Below, piece by piece: positions 1 to 64,000 of a stretch of DNA of 64,000 nt. The position numbers were made by a program, and so were the translations under genes. Source of the DNA: an uncultured Burkholderiales bacterium (lineage in GTDB: Bacteria > Pseudomonadota > Gammaproteobacteria > Burkholderiales > Burkholderiaceae_C). Position 1 is the first letter of the stretch, and every line of letters starts with the position of its first letter. The DNA is taken from NCBI GenBank assembly GCA_903910745.1, contig CAIWAO010000157.1, positions 1 through 64,000 of the forward strand. Direction: 5' to 3'. The notes below the pieces were generated by a model. The model was not told the DNA's origin and did no database searches. It was given only the letters and a program-made list of their open reading frames with translations.

Positions 1-20
1 CTCAACCTCAACCTCAACCT
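1..20. repeat. CTCAAC hexamer tandem repeat
   Basis: Three full copies of CTCAAC plus two bases at the very edge. In the frame of the downstream ORF they encode Pro-Gln pairs. The true copy number cannot be seen because the window begins inside the array. Confidence 0.7.
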
Positions 21-347
21 ATCCTTCAAATTTCAACGAAAAAAACAATAGCCCTCCCAGTGTCTAACTATTCGTTTTCTTTTCATACCGTCGAGTTCAT
101 TTGTTTTGAAGAACAAATTAAATATTTATCTGAAGAGGCAATAAAAACTGAAACCGCTCATGAGTTAATGTTATTGGATAGTATTAAAAATCAAGACAAC
201 AAATTTGCTTTGCAAAATTCTGTTGATTATTTATACCAGGACTTATTAAAGGTGACTGAATCCACAATATTCAATACCTCACCTTGTTCGTCAAAATTAC
301 CAAAATCTAAATTTCATATATTTGCACGCTCTCTCATCAAAGAATAA
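3..347 (+). CDS. 3' end of an unknown gene (truncated by the window edge)
   Basis: The reading frame is open from the left edge to a TAA at 345-347, so this is probably the tail of a longer gene. A GTG at 60 is available as a start, but no ribosome binding site is visible before it. The first codons come from a CTCAAC hexamer repeat and give alternating Pro-Gln (residues PQPQP). The rest is polar, with no motif I recognise, no membrane segment and no signal peptide, and ends in ARSLIKE. If the repeat is a proline-glutamine linker, the visible part would be a C-terminal domain of about 90 residues. Product unknown. Confidence 0.45.
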   Translation, partial: QPQPQPILQISTKKTIALPVSNYSFSFHTVEFICFEEQIKYLSEEAIKTETAHELMLLDSIKNQDNKFALQNSVDYLYQDLLKVTESTIFNTSPCSSKLPKSKFHIFARSLIKE

Positions 348-477
348 TTAAGATTTTGTATATGTGTCCTAGCAAACTGTTAGAAACAATCTAACAAACC
401 ATAATAGGTGATTAGCAGTATCGCAATAAATTTCAGTTGATCCAAAAATTGATGATAAAAAAATCTAGGAAAATTAA

Positions 478-846
478 ATGAATAATGAATTACATCCAAA
501 CCCGCCAGTAAGTACTCCCGGTCACCATGAGCATGAAATTCCACATAGCATGGAAGAAGAAAAATCCTCTTTTGTGGAGCCCAAAACACTTCTATCTGTT
601 TCTGGAAAAATAACCAATATACTATTCAACGCCCATAGTGATGTTGATGGACTTCTTTTGGACAACGAACATCAAGTCCATTTTCCTCCCCACAACTGGG
701 TAGAGCTTTGTAAATCTGTAAAGATTGGGCAAAAAGTCATTGCCCAAGGCATTAAATCAAAGACTGTAGATTTACTTTTTGCAAACTCAATCACACTGGA
801 AAACGGAACAATCTTAAAGATCGAGCAACCCCAGAAGAAGAAATAG
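478..846 (+). CDS. Small conserved protein with an OB-fold-like domain
   Basis: A 122-residue protein with AGGA at 467-470, seven bases before the ATG. The N-terminus (1-35) is polar and His/Glu-rich. Residues about 38-115 have the pattern of a small beta-barrel: G-x-I-T-x-I, then D-V-D-G-L-L-L-D and the motif VHFPPH at 67-72, then a V-K-I-G-Q-K-V-I-A-x-G strand typical of OB folds. I have seen this VHFPPH pattern in unnamed proteobacterial proteins, but no function is established as far as I know. No partner gene is evident: the next gene is convergent. Confidence 0.75.
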   Translation: MNNELHPNPPVSTPGHHEHEIPHSMEEEKSSFVEPKTLLSVSGKITNILFNAHSDVDGLLLDNEHQVHFPPHNWVELCKSVKIGQKVIAQGIKSKTVDLLFANSITLENGTILKIEQPQKKK

Positions 847-922
847 GCCAAAGACTCTAACTACAGCTTAGACTTTAGGATTGATCTTGAATCTAAGCGG
901 AAAAAACCAAACGTTATCAAGC

Positions 923-1648
923 TTAAGATAATATGGGGGATAATGAATTTGAATTGTTAAATTCAGTAATTGCATTTTCAATTATTGATCTATCAATAAT
1001 TCCGCTTGGATTTTGGGTGCTCGCTAAACACGCAATAAAGGGCTGATACCTCTCCAAACTTTTGTTGTAAAGCCGTTTCAGCTCCTCAATGGGCTCTACA
1101 TGATCATCTACCCGAAGGCTTAAATCTGGATAGGGTTGGTCACGTTGGATCAGAACTGCAGCTGACTGTTTACCTCGTTTATCACCACCAAAACTTTCAC
1201 CAGCGCTCATTGCCAGAATAAGCCTTTTAGCAAGAGGTTGGCCCTCTGATTCTTGAAAAATCTCTAGTGTGCGCTCCAATACGTCTGCACCTGCTAACAT
1301 GTTTCCTGCAACACTGATGTTAGGGACGCTAATATGTCCACACCAATCAACACATTCAGCTCCCGTAAAAGCATAGCTTTCACCGTTAGCCGTCAGCACA
1401 TGAATCTGTCTTTGCTCACGCCCAATGTCTTTACTTAAAAGTTTTTGAACAACATTTTCTGCGTCGATACCTTGGTTGATTAATTCAAGCCCCTGAGTCC
1501 CGTAAAGGGGATTCATCAATGCCTGAGTTGATAAGCAACCCATTAATGGGCTAACATGGATACTAAGTGACCCTACTGCAAAAAAACGACTTGCAATCGC
1601 AATTCCAAATGTTCCGTTCGAATCCTTAGCTAGTATGGACCACGTCAT
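923..1648 (-). CDS. DUF1028-family Ntn-hydrolase-like protein
   Basis: 241 residues. The N-terminus (MTWSILAKDSNGTFGIAIAS) and the later A-x-x-T-Q-A-L-x-N-P-x-Y-G segment match the DUF1028 family, which is assigned to the N-terminal-nucleophile hydrolase fold. Loss of the initiator Met would expose Thr2 as the candidate nucleophile. The substrate of the family is not established. The start overlaps the stop of the amidase gene by four bases (1645-1648), so the two are translationally coupled. This suggests that both hydrolases act on the same amide or peptide-like nitrogen source, probably one brought in by the divergent ABC transporter. Confidence 0.85.
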   Translation of the reverse strand: MTWSILAKDSNGTFGIAIASRFFAVGSLSIHVSPLMGCLSTQALMNPLYGTQGLELINQGIDAENVVQKLLSKDIGREQRQIHVLTANGESYAFTGAECVDWCGHISVPNISVAGNMLAGADVLERTLEIFQESEGQPLAKRLILAMSAGESFGGDKRGKQSAAVLIQRDQPYPDLSLRVDDHVEPIEELKRLYNKSLERYQPFIACLASTQNPSGIIDRSIIENAITEFNNSNSLSPILS

Positions 1649-3039
1649 ATATTCACCTGATTGGAAAGTTGAATTTTACGGTGACTATAAATGCTAGCAA
1701 GTTGAGTCTCCACGTAAGCTGCAATTTTAAGCAACTCATCATCCCTACCCCAATCACTCACCAACTGAATACCAAGGGGTAGTCCATTAGAAGACCATCC
1801 AGCAGGTAATGTAATAGCCGGAGACCCCAGCAAAGTAAAGGGAGTACAAAACACAGCGTTGCCTGTGTCATTCAAACCGTGAGGTGCCTCTCCTGTTGCG
1901 GGCATCGTTAACAAAGCGTCAAAACCTTTCATAAATATGGAGAACTCTGCGATCAACTCTTGCTGAATACGCCGTGCCTTTACGTAATCAACCATCGTTA
2001 TATTTAAACCTTTTAGAACTAGTGCTTGGGTGACAGCCGAAATCTTTGAAGGATTTTCTTTAGCTAGTGATTCATTAATTTGTCCTGCCTCAGCATACTG
2101 TATGAGTTCCGCAGTTGCCCAAATTGAATCAAATGGGTCAGGTAGCTCAACTTCTCGAACATGTGCTCCAGAGTCATTTAATAACTCAGCAACCTTATCC
2201 ATAAGGAGTTGCTGCTCTGTACTTACCAAATTCCATTTGGAAGTTCTCAGGAAACCAATTTTCAATGGTTTGCTTAGTTTGGAACTCTCCTTTGCCCAGT
2301 TACGCCAATCGGGTGAAGAAGAAATTGGTTTTGTGTTTAAGTGGGGGAAATCTAAACCATCATTATGAAAAAGTGAGGAGGCAAGATATGCGGCATCAGC
2401 AACACTTCTTGTAAAAACACCGACATGATCCAAACTCAATGCCAAAGGATACACGCCGGTTCTGGATATAGCACCGAAGCTTGGCTTGAATCCCACAACT
2501 CCGCAATAAGCTGCAGGCCGTATAACAGAGCCAAGGGTCTGCGTACCTAACGCGGCTGGCATTAATTTAGCTGCTACCCCAGCCGCAGAGCCACTTGAGG
2601 AGCCACCTGGCGTGTATGTGTTGTTCCAGGGATTCTTTGTTTTTCCAGGAAACCTCCAAGCAAACTCAGTGGTCACCGTTTTACCTAAAATGACTCCGCC
2701 TAAGTTTTGGATTCGTTCCACAACGCTTGCAGAACTCTTAGCAACTCGACCCTTAAATGCCGCTGATCCTCTCTCAGTGTTTAGTCGCTCAGTGTCAATA
2801 ATGTCTTTGACCCCAACTGGCACCCCCCAAAGGGGCTGAGTTTGAACATCTTGGTAGTCTAGTTTTGCATAGGCTTGCCGTAACTGAGCAGAATCATAGT
2901 GTGCAAAAACACCAATCAAAGGTTCAACTTTATCGATTCTTTCTATGAGACTTGTAACGTAATTCTCTTTAGAAAAAGATTTTTCGGCTAGAGCATAATG
3001 AGCATCAATTAAACCCAGTTCACTTAAATCGTTTTTCAT
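1645..3039 (-). CDS. Amidase (amidase-signature family)
   Basis: 464 residues, normal for the family. The Ser-cisSer-Lys triad is visible: Lys78 in GVPVGVKD, cis-Ser147 in GGSSSGSAA and nucleophile Ser171 in LGSVIRPAAYCG; the 24-residue spacing between the two serines equals that in FAAH. The usual GGSSGGS is GGSSSGS here, a conservative change. It should hydrolyse a carboxamide to acid and ammonia in the cytoplasm; no signal peptide is seen. It is the first gene of a two-gene operon with the DUF1028 hydrolase, reading away from the ABC transporter at 3412. It could equally be an aryl- or allophanate-type amidase; the substrate is not deducible. Confidence 0.9.
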   Translation of the reverse strand: MKNDLSELGLIDAHYALAEKSFSKENYVTSLIERIDKVEPLIGVFAHYDSAQLRQAYAKLDYQDVQTQPLWGVPVGVKDIIDTERLNTERGSAAFKGRVAKSSASVVERIQNLGGVILGKTVTTEFAWRFPGKTKNPWNNTYTPGGSSSGSAAGVAAKLMPAALGTQTLGSVIRPAAYCGVVGFKPSFGAISRTGVYPLALSLDHVGVFTRSVADAAYLASSLFHNDGLDFPHLNTKPISSSPDWRNWAKESSKLSKPLKIGFLRTSKWNLVSTEQQLLMDKVAELLNDSGAHVREVELPDPFDSIWATAELIQYAEAGQINESLAKENPSKISAVTQALVLKGLNITMVDYVKARRIQQELIAEFSIFMKGFDALLTMPATGEAPHGLNDTGNAVFCTPFTLLGSPAITLPAGWSSNGLPLGIQLVSDWGRDDELLKIAAYVETQLASIYSHRKIQLSNQVNI

Positions 3040-3131
3040 TTTGTGGTTTGACTTTTAAAAGATAAAGTATTGCGATTTTCTTCTAAGACTGGTTTGGTAA
3101 TTTAAACCCAATTTCGCTACCAATAAATCCG

Positions 3132-3147
3132 AGCAAATATTAAGCCA
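3132..3147 (-). promoter_or_regulatory. Sigma-54-like -24/-12 promoter of the amidase operon
   Basis: Read on the minus strand, TGGCTTAATATTTGCT: GG and GC are exactly ten bases apart, with TGGC and TTGC exact matches to the TGGCAC-N5-TTGCW consensus. The predicted start of transcription is near 3120, about 80 bases before the amidase ATG. Confidence 0.55.
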
Positions 3148-3241
3148 TGAATTTATACAAAAAAATTCGATTAAAAATTTTTAATTTTCATTTTTCAGAG
3201 ATCCTTTGAACTGAAACTAATACTAGATATTCCAATTCCAC

Positions 3242-3258
3242 AGCACCAAATCTGTGCA
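3242..3258. promoter_or_regulatory. NtrC-like enhancer dyad
   Basis: AGCACCAAATCTGTGCA fits the NtrC dyad (GCAC-N7-GTGC core); 11 of 14 half-site positions match TGCACCA-N3-TGGTGCA. Its centre is about 130 bases from both predicted sigma-54 start sites, a normal enhancer distance. Confidence 0.5.
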
Positions 3259-3285
3259 TTGATATATGTTACCCATTAAACGTTC

Positions 3286-3301
3286 AAATGCGTGCGCATT
3301 T
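3286..3301. promoter_or_regulatory. 7-2-7 palindrome in the divergent spacer
   Basis: AAATGCGTGCGCATTT is a perfect inverted repeat with a 2-base centre. It may be an operator for a local regulator or IHF-class architecture; the binding protein is unknown. Confidence 0.4.
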
Positions 3302-3356
3302 AAATCAAATTGGTGCAGCAGTATCAATGAATTCGATGATAGTGAACAATTGGAGT

Positions 3357-3371
3357 TGGCTTGATAATTGC
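3357..3371 (+). promoter_or_regulatory. Sigma-54-like -24/-12 promoter of the ABC operon
   Basis: TGGCTTGATAATTGC: GG-N10-GC spacing with exact TGGC and TTGC blocks. The predicted start of transcription is near 3383, giving a leader of about 29 bases before the ATG at 3412. A TTG at 3361 lies inside this element and is therefore unlikely to be the gene start. Confidence 0.55.
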
Positions 3372-3411
3372 GCATATTGAAGGTCTAAACAACTTCATAG
3401 TCATACTTCAA

Positions 3412-4407
3412 ATGAATCAAATTAAACAATCTAAACGTAAAAGCCTCAAACAATTAGTTGGACTTGGAGTTGGAATCAGTACAGCGAGTGTTTCACAGTT
3501 AGTCAGAGCTGAAGATAAAAAATTACTTATCGGTTATTGGCCTATTGCCGCAGGTTTACCGTTTTACGCTGCATTAGAGAGGGGCTTCTTCAAAGCGGCC
3601 GGTGTTAACGTTGAGGCAGTAAAGTTTGCCAGTCCTAGCCAAGTCGTTGAGGCAATGATTGCTGGGAGGATAGATGGCTGCTCAAATGGTGTGGCAATTA
3701 CAGCTTTAGCTCTGGCGGATGCACAATCGCCAGGTAGCATCAAATTTACATGTGTGAACTTTGCAAATGATAAGTACGTACTTGACGAAATTATTATTCC
3801 TATCAATTCATCCGTAAAGGAAATCTCAGAACTATCTGGAAAAAAGGTAGCTTGCGGACCTGGAATTAATAATGTCACTTTGGCGAAGGCTATTCTGCAA
3901 GGTGCGGGTGCTAAAGATGCAAAGGTAACGGAGCTCCCATTTGCACAAATTCTTCCTGCAATCGCAGCCGGACAAGTAGACGCAGCCTATATCTTAGAGC
4001 CAACTGGGGTGATTGGTGCTCAACAAAAAATCTCTCGAATACTTGCCTCAGGGGTCGTTACAAAATATGTACTCGGAGATAACTTGCCCTGGATAGGCGG
4101 TGCAGCCGCTTTAACATCTACAACACTCAAAGAAAAGGCTGCCCTTATACCAAAATACCTCAGCGCGTATTCTGAGGGCGTAGCGTATGTTCGCAAAGAA
4201 GGAGCGAAAGCCAACCAATATTTAGCTGGCTATACAGCAATAGAGGGAGAATTAGCAAAGTCAGTGCCTCTTAGTGGCTACATCGATCACTCCGAGGTAA
4301 AGCCTGGTGACATGCGTGCATTACAAAAACTATTTGATGTTTTCACGGAGAGAAAAGTTTTTGAAAATCAAGTTTTGGCGCTACCCCTATTTTACAAAAA
4401 AACTTAA
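3412..4407 (+). CDS. ABC transporter substrate-binding protein, NitT/TauT (SsuA/ThiY-like) family
   Basis: The ATG at 3412 gives a 331-residue precursor whose N-terminus (basic MNQIKQSKRKS, a short hydrophobic stretch, then VRAEDKK) looks like a signal sequence. A TTG at 3361 would place the promoter inside the gene. The mature part starts with the strand K-L-L-I-G-Y-W-P and has the periplasmic-binding fold pattern of the family (Y-A-A-L-E-R-G-F-F-K-A-A-G-V-N-V near residue 50). It should capture a small nitrogen- or sulfur-containing organic solute for the permease and ATPase that follow. The solute is unknown; the divergent amidase/DUF1028 pair points to an amide. Confidence 0.88.
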   Translation: MNQIKQSKRKSLKQLVGLGVGISTASVSQLVRAEDKKLLIGYWPIAAGLPFYAALERGFFKAAGVNVEAVKFASPSQVVEAMIAGRIDGCSNGVAITALALADAQSPGSIKFTCVNFANDKYVLDEIIIPINSSVKEISELSGKKVACGPGINNVTLAKAILQGAGAKDAKVTELPFAQILPAIAAGQVDAAYILEPTGVIGAQQKISRILASGVVTKYVLGDNLPWIGGAAALTSTTLKEKAALIPKYLSAYSEGVAYVRKEGAKANQYLAGYTAIEGELAKSVPLSGYIDHSEVKPGDMRALQKLFDVFTERKVFENQVLALPLFYKKT

Positions 4408-4509
4408 TGTCAATTCCTTAAGTTTTAGAGGTGAAAGAAACTCGAATTTCAAAAATTTGATTTCTTTCTTTTCTGAATTTTCCCTGCTCTTTATTAACAA
4501 ACTTTTAAT

Positions 4510-5274
4510 ATGCGCTTTAAATGGACAATTCGTCTACTACCTCTGGTAGGACCGGTGATCCTATATATACTTTGGGCGACCGCAGTATCCGCTAAGTGGG
4601 TATCTGCTGCATTGCTGCCCTCTCCACTGACAACTATTGTCTATACGGGTCATGTGTTTGTTAGCGGTGCAATTTGGGGAGACTTATGGTCAACCGTACA
4701 GAGAACCTTGTATGCCTTCGCTTGTGCAAGTCTCGTGGGTGTTCCTTTAGGAGTCTTACTTGGGAGCTCTCCCCCTATTTATAAGAGCGTTGAATTTTTG
4801 ATTGATTTTTTCCGCTCAACCCCATCATCCGCAATGATCCCCCTATTCATGTTGATATTTGGAATTACCGATATCAACAAAATAGCTATTGCAGCTTTTT
4901 CAGCTGTACTTGTCATTATTTTTAACAGTGCATACGGTGTAATGAACGCAAAGAAAACAAGAGTTATGGCAGCAAAAACAATGGGGGTCAGCCGTTTCCA
5001 TATCTTTAAAGATGTGCTTTTGATGGAGAGCTTGCTCCAAACCTTTATCGGCCTAAGGACGGGCATCTCACTGGCACTGGTCATCGTGATCGTGGCGGAA
5101 ATGTTTATTGGGTCGGAGAGCGGTCTTGGGCACAGAATTATTGATGCCCAACAAGTATTCAATATCAAAGACATGTACAGCTCCATATTGATAACAGGTG
5201 CCCTTGGATACGTGATGAATTTAATTTTTATGTTTGTAGAAAACCGTCTCATTCACTGGGGCGGGAAGGTATAA
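4510..5274 (+). CDS. ABC transporter permease, NitT/TauT (SsuC) family
   Basis: 254 residues with about six membrane segments. The first is at 8-28, and the cytoplasmic coupling region lies in the 140-175 stretch (A-A-K-T-M-G-V-S-R-F-H-I-F). It is the inner-membrane channel for the binding protein upstream. The ATPase follows after two bases, so the pair is one transcriptional unit. The 102-base gap after the binding-protein gene holds no terminator. The ribosome binding site is not obvious. Confidence 0.88.
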   Translation: MRFKWTIRLLPLVGPVILYILWATAVSAKWVSAALLPSPLTTIVYTGHVFVSGAIWGDLWSTVQRTLYAFACASLVGVPLGVLLGSSPPIYKSVEFLIDFFRSTPSSAMIPLFMLIFGITDINKIAIAAFSAVLVIIFNSAYGVMNAKKTRVMAAKTMGVSRFHIFKDVLLMESLLQTFIGLRTGISLALVIVIVAEMFIGSESGLGHRIIDAQQVFNIKDMYSSILITGALGYVMNLIFMFVENRLIHWGGKV

Positions 5275-5276
5275 CG

Positions 5277-6107
5277 ATGTCAAATATTAATATTCATGCC
5301 CCCACCTCAAGCCGCACTTCAAGTTTGGCTTCGAATCCTTTGACCGGCCCTCGTAAGACGCATGTATTGATTGACAATTTAAACAAGTCTTTTTCCGGAT
5401 TACCTTTATATATAGACTTTAATCTAAAAATATCAAGAGGTGACATAGTCTCTATTTTTGGACCTAATGGCTGCGGCAAATCCACCCTGATCAACATGAT
5501 TGCAGGACTTACGGAAATAGATACTGGTCAAATATTATTTGATGGAAAAACCCTTACTGAAACCAAAATTGGATATGTATTTCAAAACTACAGGGATGCA
5601 TTATTTCCTTGGATGAACGCCTGGAGCAACATTGCATACCCTCTAAAGAGATCTGGCATGAGCGCATCCCAAGTAAAGGACAGAGTAGAGGCACTTATAG
5701 ATTTATTTGAAATCAAATTCAACCTTAAACAGTACCCCTATGAGCTATCAGGTGGGCAACAGCAAACCATCTCAATCATGCGGGCTCTAGCAACCGATCC
5801 AGAGGTATTATTTTTAGATGAGCCTTTTTCTGCACTCGATTTCGAGATGACCTTGTTTATAAGAGAAAAACTGCAAGAAGCCAATCTCAAAACAGGTGTG
5901 ACGATGCTTATCGTCTCACATGACTTGGAGGACGCGGTATTTTTGGCAGATAAAATACTACTTCTAACACGCCGACCAACAAGGATTGCTGCAATGTTAG
6001 ATTTTGATCTTGAAAGACCCAGAAAAGCTGAATCTGTCAGTGATCCCAAATTTATCAAAGTAAAAGCAAAGGCTCTTGAGATATTTCAAAATGAGATGAG
6101 AGCGTAG
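5277..6107 (+). CDS. ABC transporter ATPase, NitT/TauT (SsuB) family
   Basis: 276 residues. Walker A is GPNGCGKST, the signature is LSGGQQQT, Walker B is VLFLDEPFSALD and the switch histidine is in VSHDLEDAV. It energises the permease encoded just upstream. The first 30 residues are Ser/Pro-rich and precede the conserved domain, so a later start is possible, but the ATG at 5277 sits two bases after the permease stop, as expected for coupling. Last gene of the three-gene operon. Confidence 0.92.
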   Translation: MSNINIHAPTSSRTSSLASNPLTGPRKTHVLIDNLNKSFSGLPLYIDFNLKISRGDIVSIFGPNGCGKSTLINMIAGLTEIDTGQILFDGKTLTETKIGYVFQNYRDALFPWMNAWSNIAYPLKRSGMSASQVKDRVEALIDLFEIKFNLKQYPYELSGGQQQTISIMRALATDPEVLFLDEPFSALDFEMTLFIREKLQEANLKTGVTMLIVSHDLEDAVFLADKILLLTRRPTRIAAMLDFDLERPRKAESVSDPKFIKVKAKALEIFQNEMRA

Positions 6108-6111
6108 ATAA

Positions 6112-6151
6112 GGCAAAGCCATTTGCCCATTTGTTTGGATAAAGGCTTTGC
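6112..6151. terminator. Stem-loops between convergent genes
   Basis: GGCAAA-gcca-TTTGCC (6112-6127) is a tight hairpin. The same left arm can alternatively pair as GCAAAGCC with GGCTTTGC at 6144-6151. It lies between the ABC ATPase and the convergent ahpF. Neither side has a clean T-tract, so it is only a candidate. Confidence 0.35.
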
Positions 6152-6163
6152 TGTTTATCGCTC

Positions 6164-7768
6164 TTATGCAGTAGCAGTTTCTTTGACTTCCCTACTGAGC
6201 GCAATCGTTGGTGCCGGTGTGCGAATTAAATAGTCAAACGCACTAAGTGCTGCCTTAGAGCCCTCCCCTGCAGCAATCACAATTTGTTTGTAGGGAACAG
6301 TTGTCACGTCCCCTGCAGCAAAAACGCCCTCTATATTTGTATGGCATTTAGCATCGATCACGATCTCACCAAACTTGCTAAGCTCAATCGTACCTTTTAA
6401 GAACTCAGTATTAGGGATCAAGCCAATTTGTACAAATACACCAGCTAACTCTACTGAATGTTCAGTATTTGTTTTTCTGTCCTTAAACCGCATTCCGTTG
6501 ACAATTTTGCCGTCACCAGTTATCTCTGTAGTTTGAGCGCTGACATGGATAGTTACATTACCAAGACTCTTGAGTTTGTTAACAAGAACCGCGTCTGCTT
6601 TTAATTCATCGGCGTATTCAAAGAGAGTCACATGCTCCACCACACCTGCTAAATCAATCGCAGCTTCAACACCGGAGTTACCACCACCAATCACTGCTAC
6701 TCGCTTGCCCTTAAAAAGCGGTCCATCGCAATGCGGACAATACGCGACCCCCTTGTTTTTGTATTCTTGTTCACCGGGGACATTTACATTTTTCCAGCGA
6801 GCTCCGGTTGAAAGAATAACTGTACGAGCATTAAGCATTCCACCGTTTTCCATTTGAACTTGAACAAAGTCGCCGCTTTTATTTGCAGGTATGAGTTTTG
6901 AGACACGTTGCATATTCATAATATCAACACCGTAGTGACGAACCTGTGCCTCCAAGGCTGCAGCGAACTTGGGACCATCGGTCTCCAAAACAGAGATGTA
7001 ATTCTCGATCGCCATAGTGTCATTGGTTTGACCACCAAAACGCTCGGCTGCAACACCTACCCTGATGCCTTTGCGGGCCGCATAAACAGCAGCCGCAGCT
7101 CCCGCGGGCCCACCACCTACGATTAACACATCAAAAGGCTCTTTAGCATTTAACTTGATAGCATCCCGCTCTGCTGATTTGGTATCAAGTTTTCCAATGA
7201 TCTCCTCCAAGCTCATGCGACCTGATCCAAATACCTGGTCGTTCAAGTAAACCATAGGTACTGCCATTACCTGTCGCTCGTCAACCTCTGCTTGGTTGAG
7301 AGCACCATCAATGATGGTCGTTTGAATATTCGGGTTATAAATTGACATCAAAGTGGCCGCCTGGACAACGTCTGGACAGTTGTGGCAGGACAAGGACATG
7401 TAAACCTCAAACTTCATCTTTGAGTCTAAGGCTTTGATCTGCTCTAAAACCTCTGGCTCAACTTTGGGGGGGTGACCACCCGTCCAAAGTAAAGCCAATA
7501 CCAAAGAGGTGAACTCGTGCCCCATTGGAATGGCGGCGAAGCGAACACCTGTGCTTTGACCTTCCTTAGCAACTACAAAGGAGGGTTTTCTTGCATCAAT
7601 TCCTGACTCATCCAGAGTTACTTTGTCTGAGAGCCCTGTGATTTCGACCAATAACTCCCTCAACTCAGTACTTTTCTCACTTGAATCTAATGTCGCTATA
7701 AGACGAATAGGTGCACGTAAATTTTGAAGATACGCTTGCAACTGAGTTTTCATTTGTGTTTCTAACAT
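6164..7768 (-). CDS. ahpF: Alkyl hydroperoxide reductase subunit F
   Basis: 534 residues, close to the family length. The N-terminal double-thioredoxin domain carries the active CxxC at Cys128/Cys131 (SCHNCPD). The flavoprotein part has the FAD dinucleotide fold GGGPAG at 218-223, the NADH fold GGGNSG at 361-366 and the redox pair Cys344/Cys347 in YCPHCDG. It passes electrons from NADH via FAD to oxidised AhpC. AAGGA sits about seven bases before the ATG at 7768. It lies 113 bases downstream of ahpC on the same strand, separated by a hairpin. Confidence 0.97.
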
Positions 7769-7836
7769 GGCTTTTCCTTGGAAGTATGGGGTCGTGAATA
7801 TTCAATAGGTAGGAGAATGCAAAGTTGATTTCCGAG

Positions 7837-7867
7837 CAAAGGGGCGGCTCTTCAAGCAACCCCTTTG
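7837..7867 (-). promoter_or_regulatory. ahpC-ahpF intercistronic hairpin
   Basis: CAAAGGGG pairs with CCCCTTTG (7860-7867) across a 15-base loop. No T-tract follows on the minus strand, so partial termination or an mRNA-stabilising stem that sets the ahpC excess over ahpF is more likely than a full terminator. Confidence 0.45.
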
Positions 7868-7881
7868 AGCAGAAGGACTGC

Positions 7882-8445
7882 TTAGATCTTGCCGACTAAA
7901 TCTAATGAGGGTGTCAATGTCTTAGCACCTTCGTTCCACTTAGCTGGGCAAACTTCACCAGGATGCTTTGCAACGTACTGGGCAGCTTTGAGCTTACGAA
8001 GTGTTTCTTTAACATCCCTAGCAATAGAGTTGTCATGAACTTCAGCTGTCTTGATCTCACCTTCAGGATTGATAATGAAAGTTCCGCGAAGGGCTAAACC
8101 TTCTTCTTCGATGTGAACACCAAAAGCGCGTGTCAATTGGTGTGTTGGGTCTCCAATGAGTGGGAACTTAGCTTTACCTACTGCTGGTGAAGTCTCGTGC
8201 CAAACTTTGTGTGAGAACTGAGTGTCAGTTGTGATGATGTAGACTTCTGAGCCTACTTTTTGGAATTCAGCGTAGTTGTCAGCTGCATCTTCAACTTCTG
8301 TTGGGCAGTTAAAAGTGAAAGCTGCAGGCATGAAAATCAAAACTGACCATTTACCCGTGAAGCTAGCTTCTGTAACTTCAATGAATTTACCGTTGTGAAA
8401 AGCGTTAGCTTTGAATGGCTGGACGTTGGTATTGATGATTGACAT
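7882..8445 (-). CDS. ahpC: Alkyl hydroperoxide reductase subunit C (2-Cys peroxiredoxin)
   Basis: From the ATG at 8445 the protein has 187 residues, the same length as the E. coli enzyme, with peroxidatic Cys47 in FTFNCPTE and resolving Cys166 in GEVCPAKW. AAGGAA precedes this ATG at normal spacing. A longer in-frame start at 8544 would fall in the -35 box of the promoter and is rejected. The enzyme reduces H2O2, organic peroxides and peroxynitrite in the cytoplasm and is re-reduced by AhpF. It has its own promoter with a palindrome just upstream. Confidence 0.97.
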   Translation of the reverse strand: MSIINTNVQPFKANAFHNGKFIEVTEASFTGKWSVLIFMPAAFTFNCPTEVEDAADNYAEFQKVGSEVYIITTDTQFSHKVWHETSPAVGKAKFPLIGDPTHQLTRAFGVHIEEEGLALRGTFIINPEGEIKTAEVHDNSIARDVKETLRKLKAAQYVAKHPGEVCPAKWNEGAKTLTPSLDLVGKI

Positions 8446-8515
8446 TTTTTGGGTTCCTTTGTTTGGGTTGGTTGATAAATAAAAACTATTGAATGAGCGT
8501 CGCCCATTGATCGTT

Positions 8516-8544
8516 ATTATATCTAGGTGCGTGCAAATGCCCAA
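8516..8544 (-). promoter_or_regulatory. ahpC sigma-70 promoter
   Basis: On the minus strand the -35 is TTGGGC (8539-8544), the spacer is 17 bases and the -10 is a perfect TATAAT (8516-8521). Transcription should begin near 8509, leaving a leader of about 64 bases. Confidence 0.7.
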
Positions 8545-8554
8545 TTGATTGTTT

Positions 8555-8569
8555 CAATGACCGTCATTG
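8555..8569. promoter_or_regulatory. Palindromic operator upstream of ahpC
   Basis: CAATGACCGTCATTG is a perfect 7-1-7 inverted repeat ending 11 bases upstream of the -35 box, where an OxyR-type activator would sit. It does not match the spaced E. coli OxyR pattern well, so the binder is left open. Confidence 0.45.
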
Positions 8570-8689
8570 CCTATGACTAATAAGGCATATTGGAAAATGT
8601 CAAATCCGTCTGGAAAGGCGAATTAAAGTAATTAAAAAGAACTACAAAACGTAAACCAAGCTATCTTAGATACCGAAATAAGCTTCTGA

Positions 8690-8713
8690 GACTAAGACTA
8701 AGACTGAGACCAA
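8690..8713. repeat. GACTAA hexamer tandem repeat
   Basis: Two exact copies and two degenerate copies (GACTGA, GACCAA) of GACTAA, just downstream of the transglutaminase-like gene and ending three bases before its stop codon. Confidence 0.6.
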
Positions 8714-8715
8714 GA

Positions 8716-9855
8716 TTACATTAGCTCTCTTGCTGTAATTTGGTACTTAAAGGTATCTGGTGAATAGGAATCAAACCGGCCCTCATTGTTTTCTGCGATG
8801 GGGTACATCATGAAACCAAGCTTGGGGCCCTGGCTTTTTGGTAATTTAACATCATGAGCACTGTTCCAAGCGAGCCAGTTACCCTCCCACCCACCAAATA
8901 GAGTTTGGTAAACGGGTTTAACAACAGGACTCAAAGGGGATTTGATCCAATCAGGGGTCTCTTGGCGCATAACTTTAGCAACATCTGCTGGGTCCATAGC
9001 CACCCAACCCCGCTTTTGCAAATAAACCTCTGCCCGGCAGTGTTGCGCCCCCTTGAGACTGCTTGGATTGCCTGATAACTCCTTGTAACCAAATAAGGAT
9101 GGTACAAGTCTTATTCCGTATAAGTCCCGAGCTGGAATCTTGAGCGAGCGACACATTCCAACAAAAAGTGCATTGATATCTGCACACTTTCCACCGAGAT
9201 TCCCCGTCTCAAGCATTAGCTTGATATCGCCCTCTCCGCAACCACGTACCTTGGGCTCTCTCCATGCGTTATTTACTACCCAATCATAAATTGCTCTAAC
9301 CTTTAACTCCTCTGAGTGAACGCCTTTGGTGATCTGTAAAGCAGTTTTAAGAACTATTCCATCGGTGGGTAAAAGCTCTGTTGAGCGGGTGAAATATGCC
9401 AAGTTATCAGAAGACTCGTGCACCATAGAATCTGAGGAATTACCAGACAAGTCCTGTCGATTTTGGGTTCTGACAGTGCTGGATAGTTCAATAACTCCTT
9501 TTGAATTTCCAGCTTTAAATTCTGTCAAAAGCATTTTGACGCCCTGCCCTCCATCGGAGGTCATTTGGGAATCACCGTTGCTTGAGAAACTATTATTTAA
9601 TGATGTTTGCCATGCAGAGTTAACACATGGAACTGGCAACCATACACGGGTGCTAGAGCTTGGTGGTGCAATCTCTACTCGCGTTGTAACCTCAAAGGTT
9701 CTCCAACTTCCTGGTGTGGGAGTAAAAGTCCTCTCAGGATTGATCTGCGCTGCAGCCAAAGCGTTGTTGTTCTGAGCAACCGCACTTGGGTTTAAAAAAT
9801 GAGAGGCGCAAACGCTGAATGCACTTTGCAAAAAAGTTCTACGAACGGGGGTCAT
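8716..9855 (-). CDS. Tat-exported transglutaminase-like protein
   Basis: The ATG at 9855 has GGAG eight bases upstream and gives a 379-residue precursor starting MTPVRRTFLQ, a twin-arginine signal (R-R-x-F-L-Q) with a hydrophobic stretch and a likely AVAQ cleavage site. An ATG 51 bases further upstream has no such support. The core has the transglutaminase-like triad: Cys224 in NLGGKCADINALF, His272 in AQHCRAEVY and Asp288 in WVAMDPADV. Such proteins are usually cysteine proteases or amidases in the periplasm. Gene context gives no substrate; it is followed on the same strand by ahpC, but a promoter separates them. Confidence 0.88.
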   Translation of the reverse strand: MTPVRRTFLQSAFSVCASHFLNPSAVAQNNNALAAAQINPERTFTPTPGSWRTFEVTTRVEIAPPSSSTRVWLPVPCVNSAWQTSLNNSFSSNGDSQMTSDGGQGVKMLLTEFKAGNSKGVIELSSTVRTQNRQDLSGNSSDSMVHESSDNLAYFTRSTELLPTDGIVLKTALQITKGVHSEELKVRAIYDWVVNNAWREPKVRGCGEGDIKLMLETGNLGGKCADINALFVGMCRSLKIPARDLYGIRLVPSLFGYKELSGNPSSLKGAQHCRAEVYLQKRGWVAMDPADVAKVMRQETPDWIKSPLSPVVKPVYQTLFGGWEGNWLAWNSAHDVKLPKSQGPKLGFMMYPIAENNEGRFDSYSPDTFKYQITARELM

Positions 9856-10017
9856 AAAAAGAGCTCCGGATTGATTTAGATAACTGTCGGCGTTTAAGAG
9901 AGTCAAAATTACTTGCTATAAAAAACAAGGAAACCTGAACTCAAAACCTCGAAGGCAGTTTGGATTTACAAGTAAAAAATCACCAAGGGGATAGATTTAA
10001 TGCTTGCAATCCCTCTA

Positions 10018-10533
10018 TTATCTCCTAGTATGCTGAATATCTAAAGACTTTATCCAGTCATTTACCAAAGGTGTGGTCCAGTCCACATCCCCTTCTATTT
10101 TCCACCTGGCTACACCTTTAGAGTCAATTAGAACTGTAGTTGGATAGATTTTTACACCAAAGCTTTTAGCAATATCGCCCTTAGAGTCCAATACAACTGG
10201 AAGGCTTAATGAAGTGTTTGAGATAAAGTTTAAGACTTGGGACTTTTGTTGACGAACATTTATACTGATCACAGACACCTGAGCAGGATCACTAATTTCA
10301 TAAAGTGTCTGCAAAGTTGGAAGCTCCATAAGGCAAGGGGCACACCAAGTTGCCCAAAAGTTTAAGATAACTACCTTACCAACCTCATCCTTAGCACTCC
10401 AGTGAGCGCCATTCAAATCCTCCCACGAAATGTTGGGAAGGGATGCCTGTTTTGGCCAAGGTGATTTAGAAAACTGAGCGTTTGCTTGAGTAGCAAATAA
10501 CACTAGGCAAATCAATAAGATGTAGGTGCGCAT
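10018..10533 (-). CDS. Periplasmic TlpA/ResA-like thioredoxin
   Basis: From the ATG at 10533 the protein has 171 residues: a signal peptide (MRTYILLICLVLFATQANA), then a thioredoxin domain with the redox motif WCAPC in FWATWCAPCLMELP and the cis-Pro in the I-Y-P-T-T-V segment. It probably reduces or maintains thiols of exported proteins or cytochrome c apoproteins. A longer frame to 10641 would bury the signal peptide behind 36 extra residues and is rejected. The spacing to the next gene does not require an operon. Confidence 0.9.
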   Translation of the reverse strand: MRTYILLICLVLFATQANAQFSKSPWPKQASLPNISWEDLNGAHWSAKDEVGKVVILNFWATWCAPCLMELPTLQTLYEISDPAQVSVISINVRQQKSQVLNFISNTSLSLPVVLDSKGDIAKSFGVKIYPTTVLIDSKGVARWKIEGDVDWTTPLVNDWIKSLDIQHTRR

Positions 10534-10714
10534 TTGGCCTGAGATAAGATTTGATTCATGCTGAGGGGGTGTACCCGCCAGTAGTTCCAGAGAAAGAGCA
10601 GTTTTGCGAATTAGAGAATGGGTTTGCAGCGAATGTAGCACGGCGCACCCTCAGAAAAATACCTAAGCAGTTATTAGATATTCAAGTGACTCAGATTTCA
10701 ACTTCAAGCTAGAT

Positions 10715-11398
10715 CTATTTAAGCGTTGAAGGCGGCTCAATCTCGATCAGTATCTCATTGCGTCTGAACATTGGTAACGTCCAAGGTGGGTCATAACGAG
10801 CGAGTTTGGGTTGACCCATAGATTTAAGATTGTTTTTTTGAATCCATTTTAAAAGTTCATCAGATTTTTCCTGTACTTTCTCAGTCCCATTCAACCAAGA
10901 ATAATTGAGTACAGCGTAATATTTTTCAGGAACGGTGCGAATAACAACATCTTTATTATTTGGCTTGGGCAATGTTTGTTCGTTGTACTGACTTGGCATG
11001 ACAAATGAAATTCGCCATTCATTGGCATTCACCATAGGGTCTTGAACTTGCGCCAAGGGTTCAACTACTACGGGTGCTGTCATAGCAATTTTTGCTGAGT
11101 TGTTTTCTTTTTCGCTGCCAGGTTGGGTGACAGTTCGATTATTGCCAAAAATGAAATCTGCGATTCGACGAAATCCTTGGTTTGAAGCTTTGTCCATGTC
11201 TGCCTGGACTGTGGTCTCTGCAGTCACGTAGGGTGCGTATTTACGAACTTCAAACGATTGGTCTGTCAAAAGTGTTTGGTACTTTGGTTCTTCAATAGCC
11301 ATGGCTTCGTCCGTTTTAAAAATACATAAAACCAGGAAAATCAGAGAGACCCAAACCTTGGATAAAGGTAGTGTATTTTTTCTTGTTGAATAATTCAT
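10715..11398 (-). CDS. SOUL/HBP family heme-binding protein
   Basis: 227 residues. After an N-terminal hydrophobic segment (14-32, signal peptide or anchor) comes the SOUL domain: the Y-x-T-L-x-x-D-x-x-F-E-V-R-K-Y-A-P-Y opening, K-I-A-M-T-A-P-V-V near residue 100, and the C-terminal A-R-Y-D-P-P-W-T-L-P-x-x-R-R-N-E-I sequence typical of the family. Members bind heme or porphyrins; the role in bacteria is unclear. A long inverted repeat (TTGACAA/TTGTCAA, 11419-11448) lies upstream. Confidence 0.93.
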   Translation of the reverse strand: MNYSTRKNTLPLSKVWVSLIFLVLCIFKTDEAMAIEEPKYQTLLTDQSFEVRKYAPYVTAETTVQADMDKASNQGFRRIADFIFGNNRTVTQPGSEKENNSAKIAMTAPVVVEPLAQVQDPMVNANEWRISFVMPSQYNEQTLPKPNNKDVVIRTVPEKYYAVLNYSWLNGTEKVQEKSDELLKWIQKNNLKSMGQPKLARYDPPWTLPMFRRNEILIEIEPPSTLK

Positions 11399-11418
11399 TT
11401 TGATTTAAATACTAAATT

Positions 11419-11448
11419 TTGACAATTATTGACCACCCGACTTGTCAA
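11419..11448. promoter_or_regulatory. Inverted repeat upstream of the SOUL gene
   Basis: TTGACAA (11419-11425) and TTGTCAA (11442-11448) form a perfect 7-bp inverted repeat separated by 16 bases, about 20 bases before the SOUL start. It may be an operator or overlapping -35 elements. Confidence 0.3.
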
Positions 11449-11482
11449 ATTATGACATGTATCAAGAATCAATGAAAGTCAT

Positions 11483-11513
11483 AAAAAAAAGCTACCAGTT
11501 ATTGGCTGGTAGC
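11483..11513 (-). terminator. Rho-independent terminator of the cyn operon
   Basis: On the minus strand GCTACCAG-ccaataa-CTGGTAGC is a perfect 8-bp stem with a 7-base loop, followed directly by eight T. It lies 32 bases past the cynS stop. Confidence 0.9.
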
Positions 11514-11544
11514 CTTTAATGTGCCGTCCAAACTCGGATTTTTA

Positions 11545-11988
11545 TCAATAAGTCTTGTAGGGGAGGAATTTACCCGATAGAACCACATTCACACGGTCTC
11601 CCTTTGGGTCAGGTTGGCGCTCTATGTCCATACTGAAATCAATCGCCGACATAATTCCATCACCGAACTCTTCGTGAATCAACTCTTTTATGGTTGTTCC
11701 GTAAACATTAACAATTTCATACCAACGATAAATAAGTGGATCAGTTGGAACCGCAGTTGGAAGTGAACCTTTATAGGGAACAACCATCAGCCATTTTTGC
11801 TCCTCAGCAGTTAATCCGAAAATCTTAGCCACCGCCTTGGCCTGCTCAGGGGTTGCGGTCATTTGCCCTAAGCAAAGCGCAGTCGTCCACTCTTTGGACT
11901 CGCCCACCTTCTTTGCAACAGTTTCCCACTTGATTCCTTTGGAAACTTTGGTAGAAATAATTTTCTCTGTCACCATAAGTCGATTCAT
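11545..11988 (-). CDS. cynS: Cyanate hydratase (cyanase)
   Basis: 147 residues. The catalytic trio Arg88, Glu91 (YRWYEIVNVYG) and Ser114 (GIMSAID) is intact and shifted by exactly eight from E. coli Arg96/Glu99/Ser122. It converts cyanate plus bicarbonate to ammonia and CO2 via carbamate, detoxifying cyanate and supplying nitrogen. GGAG precedes the ATG at good spacing. It is the last gene of the cyn operon, 62 bases after the ATPase gene, and is closed by a strong terminator. Confidence 0.97.
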   Translation of the reverse strand: MNRLMVTEKIISTKVSKGIKWETVAKKVGESKEWTTALCLGQMTATPEQAKAVAKIFGLTAEEQKWLMVVPYKGSLPTAVPTDPLIYRWYEIVNVYGTTIKELIHEEFGDGIMSAIDFSMDIERQPDPKGDRVNVVLSGKFLPYKTY

Positions 11989-12050
11989 AGTTTTCTCCAG
12001 TTTTAAATAATGAGTTTGATAATGTTTTAATTAATTTTTTTAATTGCTTT

Positions 12051-12920
12051 TTAGTGTTCGATACCTATGAGGAAATCAACGATGTGATTCCTAAGCTCAT
12101 AGTATCCATCCAGGTGGTGCAGTTCTGCTCGTTTTCTACTTTTGGGGAGTGTGTTGGTCAATATTTCGGCAACTCCTCCTGGCGTGTAGGAGCCTTCGAT
12201 TTGTACCGCATTTTTCATCAACACAATCTTATCAGCCAATAGTATTGCCTCATCCACATCGTGAGTAATCATAAAAACAGTTTGATGAGTGTCTCGCACA
12301 ATACCTATCAACTCTTCTTGAATTGTCCCGCGAGTCAACGCATCTAAAGCCCCAAAAGGCTCATCGAGTAAAAGCATCTTGGGTTGTATCGAAAAAGCTC
12401 TGGCGATACCCACACGTTGCTTCATACCACCGGACAATTCGGAAGGCTTTTTCTCAATTGAGTGACTTAGGCCTACCATAGACACAAATTTCTCAACATG
12501 TGTATTTATCTGGTTAGAGCTCCACTGCGGCCAACGAGACTTAACTGCGAAAGCAATATTTTGGCGAACTGTAAACCAAGGCATGAGTGCGTGACTTTGA
12601 AATACCACGCCCCTCTCTAAACTGGGGCCTTTAACCTCCCGCCCATCCATGATCACGTACCCTTCACTGGCAGTGTCAAGGCCAGCCAGGACATTAAGAA
12701 TGGTTGTTTTTCCACACCCTGAGTGTCCTATGATGCATACAAATTCACCTTTATTTATGGTGAAGTTAACATCCGCAAATATTGGTTTTTCCAAAACGTA
12801 GTACTTACAAAGACTTTGTACTTGTAAAAACGGAGTCTCTGAGGCGTTGCTTTTTTTGCTCATATTCTCATTATTGCTAAGTTCCGCAACAACCAGTCCC
12901 TGTGGACTTTCATTCCACAT
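12051..12920 (-). CDS. cynD: Cyanate/nitrate-type ABC transporter ATPase
   Basis: 289 residues. Walker A GHSGCGKTT, signature LSGGMKQRVG, Walker B MLLLDEPFGALD and the switch His in ITHDVDEA. It is of the NrtD/CmpD/CynD type; linkage to cynS makes cyanate the likely substrate. The start overlaps the permease end by 11 bases; an alternative ATG at 12863 (MSKKSN) has a plausible GAGAA before it. Confidence 0.9.
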   Translation of the reverse strand: MWNESPQGLVVAELSNNENMSKKSNASETPFLQVQSLCKYYVLEKPIFADVNFTINKGEFVCIIGHSGCGKTTILNVLAGLDTASEGYVIMDGREVKGPSLERGVVFQSHALMPWFTVRQNIAFAVKSRWPQWSSNQINTHVEKFVSMVGLSHSIEKKPSELSGGMKQRVGIARAFSIQPKMLLLDEPFGALDALTRGTIQEELIGIVRDTHQTVFMITHDVDEAILLADKIVLMKNAVQIEGSYTPGGVAEILTNTLPKSRKRAELHHLDGYYELRNHIVDFLIGIEH

Positions 12921-13770
12921 AGGTCACCCATTTCTGTAATTGTGCAAAAACCATGTCCAGTAACATGCCCACCACGCCAATAACCAGTACAGCAAAAAGC
13001 ACACTAGTTAGTGATAAATTATTCCATTCGTTCCACAAAAAGTATCCAATACCCGTTCCACCAACCAGCATTTCAGCAGCCACTATTACGAGCCATGCTA
13101 TGCCCATGCTGATCCTCATACCCGTCAGTATGGTTGGCGCTGCGGCGGGGAGTATGACTTGAAATGCTTTTCTCAAGGGAGAAACCTCCAATGTCATTGC
13201 CACATTGAGCCAATCTCTTTTGACAGAAGATACACCAAACGCAGTATTGATTAGCATAGGCCAAATGGAGCAAATAAAAATCACGAAAATTCCACTGAGT
13301 GAAGAGTCCTTGATTGTGTAAAGTGCGATTGGCATCCAAGCCAATGGACTAATAGGTTTAAGTATCTGAATAAACGGATCAAAGGCTTTGTAAAGTAATG
13401 GACTCATACCAATGACGAATCCAAGTGGTATTGCAATCAAAGATGCTAATAAAAAACCAATCCCTACCCTAAACAATGAATAGCCTAACTGAATAGCTAT
13501 GCCTTTATCGTTAGGACCGTTATCGTAAAAGGGATTGGATAAATGTTTACCTATGGCTTGCGCCATTTGAATGGGAGAGGGAAATCCATTGGTTTTTTGA
13601 ACGCCCACATCCTTACCCATTAGTTTTTGGTACTCTATTTGCTCTTGGGTTAGATTCACGGGCGAAACGCTATTTGTTGAAGTCGTCATCGTACTGACGT
13701 ACCAAATACCAATAAAAATCACAAAAATAAACAAAGAAAGCACCTTTGCTTTTAAATGAACTGAATACAT
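12910..13770 (-). CDS. cynB: Cyanate/nitrate-type ABC transporter permease
   Basis: 286 residues, with an N-terminal anchor (8-27) then a periplasmic loop and about five further membrane segments. The E-A-A-like coupling region is near residues 170-200, and the C-terminal half (G-x-G-I-G-Y-F-L-W-N-E-W-N) matches NrtB/CmpB proteins. It lies 34 bases after the binding-protein gene. The narrower name rests on cynS being in the same operon. Confidence 0.88.
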   Translation of the reverse strand: MYSVHLKAKVLSLFIFVIFIGIWYVSTMTTSTNSVSPVNLTQEQIEYQKLMGKDVGVQKTNGFPSPIQMAQAIGKHLSNPFYDNGPNDKGIAIQLGYSLFRVGIGFLLASLIAIPLGFVIGMSPLLYKAFDPFIQILKPISPLAWMPIALYTIKDSSLSGIFVIFICSIWPMLINTAFGVSSVKRDWLNVAMTLEVSPLRKAFQVILPAAAPTILTGMRISMGIAWLVIVAAEMLVGGTGIGYFLWNEWNNLSLTSVLFAVLVIGVVGMLLDMVFAQLQKWVTYVE

Positions 13771-13804
13771 TTTTTATTTAACTTAAAAAAGCCGTACTTG
13801 AGTT

Positions 13805-15250
13805 CTAAATTTTTTTAATTGCAAAACTGTTCAAGTATTCATCTGGTCTGGAGGGATCAAATTCTTTACCCATAATTTTGAACTTCTTGTATGCCCCCTC
13901 AGGCGGCTTAAAGCCTGCTTGAGCCATGTATTTTTTGGCTTCTGTTAACAAAAAGACTTTCTCTGCCAATTGTTTGTAGTTCACATCACCCTTAACATAA
14001 CCCCAACGTTTCATTTGAGTGAGCATCCATACAGCCATGCTTTGCCATGGAACGGGATCAAATCCTGCACGGTCTGGAACGTTCTTAATGCCCCCTAATC
14101 CATCTGCAAATTTTCCTGTGAGCACTTGTGCCAGTACAGTCTCAGGTTGATTGAGGTATTGTGCTGGGCTAATTACTTTAGCAATCAACTCCCTGTCTTT
14201 GGGCTGGTTTGCCATGTAACTTGCGGTCAATACAGCCCTGTATAGGGAGGCAAACGTGTTTGGGTTTTGTTTAATAAACTCGTCACTCACACCAAAGGCA
14301 CAACAAGGGTGACCATCCCAAATTTCTTTTGAGAGGATGTGTATAAATCCGACCTCATCATAAACTGCACGCTGATTAAATGGATCTGGGCCTAAGAAAC
14401 CATCAATGTTGCCTGCTCTAAGATTAGCCACCATCTCAGGAGGGGGAGTGACACGAATTTGAACGTCTGTATCAGGATTCAAACCGTTTTCTGCTAAGTA
14501 GTATCTGAGCAAAAAGTTGTGCATGCTGTATTCAAAGGGAACAGCAAATTTGAAGCCTTTCCACTGCTTGGGATCTCTCAACTCTTTGTGTTTTAAGTGA
14601 AGAGTAATAGCTTGACCATTTGTATTTTGAATACTTGCTACGTTCATTGGAACTTGGTTACTCCCAAGACCCATACTCATTGCCAAAGGCATGGGAGAGA
14701 GAAAATGGCTTGCATCATGTTCTTTATTGATCATTTTGTCGCGGATTAAAGCCCAACCTGCAGTCTTCATCAACTGAACGTTAAGACCCTCTTTTCTATA
14801 AAAACCAAGGGGGTCGGCCATGATCAAGGGGGTTGCACAGGTAATAGCAATAAATCCTATTTTCAGGTCTTTCTTCTCGTTTGCCCCTCGCTCCTCAGCC
14901 ATCGCTTGCAAGGCACCTAAGGGCATCACAGATGCGATAGCGGCTTTTGCAGCATTAACTCCCACTGCTTTGATGAACCCCCTACGAACAGAGTCAACAG
15001 GAAATAGTGCTTTGACGAATGCGCCTTCCATAAAGTCTTGGGAAGTATGCTCAATAGATGGGGCGTTGATATTAGGTAGACCCGAAGTATTTCTATTACT
15101 CAGTGGGCACCGGTCCCTGAGGCTCTGAGTGTCCAATCCCTGGGTATCATGTGCTTGTCCACAGGCACAAGCCATCCTAAAAGGCTTATCCGCGTCGTAA
15201 GGATCATTTGCTTTATGGGTAGCAGAGGCTGGCTTTGGTAACTTAAACAT
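13805..15250 (-). CDS. cynA: Cyanate/nitrate-type ABC substrate-binding protein with long N-terminal extension
   Basis: 481 residues of the NrtA/CmpA type (D-L-K-I-G-F-I-A-I-T-C-A-T-P-L-I-M-A-D-P near 128). A twin-arginine motif, VRRGFIKAVG, sits at 89-90, after an 88-residue extension that contains Cys28-x-Cys30-Gly and H34-D35. Similar CxCG extensions occur in other Burkholderiales NrtA-like proteins, as I recall. The solute is inferred as cyanate from cynS; nitrate or bicarbonate would be the alternatives by family. First gene of the operon. Confidence 0.88.
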   Translation of the reverse strand: MFKLPKPASATHKANDPYDADKPFRMACACGQAHDTQGLDTQSLRDRCPLSNRNTSGLPNINAPSIEHTSQDFMEGAFVKALFPVDSVRRGFIKAVGVNAAKAAIASVMPLGALQAMAEERGANEKKDLKIGFIAITCATPLIMADPLGFYRKEGLNVQLMKTAGWALIRDKMINKEHDASHFLSPMPLAMSMGLGSNQVPMNVASIQNTNGQAITLHLKHKELRDPKQWKGFKFAVPFEYSMHNFLLRYYLAENGLNPDTDVQIRVTPPPEMVANLRAGNIDGFLGPDPFNQRAVYDEVGFIHILSKEIWDGHPCCAFGVSDEFIKQNPNTFASLYRAVLTASYMANQPKDRELIAKVISPAQYLNQPETVLAQVLTGKFADGLGGIKNVPDRAGFDPVPWQSMAVWMLTQMKRWGYVKGDVNYKQLAEKVFLLTEAKKYMAQAGFKPPEGAYKKFKIMGKEFDPSRPDEYLNSFAIKKI

Positions 15251-15401
15251 TTTGTGATTGATAAAGTTTGTTTGACTCTATTACGCAATCCGCATGCCTA
15301 ATTTGGAACAGCCTGATCCTTAAAATATTGTCTTACATCAGTATTAATGGGACATAAATGTATAAATTATGACCAGCTTTGGTGCGCAGGTGCTTTTTTG
15401 G

Positions 15402-15417
15402 TGCAAAACACATACCA
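15402..15417 (-). promoter_or_regulatory. Sigma-54-like promoter upstream of the cyn operon
   Basis: Minus strand TGGTATGTGTTTTGCA: GG-N10-GC spacing, TTGCA exact, TGG intact but C-A-C altered to T-A-T. GGTGC half-sites of NtrC type are clustered at 15378-15405 on the plus strand. The leader would be about 140 bases. Confidence 0.4.
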
Positions 15418-15433
15418 TATTGTTTTCCGCACT

Positions 15434-17368
15434 TTACCCAATGAGATGAATGGTCAAGTGATAAACCAGATAACTAAATATGTAAGCTAAAGTAAAAAGG
15501 TAAGTAACTGCAACAAGAGGAATCCTCCATCCACCGCTCTCTCTTTTTAGCACTGCAAGTGTAGAAAGGCACTGTGGGGCGAAGATGAACCAAGTCAAAA
15601 GTGAGAGGGCTGTTGCCAAACTCCACTGCTGACTAATAATAGGGGCAAGAGCAGCAGAAATACCGTCCTCACCCATAGCGCTCAGTGAATAGACGGTTCC
15701 CAGTGCACTTATTGCAACCTCTCTGGCGACCATACCCGGTATCAAAGAAATACAGATCTGCCAATTAAACCCAATAGAGCTGAGAAGCAGTGACAAATAC
15801 TCGCCCAAAATTCCTGCAAAAGTATTCTCTATTTGTATTTTCTCACCCACTGCGGGCAATGGAAAGCTTGCAAGAAACCAAATAAGAATAGTGAGCAACA
15901 AAATATTGCCCCCCACACGCTTAATGAATATGACAGCACGTTGAAATAGCCCTATCAATATATTTCTTGGATTGGGCCACCTGTAGCGAGGCAACTCCAT
16001 CATCAGAGGTCTAACTTGGCGGCCCGAGCGGGTAAGTATTTTTAAAAGGTATGCAACCAGCAAAGCCGCCAAGATACCAGCAATGTACAAAGCAAACATC
16101 ACCACCCCTTGCAACTGGAAATATCCACCAATGATTTGCTGAGGAATGAAAGCACCAATTAAAAGACTGTAGACGGGTAAACGTGCGGAGCATGTCATAA
16201 GCGGTGCAATCAACATGGTTACATATCGGTCTCTCATGTTGGGTATGGTTCGCATCGCCATGATCCCTGGTATCGCACAAGCAAAACTAGATAAAAGGGG
16301 AATAAAAGAGCGACCCGACAATCCCACAGACCCCATCAATCGATCCAGTAAATAAGCGGCTCTAGGTAAATAACCGGACTCTTCTAATATGAGAATGAAG
16401 AGAAAAAGCACCAGTATTTGAGGAAGAAAGGTTATTACCCCCATTGCACCGGCCAACACGCCGTCAACAACGAGACTGGTCAACCACCCTGGACCAAAGG
16501 AGGAAATTATTAGCTCTTTGAAATATTCATTTAAATCCTTGATCAAATCCATTGGGTATGTGGACCAAGAAAACATGGCTTGAAAAACAGCAAAAAGGAT
16601 GGCCACCAAAACCAAGGGTCCCACAACAGGATGAAGCAACAAAGAATCCAAACGGTCACTACCGTTATGGTAAACAATCTCATCAAGACCAAGTTTCACT
16701 AAGATGGATTGCACTCTTTCGTGATCAGCCTCAATTTGTTCCAATTGTGGAGATGCATCATTGCCCAACTGGCTATTGATATCTGAGTTTCTAACTGGAT
16801 TTGTATGGGACTTTAATCCAGGTCTTGATGATGTGACCTCTTGACTTAAACATTCTCTTAATAATTTATCACCGTCTTTTGATATTGCGACTGTTGGAAC
16901 AACCTTTAAACCCAGTTCATGGGAGAGCGATTGTGTGTCTATCTCTAGTCCTCTGCTCTTAGCTTCATCCACCATGTTTAGAGCAACAATACAGGGTATG
17001 CCTGTTCGCTTGATGGCAAGTACAAATCTAAGACTCATTCTTAAATTTGTAGCATCTGCAACGCATACCAAAAGATCCGGTTTCTTCTCGCCCCTAGCAA
17101 CCCCTGCAAGTACATCACAAGTCACACGTTCATCCGGCGACCTAGGGTAGAGACTGTATGTGCCAGGCAAGTCCAGTATTCGTATGGTTTTGTTGTTTGA
17201 AAGCGTTAATTTGCCCTCTTTCCTCTCAACAGTTACTCCTGCATAGTTGGCAACATGTTGCTTGCCCCCAGTTAACCGGTTGAATAATGCGGTTTTACCG
17301 CAATTGGGATTGCCCACCAAGGCCACCAAGGTGCCTGTTGGGTGAAAGTGGATGATGTTGTCGGTCAT
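15434..17368 (-). CDS. feoB: Ferrous iron transport protein B
   Basis: 644 residues. N-terminal G domain: G1 GNPNCGKT at 19-26, G3 DLPG at 66-69, G4 NMVD at 131-134. The membrane part has two Gate repeats (F-L-P-Q-I-L-V-L-F, and later G-M-V-A-R-E-V-A-I-S-A) and many hydrophobic segments from about 245 on. It is a little shorter than enteric FeoB and lacks an obvious long C-terminal tail. It imports Fe2+ across the inner membrane. It follows feoA by 58 bases, under a Fur-controlled promoter. No feoC is seen. Confidence 0.96.
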   Translation of the reverse strand: MTDNIIHFHPTGTLVALVGNPNCGKTALFNRLTGGKQHVANYAGVTVERKEGKLTLSNNKTIRILDLPGTYSLYPRSPDERVTCDVLAGVARGEKKPDLLVCVADATNLRMSLRFVLAIKRTGIPCIVALNMVDEAKSRGLEIDTQSLSHELGLKVVPTVAISKDGDKLLRECLSQEVTSSRPGLKSHTNPVRNSDINSQLGNDASPQLEQIEADHERVQSILVKLGLDEIVYHNGSDRLDSLLLHPVVGPLVLVAILFAVFQAMFSWSTYPMDLIKDLNEYFKELIISSFGPGWLTSLVVDGVLAGAMGVITFLPQILVLFLFILILEESGYLPRAAYLLDRLMGSVGLSGRSFIPLLSSFACAIPGIMAMRTIPNMRDRYVTMLIAPLMTCSARLPVYSLLIGAFIPQQIIGGYFQLQGVVMFALYIAGILAALLVAYLLKILTRSGRQVRPLMMELPRYRWPNPRNILIGLFQRAVIFIKRVGGNILLLTILIWFLASFPLPAVGEKIQIENTFAGILGEYLSLLLSSIGFNWQICISLIPGMVAREVAISALGTVYSLSAMGEDGISAALAPIISQQWSLATALSLLTWFIFAPQCLSTLAVLKRESGGWRIPLVAVTYLFTLAYIFSYLVYHLTIHLIG

Positions 17369-17426
17369 TTAAGGTGGATTTACAAAGCCAGGTTTACAAC
17401 CGCTGATTTTGTTTTTTTGCGCAAGC

Positions 17427-17681
17427 TCAGGACTGATCTATCTCAACACCAATCGACATGGCTTCTATTTTTCTGAGAGCAAATGTTGAAGTACCTATAC
17501 GAACAACCATCGGATCCGAGCCGGGCATGGTTTTTCTTAGAAGTATGACCGACTCGCCTTTGATGAAACCGAGTTCAAATAGCTGACGTGCACGGTCCAG
17601 ATCCACTGAGCCGGTGGCCTGAGTGTTTACTTGTGCAATTCGGTACTTTTGATTTGCAATCGCTTGGTCAAGGGTCAACAT
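17427..17681 (-). CDS. feoA: Ferrous iron transport protein A
   Basis: 84 residues, an SH3-like beta-barrel small protein (MLTLDQAIANQKYRI, then G-F-I-K-G-E-S-V-I-L-L, ending in the I-G-V-E-I segment). It assists FeoB in the cytoplasm. AAAGG lies very close to the ATG. First gene of feoAB; the Fur box lies between its -10 and -35. Confidence 0.92.
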   Translation of the reverse strand: MLTLDQAIANQKYRIAQVNTQATGSVDLDRARQLFELGFIKGESVILLRKTMPGSDPMVVRIGTSTFALRKIEAMSIGVEIDQS

Positions 17682-17725
17682 ACCTTTAAAACTTCAAAAT
17701 TTAATTAATTTGTAACAATGAACCC

Positions 17726-17753
17726 ATTATAAATGAGAATCATTATTATTCAA
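17726..17753 (-). promoter_or_regulatory. feoAB sigma-70 promoter
   Basis: Minus strand -10 TATAAT (17726-17731) and -35 TTGAAT (17748-17753), spacer 16 bases. The overlapping Fur box would block RNA polymerase when iron is sufficient. Confidence 0.65.
17734..17748. promoter_or_regulatory. Fur box
   Basis: TGAGAATCATTATTA matches the 7-1-7 Fur motif TGATAAT-N-ATTATCA at 12 of 14 positions and lies in the feoA promoter spacer. Confidence 0.75.
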
Positions 17754-17840
17754 AGTCCGCACCAACCCTGAAAACCCTCAAAATGCATACTTAGTGAGTA
17801 CATTTAAGCGACCTAAAAAATAAAGACAAGCTAAGGCAAA

Positions 17841-17908
17841 TTTACCCGAGAGTAAACTTTGTCGAGCATTTCTTTACCCCAGCATAATAGCCACAAGAAG
17901 GGCTATTA
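17841..17908. promoter_or_regulatory. Dyad and hairpin upstream of the liuC-hmgL pair
   Basis: TTTAC-N6-GTAAA (17841-17856) is a possible operator of the MerR/LiuR kind. TAATAGCC (17885-17892) pairs perfectly with GGCTATTA (17901-17908), a hairpin whose right arm ends where the likely AGGAAG ribosome site begins. Both are unproven. Confidence 0.35.
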
Positions 17909-17923
17909 GGAAGCCCAAATACA

Positions 17924-18718
17924 TTGAACCACACCCATATGACAACCACTATGCCCTACAAACATTTGCTTTTTGAAAACGGTGCGATTGCGAGAGTTAC
18001 TCTTAATAGACCTGAGGTGAGAAACGCATTTAATGAAACATTATTAGATGAGTTAACACATGTTTTCGAATATATAAATAATTCAGATGTGTGTAGAGTG
18101 GTGATCCTTCAGGCCAATGGAAAGAGTTTTTGCGCAGGGGCTGATTTGAACTGGATGAAGAGTATGGTGGACTTCTCACTGGAAGAGAACCTAAAAGACT
18201 CAAGTCGCTTGGCCAATATGTTGAATACAATCTATAAATGCTCCGTCCCCGTGGTTGCCAAGATTGAAGGTGATGTATATGCAGGAGGCGTTGGACTTGC
18301 AGCCGTATGCGACATAGTGGTTGCTTCAAAGAATGTACGTTTTTGCATCTCAGAGGCTAAGCTTGGCCTACTGCCTGCAACGATCTCTCCCTATGTAATC
18401 AAAGCCTTAGGGGAACAAGCTTGCAGAAGGTATTTTGTAACGTCTGAAGTATTTACCGCGTTAAAAGCCTTTGAGCTTGGATTCGTTCATGAATTAACGG
18501 AGCTTGAGGAAACGGAGACCAAAGTATTTGAGATCTGCACAGCCATTGCACAAAACGCACCTCAAGCAGTTGCAAAATGCAAGCAACTGGTTCGTGATAT
18601 TGCACCTCTAAGCATTGAGCCGAAACTGATAGATGAGACAGTCAATCGAATCGCCAGTATCAGAACCAGCGATGAGGCTCAAGGCAGAATGAAGGCCTTT
18701 TTAAATAAAACAAAATGA
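17924..18718 (+). CDS. liuC: 3-Methylglutaconyl-CoA hydratase (crotonase family)
   Basis: 264 residues from a TTG at 17924, which has AGGAAG about 11 bases upstream; ATGs at 17939 or 17951 are alternatives. Crotonase fold with the oxyanion segments C-A-G-A-D-L-N-W-M and Y-A-G-G-V-G-L. The first catalytic Glu of housekeeping enoyl-CoA hydratase is Gly here, while the second (SEAKLGLLPA) is kept, as is the I-S-P-Y-V segment. That pattern fits LiuC. It hydrates 3-methylglutaconyl-CoA to HMG-CoA in leucine breakdown, and its stop overlaps the hmgL start by four bases. Confidence 0.88.
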   Translation: MNHTHMTTTMPYKHLLFENGAIARVTLNRPEVRNAFNETLLDELTHVFEYINNSDVCRVVILQANGKSFCAGADLNWMKSMVDFSLEENLKDSSRLANMLNTIYKCSVPVVAKIEGDVYAGGVGLAAVCDIVVASKNVRFCISEAKLGLLPATISPYVIKALGEQACRRYFVTSEVFTALKAFELGFVHELTELEETETKVFEICTAIAQNAPQAVAKCKQLVRDIAPLSIEPKLIDETVNRIASIRTSDEAQGRMKAFLNKTK

Positions 18719-19626
18719 AATCATTTAATCTTCCAAAATCAGTCAAAATTGTTGAAGTCGGCCCCAGAGATGGCCTTCAAAACGAGCGAGAACTAGTCCC
18801 CGTAGATGTAAAGATAGAGCTCGTTAACCGTCTCTCAAAAGCAGGATTTCAAAACATCGAGGCCGCAGCCTTCGTCTCCCCCAAGTGGACCCCGCAAATG
18901 GCCAGTAGCGAAGAGGTTATGGCGCGAATACAGCGAAGGGATGGGACCGTCTACTCAGCACTGACACCTAATATGCAGGGTTACGAGCGAGCTGTTCAAA
19001 GCAACGTCTCAGAGGTGGTCATCTTCTCAGCGGCAACACAAGCATTTGCCAAGAAAAATATCAATTGCACAATTGAAGAATCAATTCAAAGGTACATCCC
19101 TGTAGCACAAGCCGCCAAACGCGATGGACTCAGGTTAAGAGGCAGTATTTCTTGTGCCTTCGGTTGCCCCTACCAAGGTAGCGTGTCAAGCGATGAAGTG
19201 GTCGCGGTGGTAAAACAAATGATTGATTTGGGATGTGATGAGATTGACATAGCAGATACGATTGGAGTAGGCACTGCAGTTCAGGTACAAAATGTGTTTG
19301 AGAGCATATTCACATTTGCACAACCCTCTATGTTCTCTGGTCACTTTCATGACACTTACGGCCAATCGCTTGCTAACATTTTTGCGGCTCTTCAATGCGG
19401 TGTATCTATTTTTCACTCCTCAGTTGCCGGCCTCGGGGGCTGCCCCTACGCAAAAGGGGCTACTGGAAATGTCGCAACAGAGGATGTGCTCTTCCTTATG
19501 GATGGATTAGGTATTCATACAGGCATCAATCTGGAAGACGTAGTCAGCATTGGGCACTTTATTTCAAATGCAATTGGGATACCTAATGGCTCTAGGGCGG
19601 GACGGGCCATTCTGTCAAAAAAATAA
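18715..19626 (+). CDS. liuE: Hydroxymethylglutaryl-CoA lyase
   Basis: 303 residues, TIM-barrel of the DRE family. V-G-P-R-D-G-L-Q-N-E near residue 16 gives the metal-binding Asp. The family signature G-L-G-G-C-P-Y-A-K-G-A-T-G-N-V contains the catalytic Cys, and H-F-H-D-T-Y-G supplies metal His residues. It cleaves HMG-CoA to acetoacetate and acetyl-CoA, the last leucine step (also called mvaB or hmgL). Coupled to liuC by ATGA overlap and convergent with the mcc genes. Confidence 0.96.
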   Translation: MKSFNLPKSVKIVEVGPRDGLQNERELVPVDVKIELVNRLSKAGFQNIEAAAFVSPKWTPQMASSEEVMARIQRRDGTVYSALTPNMQGYERAVQSNVSEVVIFSAATQAFAKKNINCTIEESIQRYIPVAQAAKRDGLRLRGSISCAFGCPYQGSVSSDEVVAVVKQMIDLGCDEIDIADTIGVGTAVQVQNVFESIFTFAQPSMFSGHFHDTYGQSLANIFAALQCGVSIFHSSVAGLGGCPYAKGATGNVATEDVLFLMDGLGIHTGINLEDVVSIGHFISNAIGIPNGSRAGRAILSKK

Positions 19627-19688
19627 TATGTAATTGTTTAAATGCAGAGAACCTGAGTATGGGAGATTTTTTGAAATTCTACCGTTTG

Positions 19689-21659
19689 TTACTGAAAGGC
19701 GATTAAATCTGCACTCTCTGCAATTTGGTCGCCAACCTTACAAAGACAGGATTTGATAACGCCGTCCATAGGTGCGATGATGGAGTGCTCCATTTTCATT
19801 GCTTCCATGACCATGAGAACCTCGCCTTTTTTAACGCTCTGTCCATTGATCACATTGACCACAACCACTTTACCCGGCATCGGTGCTCTGAGCTCGCCGG
19901 AGTGGACCTCTTTTATTTGCAATTGGTCTGACAAACTAATGACTGAATAAGTCCAACGCCCGACTTCATTACCCAGGTACCTAGCGTTTTGATTGGCCAC
20001 TACGTGGGCCATAAAACGATTTCCCTCATAATCAACGCTCACTCGGTTATGACCTAATTCCCAATTAGAAATAACCAAAGTCTTTTCTTGACCAATAATT
20101 TTAAAACCAGTTGGTACTCCGTTGTCCCCAAGGAATAGACAAATAGACTTCATCCACCCTTTGCCTTTAAAAGTAAAGAGAACCTGTGCATTTGAATTAA
20201 GCCTCCAACCCCTTTGCAAGGCACCGGGACCTCTGATACTAGGCAAGTTGTACCACTCGTATACGGCACCCAGCATTAGAAACTCGGCCTGCGGCTCAGT
20301 TGCTTTGTCAAAGAGATTATTCTCTTCGTATTCAATTAAATTGGTTGATAAGGCAGCATTGGCAAATGATTTTGTTTTGATTATTTGATCGATAAACCTA
20401 ATATTGTTAGCAACACCTACCACATGAAACTCTGATAGTGAGTGGTGCATTTGGGCTATAGCGCTCTCACGGTCTTCACCCCAAACAATTAGTTTAGCAA
20501 TCATGGGATCATAGTAAGGGGAGACCACATCGCCTTGAATCACCCCAGTATCAATCCTAACGTTTGCAGACTCCCCCGGCACTTGTAAATGAAGGAGTGG
20601 GCCAATGGAGGGTAAAAATCCAGTTTGAGGATCCTCTGCGTAAATACGGGCTTCAATCGCATGCCCTTTGATCGTCAAACTCTCTTGGTTAAGCGGTATC
20701 GGCTCATGACTTGCAATTCTCAATTGCCACTCAACCAAGTCAAGCCCCGTGATCATCTCGGTGACAGGGTGCTCAACTTGGAGTCGAGTATTCATCTCCA
20801 TGAAATAGAACTCACCCTCGGGCGAGAAAATGAACTCTACGGTTCCTGCCCCTAAGTAATTAACGGATTTAGCGGCAGCAACTGCTGCCTCTCCAAGGCG
20901 GGCTCTTGTCTGCTGGGAGATGCCCGGCGCTGGAGCCTCTTCGATTACCTTTTGATGGCGACGCTGAACCGAGCAATCACGCTCAAATAGATATACAAAA
21001 TTACCAAAACTATCCCCAAACACTTGAACCTCAATGTGCCTGGGCTGAGTTATGTATTTCTCCACTAGGACTTGCTCGTCCCCAAAAGCGTTTTTAGCCT
21101 CTCTTTGACATGACACTAGTGCTGAATCAAAATCTTCTGCTTTATCAACACGTCTAATTCCTTTTCCTCCGCCCCCCGCACTGGCTTTGATGAGAACGGG
21201 AAACCCTATCTTTGCGGCCTCTTTGGCAAGAAGTGCGGGCGATTGATCTACGCCGTGATAACCGGGAGTAAGCGAGACCCCTGCTTTTTGCATCAATGCT
21301 TTGGCTTGTGATTTAGAGCCCATCATCTTGATTGATTCTGCGCTAGGGCCAATAAAAACGATGCCCGCCTGCAAGCAGCGGGTTGCAAAGACTTCGTTTT
21401 CTGATAAAAAACCGTATCCAGGGTGAATCGCCTGAGCTCCAAACTTCAAGGCAGCATCGATGATCTTGTCGATCAAAAGATAAGACTCATTTGCAGGTGC
21501 AGGTCCAATGCAGCAAGCTTCATCAGCCAACAACACGTGCTGCGCTTTTGCATCAGCCTCTGAGAAAACAGCGACCGTTTGAATTCCCATTTTCCTGGCA
21601 GTTTTAATAATCCTGCAGGCTATTTCACCGCGGTTGGCAATAAGTATTTTTTTAAACAT
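19689..21659 (-). CDS. liuD: 3-Methylcrotonyl-CoA carboxylase, biotin-carrying alpha subunit
   Basis: 656 residues. N-terminal biotin carboxylase domain (M-F-K-K-I-L-I-A-N-R-G-E-I-A-C-R; glycine-rich A-G-G-G-G-K-G-I-R; E-M-N-T-R-L-Q-V-E-H-P-V-T-E) and a C-terminal biotinyl domain with V-M-E-A-M-K-M-E-H, Lys622 being the biotin site. It carboxylates biotin with ATP and bicarbonate for transfer by the beta subunit. It lies six bases after mccB. Propionyl- or geranyl-CoA carboxylase are alternatives by domain, but ivd and liuC/E context makes MCC best. Confidence 0.94.
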   Translation of the reverse strand: MFKKILIANRGEIACRIIKTARKMGIQTVAVFSEADAKAQHVLLADEACCIGPAPANESYLLIDKIIDAALKFGAQAIHPGYGFLSENEVFATRCLQAGIVFIGPSAESIKMMGSKSQAKALMQKAGVSLTPGYHGVDQSPALLAKEAAKIGFPVLIKASAGGGGKGIRRVDKAEDFDSALVSCQREAKNAFGDEQVLVEKYITQPRHIEVQVFGDSFGNFVYLFERDCSVQRRHQKVIEEAPAPGISQQTRARLGEAAVAAAKSVNYLGAGTVEFIFSPEGEFYFMEMNTRLQVEHPVTEMITGLDLVEWQLRIASHEPIPLNQESLTIKGHAIEARIYAEDPQTGFLPSIGPLLHLQVPGESANVRIDTGVIQGDVVSPYYDPMIAKLIVWGEDRESAIAQMHHSLSEFHVVGVANNIRFIDQIIKTKSFANAALSTNLIEYEENNLFDKATEPQAEFLMLGAVYEWYNLPSIRGPGALQRGWRLNSNAQVLFTFKGKGWMKSICLFLGDNGVPTGFKIIGQEKTLVISNWELGHNRVSVDYEGNRFMAHVVANQNARYLGNEVGRWTYSVISLSDQLQIKEVHSGELRAPMPGKVVVVNVINGQSVKKGEVLMVMEAMKMEHSIIAPMDGVIKSCLCKVGDQIAESADLIAFQ

Positions 21660-21665
21660 AACTGA

Positions 21666-23273
21666 TCACATCCTAAAGAGACCAAACCTTGTAGGTTTGA
21701 TAGGAGCGTTCAAGGAGGCACTCAACGAGAGCCCCAACACAGTTCTGGTTTGAGCAGGATCAATCACGCCGTCATCCCAAAGCCTTGCACTTGCGTAGTA
21801 AGGATGCCCCTGGAGTTCGTATTGGTTACGAATTGGGGCTTTAAACTGCTCCTCATCCTCGCCGCTAAAGGGTTGCCCGGCCTTGGTGAGTCCGTCTTTC
21901 TTGACCGTTGCAAGCACAGAAGCTGCCTGCTCCCCCCCCATGACGCTGATCCTTGCATTGGGCCACATCCATAAAAATCTAGGCGAGTAGGCACGCCCAC
22001 ACATGCCGTAATTCCCAGCACCAAAACTCCCCCCAATGATGACCGTAAATTTGGGCACTTGGGTGGTTGCAACAGCGGTTACTAGTTTTGCTCCGTTCTT
22101 AGCGATCCCCTCATTTTCATATTTGCGGCCGACCATGAATCCAGTGATATTTTGAAGAAATATCAAGGGGATGTGCCTTTGTGAGCACAATTCAATAAAG
22201 TGAGCTCCCTTTAAAGCACTTTCAGAAAAAAGAATTCCATTGTTGGCAATGATTCCAACCATATGACCATAAAGACGAGCAAATCCGCAAACCAAGGTGG
22301 TGCCGTAACGACTCTTGAATTCATCAAACTCTGAGCCATCAACCAGTCTTGCGATGATCTCCCTGACGTCATAGGACTTACGAGCGTCCTTTGGAACGAT
22401 ACCCAAAATGTCGGAGCCGTTGAAAATTGGAGCAGCGTAAGTACTTGACAGGAGGCCAGGTTTTTGAGGGCGATTTAAATTGCTGACAATATTTCTAGCA
22501 ATTGACAATGCATGCGCGTCGTTCTCAGCTAAGTGATCTGCTACTCCAGATAACCGAGTGTGTACGTCAGCGCCTCCCAAGTCTTGAGAGCTTACAACCT
22601 CTCCCGTGGCGGCTTTTACGAGTGGAGGTCCTCCCAGAAAAATAGTGCCTTGCTCTTTGACGATCACAGTCTCATCACTCATTGCCGGAACGTATGCACC
22701 TCCCGCAGTACATGAGCCCATGACAACCGCTATTTGTGCAATTCCCTTGGCCGACATGTTGGCTTGGTTAAAAAATATCCGTCCAAAATGATCTCTATCT
22801 GGAAATACCTCATCTTGCAATGGCAGAAATGCACCACCTGAGTCCACCAAATAAATGCAGGGTAGCTCGTTTTGCTCGGCAATTTCCTGCGCTCTTAAAT
22901 GTTTCTTAACAGTAAGGGGATAGTAAGTTCCCCCTTTAACTGTTGCGTCGTTTGCAATTACCATGCACTCAACACCGTTGATCATTCCAACACCTGCAAT
23001 CAAGCTTGCGCTGGGAACGTCTCCCCCGTACATACCGTAAGCGGCCAACTGCCCTATTTCCAAAAAGGGACTACCTGGATCAAGCAACAAATCGATCCTC
23101 TCCCTCGGTAGAAGCTTCCCCCTTTCCTTGTGCTTTTGTAGTGCGACTGCCCCGCCCCCCATAGAGACTGATTTAACTTTCTCTCTTAGATCACTCACCA
23201 ACACCTGCATGGCTTGAAGGTTCAACTTGAATTCATCAGATTGGGTGTCGATCTGAGAGGCTAGGCGTTGCAT
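21666..23273 (-). CDS. liuB: 3-Methylcrotonyl-CoA carboxylase, carboxyltransferase beta subunit
   Basis: 535 residues, the usual MCC-beta length. Carboxyltransferase signatures: [21 protein letters not shown] at about 40-60, [19 protein letters not shown] near 145, and [18 protein letters not shown] late. It moves CO2 from biotin to 3-methylcrotonyl-CoA. Between ivd (66-base gap) and mccA (6-base gap) in the minus-strand run. Confidence 0.96.
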
Positions 23274-23339
23274 GAGGGGTTCCTATTTAAAATTCTGATG
23301 GTAAAGGTTTGATGTTAATGGCTTAACTTGATAAATAAA

Positions 23340-24515
23340 TCACATAGTTTCTGAGAATAACTCACGCCCTATCAACATACGGCGTATCTCACTCGTACCT
23401 GCTCCAATCTCATAAAGCTTTGCATCTCTCCACATACGCCCCGTTGCGTAGTCATTGATATAGCCATTGCCTCCCAGAGTTTGTATGGCCTCACCCGCCA
23501 TCCAAGTTGCTTTCTCGGCGCTGTAAAGGATAGCACCCGCGGCGTCCTTGCGCAGTGTTCTGGAGTGATCTTTGGAGTCACAAGCACGCGCGACCGCGTA
23601 TACATAAGCTTTACAGGCCTGCCAAGTGGTGTACATGTCTGCCACTTTGCCCTGGATTAATTGAAACTCTCCAATGCTTTGGCCAAATTGTTTGCGCTCG
23701 TGTATGTAGGGCAGCACAATATCCATACAAGCAGCCATGATACCTAAGGGCCCTCCTGACAATACGGTCCTCTCATAGTCGAGGCCACTCATTAAAACCT
23801 TAGCGCCCGTTCCCTCAGCACCCAAAATTTGCTCCTCAGGTACCTCACAGTTATCAAAGTAGAGTGGATATGTGTTTGATCCCCTCATGCCCAGTTTATC
23901 TAGCTTGGAGCCACAACTAAAGCCTTTGTAGCCCTTTTCGATAATAAAGGCGGTAATTCCCTTGCTACCAGCTTGTGGCTCCGTCTTGGCATAAACCACC
24001 AACGTGTCTGCATCACCGCCGTTTGTGATCCACATTTTGCTACCATTTAAAACCCAGTGGTTGTTTTTGCGTGTTGCCTTGAGCTGCATACTGACCACGT
24101 CTGAGCCTGCGCTGGGCTCACTCATCGCGAGTGCTCCCAAATGCTCTCCAGAGATGAGTTTGGGCAGATACTTCTTTTTTTGAACTTCATTGCCGTTTCG
24201 GTGAATTTGGTTGATACACAAATTACTGTGCGCACCGTATGACAACCCCACAGAGGCACTGGCGCGAGAGACCTCCTCCATTGCAATCGTGTGCGCTAGG
24301 TATCCTAGATTTGTCCCCCCATACTCCTCACCGATGGTAAGCCCATGAAGCCCCAGATCGCCCATCTTTTTCCAAAGATGAGCGGGGAACTCATTGTCCT
24401 TATCAACACTTGAAGCAATCGGTGCAATTTCGCCGGCTACAAATTGCTGTATAGACTCCCTCATCATCTCAAGGGTCTCGCCAAGTTGAAAATCTAAGCC
24501 AGGCAATACATTCAT
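23340..24515 (-). CDS. liuA: Isovaleryl-CoA dehydrogenase
   Basis: 391 residues of the acyl-CoA dehydrogenase fold. The catalytic base sits in the isovaleryl-specific position: Glu248 in [15 protein letters not shown], as in human IVD Glu254, while the usual C-terminal position reads I-G-A-G-T-S-E. The FAD/substrate signature [10 protein letters not shown] is at 130-139. It oxidises isovaleryl-CoA to 3-methylcrotonyl-CoA, passing electrons to ETF. It leads ivd-mccB-mccA and follows the PaaK-like gene by 64 bases. Confidence 0.96.
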
Positions 24516-24579
24516 TACTGCGTCCTCTTTTATTATCTAATTAATCGAAAATCTTTTTGGATAAAACCTATGAATTTAA

Positions 24580-25836
24580 TTATTCATATGACCTTGCATC
24601 CTCAATAACCAATCCGTCCGCTGGAAGCGTGTTGGTCTCAATTAACTCCACATTGGCGCGCAACTTAGTCACATCTCGCACGCTGTCGCTGATTTGTTTC
24701 CTCAACAACTCCGAGTTTGCTCCCCCGGGATCCAAGGACTCACAACGCAGCGTCATCACTTCACTCCCAATTGAACCAGTCAGCACGACCCTAATTTTGC
24801 CAATATTTGGATTTTTCTTGGCTATCTCTTGGACATGGCCAGGGTAGAGAAACATCCCTTTGACTTTAGTGGTTTGATCAACACGCCCCATCCATCCTTT
24901 GATCCTTAAATTCGTACGGCCACACGGGGATGGATCTCTAAGGGAGTTCAAATCAACGGCTGACAAATCCCCCGTTGCAAAACGAATGAGTGGATAATCA
25001 GAATCAAAAACAGTAATCACAACCTCACCCACTTCCCCTAGTTCAACAGGCTTCGTTCCCAAAGGTTCAATGATTTCCAATATCACGTCCTCCTCAACGA
25101 TCATCCCTGTGGCTAGCAACGGAGATTCGTATGCGATCAAACCTACATCTGCTGTCGCATAGGCAGAGGCTACCTGAATCCCCTTTGACCTAAACCACTC
25201 TCTAAGTGAGGGAGTAAGTGCCTCACCTGAGACCAGAGCCACTTTGATACTTGAACAATCAACTCCCAACTCTTGTGCGCGCTCGAGAATGATTTTCAAA
25301 AAAGATGGGGTCCCTGTGTAGGCTCTGGGCCTCAGATGCGCAATGGTTTGTGCTTGCATCTCAGTTTGACCAACCCCGGCTGGGAACACACAACATCCAA
25401 GCGCATGTGCCCCCTCCTCCATGATCCAGGCACCTGGTGTGAAATGATATGAAAATGTGTTGTAGACCAAGTCTCCTGCTTTAAATCCAACAGCCCTCAT
25501 AGCTCGGGCCATTCTGTAGTTATCTCCACCAAGGCCTTGTAGTTCGTGAATAGGTCCGGGAGACTGGAAAACCCTTTTCATTTTTTCTAACGATATAGCA
25601 TTAATTCCCCCGAATGGTGGTTTAGCTTTTTGTATCCCCGCCAGCTCAGACTTCCTAGTGACTGGCAACGTTGCTAAAGCCTCTAGGGATGTAACCGAAT
25701 TTGCGTCAATCCCTTTAAAGAAGTTTTTATAAAACGCAGTACTCTCCTGCGCAAACTTTACTTGTCCCGGCAACTTGGCAAGCAGATCAGCAGAACGCGC
25801 CAGATGGGTTCTTGTTTCTTTTAAATCGGTAATCAT
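24580..25836 (-). CDS. Phenylacetate-CoA ligase-like (PaaK family) adenylate-forming protein
   Basis: 418 residues. The fold follows PaaK: N-terminal F-A-Q-E-S-T-A-F-Y-K, a central G-T-P-S-F-L-K-I motif, A-Y-A-T-A-D-V-G-L, R-F-A-T-G-D-L-S and a C-terminal R-I-K-G-W-M-G-R-V-D-Q-T-T-K-V-K-G-M-F segment. The classic S-S-G-T-T-G phosphate loop is replaced by F-Q-S-P-G-P-I-H-E-L, a variant I associate with PaaK-like proteins found beside liv transporters. Whether it still makes an acyl-adenylate is unclear. Last gene of the ligase-liv group or bridge to ivd. Confidence 0.82.
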   Translation of the reverse strand: MITDLKETRTHLARSADLLAKLPGQVKFAQESTAFYKNFFKGIDANSVTSLEALATLPVTRKSELAGIQKAKPPFGGINAISLEKMKRVFQSPGPIHELQGLGGDNYRMARAMRAVGFKAGDLVYNTFSYHFTPGAWIMEEGAHALGCCVFPAGVGQTEMQAQTIAHLRPRAYTGTPSFLKIILERAQELGVDCSSIKVALVSGEALTPSLREWFRSKGIQVASAYATADVGLIAYESPLLATGMIVEEDVILEIIEPLGTKPVELGEVGEVVITVFDSDYPLIRFATGDLSAVDLNSLRDPSPCGRTNLRIKGWMGRVDQTTKVKGMFLYPGHVQEIAKKNPNIGKIRVVLTGSIGSEVMTLRCESLDPGGANSELLRKQISDSVRDVTKLRANVELIETNTLPADGLVIEDARSYE

Positions 25837-25886
25837 ATGTTCTCAGGTATGTGATGCTTTAAAAAGCAGTTCGTTGATGACGACCC

Positions 25887-25910
25887 ATGAGTAAGATTTT
25901 TCTTACCCAT
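25887..25910. promoter_or_regulatory. Intra-operon hairpin between livF and the paaK-like gene
   Basis: GTAAGA-tttt-TCTTAC with flanking ATG/CAT pairs across one mismatch gives about nine base pairs. No minus-strand T-tract follows, so processing or mRNA stability is likelier than termination. Confidence 0.35.
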
Positions 25911-25928
25911 TCAATCGATTTAATTTTT

Positions 25929-26750
25929 TTAAGACAGCCAGCGCTTACGCCTACGGTAAGACTTAACATCCTTAAAGGATTTGCGCTGTGCATCATCCGA
26001 GGTCGAGATGCCAAGGTAAAACTCTTTAACATCTTCATTGTTCTTAAGTGCCTCGGCTTCTCCGTCCATGACCACACGTCCGTTCTCAAGGATATATCCG
26101 TAATCACTATATTTGAGCGCGATCATTGTGTTTTGTTCTGCTAGCAAAAAACTCACGTTTTCTTTCTGGTTAAGATTCTTCACAATCTCAAACACTTCCT
26201 CAACGATTTGAGGTGCTAGCCCCATTGAGGGCTCGTCAAGCAAAATCATCTCCGGACGCGCCATCATTGCGCGACCGATGGCGCACATTTGTTGCTCCCC
26301 CCCCGATGTGTATGCAGCCTGTGACTTGCGCCGGGTTTTAAGCCGGGGAAAGAAGTTATAAATCTTCTCAAGATCATCTCTGATCTCGGCCTGAGAGGCC
26401 ACTCTAGTGAACGCCCCTGTGAGAAGATTGTCTTCAATCGTTAGATGAGCAAAACAGTGCCTCCCCTCCATCACCTGAATCAGCCCCCGCTTGACCAACT
26501 GATTAGGCGATAAATTGTCTACTCTGTCTTGTTTGTAGTGAATAGTGCCCTTAGTTACATCCCCCCGCTCAGCATGAAGGAGGTTTGAAATGGCTTTCAG
26601 CGTTGTTGACTTGCCAGCCCCATTGGCACCCAGCAAAGCGACCACTTTGCCTTTTGGCACCTCAAGTGAAACCCCTTTGAGCACCAAAATAACGTGGTCG
26701 TAAATAACCTCAATGTTATTGACGCTCAGAAAAGGGGTTTGTGTACTCAT
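25929..26750 (-). CDS. livF: Liv-type ABC transporter ATPase (LivF)
   Basis: 273 residues. Walker A GANGAGKSTT, signature YTSGGEQQM, Walker B MILLDEPSMGLAP. LivF type, with an extra basic C-terminal tail (R-K-S-F-K-D-V-K-S-Y-R-R-R-K-R) not seen in standard LivF. It powers uptake with LivG, LivH and LivM. Transcribed after the binding-protein gene (23-base gap). The solute may be a branched-chain amino acid or a carboxylic acid feeding the acyl-CoA enzymes nearby. Confidence 0.92.
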   Translation of the reverse strand: MSTQTPFLSVNNIEVIYDHVILVLKGVSLEVPKGKVVALLGANGAGKSTTLKAISNLLHAERGDVTKGTIHYKQDRVDNLSPNQLVKRGLIQVMEGRHCFAHLTIEDNLLTGAFTRVASQAEIRDDLEKIYNFFPRLKTRRKSQAAYTSGGEQQMCAIGRAMMARPEMILLDEPSMGLAPQIVEEVFEIVKNLNQKENVSFLLAEQNTMIALKYSDYGYILENGRVVMDGEAEALKNNEDVKEFYLGISTSDDAQRKSFKDVKSYRRRKRWLS

Positions 26751-26773
26751 GAATTAAAGTCCTTGGCTAAAGC

Positions 26774-28135
26774 TTAGTTTTTCAGGCAAGCTGGGGTAAT
26801 GTTCTTCTCTTTTGCATACTCCGCTGCAGTTGCTTTAAAGAGTGGGTGAATCAATGCTTTGTTGCCCTCAATCCAATCTGAGACTAAGTTCCATTTAGTA
26901 CCGTCCCATTGTTGAATTTTGACTCGCCCAGAGCCCTCATGATTTTCACAAGATGTCTTAATCTCTGGCAATAAGCCAGTTGCACCCAACGCACTCAAAG
27001 ATTGATTGGTGATATTAAGGTTCTCAAATGCCCAACGCATTTGCTCGCCAGTCATGACTTTTCCTTTGCCAAACTTATTTTGAGCAAGCTTGATGGCCTC
27101 AACCGTTACGACCGCTGCAGACACGCCCCTGTTGTAAAGTGCTGTACCGATTTTGGCCTTGTCAGATAAATTTCCTTTGCCCCCTCCATAAACCACCTTC
27201 TCAATGTCAGCAATCAAAGGCACGCCTTTGCCTGCCACGTTCCAAGTGGCACTCATGTAGCCTTTGGCTGCATCGCCTGCGGGTATAACGTCCTCTTCGG
27301 ATCCTGCCCACCAGGAACCAATAATTTTCTCCCTAGAGAACCCAACCTTCTGAGCAGCTTTCAAAGCGGTTTGATTCATGACTCCCCAGCCCCAAAAAAT
27401 GACGTAATCAGGGTTTTCTTCTCTTATTTTGAGCCACTGCGCACCCTGCTCATTACCTGGATGAGCCACTGGAATCTCGACCAATTTGAAACGATTAATT
27501 TTGCTCTCTGCCTCCAAGGCTAAGATAGGTTCCTTGCCGTAGGCTGAGTCATGGTAAAGATAGACGATTTTTTTATTGGCCAGTGACCCGTTATTCTTAT
27601 CGACTAGGAACTTCACAATCGCTGAGGCCTGCATCTGATACGTAGTCACCAAAGGAAAAGCGTAAGGGAACACTGAGCCGTCCACCGCGTCCGTGCGACC
27701 ATAACCCATCATGATGAGAGGTACTTTATCAGCCTGTGATTTGTCCAACACAGAGTAAGAGATACCGGTTGACATGGTGTGGATTGCGGTACCTTTAGAG
27801 GAGCCAGATTTACCTTTTAAACGCTCATAACATTCAACACCTTTTGCGTTGTTGTACTCAGTCTCACACTCCTCCCAAGCGAGTTTGACGCCGTTAATAC
27901 CGTTATCTGCCATATTAATTTTGTTCAAATAGTCCACAAATCCACCATAAAAGGCTTGTCCATTTTGACCGTAAGGTCCGACCCGGTAACTCGGAATGGA
28001 GATGAATTGATCCTCCGCTTGAGCGCTACTTAAGAGGCTTATATTCGTAATTGCACCAAGCACAAAAGCTGCTGAAAGAGCGAAAGACTTGGCAATTAGG
28101 CTCGTCTGCCTTGGATTGAATTGAACTGCATGCAT
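26774..28135 (-). CDS. Liv-type ABC substrate-binding protein
   Basis: The ATG at 28135 has AGGAG seven bases upstream and gives a 453-residue precursor with a signal peptide (hydrophobic A-L-S-A-A-F-V-L-G-A-I, cleavage near S-A-Q-A-E-D). An in-frame start 66 bases earlier is rejected. The mature protein has the type I periplasmic-binding fold (R-V-G-P-Y-G-Q-N-G-Q-A-F-Y-G-G, then W-E-E-C-E-T-E-Y-N). It is larger than the classic LivK (about 370) and of the kind that often binds carboxylates or aromatic acids. Between livM and livF. Confidence 0.88.
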   Translation of the reverse strand: MHAVQFNPRQTSLIAKSFALSAAFVLGAITNISLLSSAQAEDQFISIPSYRVGPYGQNGQAFYGGFVDYLNKINMADNGINGVKLAWEECETEYNNAKGVECYERLKGKSGSSKGTAIHTMSTGISYSVLDKSQADKVPLIMMGYGRTDAVDGSVFPYAFPLVTTYQMQASAIVKFLVDKNNGSLANKKIVYLYHDSAYGKEPILALEAESKINRFKLVEIPVAHPGNEQGAQWLKIREENPDYVIFWGWGVMNQTALKAAQKVGFSREKIIGSWWAGSEEDVIPAGDAAKGYMSATWNVAGKGVPLIADIEKVVYGGGKGNLSDKAKIGTALYNRGVSAAVVTVEAIKLAQNKFGKGKVMTGEQMRWAFENLNITNQSLSALGATGLLPEIKTSCENHEGSGRVKIQQWDGTKWNLVSDWIEGNKALIHPLFKATAAEYAKEKNITPACLKN

Positions 28136-28208
28136 GAAATGTCTCCTATGAATCATTATTGTTAAATAAAATACAAAAACCAAAAAAACACTTGAAACCA
28201 AAAAATCT

Positions 28209-29285
28209 TTAATGAGGAAAGGGCCACAACCTCAACTTCTCCTTAGCAATACTCCATAACCGGGCCAACCCGTGTGGCTCAATGATGAGAAAGAAAATGA
28301 TCAGCGCACCAAATACCATGACCTGAACGTGTGAAACGGTAGCATTGCTGATTGGAAGACTTAGAAGGGCAGAAATGAGAGGCATTGCGATATCTAAAAA
28401 TATGGGAAGAAGCAATATAAATGCAGCACCAAGGAAGTTACCCAAAATACTGCCCACACCACCAATAATCACCATGAACAAAATCTTAAAAGAAAGCTCC
28501 AGGGAAAATCCATCTGGCTCAACTGCGCCTAAATAACAATACGCATAAAGCACTCCAGCTAATCCGCAGTAAAAAGAACTGATAGCGAAAGCAAGTAACT
28601 TGGTTTTCATTAAGTGAATTCCAATAACTTCGGCTGCCACGTCCATGTCTCTGACAGCCATCCAAGATCTGCCCGTAGACGAGCGCACTAGGTTCTTGCC
28701 CAAAAGTGACATCAAGATGACAATGATCAACACTAGCAAATACTTGGTCTCAGGGGTATTGATACGAAATCCAAGGAGCTCTAAGTTTTGGGCGCTGATC
28801 ACGCCCGAAGAACTGTTGTTGGAAAACCAGGGAAACTTTGTCAGACACCAAACAACAAAGAACTGCGCAGCAAGCGTTGCAACGGCCAAATAAAAGCCTT
28901 TAATACGAAGCGAGGGTAGTCCAAACAACACCCCTACCACAGCAGCGCAGCACCCACCCATAAAAAAAGAGACAAGAAAAGGGATTCCCTCAACTCTTAA
29001 TTGAAAGTTATAAGCAGCGTAGGCACCCACCGCCATAAAGGCTGCTGATCCAAGGGACAATTGGCCAGCATATCCAGTCAAAAAATTAAGCCCCATTGCG
29101 GCCAAAGAAAAGATAAGAAAAGGAATCAATATCGCATTGATCCAGTACTCACCAGCAAAAAATGGTACCCCAATTAAAGCTATCATCAAAATAATGGATA
29201 TCCCAACCCTATCTTGCAAAATAGGGAATATCTGACTATCTGCCCGATACGATGTTTTAAATTGACCCGATTCACGGTAGATCAT
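28209..29285 (-). CDS. livM: Liv-type ABC transporter permease (LivM)
   Basis: 358 residues with about nine to ten hydrophobic segments. The LivM opening (A-M-G-L-N-F-L-T-G-Y-A-G-Q-L-S-L-G) is at about 65-80, and G-G-V-G-S-I-L-G-N-F-L-G-A-A near 275. It pairs with LivH ten bases upstream in the transcript. N-terminus slightly extended (1-25 polar). Confidence 0.93.
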   Translation of the reverse strand: MIYRESGQFKTSYRADSQIFPILQDRVGISIILMIALIGVPFFAGEYWINAILIPFLIFSLAAMGLNFLTGYAGQLSLGSAAFMAVGAYAAYNFQLRVEGIPFLVSFFMGGCCAAVVGVLFGLPSLRIKGFYLAVATLAAQFFVVWCLTKFPWFSNNSSSGVISAQNLELLGFRINTPETKYLLVLIIVILMSLLGKNLVRSSTGRSWMAVRDMDVAAEVIGIHLMKTKLLAFAISSFYCGLAGVLYAYCYLGAVEPDGFSLELSFKILFMVIIGGVGSILGNFLGAAFILLLPIFLDIAMPLISALLSLPISNATVSHVQVMVFGALIIFFLIIEPHGLARLWSIAKEKLRLWPFPH

Positions 29286-29294
29286 CTTATTTCC

Positions 29295-30209
29295 TTAAAC
29301 ACGGTCAATATGCTTTTCGCCAAACAAACCCTCTGGTCTCACGAGAAGGAACAAAAGAGCGAATATATAGGGGAACCATCCCTCTATGCCTCCGTAATTA
29401 CCGCCAAATGCGTCTTGTAATACGGGTGGAATATAAATTTCAGCCAACTTCTCTGAGACACCAATAATGATCCCTCCAACGATAGCTCCTGGAACGGATG
29501 TAAATCCTCCCAGGATCAAAACCGGCAGGGCCTTCAGCGCTGTAAGAGATAGTGCATACTGAACACCATTTCGCGAACCCCACAAAAGCCCTGCAACTAG
29601 GGCGACAAAGCCTGCGATGATCCAAACGATCGTCCAAATATGCTCTAAAGATATACCTAAAGACAAAGCTGCTTGGTGATCATCTGCAACTGCGCGAAGC
29701 GCTCTACCGATCTTTGTAAATTGAAAAAACAGAGACAACAAAATGACCAACCCAATGATGATTGCAGATGCAAAAAGATCAAACTTAGATATACCTAGGC
29801 CAGTCGCATCCATGATAGACATAATGGGCTCATCGACAACGCCCAAATCGATAGAGCGAACTTCGTTGCCAAAGAGAATGGAGGACAACCCTTCAAGGAA
29901 ATAACTAAGACCAATGGTTGCCATAAATAAGGTGATACTGGGCTGATTGACTAGTTTGCTGAGTACCAAACGCTCAGCCCCTATGCCTATGATGATCATG
30001 TAAACAAAAGCGCCAACAATAGATAACCACATCGGAATGCCGTAGCCCATTAATCCCACCACTGCCAAAGCGGCAGCGTAGACCATCGCCCCCTGAGCAA
30101 AGTTAAACACTCCAGATGCCTTATAAATCAGTACAAAGCCCAAAGCCACAAGTGAGTACATGAGACCCGACAATACACCGCTGATTACAATTTCAATGAA
30201 AAATTGCAT
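29295..30209 (-). CDS. livH: Liv-type ABC transporter permease (LivH)
   Basis: 304 residues, eight or so membrane segments. The motif G-V-L-S-G-L-M-Y-S-L-V-A-L-G-F-V-L-I-Y-K is at the N-terminus, and the coupling region A-D-D-H-Q-A-A-L-S-L-G-I is near 180. Partner of LivM in the membrane channel. 46 bases follow the livG stop. Confidence 0.93.
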   Translation of the reverse strand: MQFFIEIVISGVLSGLMYSLVALGFVLIYKASGVFNFAQGAMVYAAALAVVGLMGYGIPMWLSIVGAFVYMIIIGIGAERLVLSKLVNQPSITLFMATIGLSYFLEGLSSILFGNEVRSIDLGVVDEPIMSIMDATGLGISKFDLFASAIIIGLVILLSLFFQFTKIGRALRAVADDHQAALSLGISLEHIWTIVWIIAGFVALVAGLLWGSRNGVQYALSLTALKALPVLILGGFTSVPGAIVGGIIIGVSEKLAEIYIPPVLQDAFGGNYGGIEGWFPYIFALLFLLVRPEGLFGEKHIDRV

Positions 30210-30255
30210 AAATATCTTTTGTCCTATTAACTAAATTTAGTATTTTTTAACCTGA

Positions 30256-31089
30256 TCAATGACCACTACCCAGATAGGCTTTGATCACTTCTGGATCATT
30301 TTTAACGACATCTGGGAGACCATCACCAATTTTTTTGCCGTAATCCAGTACAACAATCCGGTCCGAGATATCCATCACAACACCCATATCGTGCTCGATG
30401 AGCACAATGGTCATGCCGTATTGGTTGTTGACCTCCAAGATAAAGCGACACATGTCTTGTTTTTCTTCAACGTTCATACCAGCCATCGGCTCATCTAGCA
30501 AAAGCAAAGTGGGCTCGGCTGCTAATGCTCTTGCCAACTCAACTCTTTTTTGCAGTCCGTAAGCCAATTTGCCGACGGGAGTTTTGCGGATATGTTGAAT
30601 CTCAAGAAAGTCAATAATCTCCTCAACCTTCGCCCGGTGCTCTTCCTCCTCAGTTCGGGCGGGACCGACCCAAAGCGCGTTGGTCAGGAAGTTACTTTTC
30701 ATGAGCGTGTTACGACCGGTCATGATATTGTCCAAAACAGTCATGCCTTTGAATAGTGCAATGTTTTGAAAAGTTCGCGCAATACCGTGCCTAGCAACAT
30801 CGGTTGGATTCATTCGGTTGCGAGTTTTACCGTTAAAGAAAATACTCCCCTCTTGTGGGTGATAAATGCCGTTGATGACGTTAAGCATAGAACTCTTACC
30901 CGCACCATTGGGTCCAATGATTGAGCGGATCTCATGCTCATTAACATCGAATGAAATATTGTTCAAAGCCTTTACGCCACCAAAAGAAAGAGAGATGCTC
31001 TCAACTTTCAAGACAACGTTAGTAAAATCTTGATTGGGAATGTTGTGGGTCGTATTCATATTCAAGGTCTTGTTCAAGTGCTCACTCAT
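30256..31089 (-). CDS. livG: Liv-type ABC transporter ATPase (LivG)
   Basis: 277 residues. Walker A GPNGAGKSS, the LivG-type Y-G-L-Q-K-R-V-E-L-A-R-A signature region and Walker B LLLLDEPMAGM; C-terminal A-Y-L-G-S-G-H. The start overlaps the acyl-CoA synthetase stop by four bases, tying transport to CoA activation. The first 20 residues precede the conserved domain, and a later start is possible. Confidence 0.93.
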   Translation of the reverse strand: MSEHLNKTLNMNTTHNIPNQDFTNVVLKVESISLSFGGVKALNNISFDVNEHEIRSIIGPNGAGKSSMLNVINGIYHPQEGSIFFNGKTRNRMNPTDVARHGIARTFQNIALFKGMTVLDNIMTGRNTLMKSNFLTNALWVGPARTEEEEHRAKVEEIIDFLEIQHIRKTPVGKLAYGLQKRVELARALAAEPTLLLLDEPMAGMNVEEKQDMCRFILEVNNQYGMTIVLIEHDMGVVMDISDRIVVLDYGKKIGDGLPDVVKNDPEVIKAYLGSGH

Positions 31090-33053
31090 GCACCCATACC
31101 GATAGCCTGCTTAACTGCACCATTATTTAAATTTGTTAATGCATCTTTGATTTTTAAGGTTGCACTGATCATGCCGTCACGACCATCTTCAAACTTGACT
31201 TTGGTTTCGATAAATTGTTCTTTCTTATCGCTATATAAAGCATCTATCAAAACTGCATACTTTTCTGCAATAAAGTTTCTCCTGACTTTCCTTGTGCGAG
31301 TCAGCTCATCATCATCTGGGTCAAGTTCCTTGTGAAGAATTAGAAATCGGCTGACCTGGGCGTGGCTCAAAATCTCATCGGCCAAAAGATCCTGATTAAC
31401 CTGTGCTACACAATCAGCAACCAATTCATATACCTGCTCCTTAGATGCTAAGTCTATATATCCTGCGAATGAGATCTGTCTTCTCTCGGCCCAATTCGCT
31501 ATGGCTTCGAAATCAATATTGATGAACGCAGTTATCGAGTCTTTTGAATGGCCAAATACAACGACTTCCTTGATATAGGGGAAAAATTTCAGTTTGTTTT
31601 CTATGTACTTAGGTGCAAATAACTTGCCGCTCAGCATTTTGCCCACATCCTTGGCCCTGTCAATAATTCTCAAATGTCCGTCGCTATTGATTGCACCTGC
31701 ATCACCGGTGTGAAAATAGCCATCATTATCAATCGCTTTGATCGTCTCCTCGGGTCGATTAAAGTATCCCTGCATCACGCTGATACCTTTAACCAATACT
31801 TCTCCCTCCTCACTCAGTTTGATCTCGATTCCAGGGGCAGCTACTCCAACAGAGTTGTATTTAACCTGTCCATCGGGCTGCAAACAAACATATGCACATG
31901 TTTCTGTCTGTCCGTAAAACTGTTTCAAATTTATTCCCATTGATCTGTAAAACTTAAACAGATCGGGACCAATCGCCTCGCCCGCGGTGTAAGCAACTCT
32001 GATTCGCCCCATACCAAGGACGTTTCTAAGGGGTGCGTAGATTGTCAAATCATAAAAAGAGTAAATTAAACGATCAAAAAATGAGACCGCTTTACCGTCC
32101 AAAATATCCCCTCCAACGCTCTTGGCCTGATCCATTGCCCATTTGTACAAAGCTTGCTTGATTGCCCCAGCATCTTGCATTCTGATAGTTACAGAAGTAA
32201 GTAGTCCCTCAAAAATTCTGGGTGGTGCGAAATAATATGTTGGGCCGATCTCCCTCATATCTGACATTACGGTCTCTTTGGACTCTGGGCAATTGACCGT
32301 CATACCTGAGACCATGGCTTGAGCGAAGGAGAACAAATGATCCCCTACCCATGCCATGGGGAGATAAGCCAAAATATTATCGGTATGTTTTAATTTATCG
32401 AATTGAGTACTCTCGGTACCTGCTCGAATAAAGTTTTCATGTGTATGTGCAACGCCCTTGGGCATACCAGTGGTGCCTGATGTATACAAAATAATGGATA
32501 AATCATCTGGCTTGCACAGTTGCACCTCATCCATAAAAAACTGAGAATTCGAAGCATCAAAAGCGGCACCTTCAGTTAACAAGTTCTCTAGACTTTGTAA
32601 GCCCTCCTCTTCATAATCTTTTAGGCCCTTGGGATCTTCAAAGTAAATGTGGGTCAGGTGTTTAAGTTCCCCCTTGATCTCTAAAAGCTTATCAACCTGC
32701 TCTTGATCCTCAACTACGGCGAATGAGACCTCTGCGTCATTTAAGACGTGAATCATTTCACTTGCGACCGCGTCTTGGTAAAGTGGAACGGGTATGCCCC
32801 CTAAACACTGAACAGCAACCATGGTTTGATATAGCTTTGGACGGTTGTCACCAATGATGGCAAGCTTCATTCCCCGCTTAAAGCCGCTCTTTGCAAAACC
32901 ACATGCCAAGTGTTTAATTTGTTGCAGATTCTCAGCCCATGTTATTTCCTGCCAAATTCCTAAGTGTTTCTCTCTATACGCCGCACAATAGGGAATGCTT
33001 ATTGCGTGCTTTAGCAAAAGACGGGGGAATGTACTAACGTATAAGTCTGACAT
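31086..33053 (-). CDS. AMP-forming acyl-CoA synthetase (FAA1/FadD15-like)
   Basis: 655 residues, the long form of the family. The adenylation motif I-L-Y-T-S-G-T-T-G-M-P-K-G is near 195, F-Y-G-Q-T-E-T near 390, and the H-T-G-D-A-G-A and K-D-V-G-K motifs follow. It should activate a medium- or long-chain or branched carboxylic acid with ATP and CoA at the membrane face. First gene of the minus-strand liv run, so ligase and uptake system are co-expressed. It is divergent from the Crp/Fnr regulator across a 108-base spacer. Confidence 0.92.
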   Translation of the reverse strand: MSDLYVSTFPRLLLKHAISIPYCAAYREKHLGIWQEITWAENLQQIKHLACGFAKSGFKRGMKLAIIGDNRPKLYQTMVAVQCLGGIPVPLYQDAVASEMIHVLNDAEVSFAVVEDQEQVDKLLEIKGELKHLTHIYFEDPKGLKDYEEEGLQSLENLLTEGAAFDASNSQFFMDEVQLCKPDDLSIILYTSGTTGMPKGVAHTHENFIRAGTESTQFDKLKHTDNILAYLPMAWVGDHLFSFAQAMVSGMTVNCPESKETVMSDMREIGPTYYFAPPRIFEGLLTSVTIRMQDAGAIKQALYKWAMDQAKSVGGDILDGKAVSFFDRLIYSFYDLTIYAPLRNVLGMGRIRVAYTAGEAIGPDLFKFYRSMGINLKQFYGQTETCAYVCLQPDGQVKYNSVGVAAPGIEIKLSEEGEVLVKGISVMQGYFNRPEETIKAIDNDGYFHTGDAGAINSDGHLRIIDRAKDVGKMLSGKLFAPKYIENKLKFFPYIKEVVVFGHSKDSITAFINIDFEAIANWAERRQISFAGYIDLASKEQVYELVADCVAQVNQDLLADEILSHAQVSRFLILHKELDPDDDELTRTRKVRRNFIAEKYAVLIDALYSDKKEQFIETKVKFEDGRDGMISATLKIKDALTNLNNGAVKQAIGMGA

Positions 33054-33127
33054 AAATTACAAAATTCTGCTCTAAATCACAATGATCCAATTTAGTGTCG
33101 AGCATAATCTCTAATCAAAGCAATTGG

Positions 33128-33145
33128 TTGTCATTCAACTGACAA
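33128..33145. promoter_or_regulatory. Perfect inverted repeat in the divergent hub
   Basis: TTGTCATTCAACTGACAA is a 6-6-6 dyad, resembling an Fnr/Dnr-class site with a wider centre. It lies 16 bases before the crp-like ATG and 75 bases before the acyl-CoA synthetase start, so one regulator could control both directions. Confidence 0.5.
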
Positions 33146-33161
33146 ATTAGGGGAATTACTT

Positions 33162-33842
33162 ATGTCTCTTGAGGTTTTATTGGCCAACAGTGCTTGGTTA
33201 CAAGCGCTCACTCCAGAAGAACAGAGGAGGGTCAAATCAGATCTATTTGTGAAGAAAACACAAAGTGAAGCCTACGTCTGTAGACGGGGTGACCCAGCAG
33301 CATACTGGATGGGCGTTATTAGTGGATTCGTTAAGATCAACAACGTGGGTTTGAACGGCAAATCAACCACTCTAATTGGCCTTGCTCCTGGCTCCTGGTT
33401 CGGAGAGGGGTCTCTTCTTAAAAAGGAAACTTTGTTGTATGACGTCGTTGCTCTGGGTAACTCAGAGCTTGCTCTAATGCCAAAGGAAACATTTTTCTGG
33501 CTCCTGGACCGAAGCATCTCATTTAACCGGTTTTTAATCTCCCAACTCAATGACCGCTTGGGCCAATTTATCGGTGCGATGGAAAACGAACGGCTCTTAG
33601 ATGTGGAGTCGCGTCTGGCCCGCTCTATTGCAACTATGTTTAAGACCTGGTCGCCCCTTAAAGAGATGGTTCTAAAAATTTCTCAAGAAGAGGTTGGACA
33701 GCTCGCAGGGCTCTCCAGGCAAAGAGTCAATGCGGCCCTAAAAGTTCTTGAGGAACAACAGCTTATAAAAATGAGTTTTGGAGAGATCCATATCTTAAAC
33801 TTGGAGGGTTTGAGTAAATTTCAACTACAACCGCCACTATGA
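33162..33842 (+). CDS. Crp/Fnr-family transcriptional regulator
   Basis: 226 residues: N-terminal cyclic-nucleotide-binding-type barrel (about 18-125) and C-terminal winged helix with Q-E-E-V-G-Q-L-A-G-L-S-R-Q-R-V-N-A-A-L (about 170-190). It lacks the N-terminal Cys cluster of Fnr, so it is not an iron-sulfur oxygen sensor; the ligand is unknown, possibly an acyl-CoA or nucleotide. GGGGA sits seven bases before the ATG. It is coupled to the downstream CaiB gene by an ATGA overlap. Confidence 0.93.
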   Translation: MSLEVLLANSAWLQALTPEEQRRVKSDLFVKKTQSEAYVCRRGDPAAYWMGVISGFVKINNVGLNGKSTTLIGLAPGSWFGEGSLLKKETLLYDVVALGNSELALMPKETFFWLLDRSISFNRFLISQLNDRLGQFIGAMENERLLDVESRLARSIATMFKTWSPLKEMVLKISQEEVGQLAGLSRQRVNAALKVLEEQQLIKMSFGEIHILNLEGLSKFQLQPPL

Positions 33843-34918
33843 GTAAATTACCCTTGACAGGCATGAAAGTGCTTGATTTAACCCGCTTATTGCCGGGTCC
33901 CGTTTGCACATGGCACCTAGCAAGCATGGGTGCTGATGTGCTGAAAATTGAAGACAAAGAGAGTGGAGATTACTCACGGGAATTTCTCTTATCAGAAGAT
34001 GATATTAAAACTAAACAACCCAGTGTTTTTTACAGAGCAATCAATCACAACAAAAGAAATATTAAATTAAATTTAAAAGATAGCGTTGATAAAAAGGAGT
34101 TTTTGGACTTGGTTATGGGGGCTGATTTAGTGGTTGAGAGCTTCAGGCCAAGCGTCATGAATAAACTCGGACTCGGCCATGAGTACTTGTTGTCCCTAAA
34201 ACCCTCATTGGTCTACTGTGCAATCACAGGCTACGGTATGAACGGTCCCTATAAAGACCAAGCTTGTCATGACATCAACTCCCTTGCTCTAACTGGGGTT
34301 TTAGATCAGTTTAGAGATTTTGACTCAAGGCCCATCATGCCCAACTTCCAAATTGCCGATTTATTAGGGGGCGGCGTATGCGCAGCAATGGGCAGTTTAG
34401 CTGCACTTTGGAGAGCCAAAAGTATCGGCGACGGCGGAGTTGTGGACATATCCATGACGGACGGTTTACTGGCACACAACTTAACTGCGCAAGTGGCGGT
34501 TCACGCAAGCGGTAAAACGCTTATGCCATTTGAGGATTTACTCAATGGTGGAGTCCCCTGTTACAACCTATACTGCTGTATGGACGGGACTTGGTTTGCA
34601 CTGGGAGCGCTGGAACTCAAATTTTGGCAAAACTTTTGCAAAGCTGTTGACCAACCCCAGTGGGCCGAACAACACTGGAGTTTGGGTCAAAAAGTAGGAG
34701 GAAATGAGGCCCTCAAATTGCGCGATGAGGTACAAAAGTTAATAGGTGATCAACCAAAATCGCATTGGTTAAAGATCTTTGAGAGCGCAGATTGTTGTAT
34801 GACCCCAGTCATAAGTCTTGCAGAATCCATGCATCTTCCCCTCTTTAAAGACAGAGATATGTTCAGCGTTGATGAGCATAACAAGTCATGGATTAAGAGT
34901 CCGATTAAGTTTTTCTAA
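33839..34918 (+). CDS. CaiB/BaiF-family protein, alpha-methylacyl-CoA racemase-like
   Basis: 359 residues, the racemase size. The start L-P-L-T-G-M-K-V-L-D-L-T-R-L-L-P-G-P matches AMACR/MCR, and H144-D145-I-N-S-L-A-L-T-G contains the Asp that is catalytic in those racemases. It would interconvert (R)- and (S)-2-methylacyl-CoA so that stereospecific acyl-CoA dehydrogenases can use both. A CoA-transferase role cannot be excluded but the HDIN-x-x-x-L-(S/T)-G pattern favours racemase. Coupled to the Crp/Fnr gene. Confidence 0.88.
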   Translation: MSKLPLTGMKVLDLTRLLPGPVCTWHLASMGADVLKIEDKESGDYSREFLLSEDDIKTKQPSVFYRAINHNKRNIKLNLKDSVDKKEFLDLVMGADLVVESFRPSVMNKLGLGHEYLLSLKPSLVYCAITGYGMNGPYKDQACHDINSLALTGVLDQFRDFDSRPIMPNFQIADLLGGGVCAAMGSLAALWRAKSIGDGGVVDISMTDGLLAHNLTAQVAVHASGKTLMPFEDLLNGGVPCYNLYCCMDGTWFALGALELKFWQNFCKAVDQPQWAEQHWSLGQKVGGNEALKLRDEVQKLIGDQPKSHWLKIFESADCCMTPVISLAESMHLPLFKDRDMFSVDEHNKSWIKSPIKFF

Positions 34919-34988
34919 TCTCAAATGTTGAAATATTTTCTGCATAATAGATCCTGTTTTTATTTAATTTTCAAAAAGGTAAGCCACC

Positions 34989-35765
34989 ATGTCATTTGAG
35001 AACATCATCCTTGAGCCTCACGGCAAAGTTATGCTCATTCGCCTTAATCGTCCAAAAGCACTTAACGCTTTAAGTCCTGCTTTGACTAAAGAGTTGGGCA
35101 CTGCGTTAGACCAACTTGAGCATGATGACAATTTCGCAGTCGTTGTCTTGACAGGGGATGAGAAGGCTTTTGCTGCTGGGGCGGACATCAAGGTCATGAA
35201 AGACCTGTCCTATATGGATGTATATAAAGCAGACTTCATTACAGATACTTGGGAGAGAATCAGGACCTTTAGAAAACCAACCATTGCTGCAGTAGCGGGT
35301 TATGCATTAGGCGGTGGTTGTGAGCTAGCAATGATGTGTGATTTTATTTTGGCCGCAGAGAGTGCCAAATTTGGTCAACCAGAAATTAATTTGGGCACCA
35401 TCCCCGGCGCAGGTGGAACCCAAAGGTTAACCCGTTTTGTTGGCAAATCTAAAGCCATGGAAATGGTGCTAACTGCAAGAATGATTGACGCAAATGAGGC
35501 TGAGCGTTGCGGTTTAGTTTCCCGGGTGATTCCAAACGATAAACTGATTGAGGAGGCTCTTGCAGTTGCTCAAAAAATTGCAGGCTTGTCAATGCCAATC
35601 GTCATGATGGCTAAAGACGCCGTCAACCGCTCCTATGAAGTATCTCTCTCTGAGGGTATCCATTTTGAGCGTCGCCTCTTTCACTCTACCTTTGCTACAG
35701 AGGATCAAAAAGAAGGAATGAACGCATTTGCAGAGAAAAGAAAACCAGTTTTTAAGAATAAGTAA
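34989..35765 (+). CDS. Enoyl-CoA hydratase (short-chain, ECHS1/PaaF type)
   Basis: 258 residues. Both catalytic glutamates are present, Glu112 in GGGCELAMMCD and Glu132 in QPEINLGTIPG, 20 apart as in rat liver enzyme. Oxyanion segment A-A-G-A-D-I-K is at 62-68. It hydrates methacrylyl-, tiglyl- or crotonyl-CoA. AAGG precedes the ATG. It is followed by a structured non-coding region with a terminator-like hairpin, so it may end a transcript. Confidence 0.94.
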   Translation: MSFENIILEPHGKVMLIRLNRPKALNALSPALTKELGTALDQLEHDDNFAVVVLTGDEKAFAAGADIKVMKDLSYMDVYKADFITDTWERIRTFRKPTIAAVAGYALGGGCELAMMCDFILAAESAKFGQPEINLGTIPGAGGTQRLTRFVGKSKAMEMVLTARMIDANEAERCGLVSRVIPNDKLIEEALAVAQKIAGLSMPIVMMAKDAVNRSYEVSLSEGIHFERRLFHSTFATEDQKEGMNAFAEKRKPVFKNK

Positions 35766-35783
35766 AAGACAGATTTTTAAATT

Positions 35784-35841
35784 AAGAGAGGTATTTTTTC
35801 CTTGTATCACAAGGTGCACCAAGCGATCAGATACTTCTCTT
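35784..35841 (+). ncRNA. Possible structured RNA element
   Basis: AAGAGAGGTAT (35784-35794) pairs with ATACTTCTCTT (35831-35841) at 10 of 11 positions and encloses a perfect hairpin CCTTGT-atc-ACAAGG (35800-35814). It may be the 3' end of the upstream transcript or part of a cis-regulatory leader; no known RNA family is recognised. Confidence 0.3.
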
Positions 35842-35878
35842 TTAAATCCAACCCTATACCGCTAGTAATTACCCTTAT

Positions 35879-35907
35879 TTGTCAGCCAAGCGACAACAAA
35901 ATACAAG
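35879..35907 (+). promoter_or_regulatory. Possible promoter before the mmsB group
   Basis: TTGTCA (35879-35884), 17-base spacer, TACAAG (35902-35907). Transcription from here would run into the terminator-like hairpin at 35944 before reaching mmsB at 36038. The -10 is weak (4 of 6). Confidence 0.3.
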
Positions 35908-35943
35908 CATAAAGATAAGCTTACGCTGAACATTTTAGATAAT

Positions 35944-35978
35944 CTCTAGCTAGTCTGGATAGACTGGAGAGCTTTTTT
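35944..35978 (+). terminator. Terminator-like hairpin upstream of mmsB
   Basis: CTCT-(AG)-CTAGTC pairs with GACTGG-AGAG around a TGGATA loop, with one G-T pair and a 2-base bulge, followed by C and six T. Plus-strand intrinsic terminator or attenuator, 60 bases before the mmsB start. Confidence 0.6.
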
Positions 35979-36037
35979 AGAAAATCATATCAAACATCAA
36001 ATCAATCAATAACTACTCAACTCAAAACGGTACAAAA

Positions 36038-36937
36038 ATGAAAATTGGTTTTATCGGATTAGGCAATATGGGGGCGCCAATGGCGCTTAATTTAATCAAA
36101 GCAGGCAATGAACTGGTTGTCTTTGATGTAGTACAAAAAAATATCGACTCAGTTGTTGAGCAGTCCAAAAATAAAGCCGTCTCAGCAAAGAGCGTCAAAG
36201 AGCTCGCGCAGTCCAAACTGGACCTCATTTTGACCATGCTTCCCGCAGCACAGCACGTACGCTCAGTTTATTTGGGTGCCGATGGATTGCTAGAGAATGT
36301 GAGCCCCTCAACCCTACTTGTGGATTCCTCCACAATAGATCCTCAAACTGCGAGAGACGTTTGTGCGCTGGCCAAAGCAAAGGGCAACGACATGTTAGAC
36401 GCCCCAGTTTCTGGGGGCACAGGAGGTGCACAGGCAGGCACTCTGACCTTTATGGTGGGCGGGGAGGAAACCGTGTTCAATGCATATAAGTCATTTTTTC
36501 AGCAAATGGGGAAAAATATTTTCTATTGCGGAGGAACCGGTAATGGTCAAGTAGCGAAAGTCTCTAACAACATGCTCCTTGGCATATCAATGATCGCAAC
36601 GGCAGAAGCTATGGCACTAGGTGTTGAACTGGGCATGGACCCCAAAATACTCGCAAGCATTATCAACACTTCAAGTGGTAGATGCTGGAGCTCAGACACT
36701 TACAACCCTTATCCGGGAGTATTAGAGAACGCTCCTGCATCAAGAGGTTACAGCGGTGGATTTGGAACCGATTTGATGCTCAAGGATTTGGGTCTTGCAG
36801 TTGAAGCTGCTAAATCAATTAAACAACCCGTGATGCTTGGCGGCCTAGCGGCTCAAATTTATCAGACCTTTAGCAAACTTGGTAGTGGTCATGGACATTT
36901 GGATTTTTCTGCTGTCATTCAAATGTTCAAGAAGTAA
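36038..36937 (+). CDS. mmsB: 3-Hydroxyisobutyrate dehydrogenase
   Basis: 299 residues. Rossmann G-F-I-G-L-G-N-M-G at the N-terminus, the substrate motif D-A-P-V-S-G-G-T-G-G-A at about 120-130, and the catalytic-Lys segment G-Q-V-A-K-V-S-N-N at about 170-180. The H-L-D-F-S-A-V-I C-terminus fits HIBADH. It oxidises 3-hydroxyisobutyrate to methylmalonate semialdehyde with NAD in valine breakdown. The next enzyme, mmsA, is not in the window. Confidence 0.94.
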   Translation: MKIGFIGLGNMGAPMALNLIKAGNELVVFDVVQKNIDSVVEQSKNKAVSAKSVKELAQSKLDLILTMLPAAQHVRSVYLGADGLLENVSPSTLLVDSSTIDPQTARDVCALAKAKGNDMLDAPVSGGTGGAQAGTLTFMVGGEETVFNAYKSFFQQMGKNIFYCGGTGNGQVAKVSNNMLLGISMIATAEAMALGVELGMDPKILASIINTSSGRCWSSDTYNPYPGVLENAPASRGYSGGFGTDLMLKDLGLAVEAAKSIKQPVMLGGLAAQIYQTFSKLGSGHGHLDFSAVIQMFKK

Positions 36938-36971
36938 CTCACAGCAGTTGAATCCAAGAAATAATTTTCAT

Positions 36972-36998
36972 ATCTGGCCCTTTACATCTGGCCCTTTA
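36972..36998. repeat. 14-base direct repeat
   Basis: ATCTGGCCCTTTA occurs twice, 14 bases apart, in the short gap between mmsB and the hydrolase gene. Confidence 0.75.
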
Positions 36999-37029
36999 AT
37001 TAGCCTCATTCATTCGCGAGCACCCAACC

Positions 37030-38103
37030 TTGAAAAACGATACCCATGATCAAGTTTTAGCAGAAATTATTAAGGGGATTGGCTACATCACGCTGAACCG
37101 CCCTGCAGCTTTGAACACCATTAACCTGCCGATGGTGAAAACCATTCATCAAGCCCTTTTGAGCTGGGCTAATGATCCAAGCGTTAAAGCTATTGTCATC
37201 AAAGGAGATGGAGAAAAAGCATTTTGCGCCGGCGGAGATGTTAGGCGTGTTTATGAATGCATCAAACTAGACTCAAGTGAATATGAGGAGTTTTTCAAAG
37301 AAGAGTTCGAACTTGATGAGTACATTTATTCCTATCCAAAACCGTGCGTAGCACTCATGCATGGAATAGTGATGGGGGGCGGCATGGGACTTACTCAGGG
37401 AGCAAACTTCAGGATTGTTTGTGAGAATACAAAAATAGCGATGCCTGAGACTGCTATTGGATATTTCCCAGATGTCGGTGCAAGTTATTTTCTTACTCGC
37501 AATAACCTAGCCTTAGCTGCGTATTTGGGTGTAACTGGCAAACTATTAAGCCCGCAAGATACTATTTACTGCGGTCTAGCTGATTGGATACTCCCACACG
37601 CTCAGTGGGGGACATTCACAGATCAACTTGAGTCGCTAGACTTCACCACTTCCAATGAAGATATTTCAAATCAAATATTACAAATTTTGAAGAGCCTGGG
37701 TGCCTCCAATGATGCTGCAGAGTCTGGTGTTAAAAAGAACATCAATTCCATTAATGAGGCATTCTCAGCGCAGACATTAGAGGGGCTTTACAACTTGCTT
37801 AACGATAAAGCCTCGGCGTTTGATGCTTGGGCAATTGAAACTCTTGAGAATATGAAAAAAAACTCCCCCTTAGCGATGGCTGCAACCCTGCAACTACTCA
37901 TACAGGGCAAGAAACTCTCTTTATCTGAAGCCTTTAAAGTCGAGCTAGAGCTTAACTATCTTTGGAAAACAAAGGGTGAATTTGTTGAAGGAGTTAGAGC
38001 GGCACTTGTTGATAAAGACAAAAAACCCCTTTGGAAATATTCACTAGATAAGGTAAGCACGGAGCTACTTAAAGCCACATTTAAACCTTTATACAAGTAT
38101 TGA
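37030..38103 (+). CDS. 3-Hydroxyisobutyryl-CoA hydrolase
   Basis: 357 residues, the length of HIBCH-type crotonases rather than hydratases (about 260). Motifs F-C-A-G-G-D-V-R, H-G-I-V-M-G-G-G-M-G-L and M-P-E-T-A-I-G-Y-F-P-D-V-G-A-S-Y-F-L are diagnostic of the hydrolase. It releases 3-hydroxyisobutyrate for MmsB. The start is a TTG with no strong ribosome site. Between mmsB (92-base gap) and the acyl-CoA dehydrogenase. Confidence 0.92.
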   Translation: MKNDTHDQVLAEIIKGIGYITLNRPAALNTINLPMVKTIHQALLSWANDPSVKAIVIKGDGEKAFCAGGDVRRVYECIKLDSSEYEEFFKEEFELDEYIYSYPKPCVALMHGIVMGGGMGLTQGANFRIVCENTKIAMPETAIGYFPDVGASYFLTRNNLALAAYLGVTGKLLSPQDTIYCGLADWILPHAQWGTFTDQLESLDFTTSNEDISNQILQILKSLGASNDAAESGVKKNINSINEAFSAQTLEGLYNLLNDKASAFDAWAIETLENMKKNSPLAMAATLQLLIQGKKLSLSEAFKVELELNYLWKTKGEFVEGVRAALVDKDKKPLWKYSLDKVSTELLKATFKPLYKY

Positions 38104-38175
38104 TTCAAAGGCCTTATTTCGACACGTATTTAATTTTTTAAAAATTAATCTTTCCATTTTTCAAGAGGTCTTTTT

Positions 38176-39327
38176 ATGTCCTTTCACACTTTAACTGAAG
38201 AGCAAATCATGATTCGCGATATGACTCGCGATTTCGCAAAAAAGGAACTAGCCCCTCACTCAGAGAGGTGGGACCAAGAGGGCTGGATTGATGACAGCGT
38301 CATCACCCAAATGGGCGAGCTTGGAATGCTTGGGATGACGGTGCCCGAGGAATGGGGAGGCGCAAACGTAGACTACATCTCCTACGCACTTGCCGTGGAG
38401 GAGATTGCTGCAGGTAACGGTGCTGTCTCAACCCTCATGTCAGTTCATAACTCAGTTGGATGCTCACCTGTTTTAAATTACGGCACGCAGGAGCAAAAAC
38501 GTAAGTATTTAAAACTTCTTGCAACTGGAGAGTGGATTGCTTGCTTTTGTTTAACTGAGCCGCAGGCTGGCTCAGAGGCCAATAACTTAAAAACCCGAGC
38601 AGTACTAAAAGACGGCAAATGGGTCATAAACGGATCTAAACAATTCATCAGCAACGGCAAAAGAGCCAAGCTGGCAATTGTTTTTGCAGTCACTGATCCA
38701 GAACTTGGTAAGAAAGGTTTATCTGCCTTTTTGGTACCAACCGATAGCCCTGGATTTATTGTAAATAGAGTCGAGAAAAAGCTTGGTATAAGAGCCTCTG
38801 ACACCTGCTCCATTAGTTTTGACAATTGCAGCGTCCCACAGGAGAACATGCTAGGTCTAAGGGGGAAAGGACTAGCAGTTGCATTGTCTAACTTGGAGGG
38901 TGGAAGAATCGGAATTGCAGCTCAAGCGGTAGGTATTGCAAGAGCGGCATTTGAAGAAGCACTGAAATACTCTAAAGAACGTGTTCAGTTTGGTGTACCG
39001 ATCATTGATCACCAAAGCATTGGCAACTTTTTGGCTGACATGCACACCCAAATCAATGCAGCAAGACTCCTCACCTTGCACGCTGCAAGTCTTAGACAAA
39101 ATGGACAACCCTGTTTGTCTGAGGCGTCTCAGGCCAAACTCTTCGCCTCTGAGGTATCAGAGTTTGTTTGCTCCAAAGCGATTCAAATCTTTGGGGGGTA
39201 CGGCTACCTCCAAGACTACCCTGTAGAGCGCCTTTTTAGGGACGCTCGGATAACTCAAATTTATGAAGGTACCAGTGAAGTTCAAAGGCTGGTTATTGCA
39301 AGAGAACTTAAAAAATTAGATTTTTAA
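38176..39327 (+). CDS. Acyl-CoA dehydrogenase (isobutyryl/2-methylbutyryl-CoA type)
   Basis: 383 residues. The catalytic Glu is in the short-chain position, Glu364 in [13 protein letters not shown]/substrate signature [11 protein letters not shown] at about 125-135; F-G-G-Y-G-Y-L late. AGAGG lies before the ATG. Flanking valine and isoleucine genes suggest isobutyryl- and/or 2-methylbutyryl-CoA as substrate; butyryl-CoA is the main alternative. Electrons go to ETF. Confidence 0.92.
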
Positions 39328-39364
39328 TCCCAAATTTTACAAAATTACAATTTAAACACACATC

Positions 39365-40129
39365 ATGCAAATCAAAGATAACCTATTTGTTGTGACTGGA
39401 GCCGCATCTGGACTGGGCGCAGCAACTGCTCAGATGATCGTAGACGAAGGCGGCAAAGTTTTAATGGTCGATTTAAACTCTGAGGCCGGTGAGGAATATG
39501 CACGTAAACTCGGCGCACAAGCAAAATTCATCAGTGCAGATGTGAGCTCCGAGGACAGTGCAATGGGGGTTTTTAAACTTGCTAAAGAATGGGGTACGCT
39601 CAGAGGCCTGGTTAACTGTGCGGGTATAGCACCGGCTGTTAAAGTGCTGGGAAAGGAAGGCCCCCACCCTCTCAGCACGTTCTCTAAGACAATACAAGTC
39701 AATTTAATCGGCTCATTTAACATGTGCAGGCTTGCAGCTGAATTGATCGCAACCCAACCTCCTAACGCCGACAATGAGCGCGGGATATTGATCAACACTG
39801 CCTCCGTTGCCGCTTATGAAGGGCAAATAGGACAAGCCGCATATGCGGCCTCCAAAGGCGGCGTAGTTGCGATGGTTATCCCCATGGCAAGAGAGCTTGC
39901 CAAACAAGGTATCAGGGTTTTGGGTATCGCACCTGGCATCATGGAGACTCCTATGCTCATGTCTTTTCCTAAACACGTGCAAGACGCGCTAGGACAAACA
40001 GTTCCATTTCCCCAAAGAATGGGTAAGCCACAGGAGTACGCAGATTTGGTCCGCTACATGTTTAGCAATCATTACCTAAACGGTGAGGTGATTAGACTGG
40101 ATGGCGCTATTCGGTTAACAGCAAAATAA
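39365..40129 (+). CDS. 3-Hydroxyacyl-CoA dehydrogenase type 2 (HSD10-like SDR)
   Basis: 254 residues, short-chain dehydrogenase. Cofactor loop T-G-A-A-S-G-L-G at about 11-18, N-C-A-G-I-A-P near 90, catalytic S-x(n)-Y-x-x-x-K (T-A-S-V-A-A-Y then A-A-Y-A-A-S-K-G-G). The C-terminus (F-P-Q-R-M-G-K-P-Q-E-Y-A, N-G-E-V-I-R-L-D-G-A-I-R) is typical of 2-methyl-3-hydroxybutyryl-CoA dehydrogenase. It gives 2-methylacetoacetyl-CoA for the next gene, a thiolase, in isoleucine breakdown. Confidence 0.92.
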   Translation: MQIKDNLFVVTGAASGLGAATAQMIVDEGGKVLMVDLNSEAGEEYARKLGAQAKFISADVSSEDSAMGVFKLAKEWGTLRGLVNCAGIAPAVKVLGKEGPHPLSTFSKTIQVNLIGSFNMCRLAAELIATQPPNADNERGILINTASVAAYEGQIGQAAYAASKGGVVAMVIPMARELAKQGIRVLGIAPGIMETPMLMSFPKHVQDALGQTVPFPQRMGKPQEYADLVRYMFSNHYLNGEVIRLDGAIRLTAK

Positions 40130-40155
40130 TTATTTAAGCACAATTAAGCACACAT

Positions 40156-41352
40156 ATGTCACAAGATCATGTCGTAATCGTCAGCGCTGCAAGAACCCCT
40201 ATGGGCAGTTTTCAGGGCTTATTGTCTGGTTTTACAGCGGCCAATCTAGGTGCCCATGCCATCAAAGCCGCACTTGAGCGCTCTGGTGCTGATAAGTCCT
40301 TGGTTGAGGAAGTTTTGATGGGTTGCGTTTTGCAAGCCGGGCAAGGGCAGGCCCCCGCAAGACAAGCCGCGCTACAAGCTAATTTAGACCACGGTGTTGC
40401 TTGCACAACGATACACAAAGTTTGCGGATCCGCCATGAAAACAATCATGCTCGGCGCCGATGGAATCATGGCCGGTTCATACGAATGTGCAGTTGTAGGT
40501 GGCATGGAGTCGATGACTCAGGCACCTTACCTTTTACCAAAAGCTAGAGGCGGTTACCGCTTAGGTCACGGTCAATTAATAGATCATATGTTCATGGATG
40601 GGTTGGAGGACGCTTATTCTGTTGAAAACAGAGGAAAATTGATGGGCACTTTTGCTGAACAGTGCGCGACCAGTTACTCCTTTTCAAGGCAGGAACAAGA
40701 TGAATTCGCCGTTCGCTCTACAACTAGAGCACAAGAGGCGAGTTTGAGAGGTGACTTTAATTGGGAGATTGCACCGATCATGGTTCACTCTAAAAAGGGA
40801 GACCAAACCATCGACAAAGACGAGGGTCCCTTTGCTGTGAATATTGAAAAAATACCAACCCTTAAACCCGCATTTAAGAAAGACGGAACCGTAACTGCGG
40901 CCAATTCATCATCTATCTCTGACGGCGCAGCAGCCCTGTTGCTCATGAAAGCTTCAAAAGCAAAGCAACTTGGGCTTCACCCCATAGCAAAAATAGTAGG
41001 TTATGTTAATCACGCAGCTGCCCCTGATTTGTTTCCAACCGCACCTATTGGGGCTATTCAAAAGCTCATGAAAAAAACTGGATGGACAACTGATCGTGTT
41101 GACTTATTTGAAATCAATGAGGCATTTGCGGTAGTTGCAATGGCTGCAATAAAGGACCTAAAGCTAGACGCCAAGAAAGTTAATATTAATGGGGGAGCTT
41201 GCGCCTTAGGTCATCCCATTGGCGCCTCTGGAGCCAGGATTGTAGTGACTTTGTTAGGAGCTTTGAGAAAACACGGCCTCCAGCGCGGAGTGGCTTCGCT
41301 TTGTATCGGGGGGGGCGAAGCAACTGCACTTGCTTTAGAGATCGTTTCTTGA
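40156..41352 (+). CDS. Acetyl-CoA C-acyltransferase (thiolase)
   Basis: 398 residues. Nucleophile Cys90 in HKVCGSAMKT, His353 in ALGHPIGASGAR and acid/base Cys383 in SLCIGGGEA. It cleaves 2-methylacetoacetyl-CoA to acetyl- and propionyl-CoA and could also act on acetoacetyl-CoA produced from leucine. It starts 26 bases after the SDR gene and closes the plus-strand valine/isoleucine run. Confidence 0.95.
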   Translation: MSQDHVVIVSAARTPMGSFQGLLSGFTAANLGAHAIKAALERSGADKSLVEEVLMGCVLQAGQGQAPARQAALQANLDHGVACTTIHKVCGSAMKTIMLGADGIMAGSYECAVVGGMESMTQAPYLLPKARGGYRLGHGQLIDHMFMDGLEDAYSVENRGKLMGTFAEQCATSYSFSRQEQDEFAVRSTTRAQEASLRGDFNWEIAPIMVHSKKGDQTIDKDEGPFAVNIEKIPTLKPAFKKDGTVTAANSSSISDGAAALLLMKASKAKQLGLHPIAKIVGYVNHAAAPDLFPTAPIGAIQKLMKKTGWTTDRVDLFEINEAFAVVAMAAIKDLKLDAKKVNINGGACALGHPIGASGARIVVTLLGALRKHGLQRGVASLCIGGGEATALALEIVS

Positions 41353-41600
41353 CTTCCCAAGGGGCCTTAAGCTTGACGCAACACCGGATTAAACGTCTCC
41401 CAAAGCTACTCCTGCAGCATTCACAAAAATGCATCAGGGATTCAATGAAGACGCATGGGGTTGACCGGTTTTTTAAAGACGAAAATAACAGGATCCTTCA
41501 ACATAGAAATATCACTTGAAAATTAGAGAAATTTATCCTTAATCATTTGGAAAGATTCTTGTTATTTTTTCGGTTTAACATGAGACTGAGGCGCTAGAAT

Positions 41601-41620
41601 AATCCTTCTTTTAAAGGATT
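41601..41620 (+). promoter_or_regulatory. Hairpin covering the transketolase ribosome site
   Basis: AATCCTT-cttttA-AAGGATT: the right arm contains AAGGA, the only Shine-Dalgarno candidate for the ATG at 41629. Folding would hide it, a possible translational switch. A TAGAAT -10-like box (41595-41600) lies just upstream, so the hairpin would be at the extreme 5' end of the message. Confidence 0.45.
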
Positions 41621-41628
41621 TCTCTGAA

Positions 41629-43662
41629 ATGACTCTGCCTCAACCTCCCTCACCCGCTTTGGCTAACGATATGGCCAATGCAATTCGTATGTTAGCTGTG
41701 GATGCGGTTGAAAAAGCCAAGTCAGGACATCCGGGCGCTCCAATGGGAATGGCAGAGATTGCTGAAGTATTGTGGAACAGACACCTAAAGCACAGCCCCA
41801 AAAACCCACATTGGCTTAACAGAGACCGATTTGTACTCTCAAACGGTCACGGGTCCATGCTCATTTATGCATTACTGCACCTAAGCGGATATGATTTACC
41901 TATAACTGAGTTACAAAACTTTCGCCAACTTCACTCTAAAACTCCAGGCCACCCAGAGGTAGGCATTACTCCAGGGGTTGAGACGACCACGGGCCCCTTA
42001 GGACAAGGAATTGCTAACGCAGTTGGAATGGCGCTTGCCGAGAAACTCTTGGCAGAAGAATTTAACGAAGTCTCTAATGGGAAGCCTCTAAATATAGTTG
42101 ATCACTTTACATACGCATTCCTTGGTGACGGATGTTTGATGGAGGGTATCAGCCATGAGGTTTGCTCACTTGCTGGCACGCTAAGACTATCAAAGCTCAT
42201 CTTTTTATACGACGACAATGGAATTTCAATTGACGGACACGTCAAGGGATGGTTCACCGACGATACGCCCAAACGATTTGAATCATATGGTTGGAACGTT
42301 ATTGCGGGTGTTGATGGTCATGACACCAAGGCGATTGATCAAGCTATTTTGAGGGCGAAAGATCAGGCCGTCCAAAGTGATGGGCGTCCTACAATTATTT
42401 GCTGCAAAACCACCATTGGCAAAGGCTCCCCTAATAAGGGAGGAACAGAGGGTGTTCACGGCTCAGCGCTGGGCGCAGCAGAGGTTGCTGCGACCCGGGC
42501 GGCCTTGGATTGGAACTACGAGCCCTTTGTGATCCCACAGCCCATCATGACCGCTTGGGACGCTAAAGCAAGAGGCCTACAATTTGAAGCCCAGTGGAAC
42601 TCAGTCATGCAAGAGTACCGCACCCATTTCCCCGAAAAAGCACTAGAGTTTGAAAGACGGATGAAGGGTACTTTATCAAGTAGCTTTGAGCAGGGCTTGA
42701 AGGCCCTATTTACAAATGTTGTTGCGAAAGCGGACCCCGTTGCTACTCGCAAAGCAAGCCAAAACGCACTCGATTTATTGGCGCCTCTTATGCCTGAATT
42801 TTTTGGGGGTAGCGCAGATTTGACCGGATCTAATCTGACCAACTTCAAGGGTTGCACAGTCGCAGGGCGCGATCATTGGGGCAATCACATGTCCTACGGG
42901 GTCAGAGAGTTCGGTATGGCCGCCATGATGAACGGCATTGCACTTCACGGGGGATACATTCCTTACGGAGGGACTTTCCTTACCTTCAGTGACTATAGCC
43001 GAAATGCCATTCGTATGGCAGCGCTCATGAAGCTGCGCGTTATTCATGTGATGACGCATGACTCGATTGGCCTTGGAGAGGACGGCCCGACCCACCAAAG
43101 TGTAGAGCACATTCCTTCCCTGCGATTGATTCCTGGTCTTGATGTGTGGAGACCCTCAGACTCACTTGAAACTGCAGTTGCTTGGGCCCATTCAATAGAA
43201 AGACATGATGGTCCCTCCCTCTTAGCCCTGTCAAGACAGAATTTACCAAGACTTCTTGAAAGCGCGGCGTCTGAATCCGATGTCAGAAAAGGCGGCTACA
43301 TCTTAAAAGATATGGCCAATCCTGTTGCTGTCATTATCGCAACTGGCTCAGAGACTTATTTGGCCATTGAAGCTCAAAAAATACTTGCAGACCAAGCAAT
43401 ATCTACACGAGTTGTATCCATGCCTTGTACTAATCTGTTTGATAGACAGAGTAAGGAATTCCAAAACAAGATTATTCCGCTCAACTTACCTGCAGTTGCA
43501 GTTGAAGCGGGACAGCCAGACTTTTGGCATAAATACGTAGGCCGCCAAGGCAAAGTGATTGGCATAGCCTCCTTTGGAGAGTCAGCGCCGGCGCCACAAC
43601 TTTACAAGCACTTTGGCATCACTGCACAAGCTATTGTGGCCGCCGTAAAAGAGCAAATTTAA
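41629..43662 (+). CDS. tkt: Transketolase
   Basis: 677 residues, full length. ThDP motif [12 protein letters not shown] with the metal ligand later in [10 protein letters not shown]-terminal S-G-H-P-G-A-P-M-G; pyrimidine-domain [14 protein letters not shown]. It moves two-carbon units in the pentose phosphate or Calvin cycle. It stands alone between catabolic genes; no gap or other cycle genes follow in the window. Confidence 0.97.
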
Positions 43663-43708
43663 AGAAAAAAATGGGTGCGCAAATCAGGCTTAGATTTACT
43701 CACCCATT
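43661..43708 (-). terminator. Rho-independent terminator of the FKBP gene
   Basis: On the minus strand AATGGGTG pairs with CACCCATT, and an inner AAATC/GATTT stem sits inside after a 3/3 internal loop. A run of T interrupted by one C follows. It overlaps the end of the convergent transketolase gene. Confidence 0.75.
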
Positions 43709-43762
43709 ATTCATAAGCTGGTTTAAAACGGCCTATGAATTACTTATACATATGATAATTTA

Positions 43763-44368
43763 CTATTCAACCCCAAGTAGCTCGACTTCAAACATCAAAT
43801 TTGCATTTGGTGGAATTACTCCGCCCGCCCCCCTAGCCCCGTAGCCCATCTCAGGTGGGATAAGCAAGGTGCGCTTGCCACCTATTTTCATGCCCGCAAA
43901 CCCCTCATCCCATCCTCTGATCACATGACCCGCTCCAAGGGGAAAGTTGAATGTTTGGCCACGATCAACGGAGCTGTCAAACTTTGCTCCCTTTAGATCC
44001 GAGGCGTTTGTATCAATCAACCACCCAGTGTAATGAACACTCACATCAGCACCTGCAAAAGCCTCAGCTCCCGAGCCGATTAAGGTATCAATTTTATGAA
44101 ACAAATTCAAATCAAGACTTGTTAATGAATTTGAGTTTTGAGCTGGTACTTTAACTTGTTCGTTTGAGCCTAAATTTTCATGAGAATGCAGATCTGTGTG
44201 AACATGATCATGATTGTGGCTCTCAGTATTACTATTCGTTGATAAGTTGTTATTACTTTCGCTGCCTTGAAGGCCAGAATGCTCTTTATCTGTAGGTTTT
44301 AAACCAAATATATTACGAAAAAAACTTAATAATTGATCATAAAAGCTTTGAAATGAGTTTTTTTCCAC
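43763..44368 (-). CDS. FKBP-type peptidyl-prolyl isomerase with His-rich N-terminal region
   Basis: 201 residues. The C-terminal 100 or so residues are a full FKBP domain (V-H-Y-T-G-W-L, F-D-S-S at 130-133, [12 protein letters not shown] at 145-156, Y-G-A-R-G near 176-180, [13 protein letters not shown]). Residues 1-90 are a low-complexity linker with six His in 51-63 ([13 protein letters not shown]), which may bind Ni, Zn or Co as SlyD tails do. No clear signal peptide. Its own terminator follows. Confidence 0.92.
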
Positions 44369-44563
44369 AGTTGGTATCTCGTTTTGTTAAAAGATTGATT
44401 ATAGTAAAGGACAATGTAAAAAAGACTCTTGTTAAGTCTTCAACTTAAAGCCCTAAAAAAAGTAAAACTAGGCGACAAATCTACACAATAATATCACCCA
44501 GTCCGTCAACGCAATTACGCCTTAGCGCGTTATAGCCTCTAGAAGATATTTAATTCTCCCCCA

Positions 44564-44803
44564 ATGTCAAACACCACCCCTACGCCAGCAAAAGCCTGTA
44601 TGAACTGTGCTTACGTGCTGCATTCAGACTCTTCAACTACAAGTTTAAGGTGTGGCTACTCTTACTTTCAACAACCACCTGCCAGGCGTGTTCAAGAACG
44701 TATGGATCACTATGACGAGGTTAAAGCCGCCAATTGGTGCTCACACTGGAGCGTAAAAGCAGAGGGCATCTTAAGTAAAAAAATTACCAATACACCTGAT
44801 TAA
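44564..44803 (+). CDS. Small four-cysteine protein, probably zinc-binding
   Basis: 79 residues. Cys12-x2-Cys15, Cys30-Gly and Cys59-x-His61 could form a small zinc knuckle; two conserved-looking aromatic clusters (Y32-Y34-F35, W58/W62) surround it. Nothing else is recognised. No strong ribosome site. It reads toward the catabolic operon and meets it at a shared 9-bp inverted repeat. Confidence 0.7.
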   Translation: MSNTTPTPAKACMNCAYVLHSDSSTTSLRCGYSYFQQPPARRVQERMDHYDEVKAANWCSHWSVKAEGILSKKITNTPD

Positions 44804-44810
44804 ACGTCAA

Positions 44811-44836
44811 TTGACCAACAAATCAGGGTTGGTCAA
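44811..44836. terminator. Bidirectional stem-loop between convergent genes
   Basis: TTGACCAAC-aaatcagg-GTTGGTCAA is a perfect 9-bp stem with an 8-base loop, eight bases after one stop and ten before the other. Short T-rich stretches flank it but no pure T-tract. Confidence 0.6.
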
Positions 44837-44845
44837 ATCGTTAAT

Positions 44846-45706
44846 TTAGCTCTCATATTTTCGCCCAAGTTCCAAAAATTCTGGAGTTCCAATCGTTTGA
44901 TTGAGCTCATCAAAATCGAGCATCTCACCCCGTCTGAACTGAGTGCTTAAATGCTCGTTCAGGCTTGCATAGTATTGTTTTAAATTAAACGCCACTGATC
45001 TGACCGTTCCTCCAGGAAATATGACGATCTTGTAGCCCATCTCCCCTAACTCTTTTGCACTGTGTATCGGAGTTTTACCCCCCTCCACCATATTGGCAAG
45101 CATGGGGATAGTTTTAGCAAATAATGAGCAAGCTTTTTGCATTTGTTCTGGTGTTTTTAATGCCTCTATGAATAAAGCATCAACACCGCACTCCAAAAAA
45201 GCTTGAGCACGATCCATTGCTGCATCAAACCCTTCAACAGCAACGGCGTCAGTCCTAGCTAGAATCAATGTGTCTGATGAGCGTCTTGCGTCCAGGGCCG
45301 CTTTTAACTTCCCCACCATCTCTTGAAGGGGTACCAAACGTTTACCGTCTAAATGCCCGCATCGCTTAGGAAAGTCTTGATCCTCTAATTGAATCATATT
45401 AGCTCCTAAACGCTCAAAATCTTTAACAGTTCTTTGCGTATTAAGTGCGTTTCCAAATCCCGTATCAGCATCAACAATGATGGGAATCAAAATTCTTTGG
45501 CGGATATTACCAAGCACCTGTGCAACCTCGGTTGCAGTGGTTAAACCAATATCGGATCGACCAAGGGATGTGTAAGCAATCGATGCACCCGAGAGATATA
45601 CAGCCTTAAATCCAGTTTGCTCAGCAATAAGAGCACTTAAAGCGTCATAAACACCGGGCGCTAAAAGTGCTGTGTCTTGTTGAATCAATTTTTTTATATT
45701 GCTCAT
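44846..45706 (-). CDS. Isocitrate lyase/PEP mutase-family C-C lyase
   Basis: 286 residues, TIM barrel. D-A-D-T-G-F-G (metal site, about 79-85), Q-L-E-D-Q, and P-K-R-C-G-H with the catalytic Cys that marks the lyases (methylisocitrate lyase, 2,3-dimethylmalate lyase) and is absent in PEP mutase and oxaloacetate decarboxylase. It should split a 2-hydroxy-dicarboxylate into pyruvate (or glyoxylate) plus a short acid. Last gene of the operon; a LeuCD-like hydro-lyase upstream would supply its substrate. No prp genes adjoin, so plain methylcitrate cycle is unlikely. Confidence 0.9.
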   Translation of the reverse strand: MSNIKKLIQQDTALLAPGVYDALSALIAEQTGFKAVYLSGASIAYTSLGRSDIGLTTATEVAQVLGNIRQRILIPIIVDADTGFGNALNTQRTVKDFERLGANMIQLEDQDFPKRCGHLDGKRLVPLQEMVGKLKAALDARRSSDTLILARTDAVAVEGFDAAMDRAQAFLECGVDALFIEALKTPEQMQKACSLFAKTIPMLANMVEGGKTPIHSAKELGEMGYKIVIFPGGTVRSVAFNLKQYYASLNEHLSTQFRRGEMLDFDELNQTIGTPEFLELGRKYES

Positions 45707-45726
45707 GTTTGTTTATATTTCTATAT

Positions 45727-47229
45727 TTAAGCTTTAAGTGAATTTTTATCTTTTATGGCGTTGTGAATCGAACTTGCAGCCAAATAGCCACCTGCAAACG
45801 CGCTCAGCAATCCGTTACCGGATAAATAACCCCAGACCTCATTACCGGATACCCCTCTTGCCGCGCCCCCTGCAGCGTAAAGATTATCAAAGGCTCCTAC
45901 ACCGCTCTTGAGCACTTTGGCGTTCTCGTCAATATTTAAGCCGCCCTGGGTGTGAAACAAAGCGCCCGTGACTTTAACTGCGTAGACACACGAGTCTTGC
46001 GCGTCGCCTACGTCACCTACGTCACCTACGTCGCCTATGTCACCTATACAGAGGGCTCTTTTAAAAATCCTCCCCGTCGCCTTGTCCTCCCCTTTGTTAG
46101 CCACAATAGCTTGATCAATAGAACGTAATGATTGCTGTATTTTTTGAACATCACAGCCAATCGATTCAGCAAGCTGAGCTAGATTAGAGAACTTTAATAC
46201 TGCACCAGCTTGATCTGCGCTCTTAAAATCTGGAAATTCCAAGCCGTGCAAATAAGCGCTTTCATCAAATACACACCAAGCTACGCCTGCGGGTTGTTTG
46301 AGCACCTCGACTGCAGCCTCTGAATAGCCTTTTGTTTCGTCGTGAAACCGCTCCCCCAAAGCGTTCAGTTGAATCCCTCCGTGAATCATCAGTGCCCAAG
46401 TCACTAAAATACCGTGAGGCACTGCCCATGATCCGTGACCTTGGTAACCCCCTAAATCACAGAGCTCAGCGCCCAACTGAGTACCCCAAATCACTGCGCT
46501 CCCGTCATTACCGATGTGCCCAGCAAATGTAGCGTTTTGCATCTGTGGAATATAGCGTTTAATCAACTCTTGATTGCCACCGTATCCGTTACAGCACAGT
46601 ACAAGAGCATCACAACCGTAGTGCTCTAGTGCACCGTCAGACCTTTGTATGCCTACTCCAATGACCAAGTCATCATGCATCCAAATTTCATTGACCAAAC
46701 TGTGGGTTAGAACGGGTATGCCTAATTTGTCTGTCGTCAATTGCAAGCGCCCCATCAATGCTTGGCCCGTGCGCTCTGCAAGAGCGTGCATTCTGTGAAC
46801 ACTGTGTCCAGGATATAAGAATTGATCCAGTATCTCCCAGTTAAATCCATGGTTGAGCTCAAGGGCGTCCAACGCTTTTGCTACAGCCCCAGCATAAGCC
46901 ACCTCTAAAGTCTGACTACCCTGCCCCTTAGACTTGCGCCTTAAATCAGAGACAAAGAGTTCCACGCTGTCTTTAATAGACATACTGACTTGAAGGCGAG
47001 TACAGGGGGCAGGAATAAATCCTGATGACAAAGCAGTAGATCCACTGGGGACCTTGTCTCGCTCAAACACCGCAGATTCAATTCCTCGGTCATGCAAATG
47101 AAGAGCGCAAGATAGTCCTGCAGCACCGGCCCCCACAATAGCGACTTGAAGGTGGGCAGAGGGTTTGAACTGCGTTATCGATGAGACATATTTAACCGTA
47201 GGGGCTGAGGAATGAGTCAAGCTTTGCAT
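45727..47229 (-). CDS. FAD-dependent oxidoreductase, fumarate reductase/ketosteroid dehydrogenase type
   Basis: 500 residues. FAD-binding V-G-A-G-A-A-G-L-S-C-A-L at about 32-43, E-R-D-K-V-P-S-G-S-T-A-L-S-S-G, the C-terminal A-A-G-G-A-A-R-G-V-S-G and G-Y-L-S-G-N-G-L-L-S-A. It is of the soluble FRD/KstD class that adds or removes hydrogen across a C=C next to a carbonyl. A Gly-Asp-(Val/Ile) repeat near residues 395-408, encoded by five 9-base units, is inserted in the substrate domain. No signal peptide: cytoplasmic. Confidence 0.85.
   Translation of the reverse strand: MQSLTHSSAPTVKYVSSITQFKPSAHLQVAIVGAGAAGLSCALHLHDRGIESAVFERDKVPSGSTALSSGFIPAPCTRLQVSMSIKDSVELFVSDLRRKSKGQGSQTLEVAYAGAVAKALDALELNHGFNWEILDQFLYPGHSVHRMHALAERTGQALMGRLQLTTDKLGIPVLTHSLVNEIWMHDDLVIGVGIQRSDGALEHYGCDALVLCCNGYGGNQELIKRYIPQMQNATFAGHIGNDGSAVIWGTQLGAELCDLGGYQGHGSWAVPHGILVTWALMIHGGIQLNALGERFHDETKGYSEAAVEVLKQPAGVAWCVFDESAYLHGLEFPDFKSADQAGAVLKFSNLAQLAESIGCDVQKIQQSLRSIDQAIVANKGEDKATGRIFKRALCIGDIGDVGDVGDVGDAQDSCVYAVKVTGALFHTQGGLNIDENAKVLKSGVGAFDNLYAAGGAARGVSGNEVWGYLSGNGLLSAFAGGYLAASSIHNAIKDKNSLKA
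46002..46046. repeat. Five in-frame 9-base tandem units in the FAD enzyme gene
   Basis: CGTC(G/A)CCTA repeated five times (last unit begins TGTC), read on the minus strand as Gly-Asp-Val/Ile. Confidence 0.9.
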
Positions 47230-47273
47230 AATGTATCCATCATCGTTCTAAGTTCTTGGACTTTAATTGTTGA

Positions 47274-47903
47274 TCAAATGAGGCTCAAGTACTCATCACA
47301 ATTCATCACCTTTGCAACTGTTGTGAGATCCAGGAGAGATGTCTCATGTATTTGATCGCTAAACGCTGCGCAACCATCGCTCAGCACTGTGCACCTGTAA
47401 TCGCGCACGTGTGCATCTCTGACTGAACTGGCGACTCCGCCATTGGTCACAATCCCGCATACCACCAACTCTTTGATCCCCGCTCTTGAAAGTGCCCAGT
47501 CAAGTTGAGTGTTAAAGAAGGCTGAGTAAGCCACCTTAGAGACAGAGAAGTCGACTAAACTTTTAAGCTCCTCTACATTTTGTTGACCCCAACCATTGGG
47601 TTGAAAATCTCCTTTGACCAAAAAGGGTCTCAGTTTTTTTAGGTGATCAGAGATCAGAGGCTCCCCCCCAACGCCAGGCCAAAGCGTAAAAAGACTTGAA
47701 ACAACCATTCCTCCTCGGTCTTTGATTCGTTTGGCAACATGCAGAACCCTTTGCGGCAAAGCCCTCGCCTTCTCACTCACAGCACCGCCCCTTGCATAGG
47801 CACCATCAGGGTGCAGGAAATCATTTTGAAGGTCTATGATCAAAAGTGCAACCGAGCTGCAACTCTTGTCTGAGTCTGAGTTATTCAGATTTTGATCTTG
47901 CAT
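47274..47903 (-). CDS. Isochorismatase-fold hydrolase lacking the usual catalytic Cys
   Basis: 209 residues. Asp of the family is in A-L-L-I-I-D-L-Q-N-D-F and the Lys in K-V-A-Y-S-A-F-F-N-T, but the C-V segment reads G-I-V-T-N-G-G-V-A-S-S-V-R-D-A: Gly replaces the nucleophilic Cys seen in nicotinamidase and maleamate or carbamoylsarcosine amidohydrolases. A Cys stands six residues earlier (V-V-C-G). It may be a true amidase with a shifted nucleophile, or a non-amide hydrolase as in Cys-less members. It follows hyuA by one base. Confidence 0.85.
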   Translation of the reverse strand: MQDQNLNNSDSDKSCSSVALLIIDLQNDFLHPDGAYARGGAVSEKARALPQRVLHVAKRIKDRGGMVVSSLFTLWPGVGGEPLISDHLKKLRPFLVKGDFQPNGWGQQNVEELKSLVDFSVSKVAYSAFFNTQLDWALSRAGIKELVVCGIVTNGGVASSVRDAHVRDYRCTVLSDGCAAFSDQIHETSLLDLTTVAKVMNCDEYLSLI

Positions 47904-47904
47904 C

Positions 47905-50034
47905 TTACAAACCCCTCGGCTTTTCTTGGGTTAGGATCAAATTACCAAGTTTATCGACTACTGCATAAAAATCTGGCTCAAGCCAAAGTGTCGTATCACT
48001 TTGCTCCAAAATAGCAGGTCCTTGCAAAGTGGCTGCGACCGGTAAATCAAGACGAGCATAACGAATGGCCTTGTGTAGCACGCCTGCATGAAACACATTT
48101 TGATACCCAAGCGGCTCTGGCATTTTTGTTTGCTGGGGAGCCAAAACACTTAAGTCAAATTTTGGTCGAACCCCAACCACTGAGAACCTTAAATTGAGTA
48201 CTTTGATGCCTATATCCCCCAAAGTTCTGCCAAAGGCATTTCTGTAAGAGTCCTCAAATGCTTGCTTTATGGCGAGAACACTTAATGAGCTCCAAGGCTT
48301 GGAGCTCGCAGCTTTTTTCGAATCTAGCACCTCTGATATGTTCACATTTAAGGTATGCGTTTGCCCCACATAAAGCATATCAAAACTAAGTTGCTCTTGG
48401 ACCTCCACAAATTTGACACCGCTTTGATCAAGTCTTTTATGGCAAGTATCTGAGATTGATTTTATGAGCTCAGTAACTAAACCCATATCAAGTGCGTCCA
48501 GTGCAGTGTTTAATGTTTGAACACCGTCGTGACGCATATCTGCGATCACACAGCCCAGTGCCGAGGTTACGCCGGGATACCTGGGAATAAGACCGCTTTT
48601 GACCCCGACCTCTCTCATCATCGCGCAGACGTGAAGCGCCCCACCACCACCAAAAGGCATGTAAGCAAAGTCGCGCGGGTCATACCCTTTCTCTATCGAG
48701 ACCAAGCGTATTGCACCTGCCATCTTTGAGTTGGCCACCTTCAAAATAGCCTCAGCCGCACTCATCACATCTATGCCCAATGGGTCAGCCACATACTCTT
48801 TGATTGCCTGAGTTGCAAGAGACAAGTCAAGGGGTTTTAAAAGCCCACCACCTAGGGGTCTGTCAGAGGCTATACGCCCTAACACCACATTGGCGTCGGT
48901 GACGGTTGGCCTAAGATTGCCTCTTGCATAACAAGCAGGACCGGGGTTACTGCCCGCAGATTCGGGACCAACGCCCAGCATTTGGCTTGAATCAACGCTT
49001 GCAATAGATCCCCCCCCCGCACCAATGGTCTCAATTTGTATCATCGGTGAACGAATGACCAAACCAAACTCGATTGCTGTTTGCGCTGCAAGACTGGCAC
49101 CTTTTTCATCAATGAGGGATACATCAAATGAGGTTCCGCCCATGTCCCCAGTGATCACCCTTGGGAATCCCGCTGCTTTGGCAATTTCTGCACAAGCAAT
49201 CACTCCAGCCGCAGGCCCAGATAAAGCAGTCTTAAACGGCATATCAGAAGCGGTTTCAAGGGACATCACTCCACCGTTGCTTTGAACTATCAAAAACTCC
49301 CCCCCGAATCCGGCCTCTCTTAGGGAGTCATCCAGTTTATTCAAATACTCTCCGACAACAGGTTGGAGCACCGCACTTAGCGCAGCGGTTGAGCAACGCT
49401 CAAACTCTCTTATCTCTGGCAAGACCAACACAGCACTCGTAATAAATTGATTAGGCCATAAAGACTTTACGACCTCAAGAGCTTTAAGTTCATTGGTTTT
49501 ATTTGCAAATGCGTTGATGAAGAAAATACATACAGCCTCACAACCGTTGGCCAACAACTGTTCAACCGCACCTTTGACTTGTTCGGTATCTAAAGCCGTA
49601 TGAAGGGTACCGTCCGCGAGTACTCTCTCATCGACCTCGAGCCTTAAGTGCCTTGGGATAACTGGTTTGAACTCTCCCCTTAATCCCCATGTATGTGGCC
49701 TGTCTCTTCGTCTCATCTCAAGTACGTCTTTGAATCCCCTTGTCGTGATCATGCCGGTTTTAGCGACCTTGCGCTCTAAAAGAGCGTTGGTTCCAACTGT
49801 TGTGCCGTGAACAATGGTTTTAATCATCTCAATTGGGTTCGTGCTCTGAGTGCTCTGAGTGCTCTGAGCTGAGATTTTGCCAAGCGCATTCATGAACCCT
49901 TGTGATTCATTGCCCCTTGTTGAGGGAACCTTAACAATGCTGGCTTGCCCAGTTGATTCATCTAAGATGAATAGATCTGTAAATGTGCCACCTACATCCA
50001 CACCCACAACCAATTTTGAATCCTTTGTACTCAT
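47905..50034 (-). CDS. hyuA: Hydantoinase/oxoprolinase A-type subunit
   Basis: 709 residues. ATPase-like start L-V-V-G-V-D-V-G-G-T-F-T-D-L, then H-G-T-T-V-G-T-N-A-L-L-E-R and S-G-P-A-A-G-V near 280; G-D-M-G-G-T-S-F-D-V-S. Full length for HyuA. With HyuB it forms ATP-dependent cyclic amide hydrolases (N-methylhydantoinase, 5-oxoprolinase) or carboxylases (acetophenone, acetone). Coupled to hyuB by single-base stop/start overlap at 50034. A Ser-Thr-Gln repeat sits near residues 56-66. Confidence 0.93.
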   Translation of the reverse strand: MSTKDSKLVVGVDVGGTFTDLFILDESTGQASIVKVPSTRGNESQGFMNALGKISAQSTQSTQSTNPIEMIKTIVHGTTVGTNALLERKVAKTGMITTRGFKDVLEMRRRDRPHTWGLRGEFKPVIPRHLRLEVDERVLADGTLHTALDTEQVKGAVEQLLANGCEAVCIFFINAFANKTNELKALEVVKSLWPNQFITSAVLVLPEIREFERCSTAALSAVLQPVVGEYLNKLDDSLREAGFGGEFLIVQSNGGVMSLETASDMPFKTALSGPAAGVIACAEIAKAAGFPRVITGDMGGTSFDVSLIDEKGASLAAQTAIEFGLVIRSPMIQIETIGAGGGSIASVDSSQMLGVGPESAGSNPGPACYARGNLRPTVTDANVVLGRIASDRPLGGGLLKPLDLSLATQAIKEYVADPLGIDVMSAAEAILKVANSKMAGAIRLVSIEKGYDPRDFAYMPFGGGGALHVCAMMREVGVKSGLIPRYPGVTSALGCVIADMRHDGVQTLNTALDALDMGLVTELIKSISDTCHKRLDQSGVKFVEVQEQLSFDMLYVGQTHTLNVNISEVLDSKKAASSKPWSSLSVLAIKQAFEDSYRNAFGRTLGDIGIKVLNLRFSVVGVRPKFDLSVLAPQQTKMPEPLGYQNVFHAGVLHKAIRYARLDLPVAATLQGPAILEQSDTTLWLEPDFYAVVDKLGNLILTQEKPRGL
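49841..49867. repeat. Three in-frame 9-base tandem units in hyuA
   Basis: GTGCTCTGA three times, encoding Ser-Thr-Gln on the minus strand, between the ATPase start and the H-G-T-T motif. Confidence 0.9.
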
Positions 50035-51785
50035 TATTTCTTACCCCCAACTTGCTGACTGGATGCATTAAGGGTCTGCTCTGCATCTTGATCCCTCAAA
50101 CTCTTAGACCTCTTGGAGGGATCCCCCCATCCGCCTCCCCCTGGGGTTGATAAACGAACCTTCTCGCCTTTCTTTAACTTTATTCCCTGCATTTTGGAGA
50201 TCATGGGGGGTTTTAAGAACTGCCCATTGTTTTCGTACTCAAACACATTGAGCATACCGTTGCCACCGCCCACAATACCTTTGGGCGGGAATTTACCTCT
50301 TTCTCCGAAAATAAAGGCCTCTGCACTTTCCTCTAAGAGTTCGATTTCATAGACTGCCCCCATACCTCCTTTGTGCTCACCCGCGCCGCCTGAATTGTCT
50401 CTAAGGGCCCACTGAGTAAAGCGAACTGGGTATGCGGCCTCCAAAATCTCCAGAGGTGGAATAGTCGCCGTCGATATAGGTGCGTTGCCGTGGTTTAAAC
50501 CGTCCCCGCTGGAGTGGGCTCCGTGACCACCCCCAAAGAAACTAAACATCACCCAGCGCTGGCCTTTGCGCGCTTCATCGCTTCTAAGTCCAGCAATAGA
50601 GAGCGCGTTGATGGTGCCGTAGGCATGAGCCATGGATAGATTTGGATTTGCAAGTGAAGCTGCGCCAAAAATCACATCGATCATCCTGAGTATGGTCTCT
50701 GTATAGCCTCCAACGGGCTTGGGCTTAGATGCACTGATGACAAGGCCGTTGGGGATCACAAATTCAACCGCATCTAAAACGCCTGCATTAGCAGGAACGT
50801 TTGGAAAAAGGTGCTTGAGTGCTACGTAACAAGCAGCGACCGAGGTTGCCATAGATATGTTGACTGGGCCTGCACATGCGGGTGCAGTTTTAGAGAAATC
50901 CAGCGTTAATTTATCCCCAAGAACCTTCATCTGTAGGTTGATCAGCAAAGGTTGATCGTTCACTCCGTCGTTGTCTAAGTAGTCTTCGTAGGTATACGTT
51001 CCGTCAGGTATATTCGTAATCTCTGAGCGCATCAAAACACAGGCTCTTCTCCTGAGCTCTTGCATTGCAAAGTCTATAACTGGGCCGGTAAACTCGTCTA
51101 GTAAACCAGTTAATCTTTTCTCGCCCAAATCAAGAGCGGCGAGTTGTGCGTTCAAGTCGCCCCACAAACTGTTGGGCAAGCGGGTATTGGCAGTCAAGAT
51201 GGCTAGTACATCTTGGTCGAGCTCTCTTGCTTTCACAATTCTGACGGGTGGGATTTGCACCGCCTCTTGCCAGCACTCTGTAGCTTGTGGGTTGTAGTTA
51301 CCGGGCACTGCACCGCCAACGTCGTGCCAATGCGCTGCTGAGGCGAGAAAGCAAAAGAGCTTACCTTCTCTAAAAAAAGGTCTGACCAATTTAAAGTCAT
51401 TGGCATGCGTACCGCCCTCATAGGGGTCATTGAACAACCAAGTGTCACCCTCACGCATACCCCCGCGTTCCTCGGCAACCCTTTGAGCAAGCCTTACCGC
51501 AAACGACATGGCTCCCACAAAGATCGGCAAACCAGATTTGCCTTGGATCAGAGTATCGCCACTTTTAGCATCATAGATACCGTGACAAGCATCATGAGCC
51601 TCTGCAATGATGGGGTTAAAGGCACTCCTGTAAAGAGTTGCATCCATTTCGTCGGCAATTTGCTCCAAACGACCTTTAAGAACAGCAAGGGTCACCGCGT
51701 CAATGGAGTGGTTTTCCCGTGTAGCTGTATCAGCAGTATCAGCAGCATCAGCAGTTGAGTGTGGAGTTTGAGGATGTATTTGCAT
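50034..51785 (-). CDS. hyuB: Hydantoinase/oxoprolinase B-type subunit
   Basis: 583 residues. L-A-V-L-K-G-R-L-E-Q-I-A-D-E-M-D-A-T-L-Y-R-S-A near 30-55 and A-H-D-A-C-H-G-I-Y are typical of HyuB. Later come D-N-D-G-V-N-D-Q-P, the R-D-N-S-G-G-A-G-E-H-K-G-G-M-G segment and the C-terminal T-P-G-G-G-G-W-G-D-P. It carries the metal/substrate domain of the HyuAB enzyme. An Ala-Asp-(Thr/Ala) repeat makes up part of residues 11-20. It lies 33 bases after the LeuD-like gene. Confidence 0.93.
   Translation of the reverse strand: MQIHPQTPHSTADAADTADTATRENHSIDAVTLAVLKGRLEQIADEMDATLYRSAFNPIIAEAHDACHGIYDAKSGDTLIQGKSGLPIFVGAMSFAVRLAQRVAEERGGMREGDTWLFNDPYEGGTHANDFKLVRPFFREGKLFCFLASAAHWHDVGGAVPGNYNPQATECWQEAVQIPPVRIVKARELDQDVLAILTANTRLPNSLWGDLNAQLAALDLGEKRLTGLLDEFTGPVIDFAMQELRRRACVLMRSEITNIPDGTYTYEDYLDNDGVNDQPLLINLQMKVLGDKLTLDFSKTAPACAGPVNISMATSVAACYVALKHLFPNVPANAGVLDAVEFVIPNGLVISASKPKPVGGYTETILRMIDVIFGAASLANPNLSMAHAYGTINALSIAGLRSDEARKGQRWVMFSFFGGGHGAHSSGDGLNHGNAPISTATIPPLEILEAAYPVRFTQWALRDNSGGAGEHKGGMGAVYEIELLEESAEAFIFGERGKFPPKGIVGGGNGMLNVFEYENNGQFLKPPMISKMQGIKLKKGEKVRLSTPGGGGWGDPSKRSKSLRDQDAEQTLNASSQQVGGKK
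51727..51753. repeat. Three in-frame 9-base tandem units in hyuB
   Basis: GTATCAGCA twice and GCATCAGCA once, encoding Ala-Asp-Thr/Ala on the minus strand just after the hyuB start. Confidence 0.85.
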
Positions 51786-51818
51786 GGTTATTTGTATGAA
51801 TAAAACTGAGTGATGCGT

Positions 51819-52400
51819 CTAATTTTTTTTGTATTTATATTTCAAAACATTAAGGAGTCCGCCGTGATCAATCATTTGCATTAAAAAATCAGGAATTGGC
51901 TTGCATTCAAGTCTTAGTCCACTTTGCGCGACAATATTGAAGGTATGAACTGAGTCCTCTTGTGCTCCATCATGTGCTCCATCTTGTGCTCCCTTATGAG
52001 CTCCTTTAGACACCGCATTTGATGAGAGATCACTGATTTGTTGTTCTATTTGAAGAGTTTCTTCCTCATTGATCAAATCGGCTTGGGCGCAGGTCAGTAA
52101 AAGCAGGCCTAAATTAAATGCATTTCTAAAAAAAAGACCACTAAAGCTGGGTGCAATAACGGCCCTAACACCTAGCTCAACCAATACCCCCGCAGCTTGC
52201 TCTCGAGAGGACCCGATACCAAAATTTGGTCCCGCCACAATGACGTCCCCAGGCCTGACACCGCCGGCGAAATCAGCCCTTATGGATTCAAGTGTGTGCT
52301 TTGCAATCTGCGCAACGGGGAGTTTCATATAAGCCCCGGGCGCCAAATTATCGGTATCAATGTCTTTTGGCAAGCGCCAAACTTTGCTGCTAGCGCTCAT
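51819..52400 (-). CDS. LeuD-like hydro-lyase small subunit
   Basis: 193 residues. I-D-T-D-N-L-A-P-G, G-P-N-F-G-I-G-S-S-R-E-Q-A (swivelling-domain signature) and A-P-S-F-S-G-L-F-F-R-N-A are present. It is longer than the archaeal-type LeuD/DmdB (about 165) because of an inserted Gly-Ala-His/Gln-Asp/Lys repeat near 134-148. It completes the aconitase-type enzyme with the LeuC-like subunit, coupled by a four-base overlap. No leuA or leuB is near, which argues against leucine synthesis. Confidence 0.9.
   Translation of the reverse strand: MSASSKVWRLPKDIDTDNLAPGAYMKLPVAQIAKHTLESIRADFAGGVRPGDVIVAGPNFGIGSSREQAAGVLVELGVRAVIAPSFSGLFFRNAFNLGLLLLTCAQADLINEEETLQIEQQISDLSSNAVSKGAHKGAQDGAHDGAQEDSVHTFNIVAQSGLRLECKPIPDFLMQMIDHGGLLNVLKYKYKKN
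51961..52008. repeat. Four in-frame 12-base tandem units in the LeuD-like gene
   Basis: TGTGCTCCATCA and three diverging copies, encoding Gly-Ala-x-x on the minus strand between the conserved body and the C-terminal strand. Confidence 0.85.
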
Positions 52401-53728
52401 GCAAGGTACTCCCTTGGATCACAAAGCTCGCCCCTGAGTGCACTCGCCGCAACTGTTTGAGCAGATGCGAGGAATACTTCAACACTGGAGGGCCCCATCC
52501 TGCCTTTAAAGTTTCTCGCTGTGCTAGAAATAACTCGGTCATGCTCAGCAAAGGCAAATCCATAGCCTGCACAGGCACCACAACTATTAGGGAGTACAGT
52601 TGCTCCGGCTTCAGTTAAAGCCTGCAAGGTGCCTTCCTCCTGCGCTATGCGTTGTTCTCGAGCGCTTGCAGGGGCGACCAAGAGTTTCACAGAGTTTGAG
52701 ACTTTTCGTCCCCTCAAAATTTGTGCAGCAGCCCTAAGGTCTTCGATCTTTGCTCCAGTACAAGCACCAATGTAGGCCACATTAAAGCGCTCTACTCCGT
52801 AGCTCTCAATTGGACCTGAATTAGCGGGACTATGGGGCGCAGCGACATGAGGGGAAAGTGAGCTGGCATCGAATTCAAACACTTCGCAATCGCTCTTGGG
52901 ATCAGAGTACCATGTCTCAAGGGCATCTTTGACCCATTCATCACTTAGATCAGCTCGAGTGTTTTTTAAATACTCAATGGTGACTTGGTCCGGTGCAATG
53001 AGACCCACCTGAGAGCCAAGCTCAGCACTCATATTGGAGAGTGTCATGCGCTCTTGCATGTTTAGTTTTTGTACTGCTTGGCCGCAAAACTCAACCGCCT
53101 GATAGTCCCCACCGTTCATCCCAAGTTTTGCAATCATGTGAAGCATCATATCTTTTGCGCTTACACCCTTTTGAAGTGTTCCGCCCCAGTTCATGCGAAG
53201 GGTTTTGGGAACTTGAACCCAAATCTCACCCGTCACCACCACTCCAAGCATCTCAGTTGCTCCGATACCGAACATGTAGGCACCAAAAGCCCCACCGGTT
53301 GGAGAGTGGGAGTCCCCTCCAACACAAAGCATTCCAGGCTTTAAATGACCGCGTTCTGGCAACACAACATGACAAATTCCCTCTGAATCAATGACGTTAG
53401 GGAGCCTCCACTGCTTGGCTACGTCCCGGGTAAGTTCAACAATTTGGGTGGACTGAGCATCTACTGCCGGTACGTAATGATCCAACACCAAGACCACCTT
53501 TGAGGTGTCCCAAATTTTGGCCCCTAGGCTCTCAAGCATTGGCTTGAGTCTTCTAGGACCTGAGGAGTCGTGAAACATCGCCAAATCAACTTTGCACGTT
53601 ACGATATCTCCCACATTGACTTGTTCTAAGCCAGCACTTTTAGCGATAAGCTTTTGCGCTAAAGACTGGGGACGCAGTTTTTCATTTTTCAATGTCGAAA
53701 GATTGGATTTTTTATCTTGAGTAATCAT
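52397..53728 (-). CDS. LeuC-like hydro-lyase large subunit (aconitase family)
   Basis: 443 residues, the short LeuC2/DmdA/HacA size. D-H-Y-V-P-A near 83, G-G-D-S-H-S-P-T-G-G-A-F-G-A near 137 and three cluster cysteines: one in Y-I-G-A-C-T-G and the pair in N-S-C-G-A-C-A-G-Y-G. It should bind a 4Fe-4S cluster and add water to a substituted maleate or isomerise a malate. The homologue I consider most informative is 2,3-dimethylmalate dehydratase because a lyase of the matching family lies in the same operon. It overlaps the Bug gene by four bases. Confidence 0.9.
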   Translation of the reverse strand: MITQDKKSNLSTLKNEKLRPQSLAQKLIAKSAGLEQVNVGDIVTCKVDLAMFHDSSGPRRLKPMLESLGAKIWDTSKVVLVLDHYVPAVDAQSTQIVELTRDVAKQWRLPNVIDSEGICHVVLPERGHLKPGMLCVGGDSHSPTGGAFGAYMFGIGATEMLGVVVTGEIWVQVPKTLRMNWGGTLQKGVSAKDMMLHMIAKLGMNGGDYQAVEFCGQAVQKLNMQERMTLSNMSAELGSQVGLIAPDQVTIEYLKNTRADLSDEWVKDALETWYSDPKSDCEVFEFDASSLSPHVAAPHSPANSGPIESYGVERFNVAYIGACTGAKIEDLRAAAQILRGRKVSNSVKLLVAPASAREQRIAQEEGTLQALTEAGATVLPNSCGACAGYGFAFAEHDRVISSTARNFKGRMGPSSVEVFLASAQTVAASALRGELCDPREYLA

Positions 53729-54738
53729 TCTGGTTTGGCTCCCGAGTAGGCAACCACCTTTTTCCAGCGAAGAACTTCGCTACTTAAGAAGTTTGAAAAC
53801 TCAGGGCCCGAACTTGACACTACCGTGGCTCCTTCCATTTCAATTTTTTTTCTAACATCAGGAAGACTTAACACCTGGCGTGTGGCCTGCAAAAGCTCCT
53901 TTTGCGTGGATGGGCTCATCCCCGCTGGCCCTAAAAGGCCAAACCAAGCACTTGACTCAAAGCCGGGTAAGATTTGCGCAATAGGGGGAACATTCGGCAA
54001 AGAGTCTATGGACCTAGTGCTGGTGACTCCAAGGGCAATGAGTTTCCCGCTTTTGATGTGCTGTTGAACATTACCCACGGCCGCAAACATGAGTTCAACC
54101 TGGCCTGCCAATAAGTCTTGCACAGCGGGCGCAGTTCCACGGTAGGGGATGTTAACGATATAAAGCCCTGAGCGCATTTTGAATTCTTCCCCAGCCATAT
54201 GCAGTGAAGAACCTAGTGCACCGATAGCAAAATTAAGTTTGCCGGGGTGCGATTTAGCATAAGTGATCAGTTCACTTAAACTGCGAATACCCAGTGAAGG
54301 GCTTGCGACGAGAACCGAGGGTGAACTGGCAACCAAGGTGATTGGCGTGAAATCTTTGATCGGATTGAAGTTGAGATTGGGATACAGACTTGCATTGATG
54401 GCGTGGGAGGTAAAGCACATGAGTAAGGTATTTCCATCGGCTGGGGCTTGTGCCACCCATTCAGCTGCTAAATTACCTCCCGCTCCTGGATGGTTTTCAA
54501 CGATAACGTTTCTTGAGAGTTGAGTGCCTAGTGCGTGCGCTACTATTCTGGCAGTGGTGTCTGTTGTTCCGCCTGGCGGAGCACCAACAATAATTTTGAG
54601 GGGCGCATTGAGCGCAGACTGGGCAAAGCCGCTGAGGGCTAGAAATGAAGACCATACTAAAATGTATGACTTCAAATACAAAGTCATTCTCAAATTGCAT
54701 TTGAGATATTGAGCCAATCGGTGAATAGTCAACATCAT
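53725..54738 (-). CDS. Bug/TctC-family periplasmic solute receptor
   Basis: 337 residues. Signal sequence (hydrophobic S-Y-I-L-V-W-S-S-F-L-A-L-S, cleavage near G-F-A-Q-S-A) then the Bug fold: I-I-V-G-A-P-P-G-G-T-T-D-T-T-A-R, N-H-P-G-A-G-G-N, Y-R-G-T-A-P-A-V-Q-D-L-L-A-G-Q. A shorter ATG at 54687 would start close to the signal but has poor ribosome-site spacing. No TctA/TctB membrane partners are present. It may bind a carboxylic acid for another transporter or for sensing. Seven bases after livF. Confidence 0.9.
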   Translation of the reverse strand: MMLTIHRLAQYLKCNLRMTLYLKSYILVWSSFLALSGFAQSALNAPLKIIVGAPPGGTTDTTARIVAHALGTQLSRNVIVENHPGAGGNLAAEWVAQAPADGNTLLMCFTSHAINASLYPNLNFNPIKDFTPITLVASSPSVLVASPSLGIRSLSELITYAKSHPGKLNFAIGALGSSLHMAGEEFKMRSGLYIVNIPYRGTAPAVQDLLAGQVELMFAAVGNVQQHIKSGKLIALGVTSTRSIDSLPNVPPIAQILPGFESSAWFGLLGPAGMSPSTQKELLQATRQVLSLPDVRKKIEMEGATVVSSSGPEFSNFLSSEVLRWKKVVAYSGAKPE

Positions 54739-54745
54739 TTATGTC

Positions 54746-55507
54746 TCAAATACCCAGATAAGCAACTCTAAGTTCATCACTGGCCAATAGCTCATCTGGG
54801 GTACCCGTAAAACGAATTGCACCGTTCTCCAGCACATAGGCTCTATCTGCACATTCGAGTGATTGGCCCACATTTTGTTCGACCAGTAATATCGATAGCC
54901 CAGACTCCTTGAGTTGTAAGATCAACTCAAACATCTCTTCAACCAACTTGGGAGAAAGCCCCAAGGAGGGCTCATCCAGCACCAGCAAAAGTGGCTCAGC
55001 CATCATTCCCCTACCGATAGCCAGCATTTGTTGCTCGCCCCCACTCATGGAGCCTGCAAGTTGTGTGGCCCTGTCTTTAAGTTTGGGGAAAGTAGCAAAG
55101 ACTTTGGACAAATTTTCGTGTCTTGAATGCTTGGCTCTTTTGAAGGCACCTAGTAAAAGGTTTTCCTGAACACTTAGGTTTGGAAATATCTTGCGCCCCT
55201 CGGGCACTTGGATTAATCCGGCGGCAACCACACTGGGGTAGGATAAGTGAGTTATGTTTTGAGAATCAAAAAAAACACTGCCGCTGATCGGACTAAGAAG
55301 TCCGCTCAGCACCGAGCACAGTGTGGTTTTGCCAGCACCATTGCTACCCAGCAAAGCGACCATCTCGCCCCGGCGAATTTCCAAGCTCACCTCCCGCAGT
55401 ATCTCAAGGGTTGTTTGGGGGGCATTTGAACGCTTGGCGCCCGAAGTATCGCCTTGGGCGCTATAACCAGCACTCAATTGGTTCACACTAAGTAAGATTT
55501 CCATCAA
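54746..55507 (-). CDS. livF: Liv-type ABC transporter ATPase (second set, LivF)
   Basis: 253 residues. Walker A GSNGAGKTT, signature M-S-G-G-E-Q-Q-M-L-A-I-G, Walker B LLVLDEPSLGLSP. An insert of about 15 residues (A-Q-G-D-T-S-G-A-K-R-S-N-A-P-Q) precedes Walker A. It overlaps livG by four bases. Confidence 0.93.
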   Translation of the reverse strand: MMEILLSVNQLSAGYSAQGDTSGAKRSNAPQTTLEILREVSLEIRRGEMVALLGSNGAGKTTLCSVLSGLLSPISGSVFFDSQNITHLSYPSVVAAGLIQVPEGRKIFPNLSVQENLLLGAFKRAKHSRHENLSKVFATFPKLKDRATQLAGSMSGGEQQMLAIGRGMMAEPLLLVLDEPSLGLSPKLVEEMFELILQLKESGLSILLVEQNVGQSLECADRAYVLENGAIRFTGTPDELLASDELRVAYLGI

Positions 55508-56319
55508 CCGTTACTCCGTAATGAGTCGTTTGATTCAGGGGGGCTTGAACTTTTTGCTCCGTACCCCTTCAGCCTTGCAGCGGTTCCTTTGCCTAAATAT
55601 GCCTCGATAACCAACTCATTTTGGGTAACCTCTACTGGGGTCCCCTCAGCAATCAATGACCCGTGATCAAGAACGAATACTTTCTCTGCCAAATTCATAA
55701 CGGCTTGCATAACATGCTCGATCATAAGAACTGTGATCCCCTCGTTGACCAAGCTTTTAACAATTGGAATCATCTCCTGTATTTCTCTAGGATTGAGTCC
55801 AGCCAAAACCTCATCAAGCAAGATCAGTTGAGGTTGAGTTGCCAAAGCTTTTGCCAACTCCAAGCGTTTCCTAAAAGCAATGGTCAGCTCACTAGATGGT
55901 TTATGAGTGTGAGTTTGAAGACCCATTTTTTCAATCACATGCTTGGCATACTCAAGTGCGTGGGCGCGTTTTGAGTGATGCAGATGCGCGCCCACTGCGA
56001 CGTTCTCAAGTACGGTTTGGCCCGCAAAGGGTTGAACAATCTGAAAGGTTCTGGTCAACCCTTTCGTTGCATTATCAAAAGGAGGATGTCCCGTAATATC
56101 CTCGCCTTTGTAAATCACTCTTCCCGAGTCTGGTTTAATAAAGCCCGAAATCAATGCAAATAGAGTCGTTTTGCCCGCCCCGTTCGGGCCTATTAATGCA
56201 GTTAAAGATCCGCTTGCGACATTAAAACTCACATCACTTACAGCCTTTAGACCCACAAATGTTTTGCTGATCGTGTGCAAGCTCAGGATGTTGTCATCCA
56301 TGACCGTAGAAACATTCAT
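55504..56319 (-). CDS. livG: Liv-type ABC transporter ATPase (second set, LivG)
   Basis: 271 residues. Walker A GPNGAGKTT and Walker B LILLDEVLAGLNP; the helical signature S-S-E-L-T-I-A-F-R-K-R-L-E replaces the usual L-S-G-G, a common feature of this carboxylate-type LivG branch. AGGAG precedes the ATG. Overlaps livM and livF by four bases each. Confidence 0.92.
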   Translation of the reverse strand: MNVSTVMDDNILSLHTISKTFVGLKAVSDVSFNVASGSLTALIGPNGAGKTTLFALISGFIKPDSGRVIYKGEDITGHPPFDNATKGLTRTFQIVQPFAGQTVLENVAVGAHLHHSKRAHALEYAKHVIEKMGLQTHTHKPSSELTIAFRKRLELAKALATQPQLILLDEVLAGLNPREIQEMIPIVKSLVNEGITVLMIEHVMQAVMNLAEKVFVLDHGSLIAEGTPVEVTQNELVIEAYLGKGTAARLKGYGAKSSSPPESNDSLRSNG

Positions 56320-57332
56320 AACTTCTCTCCTGACTTGGAGTCCAACTCATCAGAGGGGACCTTCGTCGAATTAGAAATTGTTTTCTTAAACACAAGTGAT
56401 CTAATGGACACACCAAGCCCGGTCAATCCGGACGGGGCAAACAGCACAATAAAAACCAACACAAGGCCGTAAATGACCATGTTGATACCAGGAATTTGAC
56501 CAAATAAATTACGTGTCAACTCTGACATCAACAACAAAGCAGTTGCTCCCACAACTGGCCCCCAAAGAGTACCGATCCCGCCCACAATAGCTGCTACCAA
56601 GGCCTCAACAGAGGACTGAGGTCCATAGGCTATACCGGGATCAATGTACTGAAAGAGCTGCACATAAACACCCCCCCCAGCACCCATCAAAGATGCACAA
56701 AGAAGTATTGCAACTAGCTTGACCTTAAAGGGATTGATTCCAAGCGCTCTGCCTGCATCCTCATTGTCTCTCACGGCTTGCATGTAAGCGCCAAGCTTTG
56801 AGTGTTTTATGTAAGCGGTCAATAAAAGAGCACAAGTAACTAGACCAAGCAAAAGCCATACATAGCCCGATTTTTGAACGAACTGCATACCTAAGAAGGT
56901 ATTGTTGAGAGGCAACATTAGCCCAACTCCGGCGCCCGTAAAATTTACACTTAAAGAGAGAATTCTAAAAATCTCAGCCATAGCCAATGTGACCAATGCA
57001 AAATAAGACCCTTTTAGTCCGTAGCGAAAAGACACAGATCCTACAAACAATCCAACTAGTGCGCTAGCACCGATACAAAGAAAAAGAGCTACCCATGCAT
57101 TTGCACCAAACTGCATTTGAGCGATAGCCTGGACATAGGCCCCAGTGCCAAAGAAGACAGCGTTTCCAAAGGAAAACTGACCACTGTATCCGCCCAAAAT
57201 ATTCCAAGACTGTGCAAGTAAAGTGGCATACAAAGCCATCACTACAAAGTTGAGTACGACCCCTGAAGATGTAAGTAAGGGTAGTGAGGCAATGAGCGCT
57301 ATAAATAGGAGTATGAGTTTGATGTCTTTCAT
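56316..57332 (-). CDS. livM: Liv-type ABC transporter permease (second set, LivM)
   Basis: 338 residues, about nine membrane segments; the N-I-L-G-G-Y-S-G-Q-F-S-F-G-N-A motif near 45-58 and G-G-I-G-T-L-W-G-P-V-V-G-A late. Forms the channel with LivH; four-base overlaps on both sides indicate tight coupling. Confidence 0.93.
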   Translation of the reverse strand: MKDIKLILLFIALIASLPLLTSSGVVLNFVVMALYATLLAQSWNILGGYSGQFSFGNAVFFGTGAYVQAIAQMQFGANAWVALFLCIGASALVGLFVGSVSFRYGLKGSYFALVTLAMAEIFRILSLSVNFTGAGVGLMLPLNNTFLGMQFVQKSGYVWLLLGLVTCALLLTAYIKHSKLGAYMQAVRDNEDAGRALGINPFKVKLVAILLCASLMGAGGGVYVQLFQYIDPGIAYGPQSSVEALVAAIVGGIGTLWGPVVGATALLLMSELTRNLFGQIPGINMVIYGLVLVFIVLFAPSGLTGLGVSIRSLVFKKTISNSTKVPSDELDSKSGEKL

Positions 57333-58201
57333 GGTTTGCCCCCAAACATGCCCTGGGGTCTAAAAATCAGAAAGAAAATGAAGATAATAAAAATGCCCAC
57401 CTGCCCCAAAGACTCCCCCAAATAAAGACCTCCTAAGGATTCAACAACACCAATTAGGATCCCGCCGAGCAATGCCCCCAAGAAGCTACCCATGCCTCCA
57501 AGTACAACGATCGTAAAGGATACAAATATAAAACCGTTACCTACGGTTGGATTAACGTAATAAGCTGGTAGCAAAAAGCAAGCTGCAGCACCTAAACATG
57601 CAAGTCCAATTCCAAAACTGAGTGCATAGACTTGCTCCACATCGATACCCATTAACTTAGCCCCGGTCCTCTCTTTGGCGACCGCTCGGATTGCTCGACC
57701 TAGATCAGTCCATCTCATTATTGAGAGCATCAATGCACTAACGCCTAGAGCCCCCCAAAAAGCGTAAAACTTTGGGAGCGAGAGCATCACAGGGCCAATG
57801 GAGAGGGTCTGCAAACTGTAAGCGGTCTCAACTGTTCGGGTGTCTGAATGAAACCATATGAGCGCAAGGTTTTCAAACACAATTGACAAACCCAATGTTA
57901 AAAGAAGCACACGCTCATCTTTTGTATGTCCTGCTCGGTTGATGATGTAGCGCTGCAGGAAATATCCGAGTGCAAACATCAATGCAACCATGATAGGTAA
58001 CGCCGCATAGGGATCGATACCTAAAATCGCCCACAAAGCATAAACACCATACAAAGCAATCATCAAACAAGCACCATGTGCAAAATTGATAATGTGAAGA
58101 ACGCCGTAAACAAGGGTTAAACCAAGCGCGATCAAAGCGTAGACCGCGCCCATGGTGATACCGTTGAGCAATGAGGCTAAAAAGATTGTGGAGTCAAACA
58201 C
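57329..58201 (-). CDS. livH: Liv-type ABC transporter permease (second set, LivH)
   Basis: 290 residues, eight membrane segments; N-terminal L-L-N-G-I-T-M-G-A-V-Y-A-L-I-A-L-G-L and H-I-I-N-F-A-H-G-A near 37-45; coupling region A-V-A-K-E-R-T-G-A-K-L-M-G-I. First membrane gene after the binding protein (77-base gap). Confidence 0.93.
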   Translation of the reverse strand: MFDSTIFLASLLNGITMGAVYALIALGLTLVYGVLHIINFAHGACLMIALYGVYALWAILGIDPYAALPIMVALMFALGYFLQRYIINRAGHTKDERVLLLTLGLSIVFENLALIWFHSDTRTVETAYSLQTLSIGPVMLSLPKFYAFWGALGVSALMLSIMRWTDLGRAIRAVAKERTGAKLMGIDVEQVYALSFGIGLACLGAAACFLLPAYYVNPTVGNGFIFVSFTIVVLGGMGSFLGALLGGILIGVVESLGGLYLGESLGQVGIFIIFIFFLIFRPQGMFGGKP

Positions 58202-58278
58202 TGATTTTCCAAATTAAAAGGTGCCGATGATCAAGGCTCTAAAACCTAGATAACTAGGACATTAAAACCATCAAACCT

Positions 58279-59577
58279 TTAAGCTTTCATAGGGAAAATA
58301 GGCTCAACCTCTCTAAAGTCTCTTGGGATGATTACTTTGATATCACCCTTCACAACCTGAGTCATAAGGGGTTGAGCGCCCATGTTTTGTCCATTCACAA
58401 ATTGCGTAGGACCATAAGGCATGATGTGGTCAGAGAAAGTGCTCTTTGAGAGAGCATCGATGATGGCAGCTCGGTCAGTGGACTTTGCACGCTCAATTGC
58501 GTCAGCCAACACATGCATTGCTGTGTAAGTCATAAAAACCTCATAGCTGAAAAACGCACCCTTAGCCTCAACCCTTTTCTTTAGCTCCAAAGAGCGTTTG
58601 TCTTTTGGATTAAACCAATGATTGCAATCAATGATTCCGTTCGCTGCCTCAGGGAACTCTTTGAGGAACTTGTAACTCGATGCTGCACCGCCCAAAACTG
58701 AATAAATGGCCTTAGGTGCAACCTTTTGTTGCTGCATGGTGCGGACCAATAAAGCATACTCGTTGTAATAGTTAGCAGGAATAACGATGTCGGGATTAAT
58801 CTGCTTCATACGTAGAACAATGTTGTTGAAGTCACGAGTGGGGTTGGCGTGCTTGATCACTTCCTTGATATCGTACCCATAGCCTGGGAGCTCTGAGGAG
58901 AGTAAGTTAGCAGTTCCGGTTCCAAACAAAGACTCCTCATGAATAATCATGACTGACTTTGCGGGCTTTCCTGCAGCGGTGTTTAGAACGTGTAAATTTG
59001 CAACTGCAATTTGTGCGCACTTTTTGTAACCTGGGCCAAATCTGAAGGTATTTTTTAAGCCTCTTTCTACGATTTGATCTGCAACTCCAACATCCACTAC
59101 GTGAGGTAAGTTGTATTTGGCCGCTGTTTGCGTTGTGGCTAAACATATGGCTGAGGCGAAAGCACCCACGATTGCACTGACCCCGGCCTCGTTCATTTTC
59201 TCAACCTCGGCCGATCCAGCCTGTGGGTTTGACTGAGCGTCACCCAAAAGGGCCTCAATTTTTGCACCTCCTAAGGATTTGATTCCGCCGCGTTTGTTGA
59301 TGTCTTCAATAGCCATCTCTGCACCCATACGGCACTGCTGACCTGAGTATGCGTTGGCACCTGTTACTGGGTGCAAAACACCAATCTTTACAGAGGGCGC
59401 CTCTGCACCCCCTATCAGCGGGAAAGATAGAGCTGACGCACCAAGAGCTGTACTAGCTGAGATCGCTAAAAATTCGCGTCTAGATTTGGATGATTCATTC
59501 TTTTGCACACTCAAGCCCTCATGGGGTTTGGACGAAATTTCAATAACTGATGTTAAATTTTTAGTAGATGTATGCAT
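58279..59577 (-). CDS. Tat-exported Liv-type substrate-binding protein
   Basis: The ATG at 59577 has GGAGG eight bases upstream; a TTG 15 bases earlier lies inside that ribosome site and is rejected. The 432-residue precursor carries a twin-arginine motif S-R-R-E-F-L-A-I-S at about residues 31-39, then a hydrophobic stretch and G-G-A-E-A-P. The mature protein is type I periplasmic-binding (K-I-G-V-L-H-P-V-T-G-A-N-A-Y-S-G). Tat export suggests it folds, or loads a ligand, before secretion. Ligand unknown; expected to be the pathway substrate. Confidence 0.9.
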   Translation of the reverse strand: MHTSTKNLTSVIEISSKPHEGLSVQKNESSKSRREFLAISASTALGASALSFPLIGGAEAPSVKIGVLHPVTGANAYSGQQCRMGAEMAIEDINKRGGIKSLGGAKIEALLGDAQSNPQAGSAEVEKMNEAGVSAIVGAFASAICLATTQTAAKYNLPHVVDVGVADQIVERGLKNTFRFGPGYKKCAQIAVANLHVLNTAAGKPAKSVMIIHEESLFGTGTANLLSSELPGYGYDIKEVIKHANPTRDFNNIVLRMKQINPDIVIPANYYNEYALLVRTMQQQKVAPKAIYSVLGGAASSYKFLKEFPEAANGIIDCNHWFNPKDKRSLELKKRVEAKGAFFSYEVFMTYTAMHVLADAIERAKSTDRAAIIDALSKSTFSDHIMPYGPTQFVNGQNMGAQPLMTQVVKGDIKVIIPRDFREVEPIFPMKA

Positions 59578-59631
59578 AAAAAAATCCTCCAAATTAAAAA
59601 AACAAGAAAAAAATCGATAAACGACTGAAAT

Positions 59632-60444
59632 TTAATGAAACCGAGCTGATAGCTCTTTACTAACCCATACCTTCGCGTTGATACTTCCTACTCTAGACAA
59701 CTGCATCTGATATTCGTACCGGTCAGGTCTGTACAAACCATTTAACCATTGGAGGGGACGATCAAATTGATCAAAAATTAGTCGCTTAACGCCAAGCAAA
59801 GCCGAGCCGACCTGAACATCTAAGTGTTTGGCAACAACTGCGTCTGCTAGTTTGGCCGTGATAGTTTGCTCTGCACGGGCGACTTTAACACCCGACTCCT
59901 CAAGCAACAAAAGTATCGGCTTCTTTTGGAGTTCACGCTTTCCAAAGTTCTTAGCAATGTGCGCCGGAACCCAAGTCGTTATGTAGGAGAGCGGGCCATC
60001 TTGAGTGGAGCGCGTACGGATCGCTTTTTGAACCAACTCGTCGTCAGACAACTGAAGATTTGATCGAACGTCCTCAGGTGGTGTGAGCGTTTGAACTGAT
60101 AAAACTTTAACACTCGTGTTCAGTCCCATACTGACCAGGTTTTCTAAGAGACCACTTAGTTGGGCGTGTTTTACGTCCTGCACTTGAGAGCCGTCTTTGG
60201 CGTTGTCCCTAGAACCGGCCTTCGTGTTAAGTATTGGCCTTGTGCCCCGACCAGGCTCTCTCAAGATAAGCCCCTCATCTACTAGTTGAGAAAGAGCCTT
60301 TCTCACTGTCACGCGAGCAACTCCGAATTGATTCATGAGTGAGAACTCACCGGGTAAACCGTCCCTAAAAGATCCTTCCATCAATTGCTCACGCAACACC
60401 AGATAAATCTGATGGTACTTGGGTAGTGGTAGGCTCGGGTTCAT
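59632..60444 (-). CDS. GntR-family regulator with UTRA ligand domain (HutC type)
   Basis: 270 residues. N-terminal winged helix (Y-H-Q-I-Y-L-V-L-R-E-Q-L, P-G-E-F-S-L-M-N-Q-F-G-V-A-R-V-T-V-R-K-A-L at about 28-50, R-E-P-G-R-G-T-R), C-terminal UTRA domain that binds a small effector. First gene of the 15.6-kb operon and followed by the binding-protein gene after 54 bases. An inverted repeat overlaps its -35 box, so autorepression that also governs the whole operon is likely. The predicted start of transcription is almost at the ATG. Confidence 0.93.
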   Translation of the reverse strand: MNPSLPLPKYHQIYLVLREQLMEGSFRDGLPGEFSLMNQFGVARVTVRKALSQLVDEGLILREPGRGTRPILNTKAGSRDNAKDGSQVQDVKHAQLSGLLENLVSMGLNTSVKVLSVQTLTPPEDVRSNLQLSDDELVQKAIRTRSTQDGPLSYITTWVPAHIAKNFGKRELQKKPILLLLEESGVKVARAEQTITAKLADAVVAKHLDVQVGSALLGVKRLIFDQFDRPLQWLNGLYRPDRYEYQMQLSRVGSINAKVWVSKELSARFH

Positions 60445-60452
60445 TGACCTAT

Positions 60453-60481
60453 ATGTTGCATACGTTCCATTGTCCTGTCAA
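60453..60481 (-). promoter_or_regulatory. Promoter of the GntR-headed operon
   Basis: Minus strand -35 TTGACA (60476-60481, perfect), 17-base spacer, -10 CAACAT (60453-60458, weak but with the key A and final T). Start of transcription near 60446, giving a leader of almost no length. Confidence 0.5.
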
Positions 60482-60499
60482 TAGGACATTTATGGGACA
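60471..60499. promoter_or_regulatory. Operator of the GntR-headed operon
   Basis: TGTCCT-N6-AGGACA is a perfect inverted repeat (60471-60488) with the -35 box in its centre. A third half-site GGGACA starts 11 bases after the second (60494-60499), one helical turn on the same face. Binding would block polymerase. Confidence 0.65.
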
Positions 60500-60767
60500 T
60501 TTATTGATTTTTTAGCTAAAAAGGGCATCTCAAAGAGGAATCGGATTGAAAAACGACCGGTGCACCAAAATGTAACTCACCTGATCATGTATTTGATCGT
60601 CACTTGTGCAGTCCTTCTATTTCAAATTCGGTAAAGTTGTATCTTACAAATCTAAATACTTCAACCCCCAAAAGACTTGCCGCGCACTCATTGAATCTTT
60701 GTTTTGCAAACTCTAAGCACCAAAGGCTTAATGAAGTTCACACTTTAGGAATTCTCTAGACAACCTA

Positions 60768-60796
60768 TTGTGTAAATTCGATTTTAGAGATATGAT
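60768..60796 (+). promoter_or_regulatory. Promoter of the small HTH gene
   Basis: TTGTGT (60768-60773), 17-base spacer, TATGAT (60791-60796). Leader of about 58 bases before the ATG at 60861. Confidence 0.5.
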
Positions 60797-60860
60797 TAAG
60801 GGTTTTGCCTATTAGAGGTATCCGATGTGATGCCTGAATGAGTAAAGGGATTAAAGAGTT

Positions 60861-61172
60861 ATGAGACTCCAGACCCCAAGAATAGTTAAAACAAGGAACA
60901 TTATTTTGAACGCGGAATTAGACACACTTTTAGATATCACGAGCTCCAATGTTTACCAAGGTATTGATGGCAATGATACTTCGGAGATGCAACGTAAATC
61001 ACAAATTGTTAAAGACATTACAAAATTGATTAACGCTCGCCAACTCTCCCACGAAGATGCTGCTAAGTTACTTCAAATCGATTTATCTCACCTTGTACGT
61101 ATCAAACGTGGACAATTCAGGGAGATTGAGGAAGAAGTTTTACTACAAATGGCAAGTAAACTTAGTGCTTAA
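60861..61172 (+). CDS. Small XRE-type HTH protein (HigA-like antitoxin family)
   Basis: 103 residues. Residues about 48-95 form a helix-turn-helix: K-S-Q-I-V-K-D-I-T-K-L-I, R-Q-L-S-H-E-D-A-A-K-L-L-Q-I-D-L-S-H-L-V-R-I-K-R-G, then the closing helix. This fits the HTH_37 group of antitoxin-like regulators (H-x-x-A-A-x-L-L-x-I-D-x-x-x-V-x-x-x-x-R-G). The 45-residue N-terminus is not of a known type. No RelE/HigB-type toxin gene adjoins on either side. AAGAG lies before the ATG. Function open: orphan antitoxin or local regulator. Confidence 0.8.
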   Translation: MRLQTPRIVKTRNIILNAELDTLLDITSSNVYQGIDGNDTSEMQRKSQIVKDITKLINARQLSHEDAAKLLQIDLSHLVRIKRGQFREIEEEVLLQMASKLSA

Positions 61173-61191
61173 TTAGTGCTTAATTCGTGCT
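61164..61191. repeat. 11-base tandem repeat across the HTH gene stop
   Basis: AGTGCTTAATT twice followed by a partial third copy (CGTGCT). The stop codon TAA lies in the first unit. Confidence 0.8.
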
Positions 61192-61223
61192 CAACCCAAA
61201 AACTATCCCAATAGAAAATCTAT

Positions 61224-61259
61224 AGCCGACAACCAGCCAGCGAAATTATTTCGTCGGCT
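61224..61259. terminator. Stem-loop between convergent HTH and ThDP genes
   Basis: AGCCGAC pairs with GTCGGCT, enclosing a second small stem CGAAA-tta-TTTCG. Bidirectional terminator candidate; no strong T-tract. Confidence 0.45.
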
Positions 61260-61280
61260 GTATTGATCCTAAATATTAAA

Positions 61281-62822
61281 TCAGATCTTGAATTCAATTA
61301 GGAATGGGCCTGTTTTTTGACAAGCTGATTTAAAAACATCGGCAAACGCCTCAAGCGTCGTAACGCTTACCGACTCCATTCCCAAGCCCTTGGCAATTTG
61401 AGTCCACTCTATTTCTGGCCTGGAGAGATCAAACAACTCGTTGGATGCGCGCCCTGGTTGGGCACCCACAGCGATCAATTCTCCGTAGAGTATTTTGTAA
61501 ATACGGTTTGCAAAAACAACATTCACGATATTTAAATTCTCACGAACCTGGGTCCACAGGGACTGCACCGAATACATTCCTGCACCGTCCGCTTGCAAAC
61601 AGATCACTTTTCGATCAGGGCAAGCTATTGCTGCTCCAGTAGCGCATGGAAAGGCATGACCGATTGCACCCCCTGTGTTTTGAAGCCAATCATTAGGAGC
61701 TGCATTAAAGGTGGGAGCAAAAAGCCCCCTGCCTGAAGTCACTGCATCCTCGCAAACAATGGCATTCTCAGGAATGAGTTTTGCAAACGTCATTGCAAAA
61801 GCGTTAGGCTCAAATGCACCATGCAAGAGCTCAGGCATAACTGCGCTCTGGGGAATTTTTACCTGCTTGGGTGCACCTAATTCATCTGCCAACATATTTA
61901 AAGAAATCACGGCCTCCTCTTCTGGGCGAGCAAGCACAACCGTTGTTGAATCTTTAGGTGCTATTAAGCTGGGCTTATTTGGATAGGCAAAAAAAGCAGT
62001 CGGCGGTTTTGCGCCTACTAAAATCACATGCTTTATGCCCTCTAAAACTTTCAGCGCATTGTCTATCGCGTAGGGAATACGGTCTACGGGTACCCGCCCT
62101 CTTCCCCTTGCCATTTTGGATACTTGTGCATTCGTCTTAAGGGTTGCTCCGCTGATGGATGCCACCCTATTGGCAGCTAATAGCCCCTCCTCACTCAAGG
62201 CTTGTCCAAATAAAATAATAACGGTCGGTTCTTTGCGTCTCAAGATCTCAGCAACGGCCCTGATGGCGGCGGAATCGACTACTTGTCTTTGCTGCACGGG
62301 AAGGACCGAACCGACCTCTCCTCCCTCACCCCAAGCCGTATCGGCAGGCAAAATCAAAGTTGCGATATGCCCTGGTGGCGCGTTTGCTGCTTGAACTGCA
62401 GCAGCGCAGTCAGCACCAACCGTTGAGGCGGCCACGCTTGAGCGAACCCAGTGAGAAGCTGACCTGGCAAATCCCTCTAAATCCGAGGTGAGCGGCGCGT
62501 CATAAACTCTGTGATATGTTGCATGGTCACCGACAATATTAAGCATTGGAGTCAAAGCTCGTCTGGCATTATGAATGTTGGCTATCGCATTGGTGAAACC
62601 TGGCCCACAATGCAATAGTGTTGCAGCCGGACGGCCTAGCATTCTGCCGTAACCATCCGCACATCCCGTGACCACAATTTCAGCCAGTCCGAGCACACAC
62701 CGCACCCCCTCAACTCTGTCAAGTGCAGACACAAAATGCATCTCTGATGTGCCTGGATTAGCAAAACAGGTATCAACCTTGTTGACCACCAATGTGTGGA
62801 TTAAACTTTCAGCACCGTTCAT
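61281..62822 (-). CDS. ThDP-dependent enzyme of the acetolactate synthase-like family
   Basis: 513 residues, shorter than IlvB (about 570). The catalytic Glu is in G-L-A-E-I-V-V-T-G-C-A-D-G-Y-G-R near 47; ThDP/Mg motif Q-A-D-G-A-G-M-Y-S-V-Q-S-L-W-T-Q...N at about 410-435; N-terminal F-A-N-P-G-T-S-E-M-H-F. It resembles the branch annotated as acetolactate synthase large subunit-like or benzoylformate decarboxylase-like, for which the substrate is usually unknown. No small regulatory subunit is nearby. Likely a 2-oxoacid decarboxylase or ligase; the same strand as the island but separated from it. Confidence 0.85.
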   Translation of the reverse strand: MNGAESLIHTLVVNKVDTCFANPGTSEMHFVSALDRVEGVRCVLGLAEIVVTGCADGYGRMLGRPAATLLHCGPGFTNAIANIHNARRALTPMLNIVGDHATYHRVYDAPLTSDLEGFARSASHWVRSSVAASTVGADCAAAVQAANAPPGHIATLILPADTAWGEGGEVGSVLPVQQRQVVDSAAIRAVAEILRRKEPTVIILFGQALSEEGLLAANRVASISGATLKTNAQVSKMARGRGRVPVDRIPYAIDNALKVLEGIKHVILVGAKPPTAFFAYPNKPSLIAPKDSTTVVLARPEEEAVISLNMLADELGAPKQVKIPQSAVMPELLHGAFEPNAFAMTFAKLIPENAIVCEDAVTSGRGLFAPTFNAAPNDWLQNTGGAIGHAFPCATGAAIACPDRKVICLQADGAGMYSVQSLWTQVRENLNIVNVVFANRIYKILYGELIAVGAQPGRASNELFDLSRPEIEWTQIAKGLGMESVSVTTLEAFADVFKSACQKTGPFLIEFKI

Positions 62823-62925
62823 TTGAAACTCTCAAAATAGTAATACGAGTAAAAGTCAATTATCACCTAGAATGAAATTGGGAAAAATATAGTTGCACGC
62901 AGATTCAGACTCAAAACAGACCTGT

Positions 62926-62970
62926 ATACGCATAGAGATACGCACAAACATACGCATAGAGAAACGCACA
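62926..62970. repeat. 24-base-period direct repeat
   Basis: A 21-base unit beginning ATACGCATAGAGA and ending ACGCACA occurs at 62926-62946 and 62950-62970 with one mismatch. It lies between the divergent ThDP and MFS genes, 41 bases before the MFS ATG. Confidence 0.8.
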
Positions 62971-63011
62971 GGCATAAGAATAATCAAACTCAAACCCTCA
63001 ATACAATACCC

Positions 63012-64000
63012 ATGACTCAAACCAGCACTTATGGCCTATTTCGTCATAAGCCATTCCTCTTTTTTTTCCTTGGCAGTGGATGTTCTGAGTTAGCATATCA
63101 AATTGCATTTGTTGCACTGGGTTGGCAAGTCTATGAGCTTACAAATAGTGCCATGGATCTAGGTCTGATTGGACTTATTCAGTTTTTACCCAGCGTACTT
63201 TTTGTGTTCGTCATTGGTCACGTTGCTGACAAGTACAACAGAAAAAAACTCTTGCAAATATGTCAAATCCTTGAGGCATTAACCGCGGTCTTTCTATGCA
63301 TAGGGACTGCTTATGGATGGTTAACTGTTAACCAAATCTTTATCAGCGTGGGTGTTTTAGGCGTTTGCGCGGCATTTGAGGGCCCCTCTGGTCAGGCTTT
63401 AATGCCTAGCGTAATTCCCAAGGGAATGATTGCGCAGGGCACAACAATTGGATCCTCCATTTATCAAATGGGCGCTGTGGCGGGACCAGCGCTTGGCGGA
63501 GTCGCCTACGCGCTCTCAAAGAACGCTCCGTTCCTTTTAATGTCGGTTTTGTGGGCAAGTGCTGCAGTCCTTAACGGTTTAATCCGTGTTGATCCTCACC
63601 ATTCGCATATGTCTCAGTTGTCACAAAAAACCATAGATCAAGCTACGGAGTCCAACTCACAACATGATAAAGACAGCGTATACGCCGGGGCTCGTTTTGT
63701 TAAAGAAAATCCATTGCTACTGGGTACCTTGTCCCTTGATCTGTTTGCAGTCTTGCTTGGAGGAGCAACAACTTTACTGCCTATTTATGCAAAAGATATC
63801 TTAGATACAGGAGCTTGGGGTCTGGGTCTTTTAAGAAGCGCCCCAGCCGTGGGCGCCCTCATCATGACTGCCTACCTAAGCAGATTTGCTTTGAAGAGTC
63901 GAGTGGGCATGAAAATGTTTAACTCAGTCATCGTCTTTGGAATAGCCACTGTTTTGTTTGCACTCTCTACTGAGATGTGGCTGTCTTTGACGGCTCTTGC
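63012..64000 (+). CDS. MFS transporter, EntS/MFS_3-like (3' end outside the window)
   Basis: An open frame from the ATG at 63012 runs to the right edge (329 codons visible). It begins M-T-Q-T-S-T-Y-G-L-F-R-H-K-P-F and has repeated hydrophobic helices; the loop G-H-V-A-D-K-Y-N-R-K-K between helices 2 and 3 is the MFS A-motif (D and R/K positions kept). A long polar loop at about 195-225 marks the centre between the two six-helix halves. P-S-V-I-P resembles the EntS branch of exporters. Substrate unknown. Divergent from the ThDP gene across a repeat-bearing spacer. Confidence 0.88.
   Translation, partial: MTQTSTYGLFRHKPFLFFFLGSGCSELAYQIAFVALGWQVYELTNSAMDLGLIGLIQFLPSVLFVFVIGHVADKYNRKKLLQICQILEALTAVFLCIGTAYGWLTVNQIFISVGVLGVCAAFEGPSGQALMPSVIPKGMIAQGTTIGSSIYQMGAVAGPALGGVAYALSKNAPFLLMSVLWASAAVLNGLIRVDPHHSHMSQLSQKTIDQATESNSQHDKDSVYAGARFVKENPLLLGTLSLDLFAVLLGGATTLLPIYAKDILDTGAWGLGLLRSAPAVGALIMTAYLSRFALKSRVGMKMFNSVIVFGIATVLFALSTEMWLSLTAL

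Follow-up and report, generated by a model that had tools for sequence, protein, structure and literature searches.

The DNA analysed here is a 64,000-nucleotide stretch (hereafter the window) from an uncultured Burkholderiales bacterium. At 3040-3411 it contains a 372-bp spacer that separates two divergent gene sets, an amidase-DUF1028 pair on the minus strand and a NitT/TauT-type transporter operon on the plus strand. The transporter operon begins with a NitT/TauT-type substrate-binding protein (NMT1/SsuA-like; 3412-4407), which exceeds the PF09084 cut-off and scores 82.9 bits with TIGR01728, under the cut-off of 163.5. It is followed by an ABC transporter permease (4510-5274; PF00528) and an ATPase (5277-6107; PF00005), so the binding protein, permease and ATPase of the NitT/TauT ABC class are all present by Pfam models over cut-off. 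None of the three reached the cut-off of an NCBIfam model among the matches listed (the best 25 for the ATPase). On the other side, the amidase (1645-3039; PF01425, 293.3 bits) is the first gene of the minus-strand operon, and the coding sequence of the DUF1028 protein (923-1648; PF06267, 215.3 bits) starts with a 4-nt overlap at the amidase stop. A preliminary description of this DNA named the gene products as an amidase, a DUF1028 hydrolase and a NitT/TauT transporter. Both divergent gene sets look suited to the uptake and breakdown of a nitrogen compound.

The preliminary description placed outward-facing TGGCTT-N5-TTGC elements on both strands of the spacer. Both are indeed exact matches: TGGCTTAATATTTGC at 3133-3147 on the minus strand and TGGCTTGATAATTGC at 3357-3371 on the plus strand, each a predicted sigma-54 -24/-12 element. 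When the C of the GC doublet is counted as -12, the predicted +1 positions are 3121 and 3383, respectively. Both elements also satisfy TGGC-N7-TTGC, in which GG at -24 and GC at -12 stand at a set distance from each other, and they score 10.9 (minus) and 12.5 (plus) with our sigma-54 position weight matrix (PWM). This matrix was made by hand from the sigma-54 consensus, and the NtrC matrix used below was made by hand in line with TGCACCAnnnTGGTGCA (PMC8743547); neither was trained. In several of the amtB control loci, the glnK-amtB promoter falls on the limit of the 1500-bp flank or outside it, and therefore no motif was trained there. Position -23, a base pair that sigma-54 contacts (PMC3844500), is T in both window elements and not A, the frequent base there, which we do not treat as defining. 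By comparison, it is A in 47 of the 48 best urtA-side elements of the scanned ureA loci, a result that holds with that column unweighted. We therefore class the window elements only as predicted, non-canonical sigma-54 promoters.

The predicted transcript start at 3383 bears on the choice of start codon for the binding protein. A longer frame opens at TTG 3361, which lies before the predicted +1, and homologues of the binding protein start at the place corresponding to 3412. The start at 3412 given in the preliminary description is thus consistent with a transcript start at 3383 and agrees with the homologues. Reading the sequence by eye, we saw no obvious Shine-Dalgarno sequence before 3412 or 3039. 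No terminators were found in 2900-3500, and a sigma-70 promoter scan of the same interval returned one promoter-like match against 2.6 in shuffles; it lies on the plus strand inside the amidase gene.

Between the two elements lies an NtrC-type dyad, AGCACCAAATCTGTGCA at 3242-3258, the candidate central enhancer site. It has an exact GCAC-N7-GTGC core (GCACCAAATCTGTGC at 3243-3257) and an NtrC PWM score of 16.0. By hand count, the dyad agrees with the published NtrC box TGCACCAnnnTGGTGCA (PMC8743547) at 10 of 12 arm positions and at 11 of 14 stated positions; set against the consensus (T)GCA(CC)AnnnT(GG)TGC(A) of the same source, its inner right position is C, not T. The coordinates in the preliminary description, including those of the dyad, are correct by exact motif match. 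Two putative GTGC half-sites follow on the plus strand, both on the transporter side of the dyad. The first, TCAAATGCGTGC at 3284-3295, has its GTGC at 3292, 38 bp from the GTGC of the dyad, and the second, TCAAATTGGTGCA at 3305-3317, has its GTGC at 3313, 21 bp past 3292. These second and third GTGC sites are parts of a 12-nt direct repeat (D2) whose copies stand 21 bp apart in the window.

From its centre at 3250, the dyad is 129 bp from the predicted start at 3121 on the minus strand and 133 bp from that at 3383 on the plus strand. Enhancers usually lie some 70-150 bp upstream of their promoters (PMC3844500), and both distances fall in this range. The gaps from dyad edge to element edge are 95 and 99 bp. 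Therefore, the distance of "about 130 bases" in the preliminary description refers to the predicted start sites and does not hold for the elements themselves. Its single equidistant enhancer needs a similar adjustment: the distances are nearly equal, but the site appears to be a dyad with two half-sites and not one site.

This composition is suggested by comparison with the nearest relative, L036 (G126 among the whole genomes), where the binding protein shares 81% identity. The plus element of L036, TGGCTTGATACTTGC, lies 55 bases before the gene, the same distance as in the window. It has the same T at -23, which is thus at least tolerated in L036. The alignment of the two loci is gap-free from the dyad (GCACCTAATTCGTGC in L036) to the third site, in which TTGGTGCAG is conserved, and the DNA is otherwise poorly alignable. 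GTGC occurs at 3254, 3292 and 3313 in the window and at 5844, 5882 and 5903 in L036, with spacings of 38 and 21 bp in both; L036 has two further GTGC beyond 5903. The offsets +38 and +59 appeared together in 1 of 20,000 shuffles of the L036 segment. Because the GTGC offsets match in L036 and the sites form a direct repeat in the window, we take the predicted enhancer to be the dyad plus two half-sites, with its two sides alike in distance and unlike in content.

The regulators for such a control region are encoded in the same genome (assembly of 2.87 Mb, 98.76% complete). It has a single RpoN, complete with the three sigma-54 domains. NtrC scores 668.8 bits with TIGR01818 (cut-off 558.6) and NtrB 300.9 bits with NF008293 (cut-off 240), and ntrB, ntrC and glnA lie on the same strand of one contig. 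Sigma54_activat has five matches, three strong and two weak (E 4e-6 and 6e-6). Of the strong activators other than NtrC, one adjoins a flagellin C-terminal domain and one adjoins OmpA and LPP20 proteins, and for this reason NtrC is the likely activator. In some taxa, the NtrC regulons of proteobacteria cover genes for allophanate hydrolase and urea transport (PMC5343134), and the gene types of the window fit this content. We consider it probable that 3040-3411 is a nitrogen-limitation control region in which dyad-bound NtrC activates the sigma-54 polymerase of both promoters. The NtrC/sigma-54 control put forward in the preliminary description thus stands as a well-supported prediction: RpoN and NtrC are present, the dyad, half-sites and plus promoter are kept in L036, and the layout recurs at urtA/ureA spacers.

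We regard it as unlikely that only the transporter promoter at 3357-3371 is of the sigma-54/NtrC type, with the minus element a chance match and the amidase operon transcribed otherwise. L036 would fit such an arrangement, in that it keeps the plus element alone; a CBS-domain gene diverges on its opposite side, and the spacer scan gave no comparable minus element. The placement of the half-sites on the transporter side and the lower score of the minus element would fit as well, and the window holds 28 sigma-54 PWM scores of at least 10.5. Against this, an equal minus element arose in the left part of the spacer in just 42 and 51 of 20,000 shuffles (two sets); the figures for an equal plus element in the right part were 123 and 97 of 20,000. 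The dyad is also nearly as far from the minus start site as from the plus one, and no sigma-70-like promoter facing the amidase was found in 2900-3500.

The orthologues of the amidase bear on the same question. In G051 and G124, the closest amidase orthologues (60-61%) are the first gene of the transporter operon and lie behind a strong sigma-54 element, TGGCACAGCAGTTGC. The amidase of the window lineage is instead transcribed divergently and has its own predicted sigma-54 element. We infer the minus promoter from the shuffle statistics together with these elements before the amidase orthologues of two genomes. More distant amidase homologues lack fitting elements, as would be expected if the amidase operon were transcribed by other means. 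In G009 (L060; 40%), the amidase follows a same-direction gene, and in its upstream DNA no sigma-54 score reaches 12 and no NtrC score reaches 11. In G239 (L211; 53%), no such scores occur upstream, and in G137 (L212; 51%) the sigma-54 match (16.3) and the NtrC match (11.6) fall inside the preceding same-direction gene and do not fit. As far as upstream sequence can tell, these three results argue against this amidase being linked to sigma-54 in general. Outside its own genome, the amidase has matches in 3 of 83 genus genomes (E 1e-80) and 2 of 398 family genomes (E 1e-110), and in none of these five is it divergent from the transporter within the DNA read.

The element TGGCACAGCAGTTGC precedes the binding protein in G027 and G019. 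In all four genomes (G019, G027, G051 and G124), the spacer with TGGCACAGCAGTTGC also contains an NtrC dyad, with scores of 15.9-19.3. Measured by hand, this dyad is about 577-631 bp from the predicted start of the operon promoter. A weaker sigma-54-like site also faces outward, and its predicted start is about 95-109 bp from the dyad. This second site scores 8.5-12.9, has TGAC or TGCC for TGGC, and lies before a divergent gene of 126-142 codons. This is the geometry at the loci L046 and L047 (from G027 and G019), L048 and L119, where the dyad is about 100 bp from the weak outward site before the 126-142-codon gene and about 600 bp from the operon promoter. The protein of this class in L048 has no Pfam or NCBIfam match.

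Homologues of the binding protein gave mixed results. In L039, L040 and L042 (48-54%), sigma-54 elements scoring 14.3-17.6 precede the binding protein; of these three, only L040 also has an NtrC-like score above 11. No sigma-54 element was found in the scanned spacers of L038 and L043 (70-71%), where the best score was 3.5 and those of L043 measure just 47 and 67 bp; L038 has NtrC-like sites scoring 13.0 and 8.6. A family-wide upstream scan of 42 loci with 48-54% homologues was left out of the counts because minus-strand matches were unturned and the operon promoter often lay outside the DNA read. The scan rows of L008, L009, L011, L013, L014, L016 and L018 are unoriented, and the statements on G027 and G019 rest on the oriented L046 and L047. 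Among the 48-54% homologues with readable frames, an allophanate-hydrolase-like frame often precedes the gene. Wider-family homologues in L012 and L040 adjoin allophanate hydrolase genes, which hints at a urea-like or guanidine-like substrate. These neighbours, which recall guanidine/urea-carboxylase clusters, prompted a search for a leader riboswitch; Rfam at gathering thresholds gave 0 matches in 18 loci, and this candidate was rejected for those loci.

It is very unlikely that the dyad is bound by some other dimeric regulator, or that the promoters are served by an enhancer-binding protein other than NtrC. Dyads of the GCAC-N7-GTGC form also occur inside reading frames, for example at 47800, and a second palindrome, TTCAAATGCG-N2-CGCATTTAAA, lies at 3283-3304, both of which would suit a different protein. 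What argues against one is the agreement of the window dyad with the published NtrC box at most arm positions, the genomic neighbours of the other two strong activators, and the recurrence of similar dyads with sigma-54 elements at urtA/ureA and before a CP_ATPgrasp operon. The dyad near 47800 (47799-47815) is high-scoring and sits inside the predicted frame 47274-47903 on the minus strand; it is probably a chance match.

We searched 84 genus genomes for dyad-N70to100-TGGC-N8-TGC and obtained 214 strand matches versus 14 for a reversed control. We take this difference as weak support, because coding and non-coding DNA are mixed and the reversed control differs in codon make-up; many of the listed matches look like coding DNA. 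Among the matches listed, one dyad was used both ways in three genomes (G005, G021 and G034), and by their reading frames these are spacers between urtA (urea transporter) and ureA (urease), with sigma-54 scores of 12.9-18.2. We then read 53 ureA loci, made up of the 30 best matches, 20 hand-picked from 34 other listed places, and these three. Usable urtA-divergent spacers numbered 40 of the 53, after one locus without a ureA start, one with a spacer of 95 bp and 11 without a recognised urtA frame were left out. The full divergent layout (thresholds of 10.9 for sigma-54 and 11 for NtrC) was present in 15 of 40 urtA/ureA spacers versus 0 of 1600 shuffles, and in 12 of 37 without the three loci chosen for it. 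This figure is rough, since the set includes several near-identical genomes, and some spacers are shortened by long frames so that minus elements are missed. The dyad-to-start distances are 117 and 133 bp in L157 and 117 and 134 bp in L158. In the urtA/ureA spacer of the window's own genome, we found the urtA-side element only and no NtrC-like site of at least 11.

Several other loci carry related arrangements. L157, L158, L159 and other ureA loci have an NtrC-type dyad in the divergent spacer, which in many of them is flanked on either side by an outward sigma-54 element. At L123 3973-4184 (own genome, C91), a CP_ATPgrasp/Alpha-E pair is accompanied by a sigma-54 element at 3973-3989 and two NtrC-like sites at 4138-4154 and 4168-4184, 30 bp apart, suggesting nitrogen control of this gene pair. 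The ends of L120 and L122 (own-genome contigs C17 and C145) carry nearly the same two NtrC-like sites, oppositely oriented; one is identical in both and the other differs at one base. In L120, the pair is followed by a Gcw_chp gene, glnK and amtB; it may reflect a contig overlap or a repeat.

Each motif alone is unremarkable, and the combination is what stands out. The window has 10 matches to TGGC-N5to7-TTGC versus 11.9 expected, and 2 GCAC-N7-GTGC dyads versus 0.82 expected, a count equalled in 22 of 100 shuffles. In 5000 dinucleotide shuffles of 3040-3411, the exact sigma-54 pattern arose 64 times, two outward elements with PWM scores of at least 10.9 twice, a dyad 9 times and all of these together never. 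A second set of 5000 shuffles, evaluated at the exact scores of the window, gave two outward elements 0 times, an equal NtrC score 3 times and all three 0 times. Across 399 family genomes, the exact symmetric pattern matched only in the window's own genome and in G146; we take the G146 match as chance because it lies inside a predicted 357-codon frame with no NtrC PWM score of at least 11 listed. It is therefore scarcely credible that chance alone produced the three elements in this AT-rich intergenic DNA, for although no single motif is significantly commoner in the window than in shuffles, the three never occurred together in either shuffle set, and conserved islands and offsets are found in L036.

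Under NtrC control of both promoters, the following sequence of events may be envisaged. Upon nitrogen limitation, NtrB would phosphorylate NtrC, which would oligomerise on the dyad at 3242-3258, possibly aided by the half-sites at 3284-3295 and 3305-3317. By DNA looping, phosphorylated NtrC would then activate sigma-54 RNA polymerase waiting in closed complexes at the two outward promoters. Transcripts would run from about 3383 through the transporter operon (3412-6107) and from about 3121 through the amidase-DUF1028 operon (3039-923), as far as operon extents can be predicted. One enhancer would in this way switch the uptake and the cleavage of a nitrogenous compound, perhaps an amide or a urea-like one, together.

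The type of layout, a divergent sigma-54 pair with a shared enhancer, is already known, and this locus is a new example; in open-licence PMC literature, the titles and abstracts we saw include none naming this amidase/transporter locus. The closest likeness is to the urtA/ureA spacers of the same genus (G005, G021, G034 and others), which have a central NtrC dyad, outward sigma-54 elements and flanking nitrogen genes. These spacers serve a urea transporter and urease and have TGGCA-type elements, whereas the window has a NitT/TauT transporter and an amidase; both are predictions. Salmonella hycA/hypA likewise has two outward sigma-54 sites in one spacer and both operons attributed to one activator (PMC3844500), but there the activator is FhlA, the genes serve formate metabolism and about 113 bp lie between the sites, versus 209 bp in the window. 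E. coli glnAp2 has high-affinity NtrC sites 1-2 upstream and weaker governor sites 3-4 nearer the promoter (PMC3870243). That arrangement is described for one promoter, whereas the window has one full dyad and two putative half-sites between two promoters. NtrC is reported to bind between divergent units in E. coli, where joint control of two such units is also described (PMC8743547). According to the same source, both divergent units at sgrR/sgrST-setA go up on nitrogen depletion, and not in rpoN or ntrC mutants, although their genes differ from those of the window.

We tentatively raise the possibility that the dyad and the half-sites at 38 and 21 bp form one bidirectional NtrC assembly. Here, the equal distances might tune the output ratio of the two promoters, the half-sites might act as a governor that biases or limits output on the transporter side, and the module might be reused at urtA/ureA in this genus. 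If NtrC control of both promoters holds, the transporter, amidase and DUF1028 protein would join the nitrogen-limitation regulon of a Burkholderiales genus, and DUF1028 would be linked to nitrogen scavenging. Together with the urtA/ureA spacers, the locus would offer a natural set of spacers for studying how one sigma-54 enhancer splits its output between opposite promoters.
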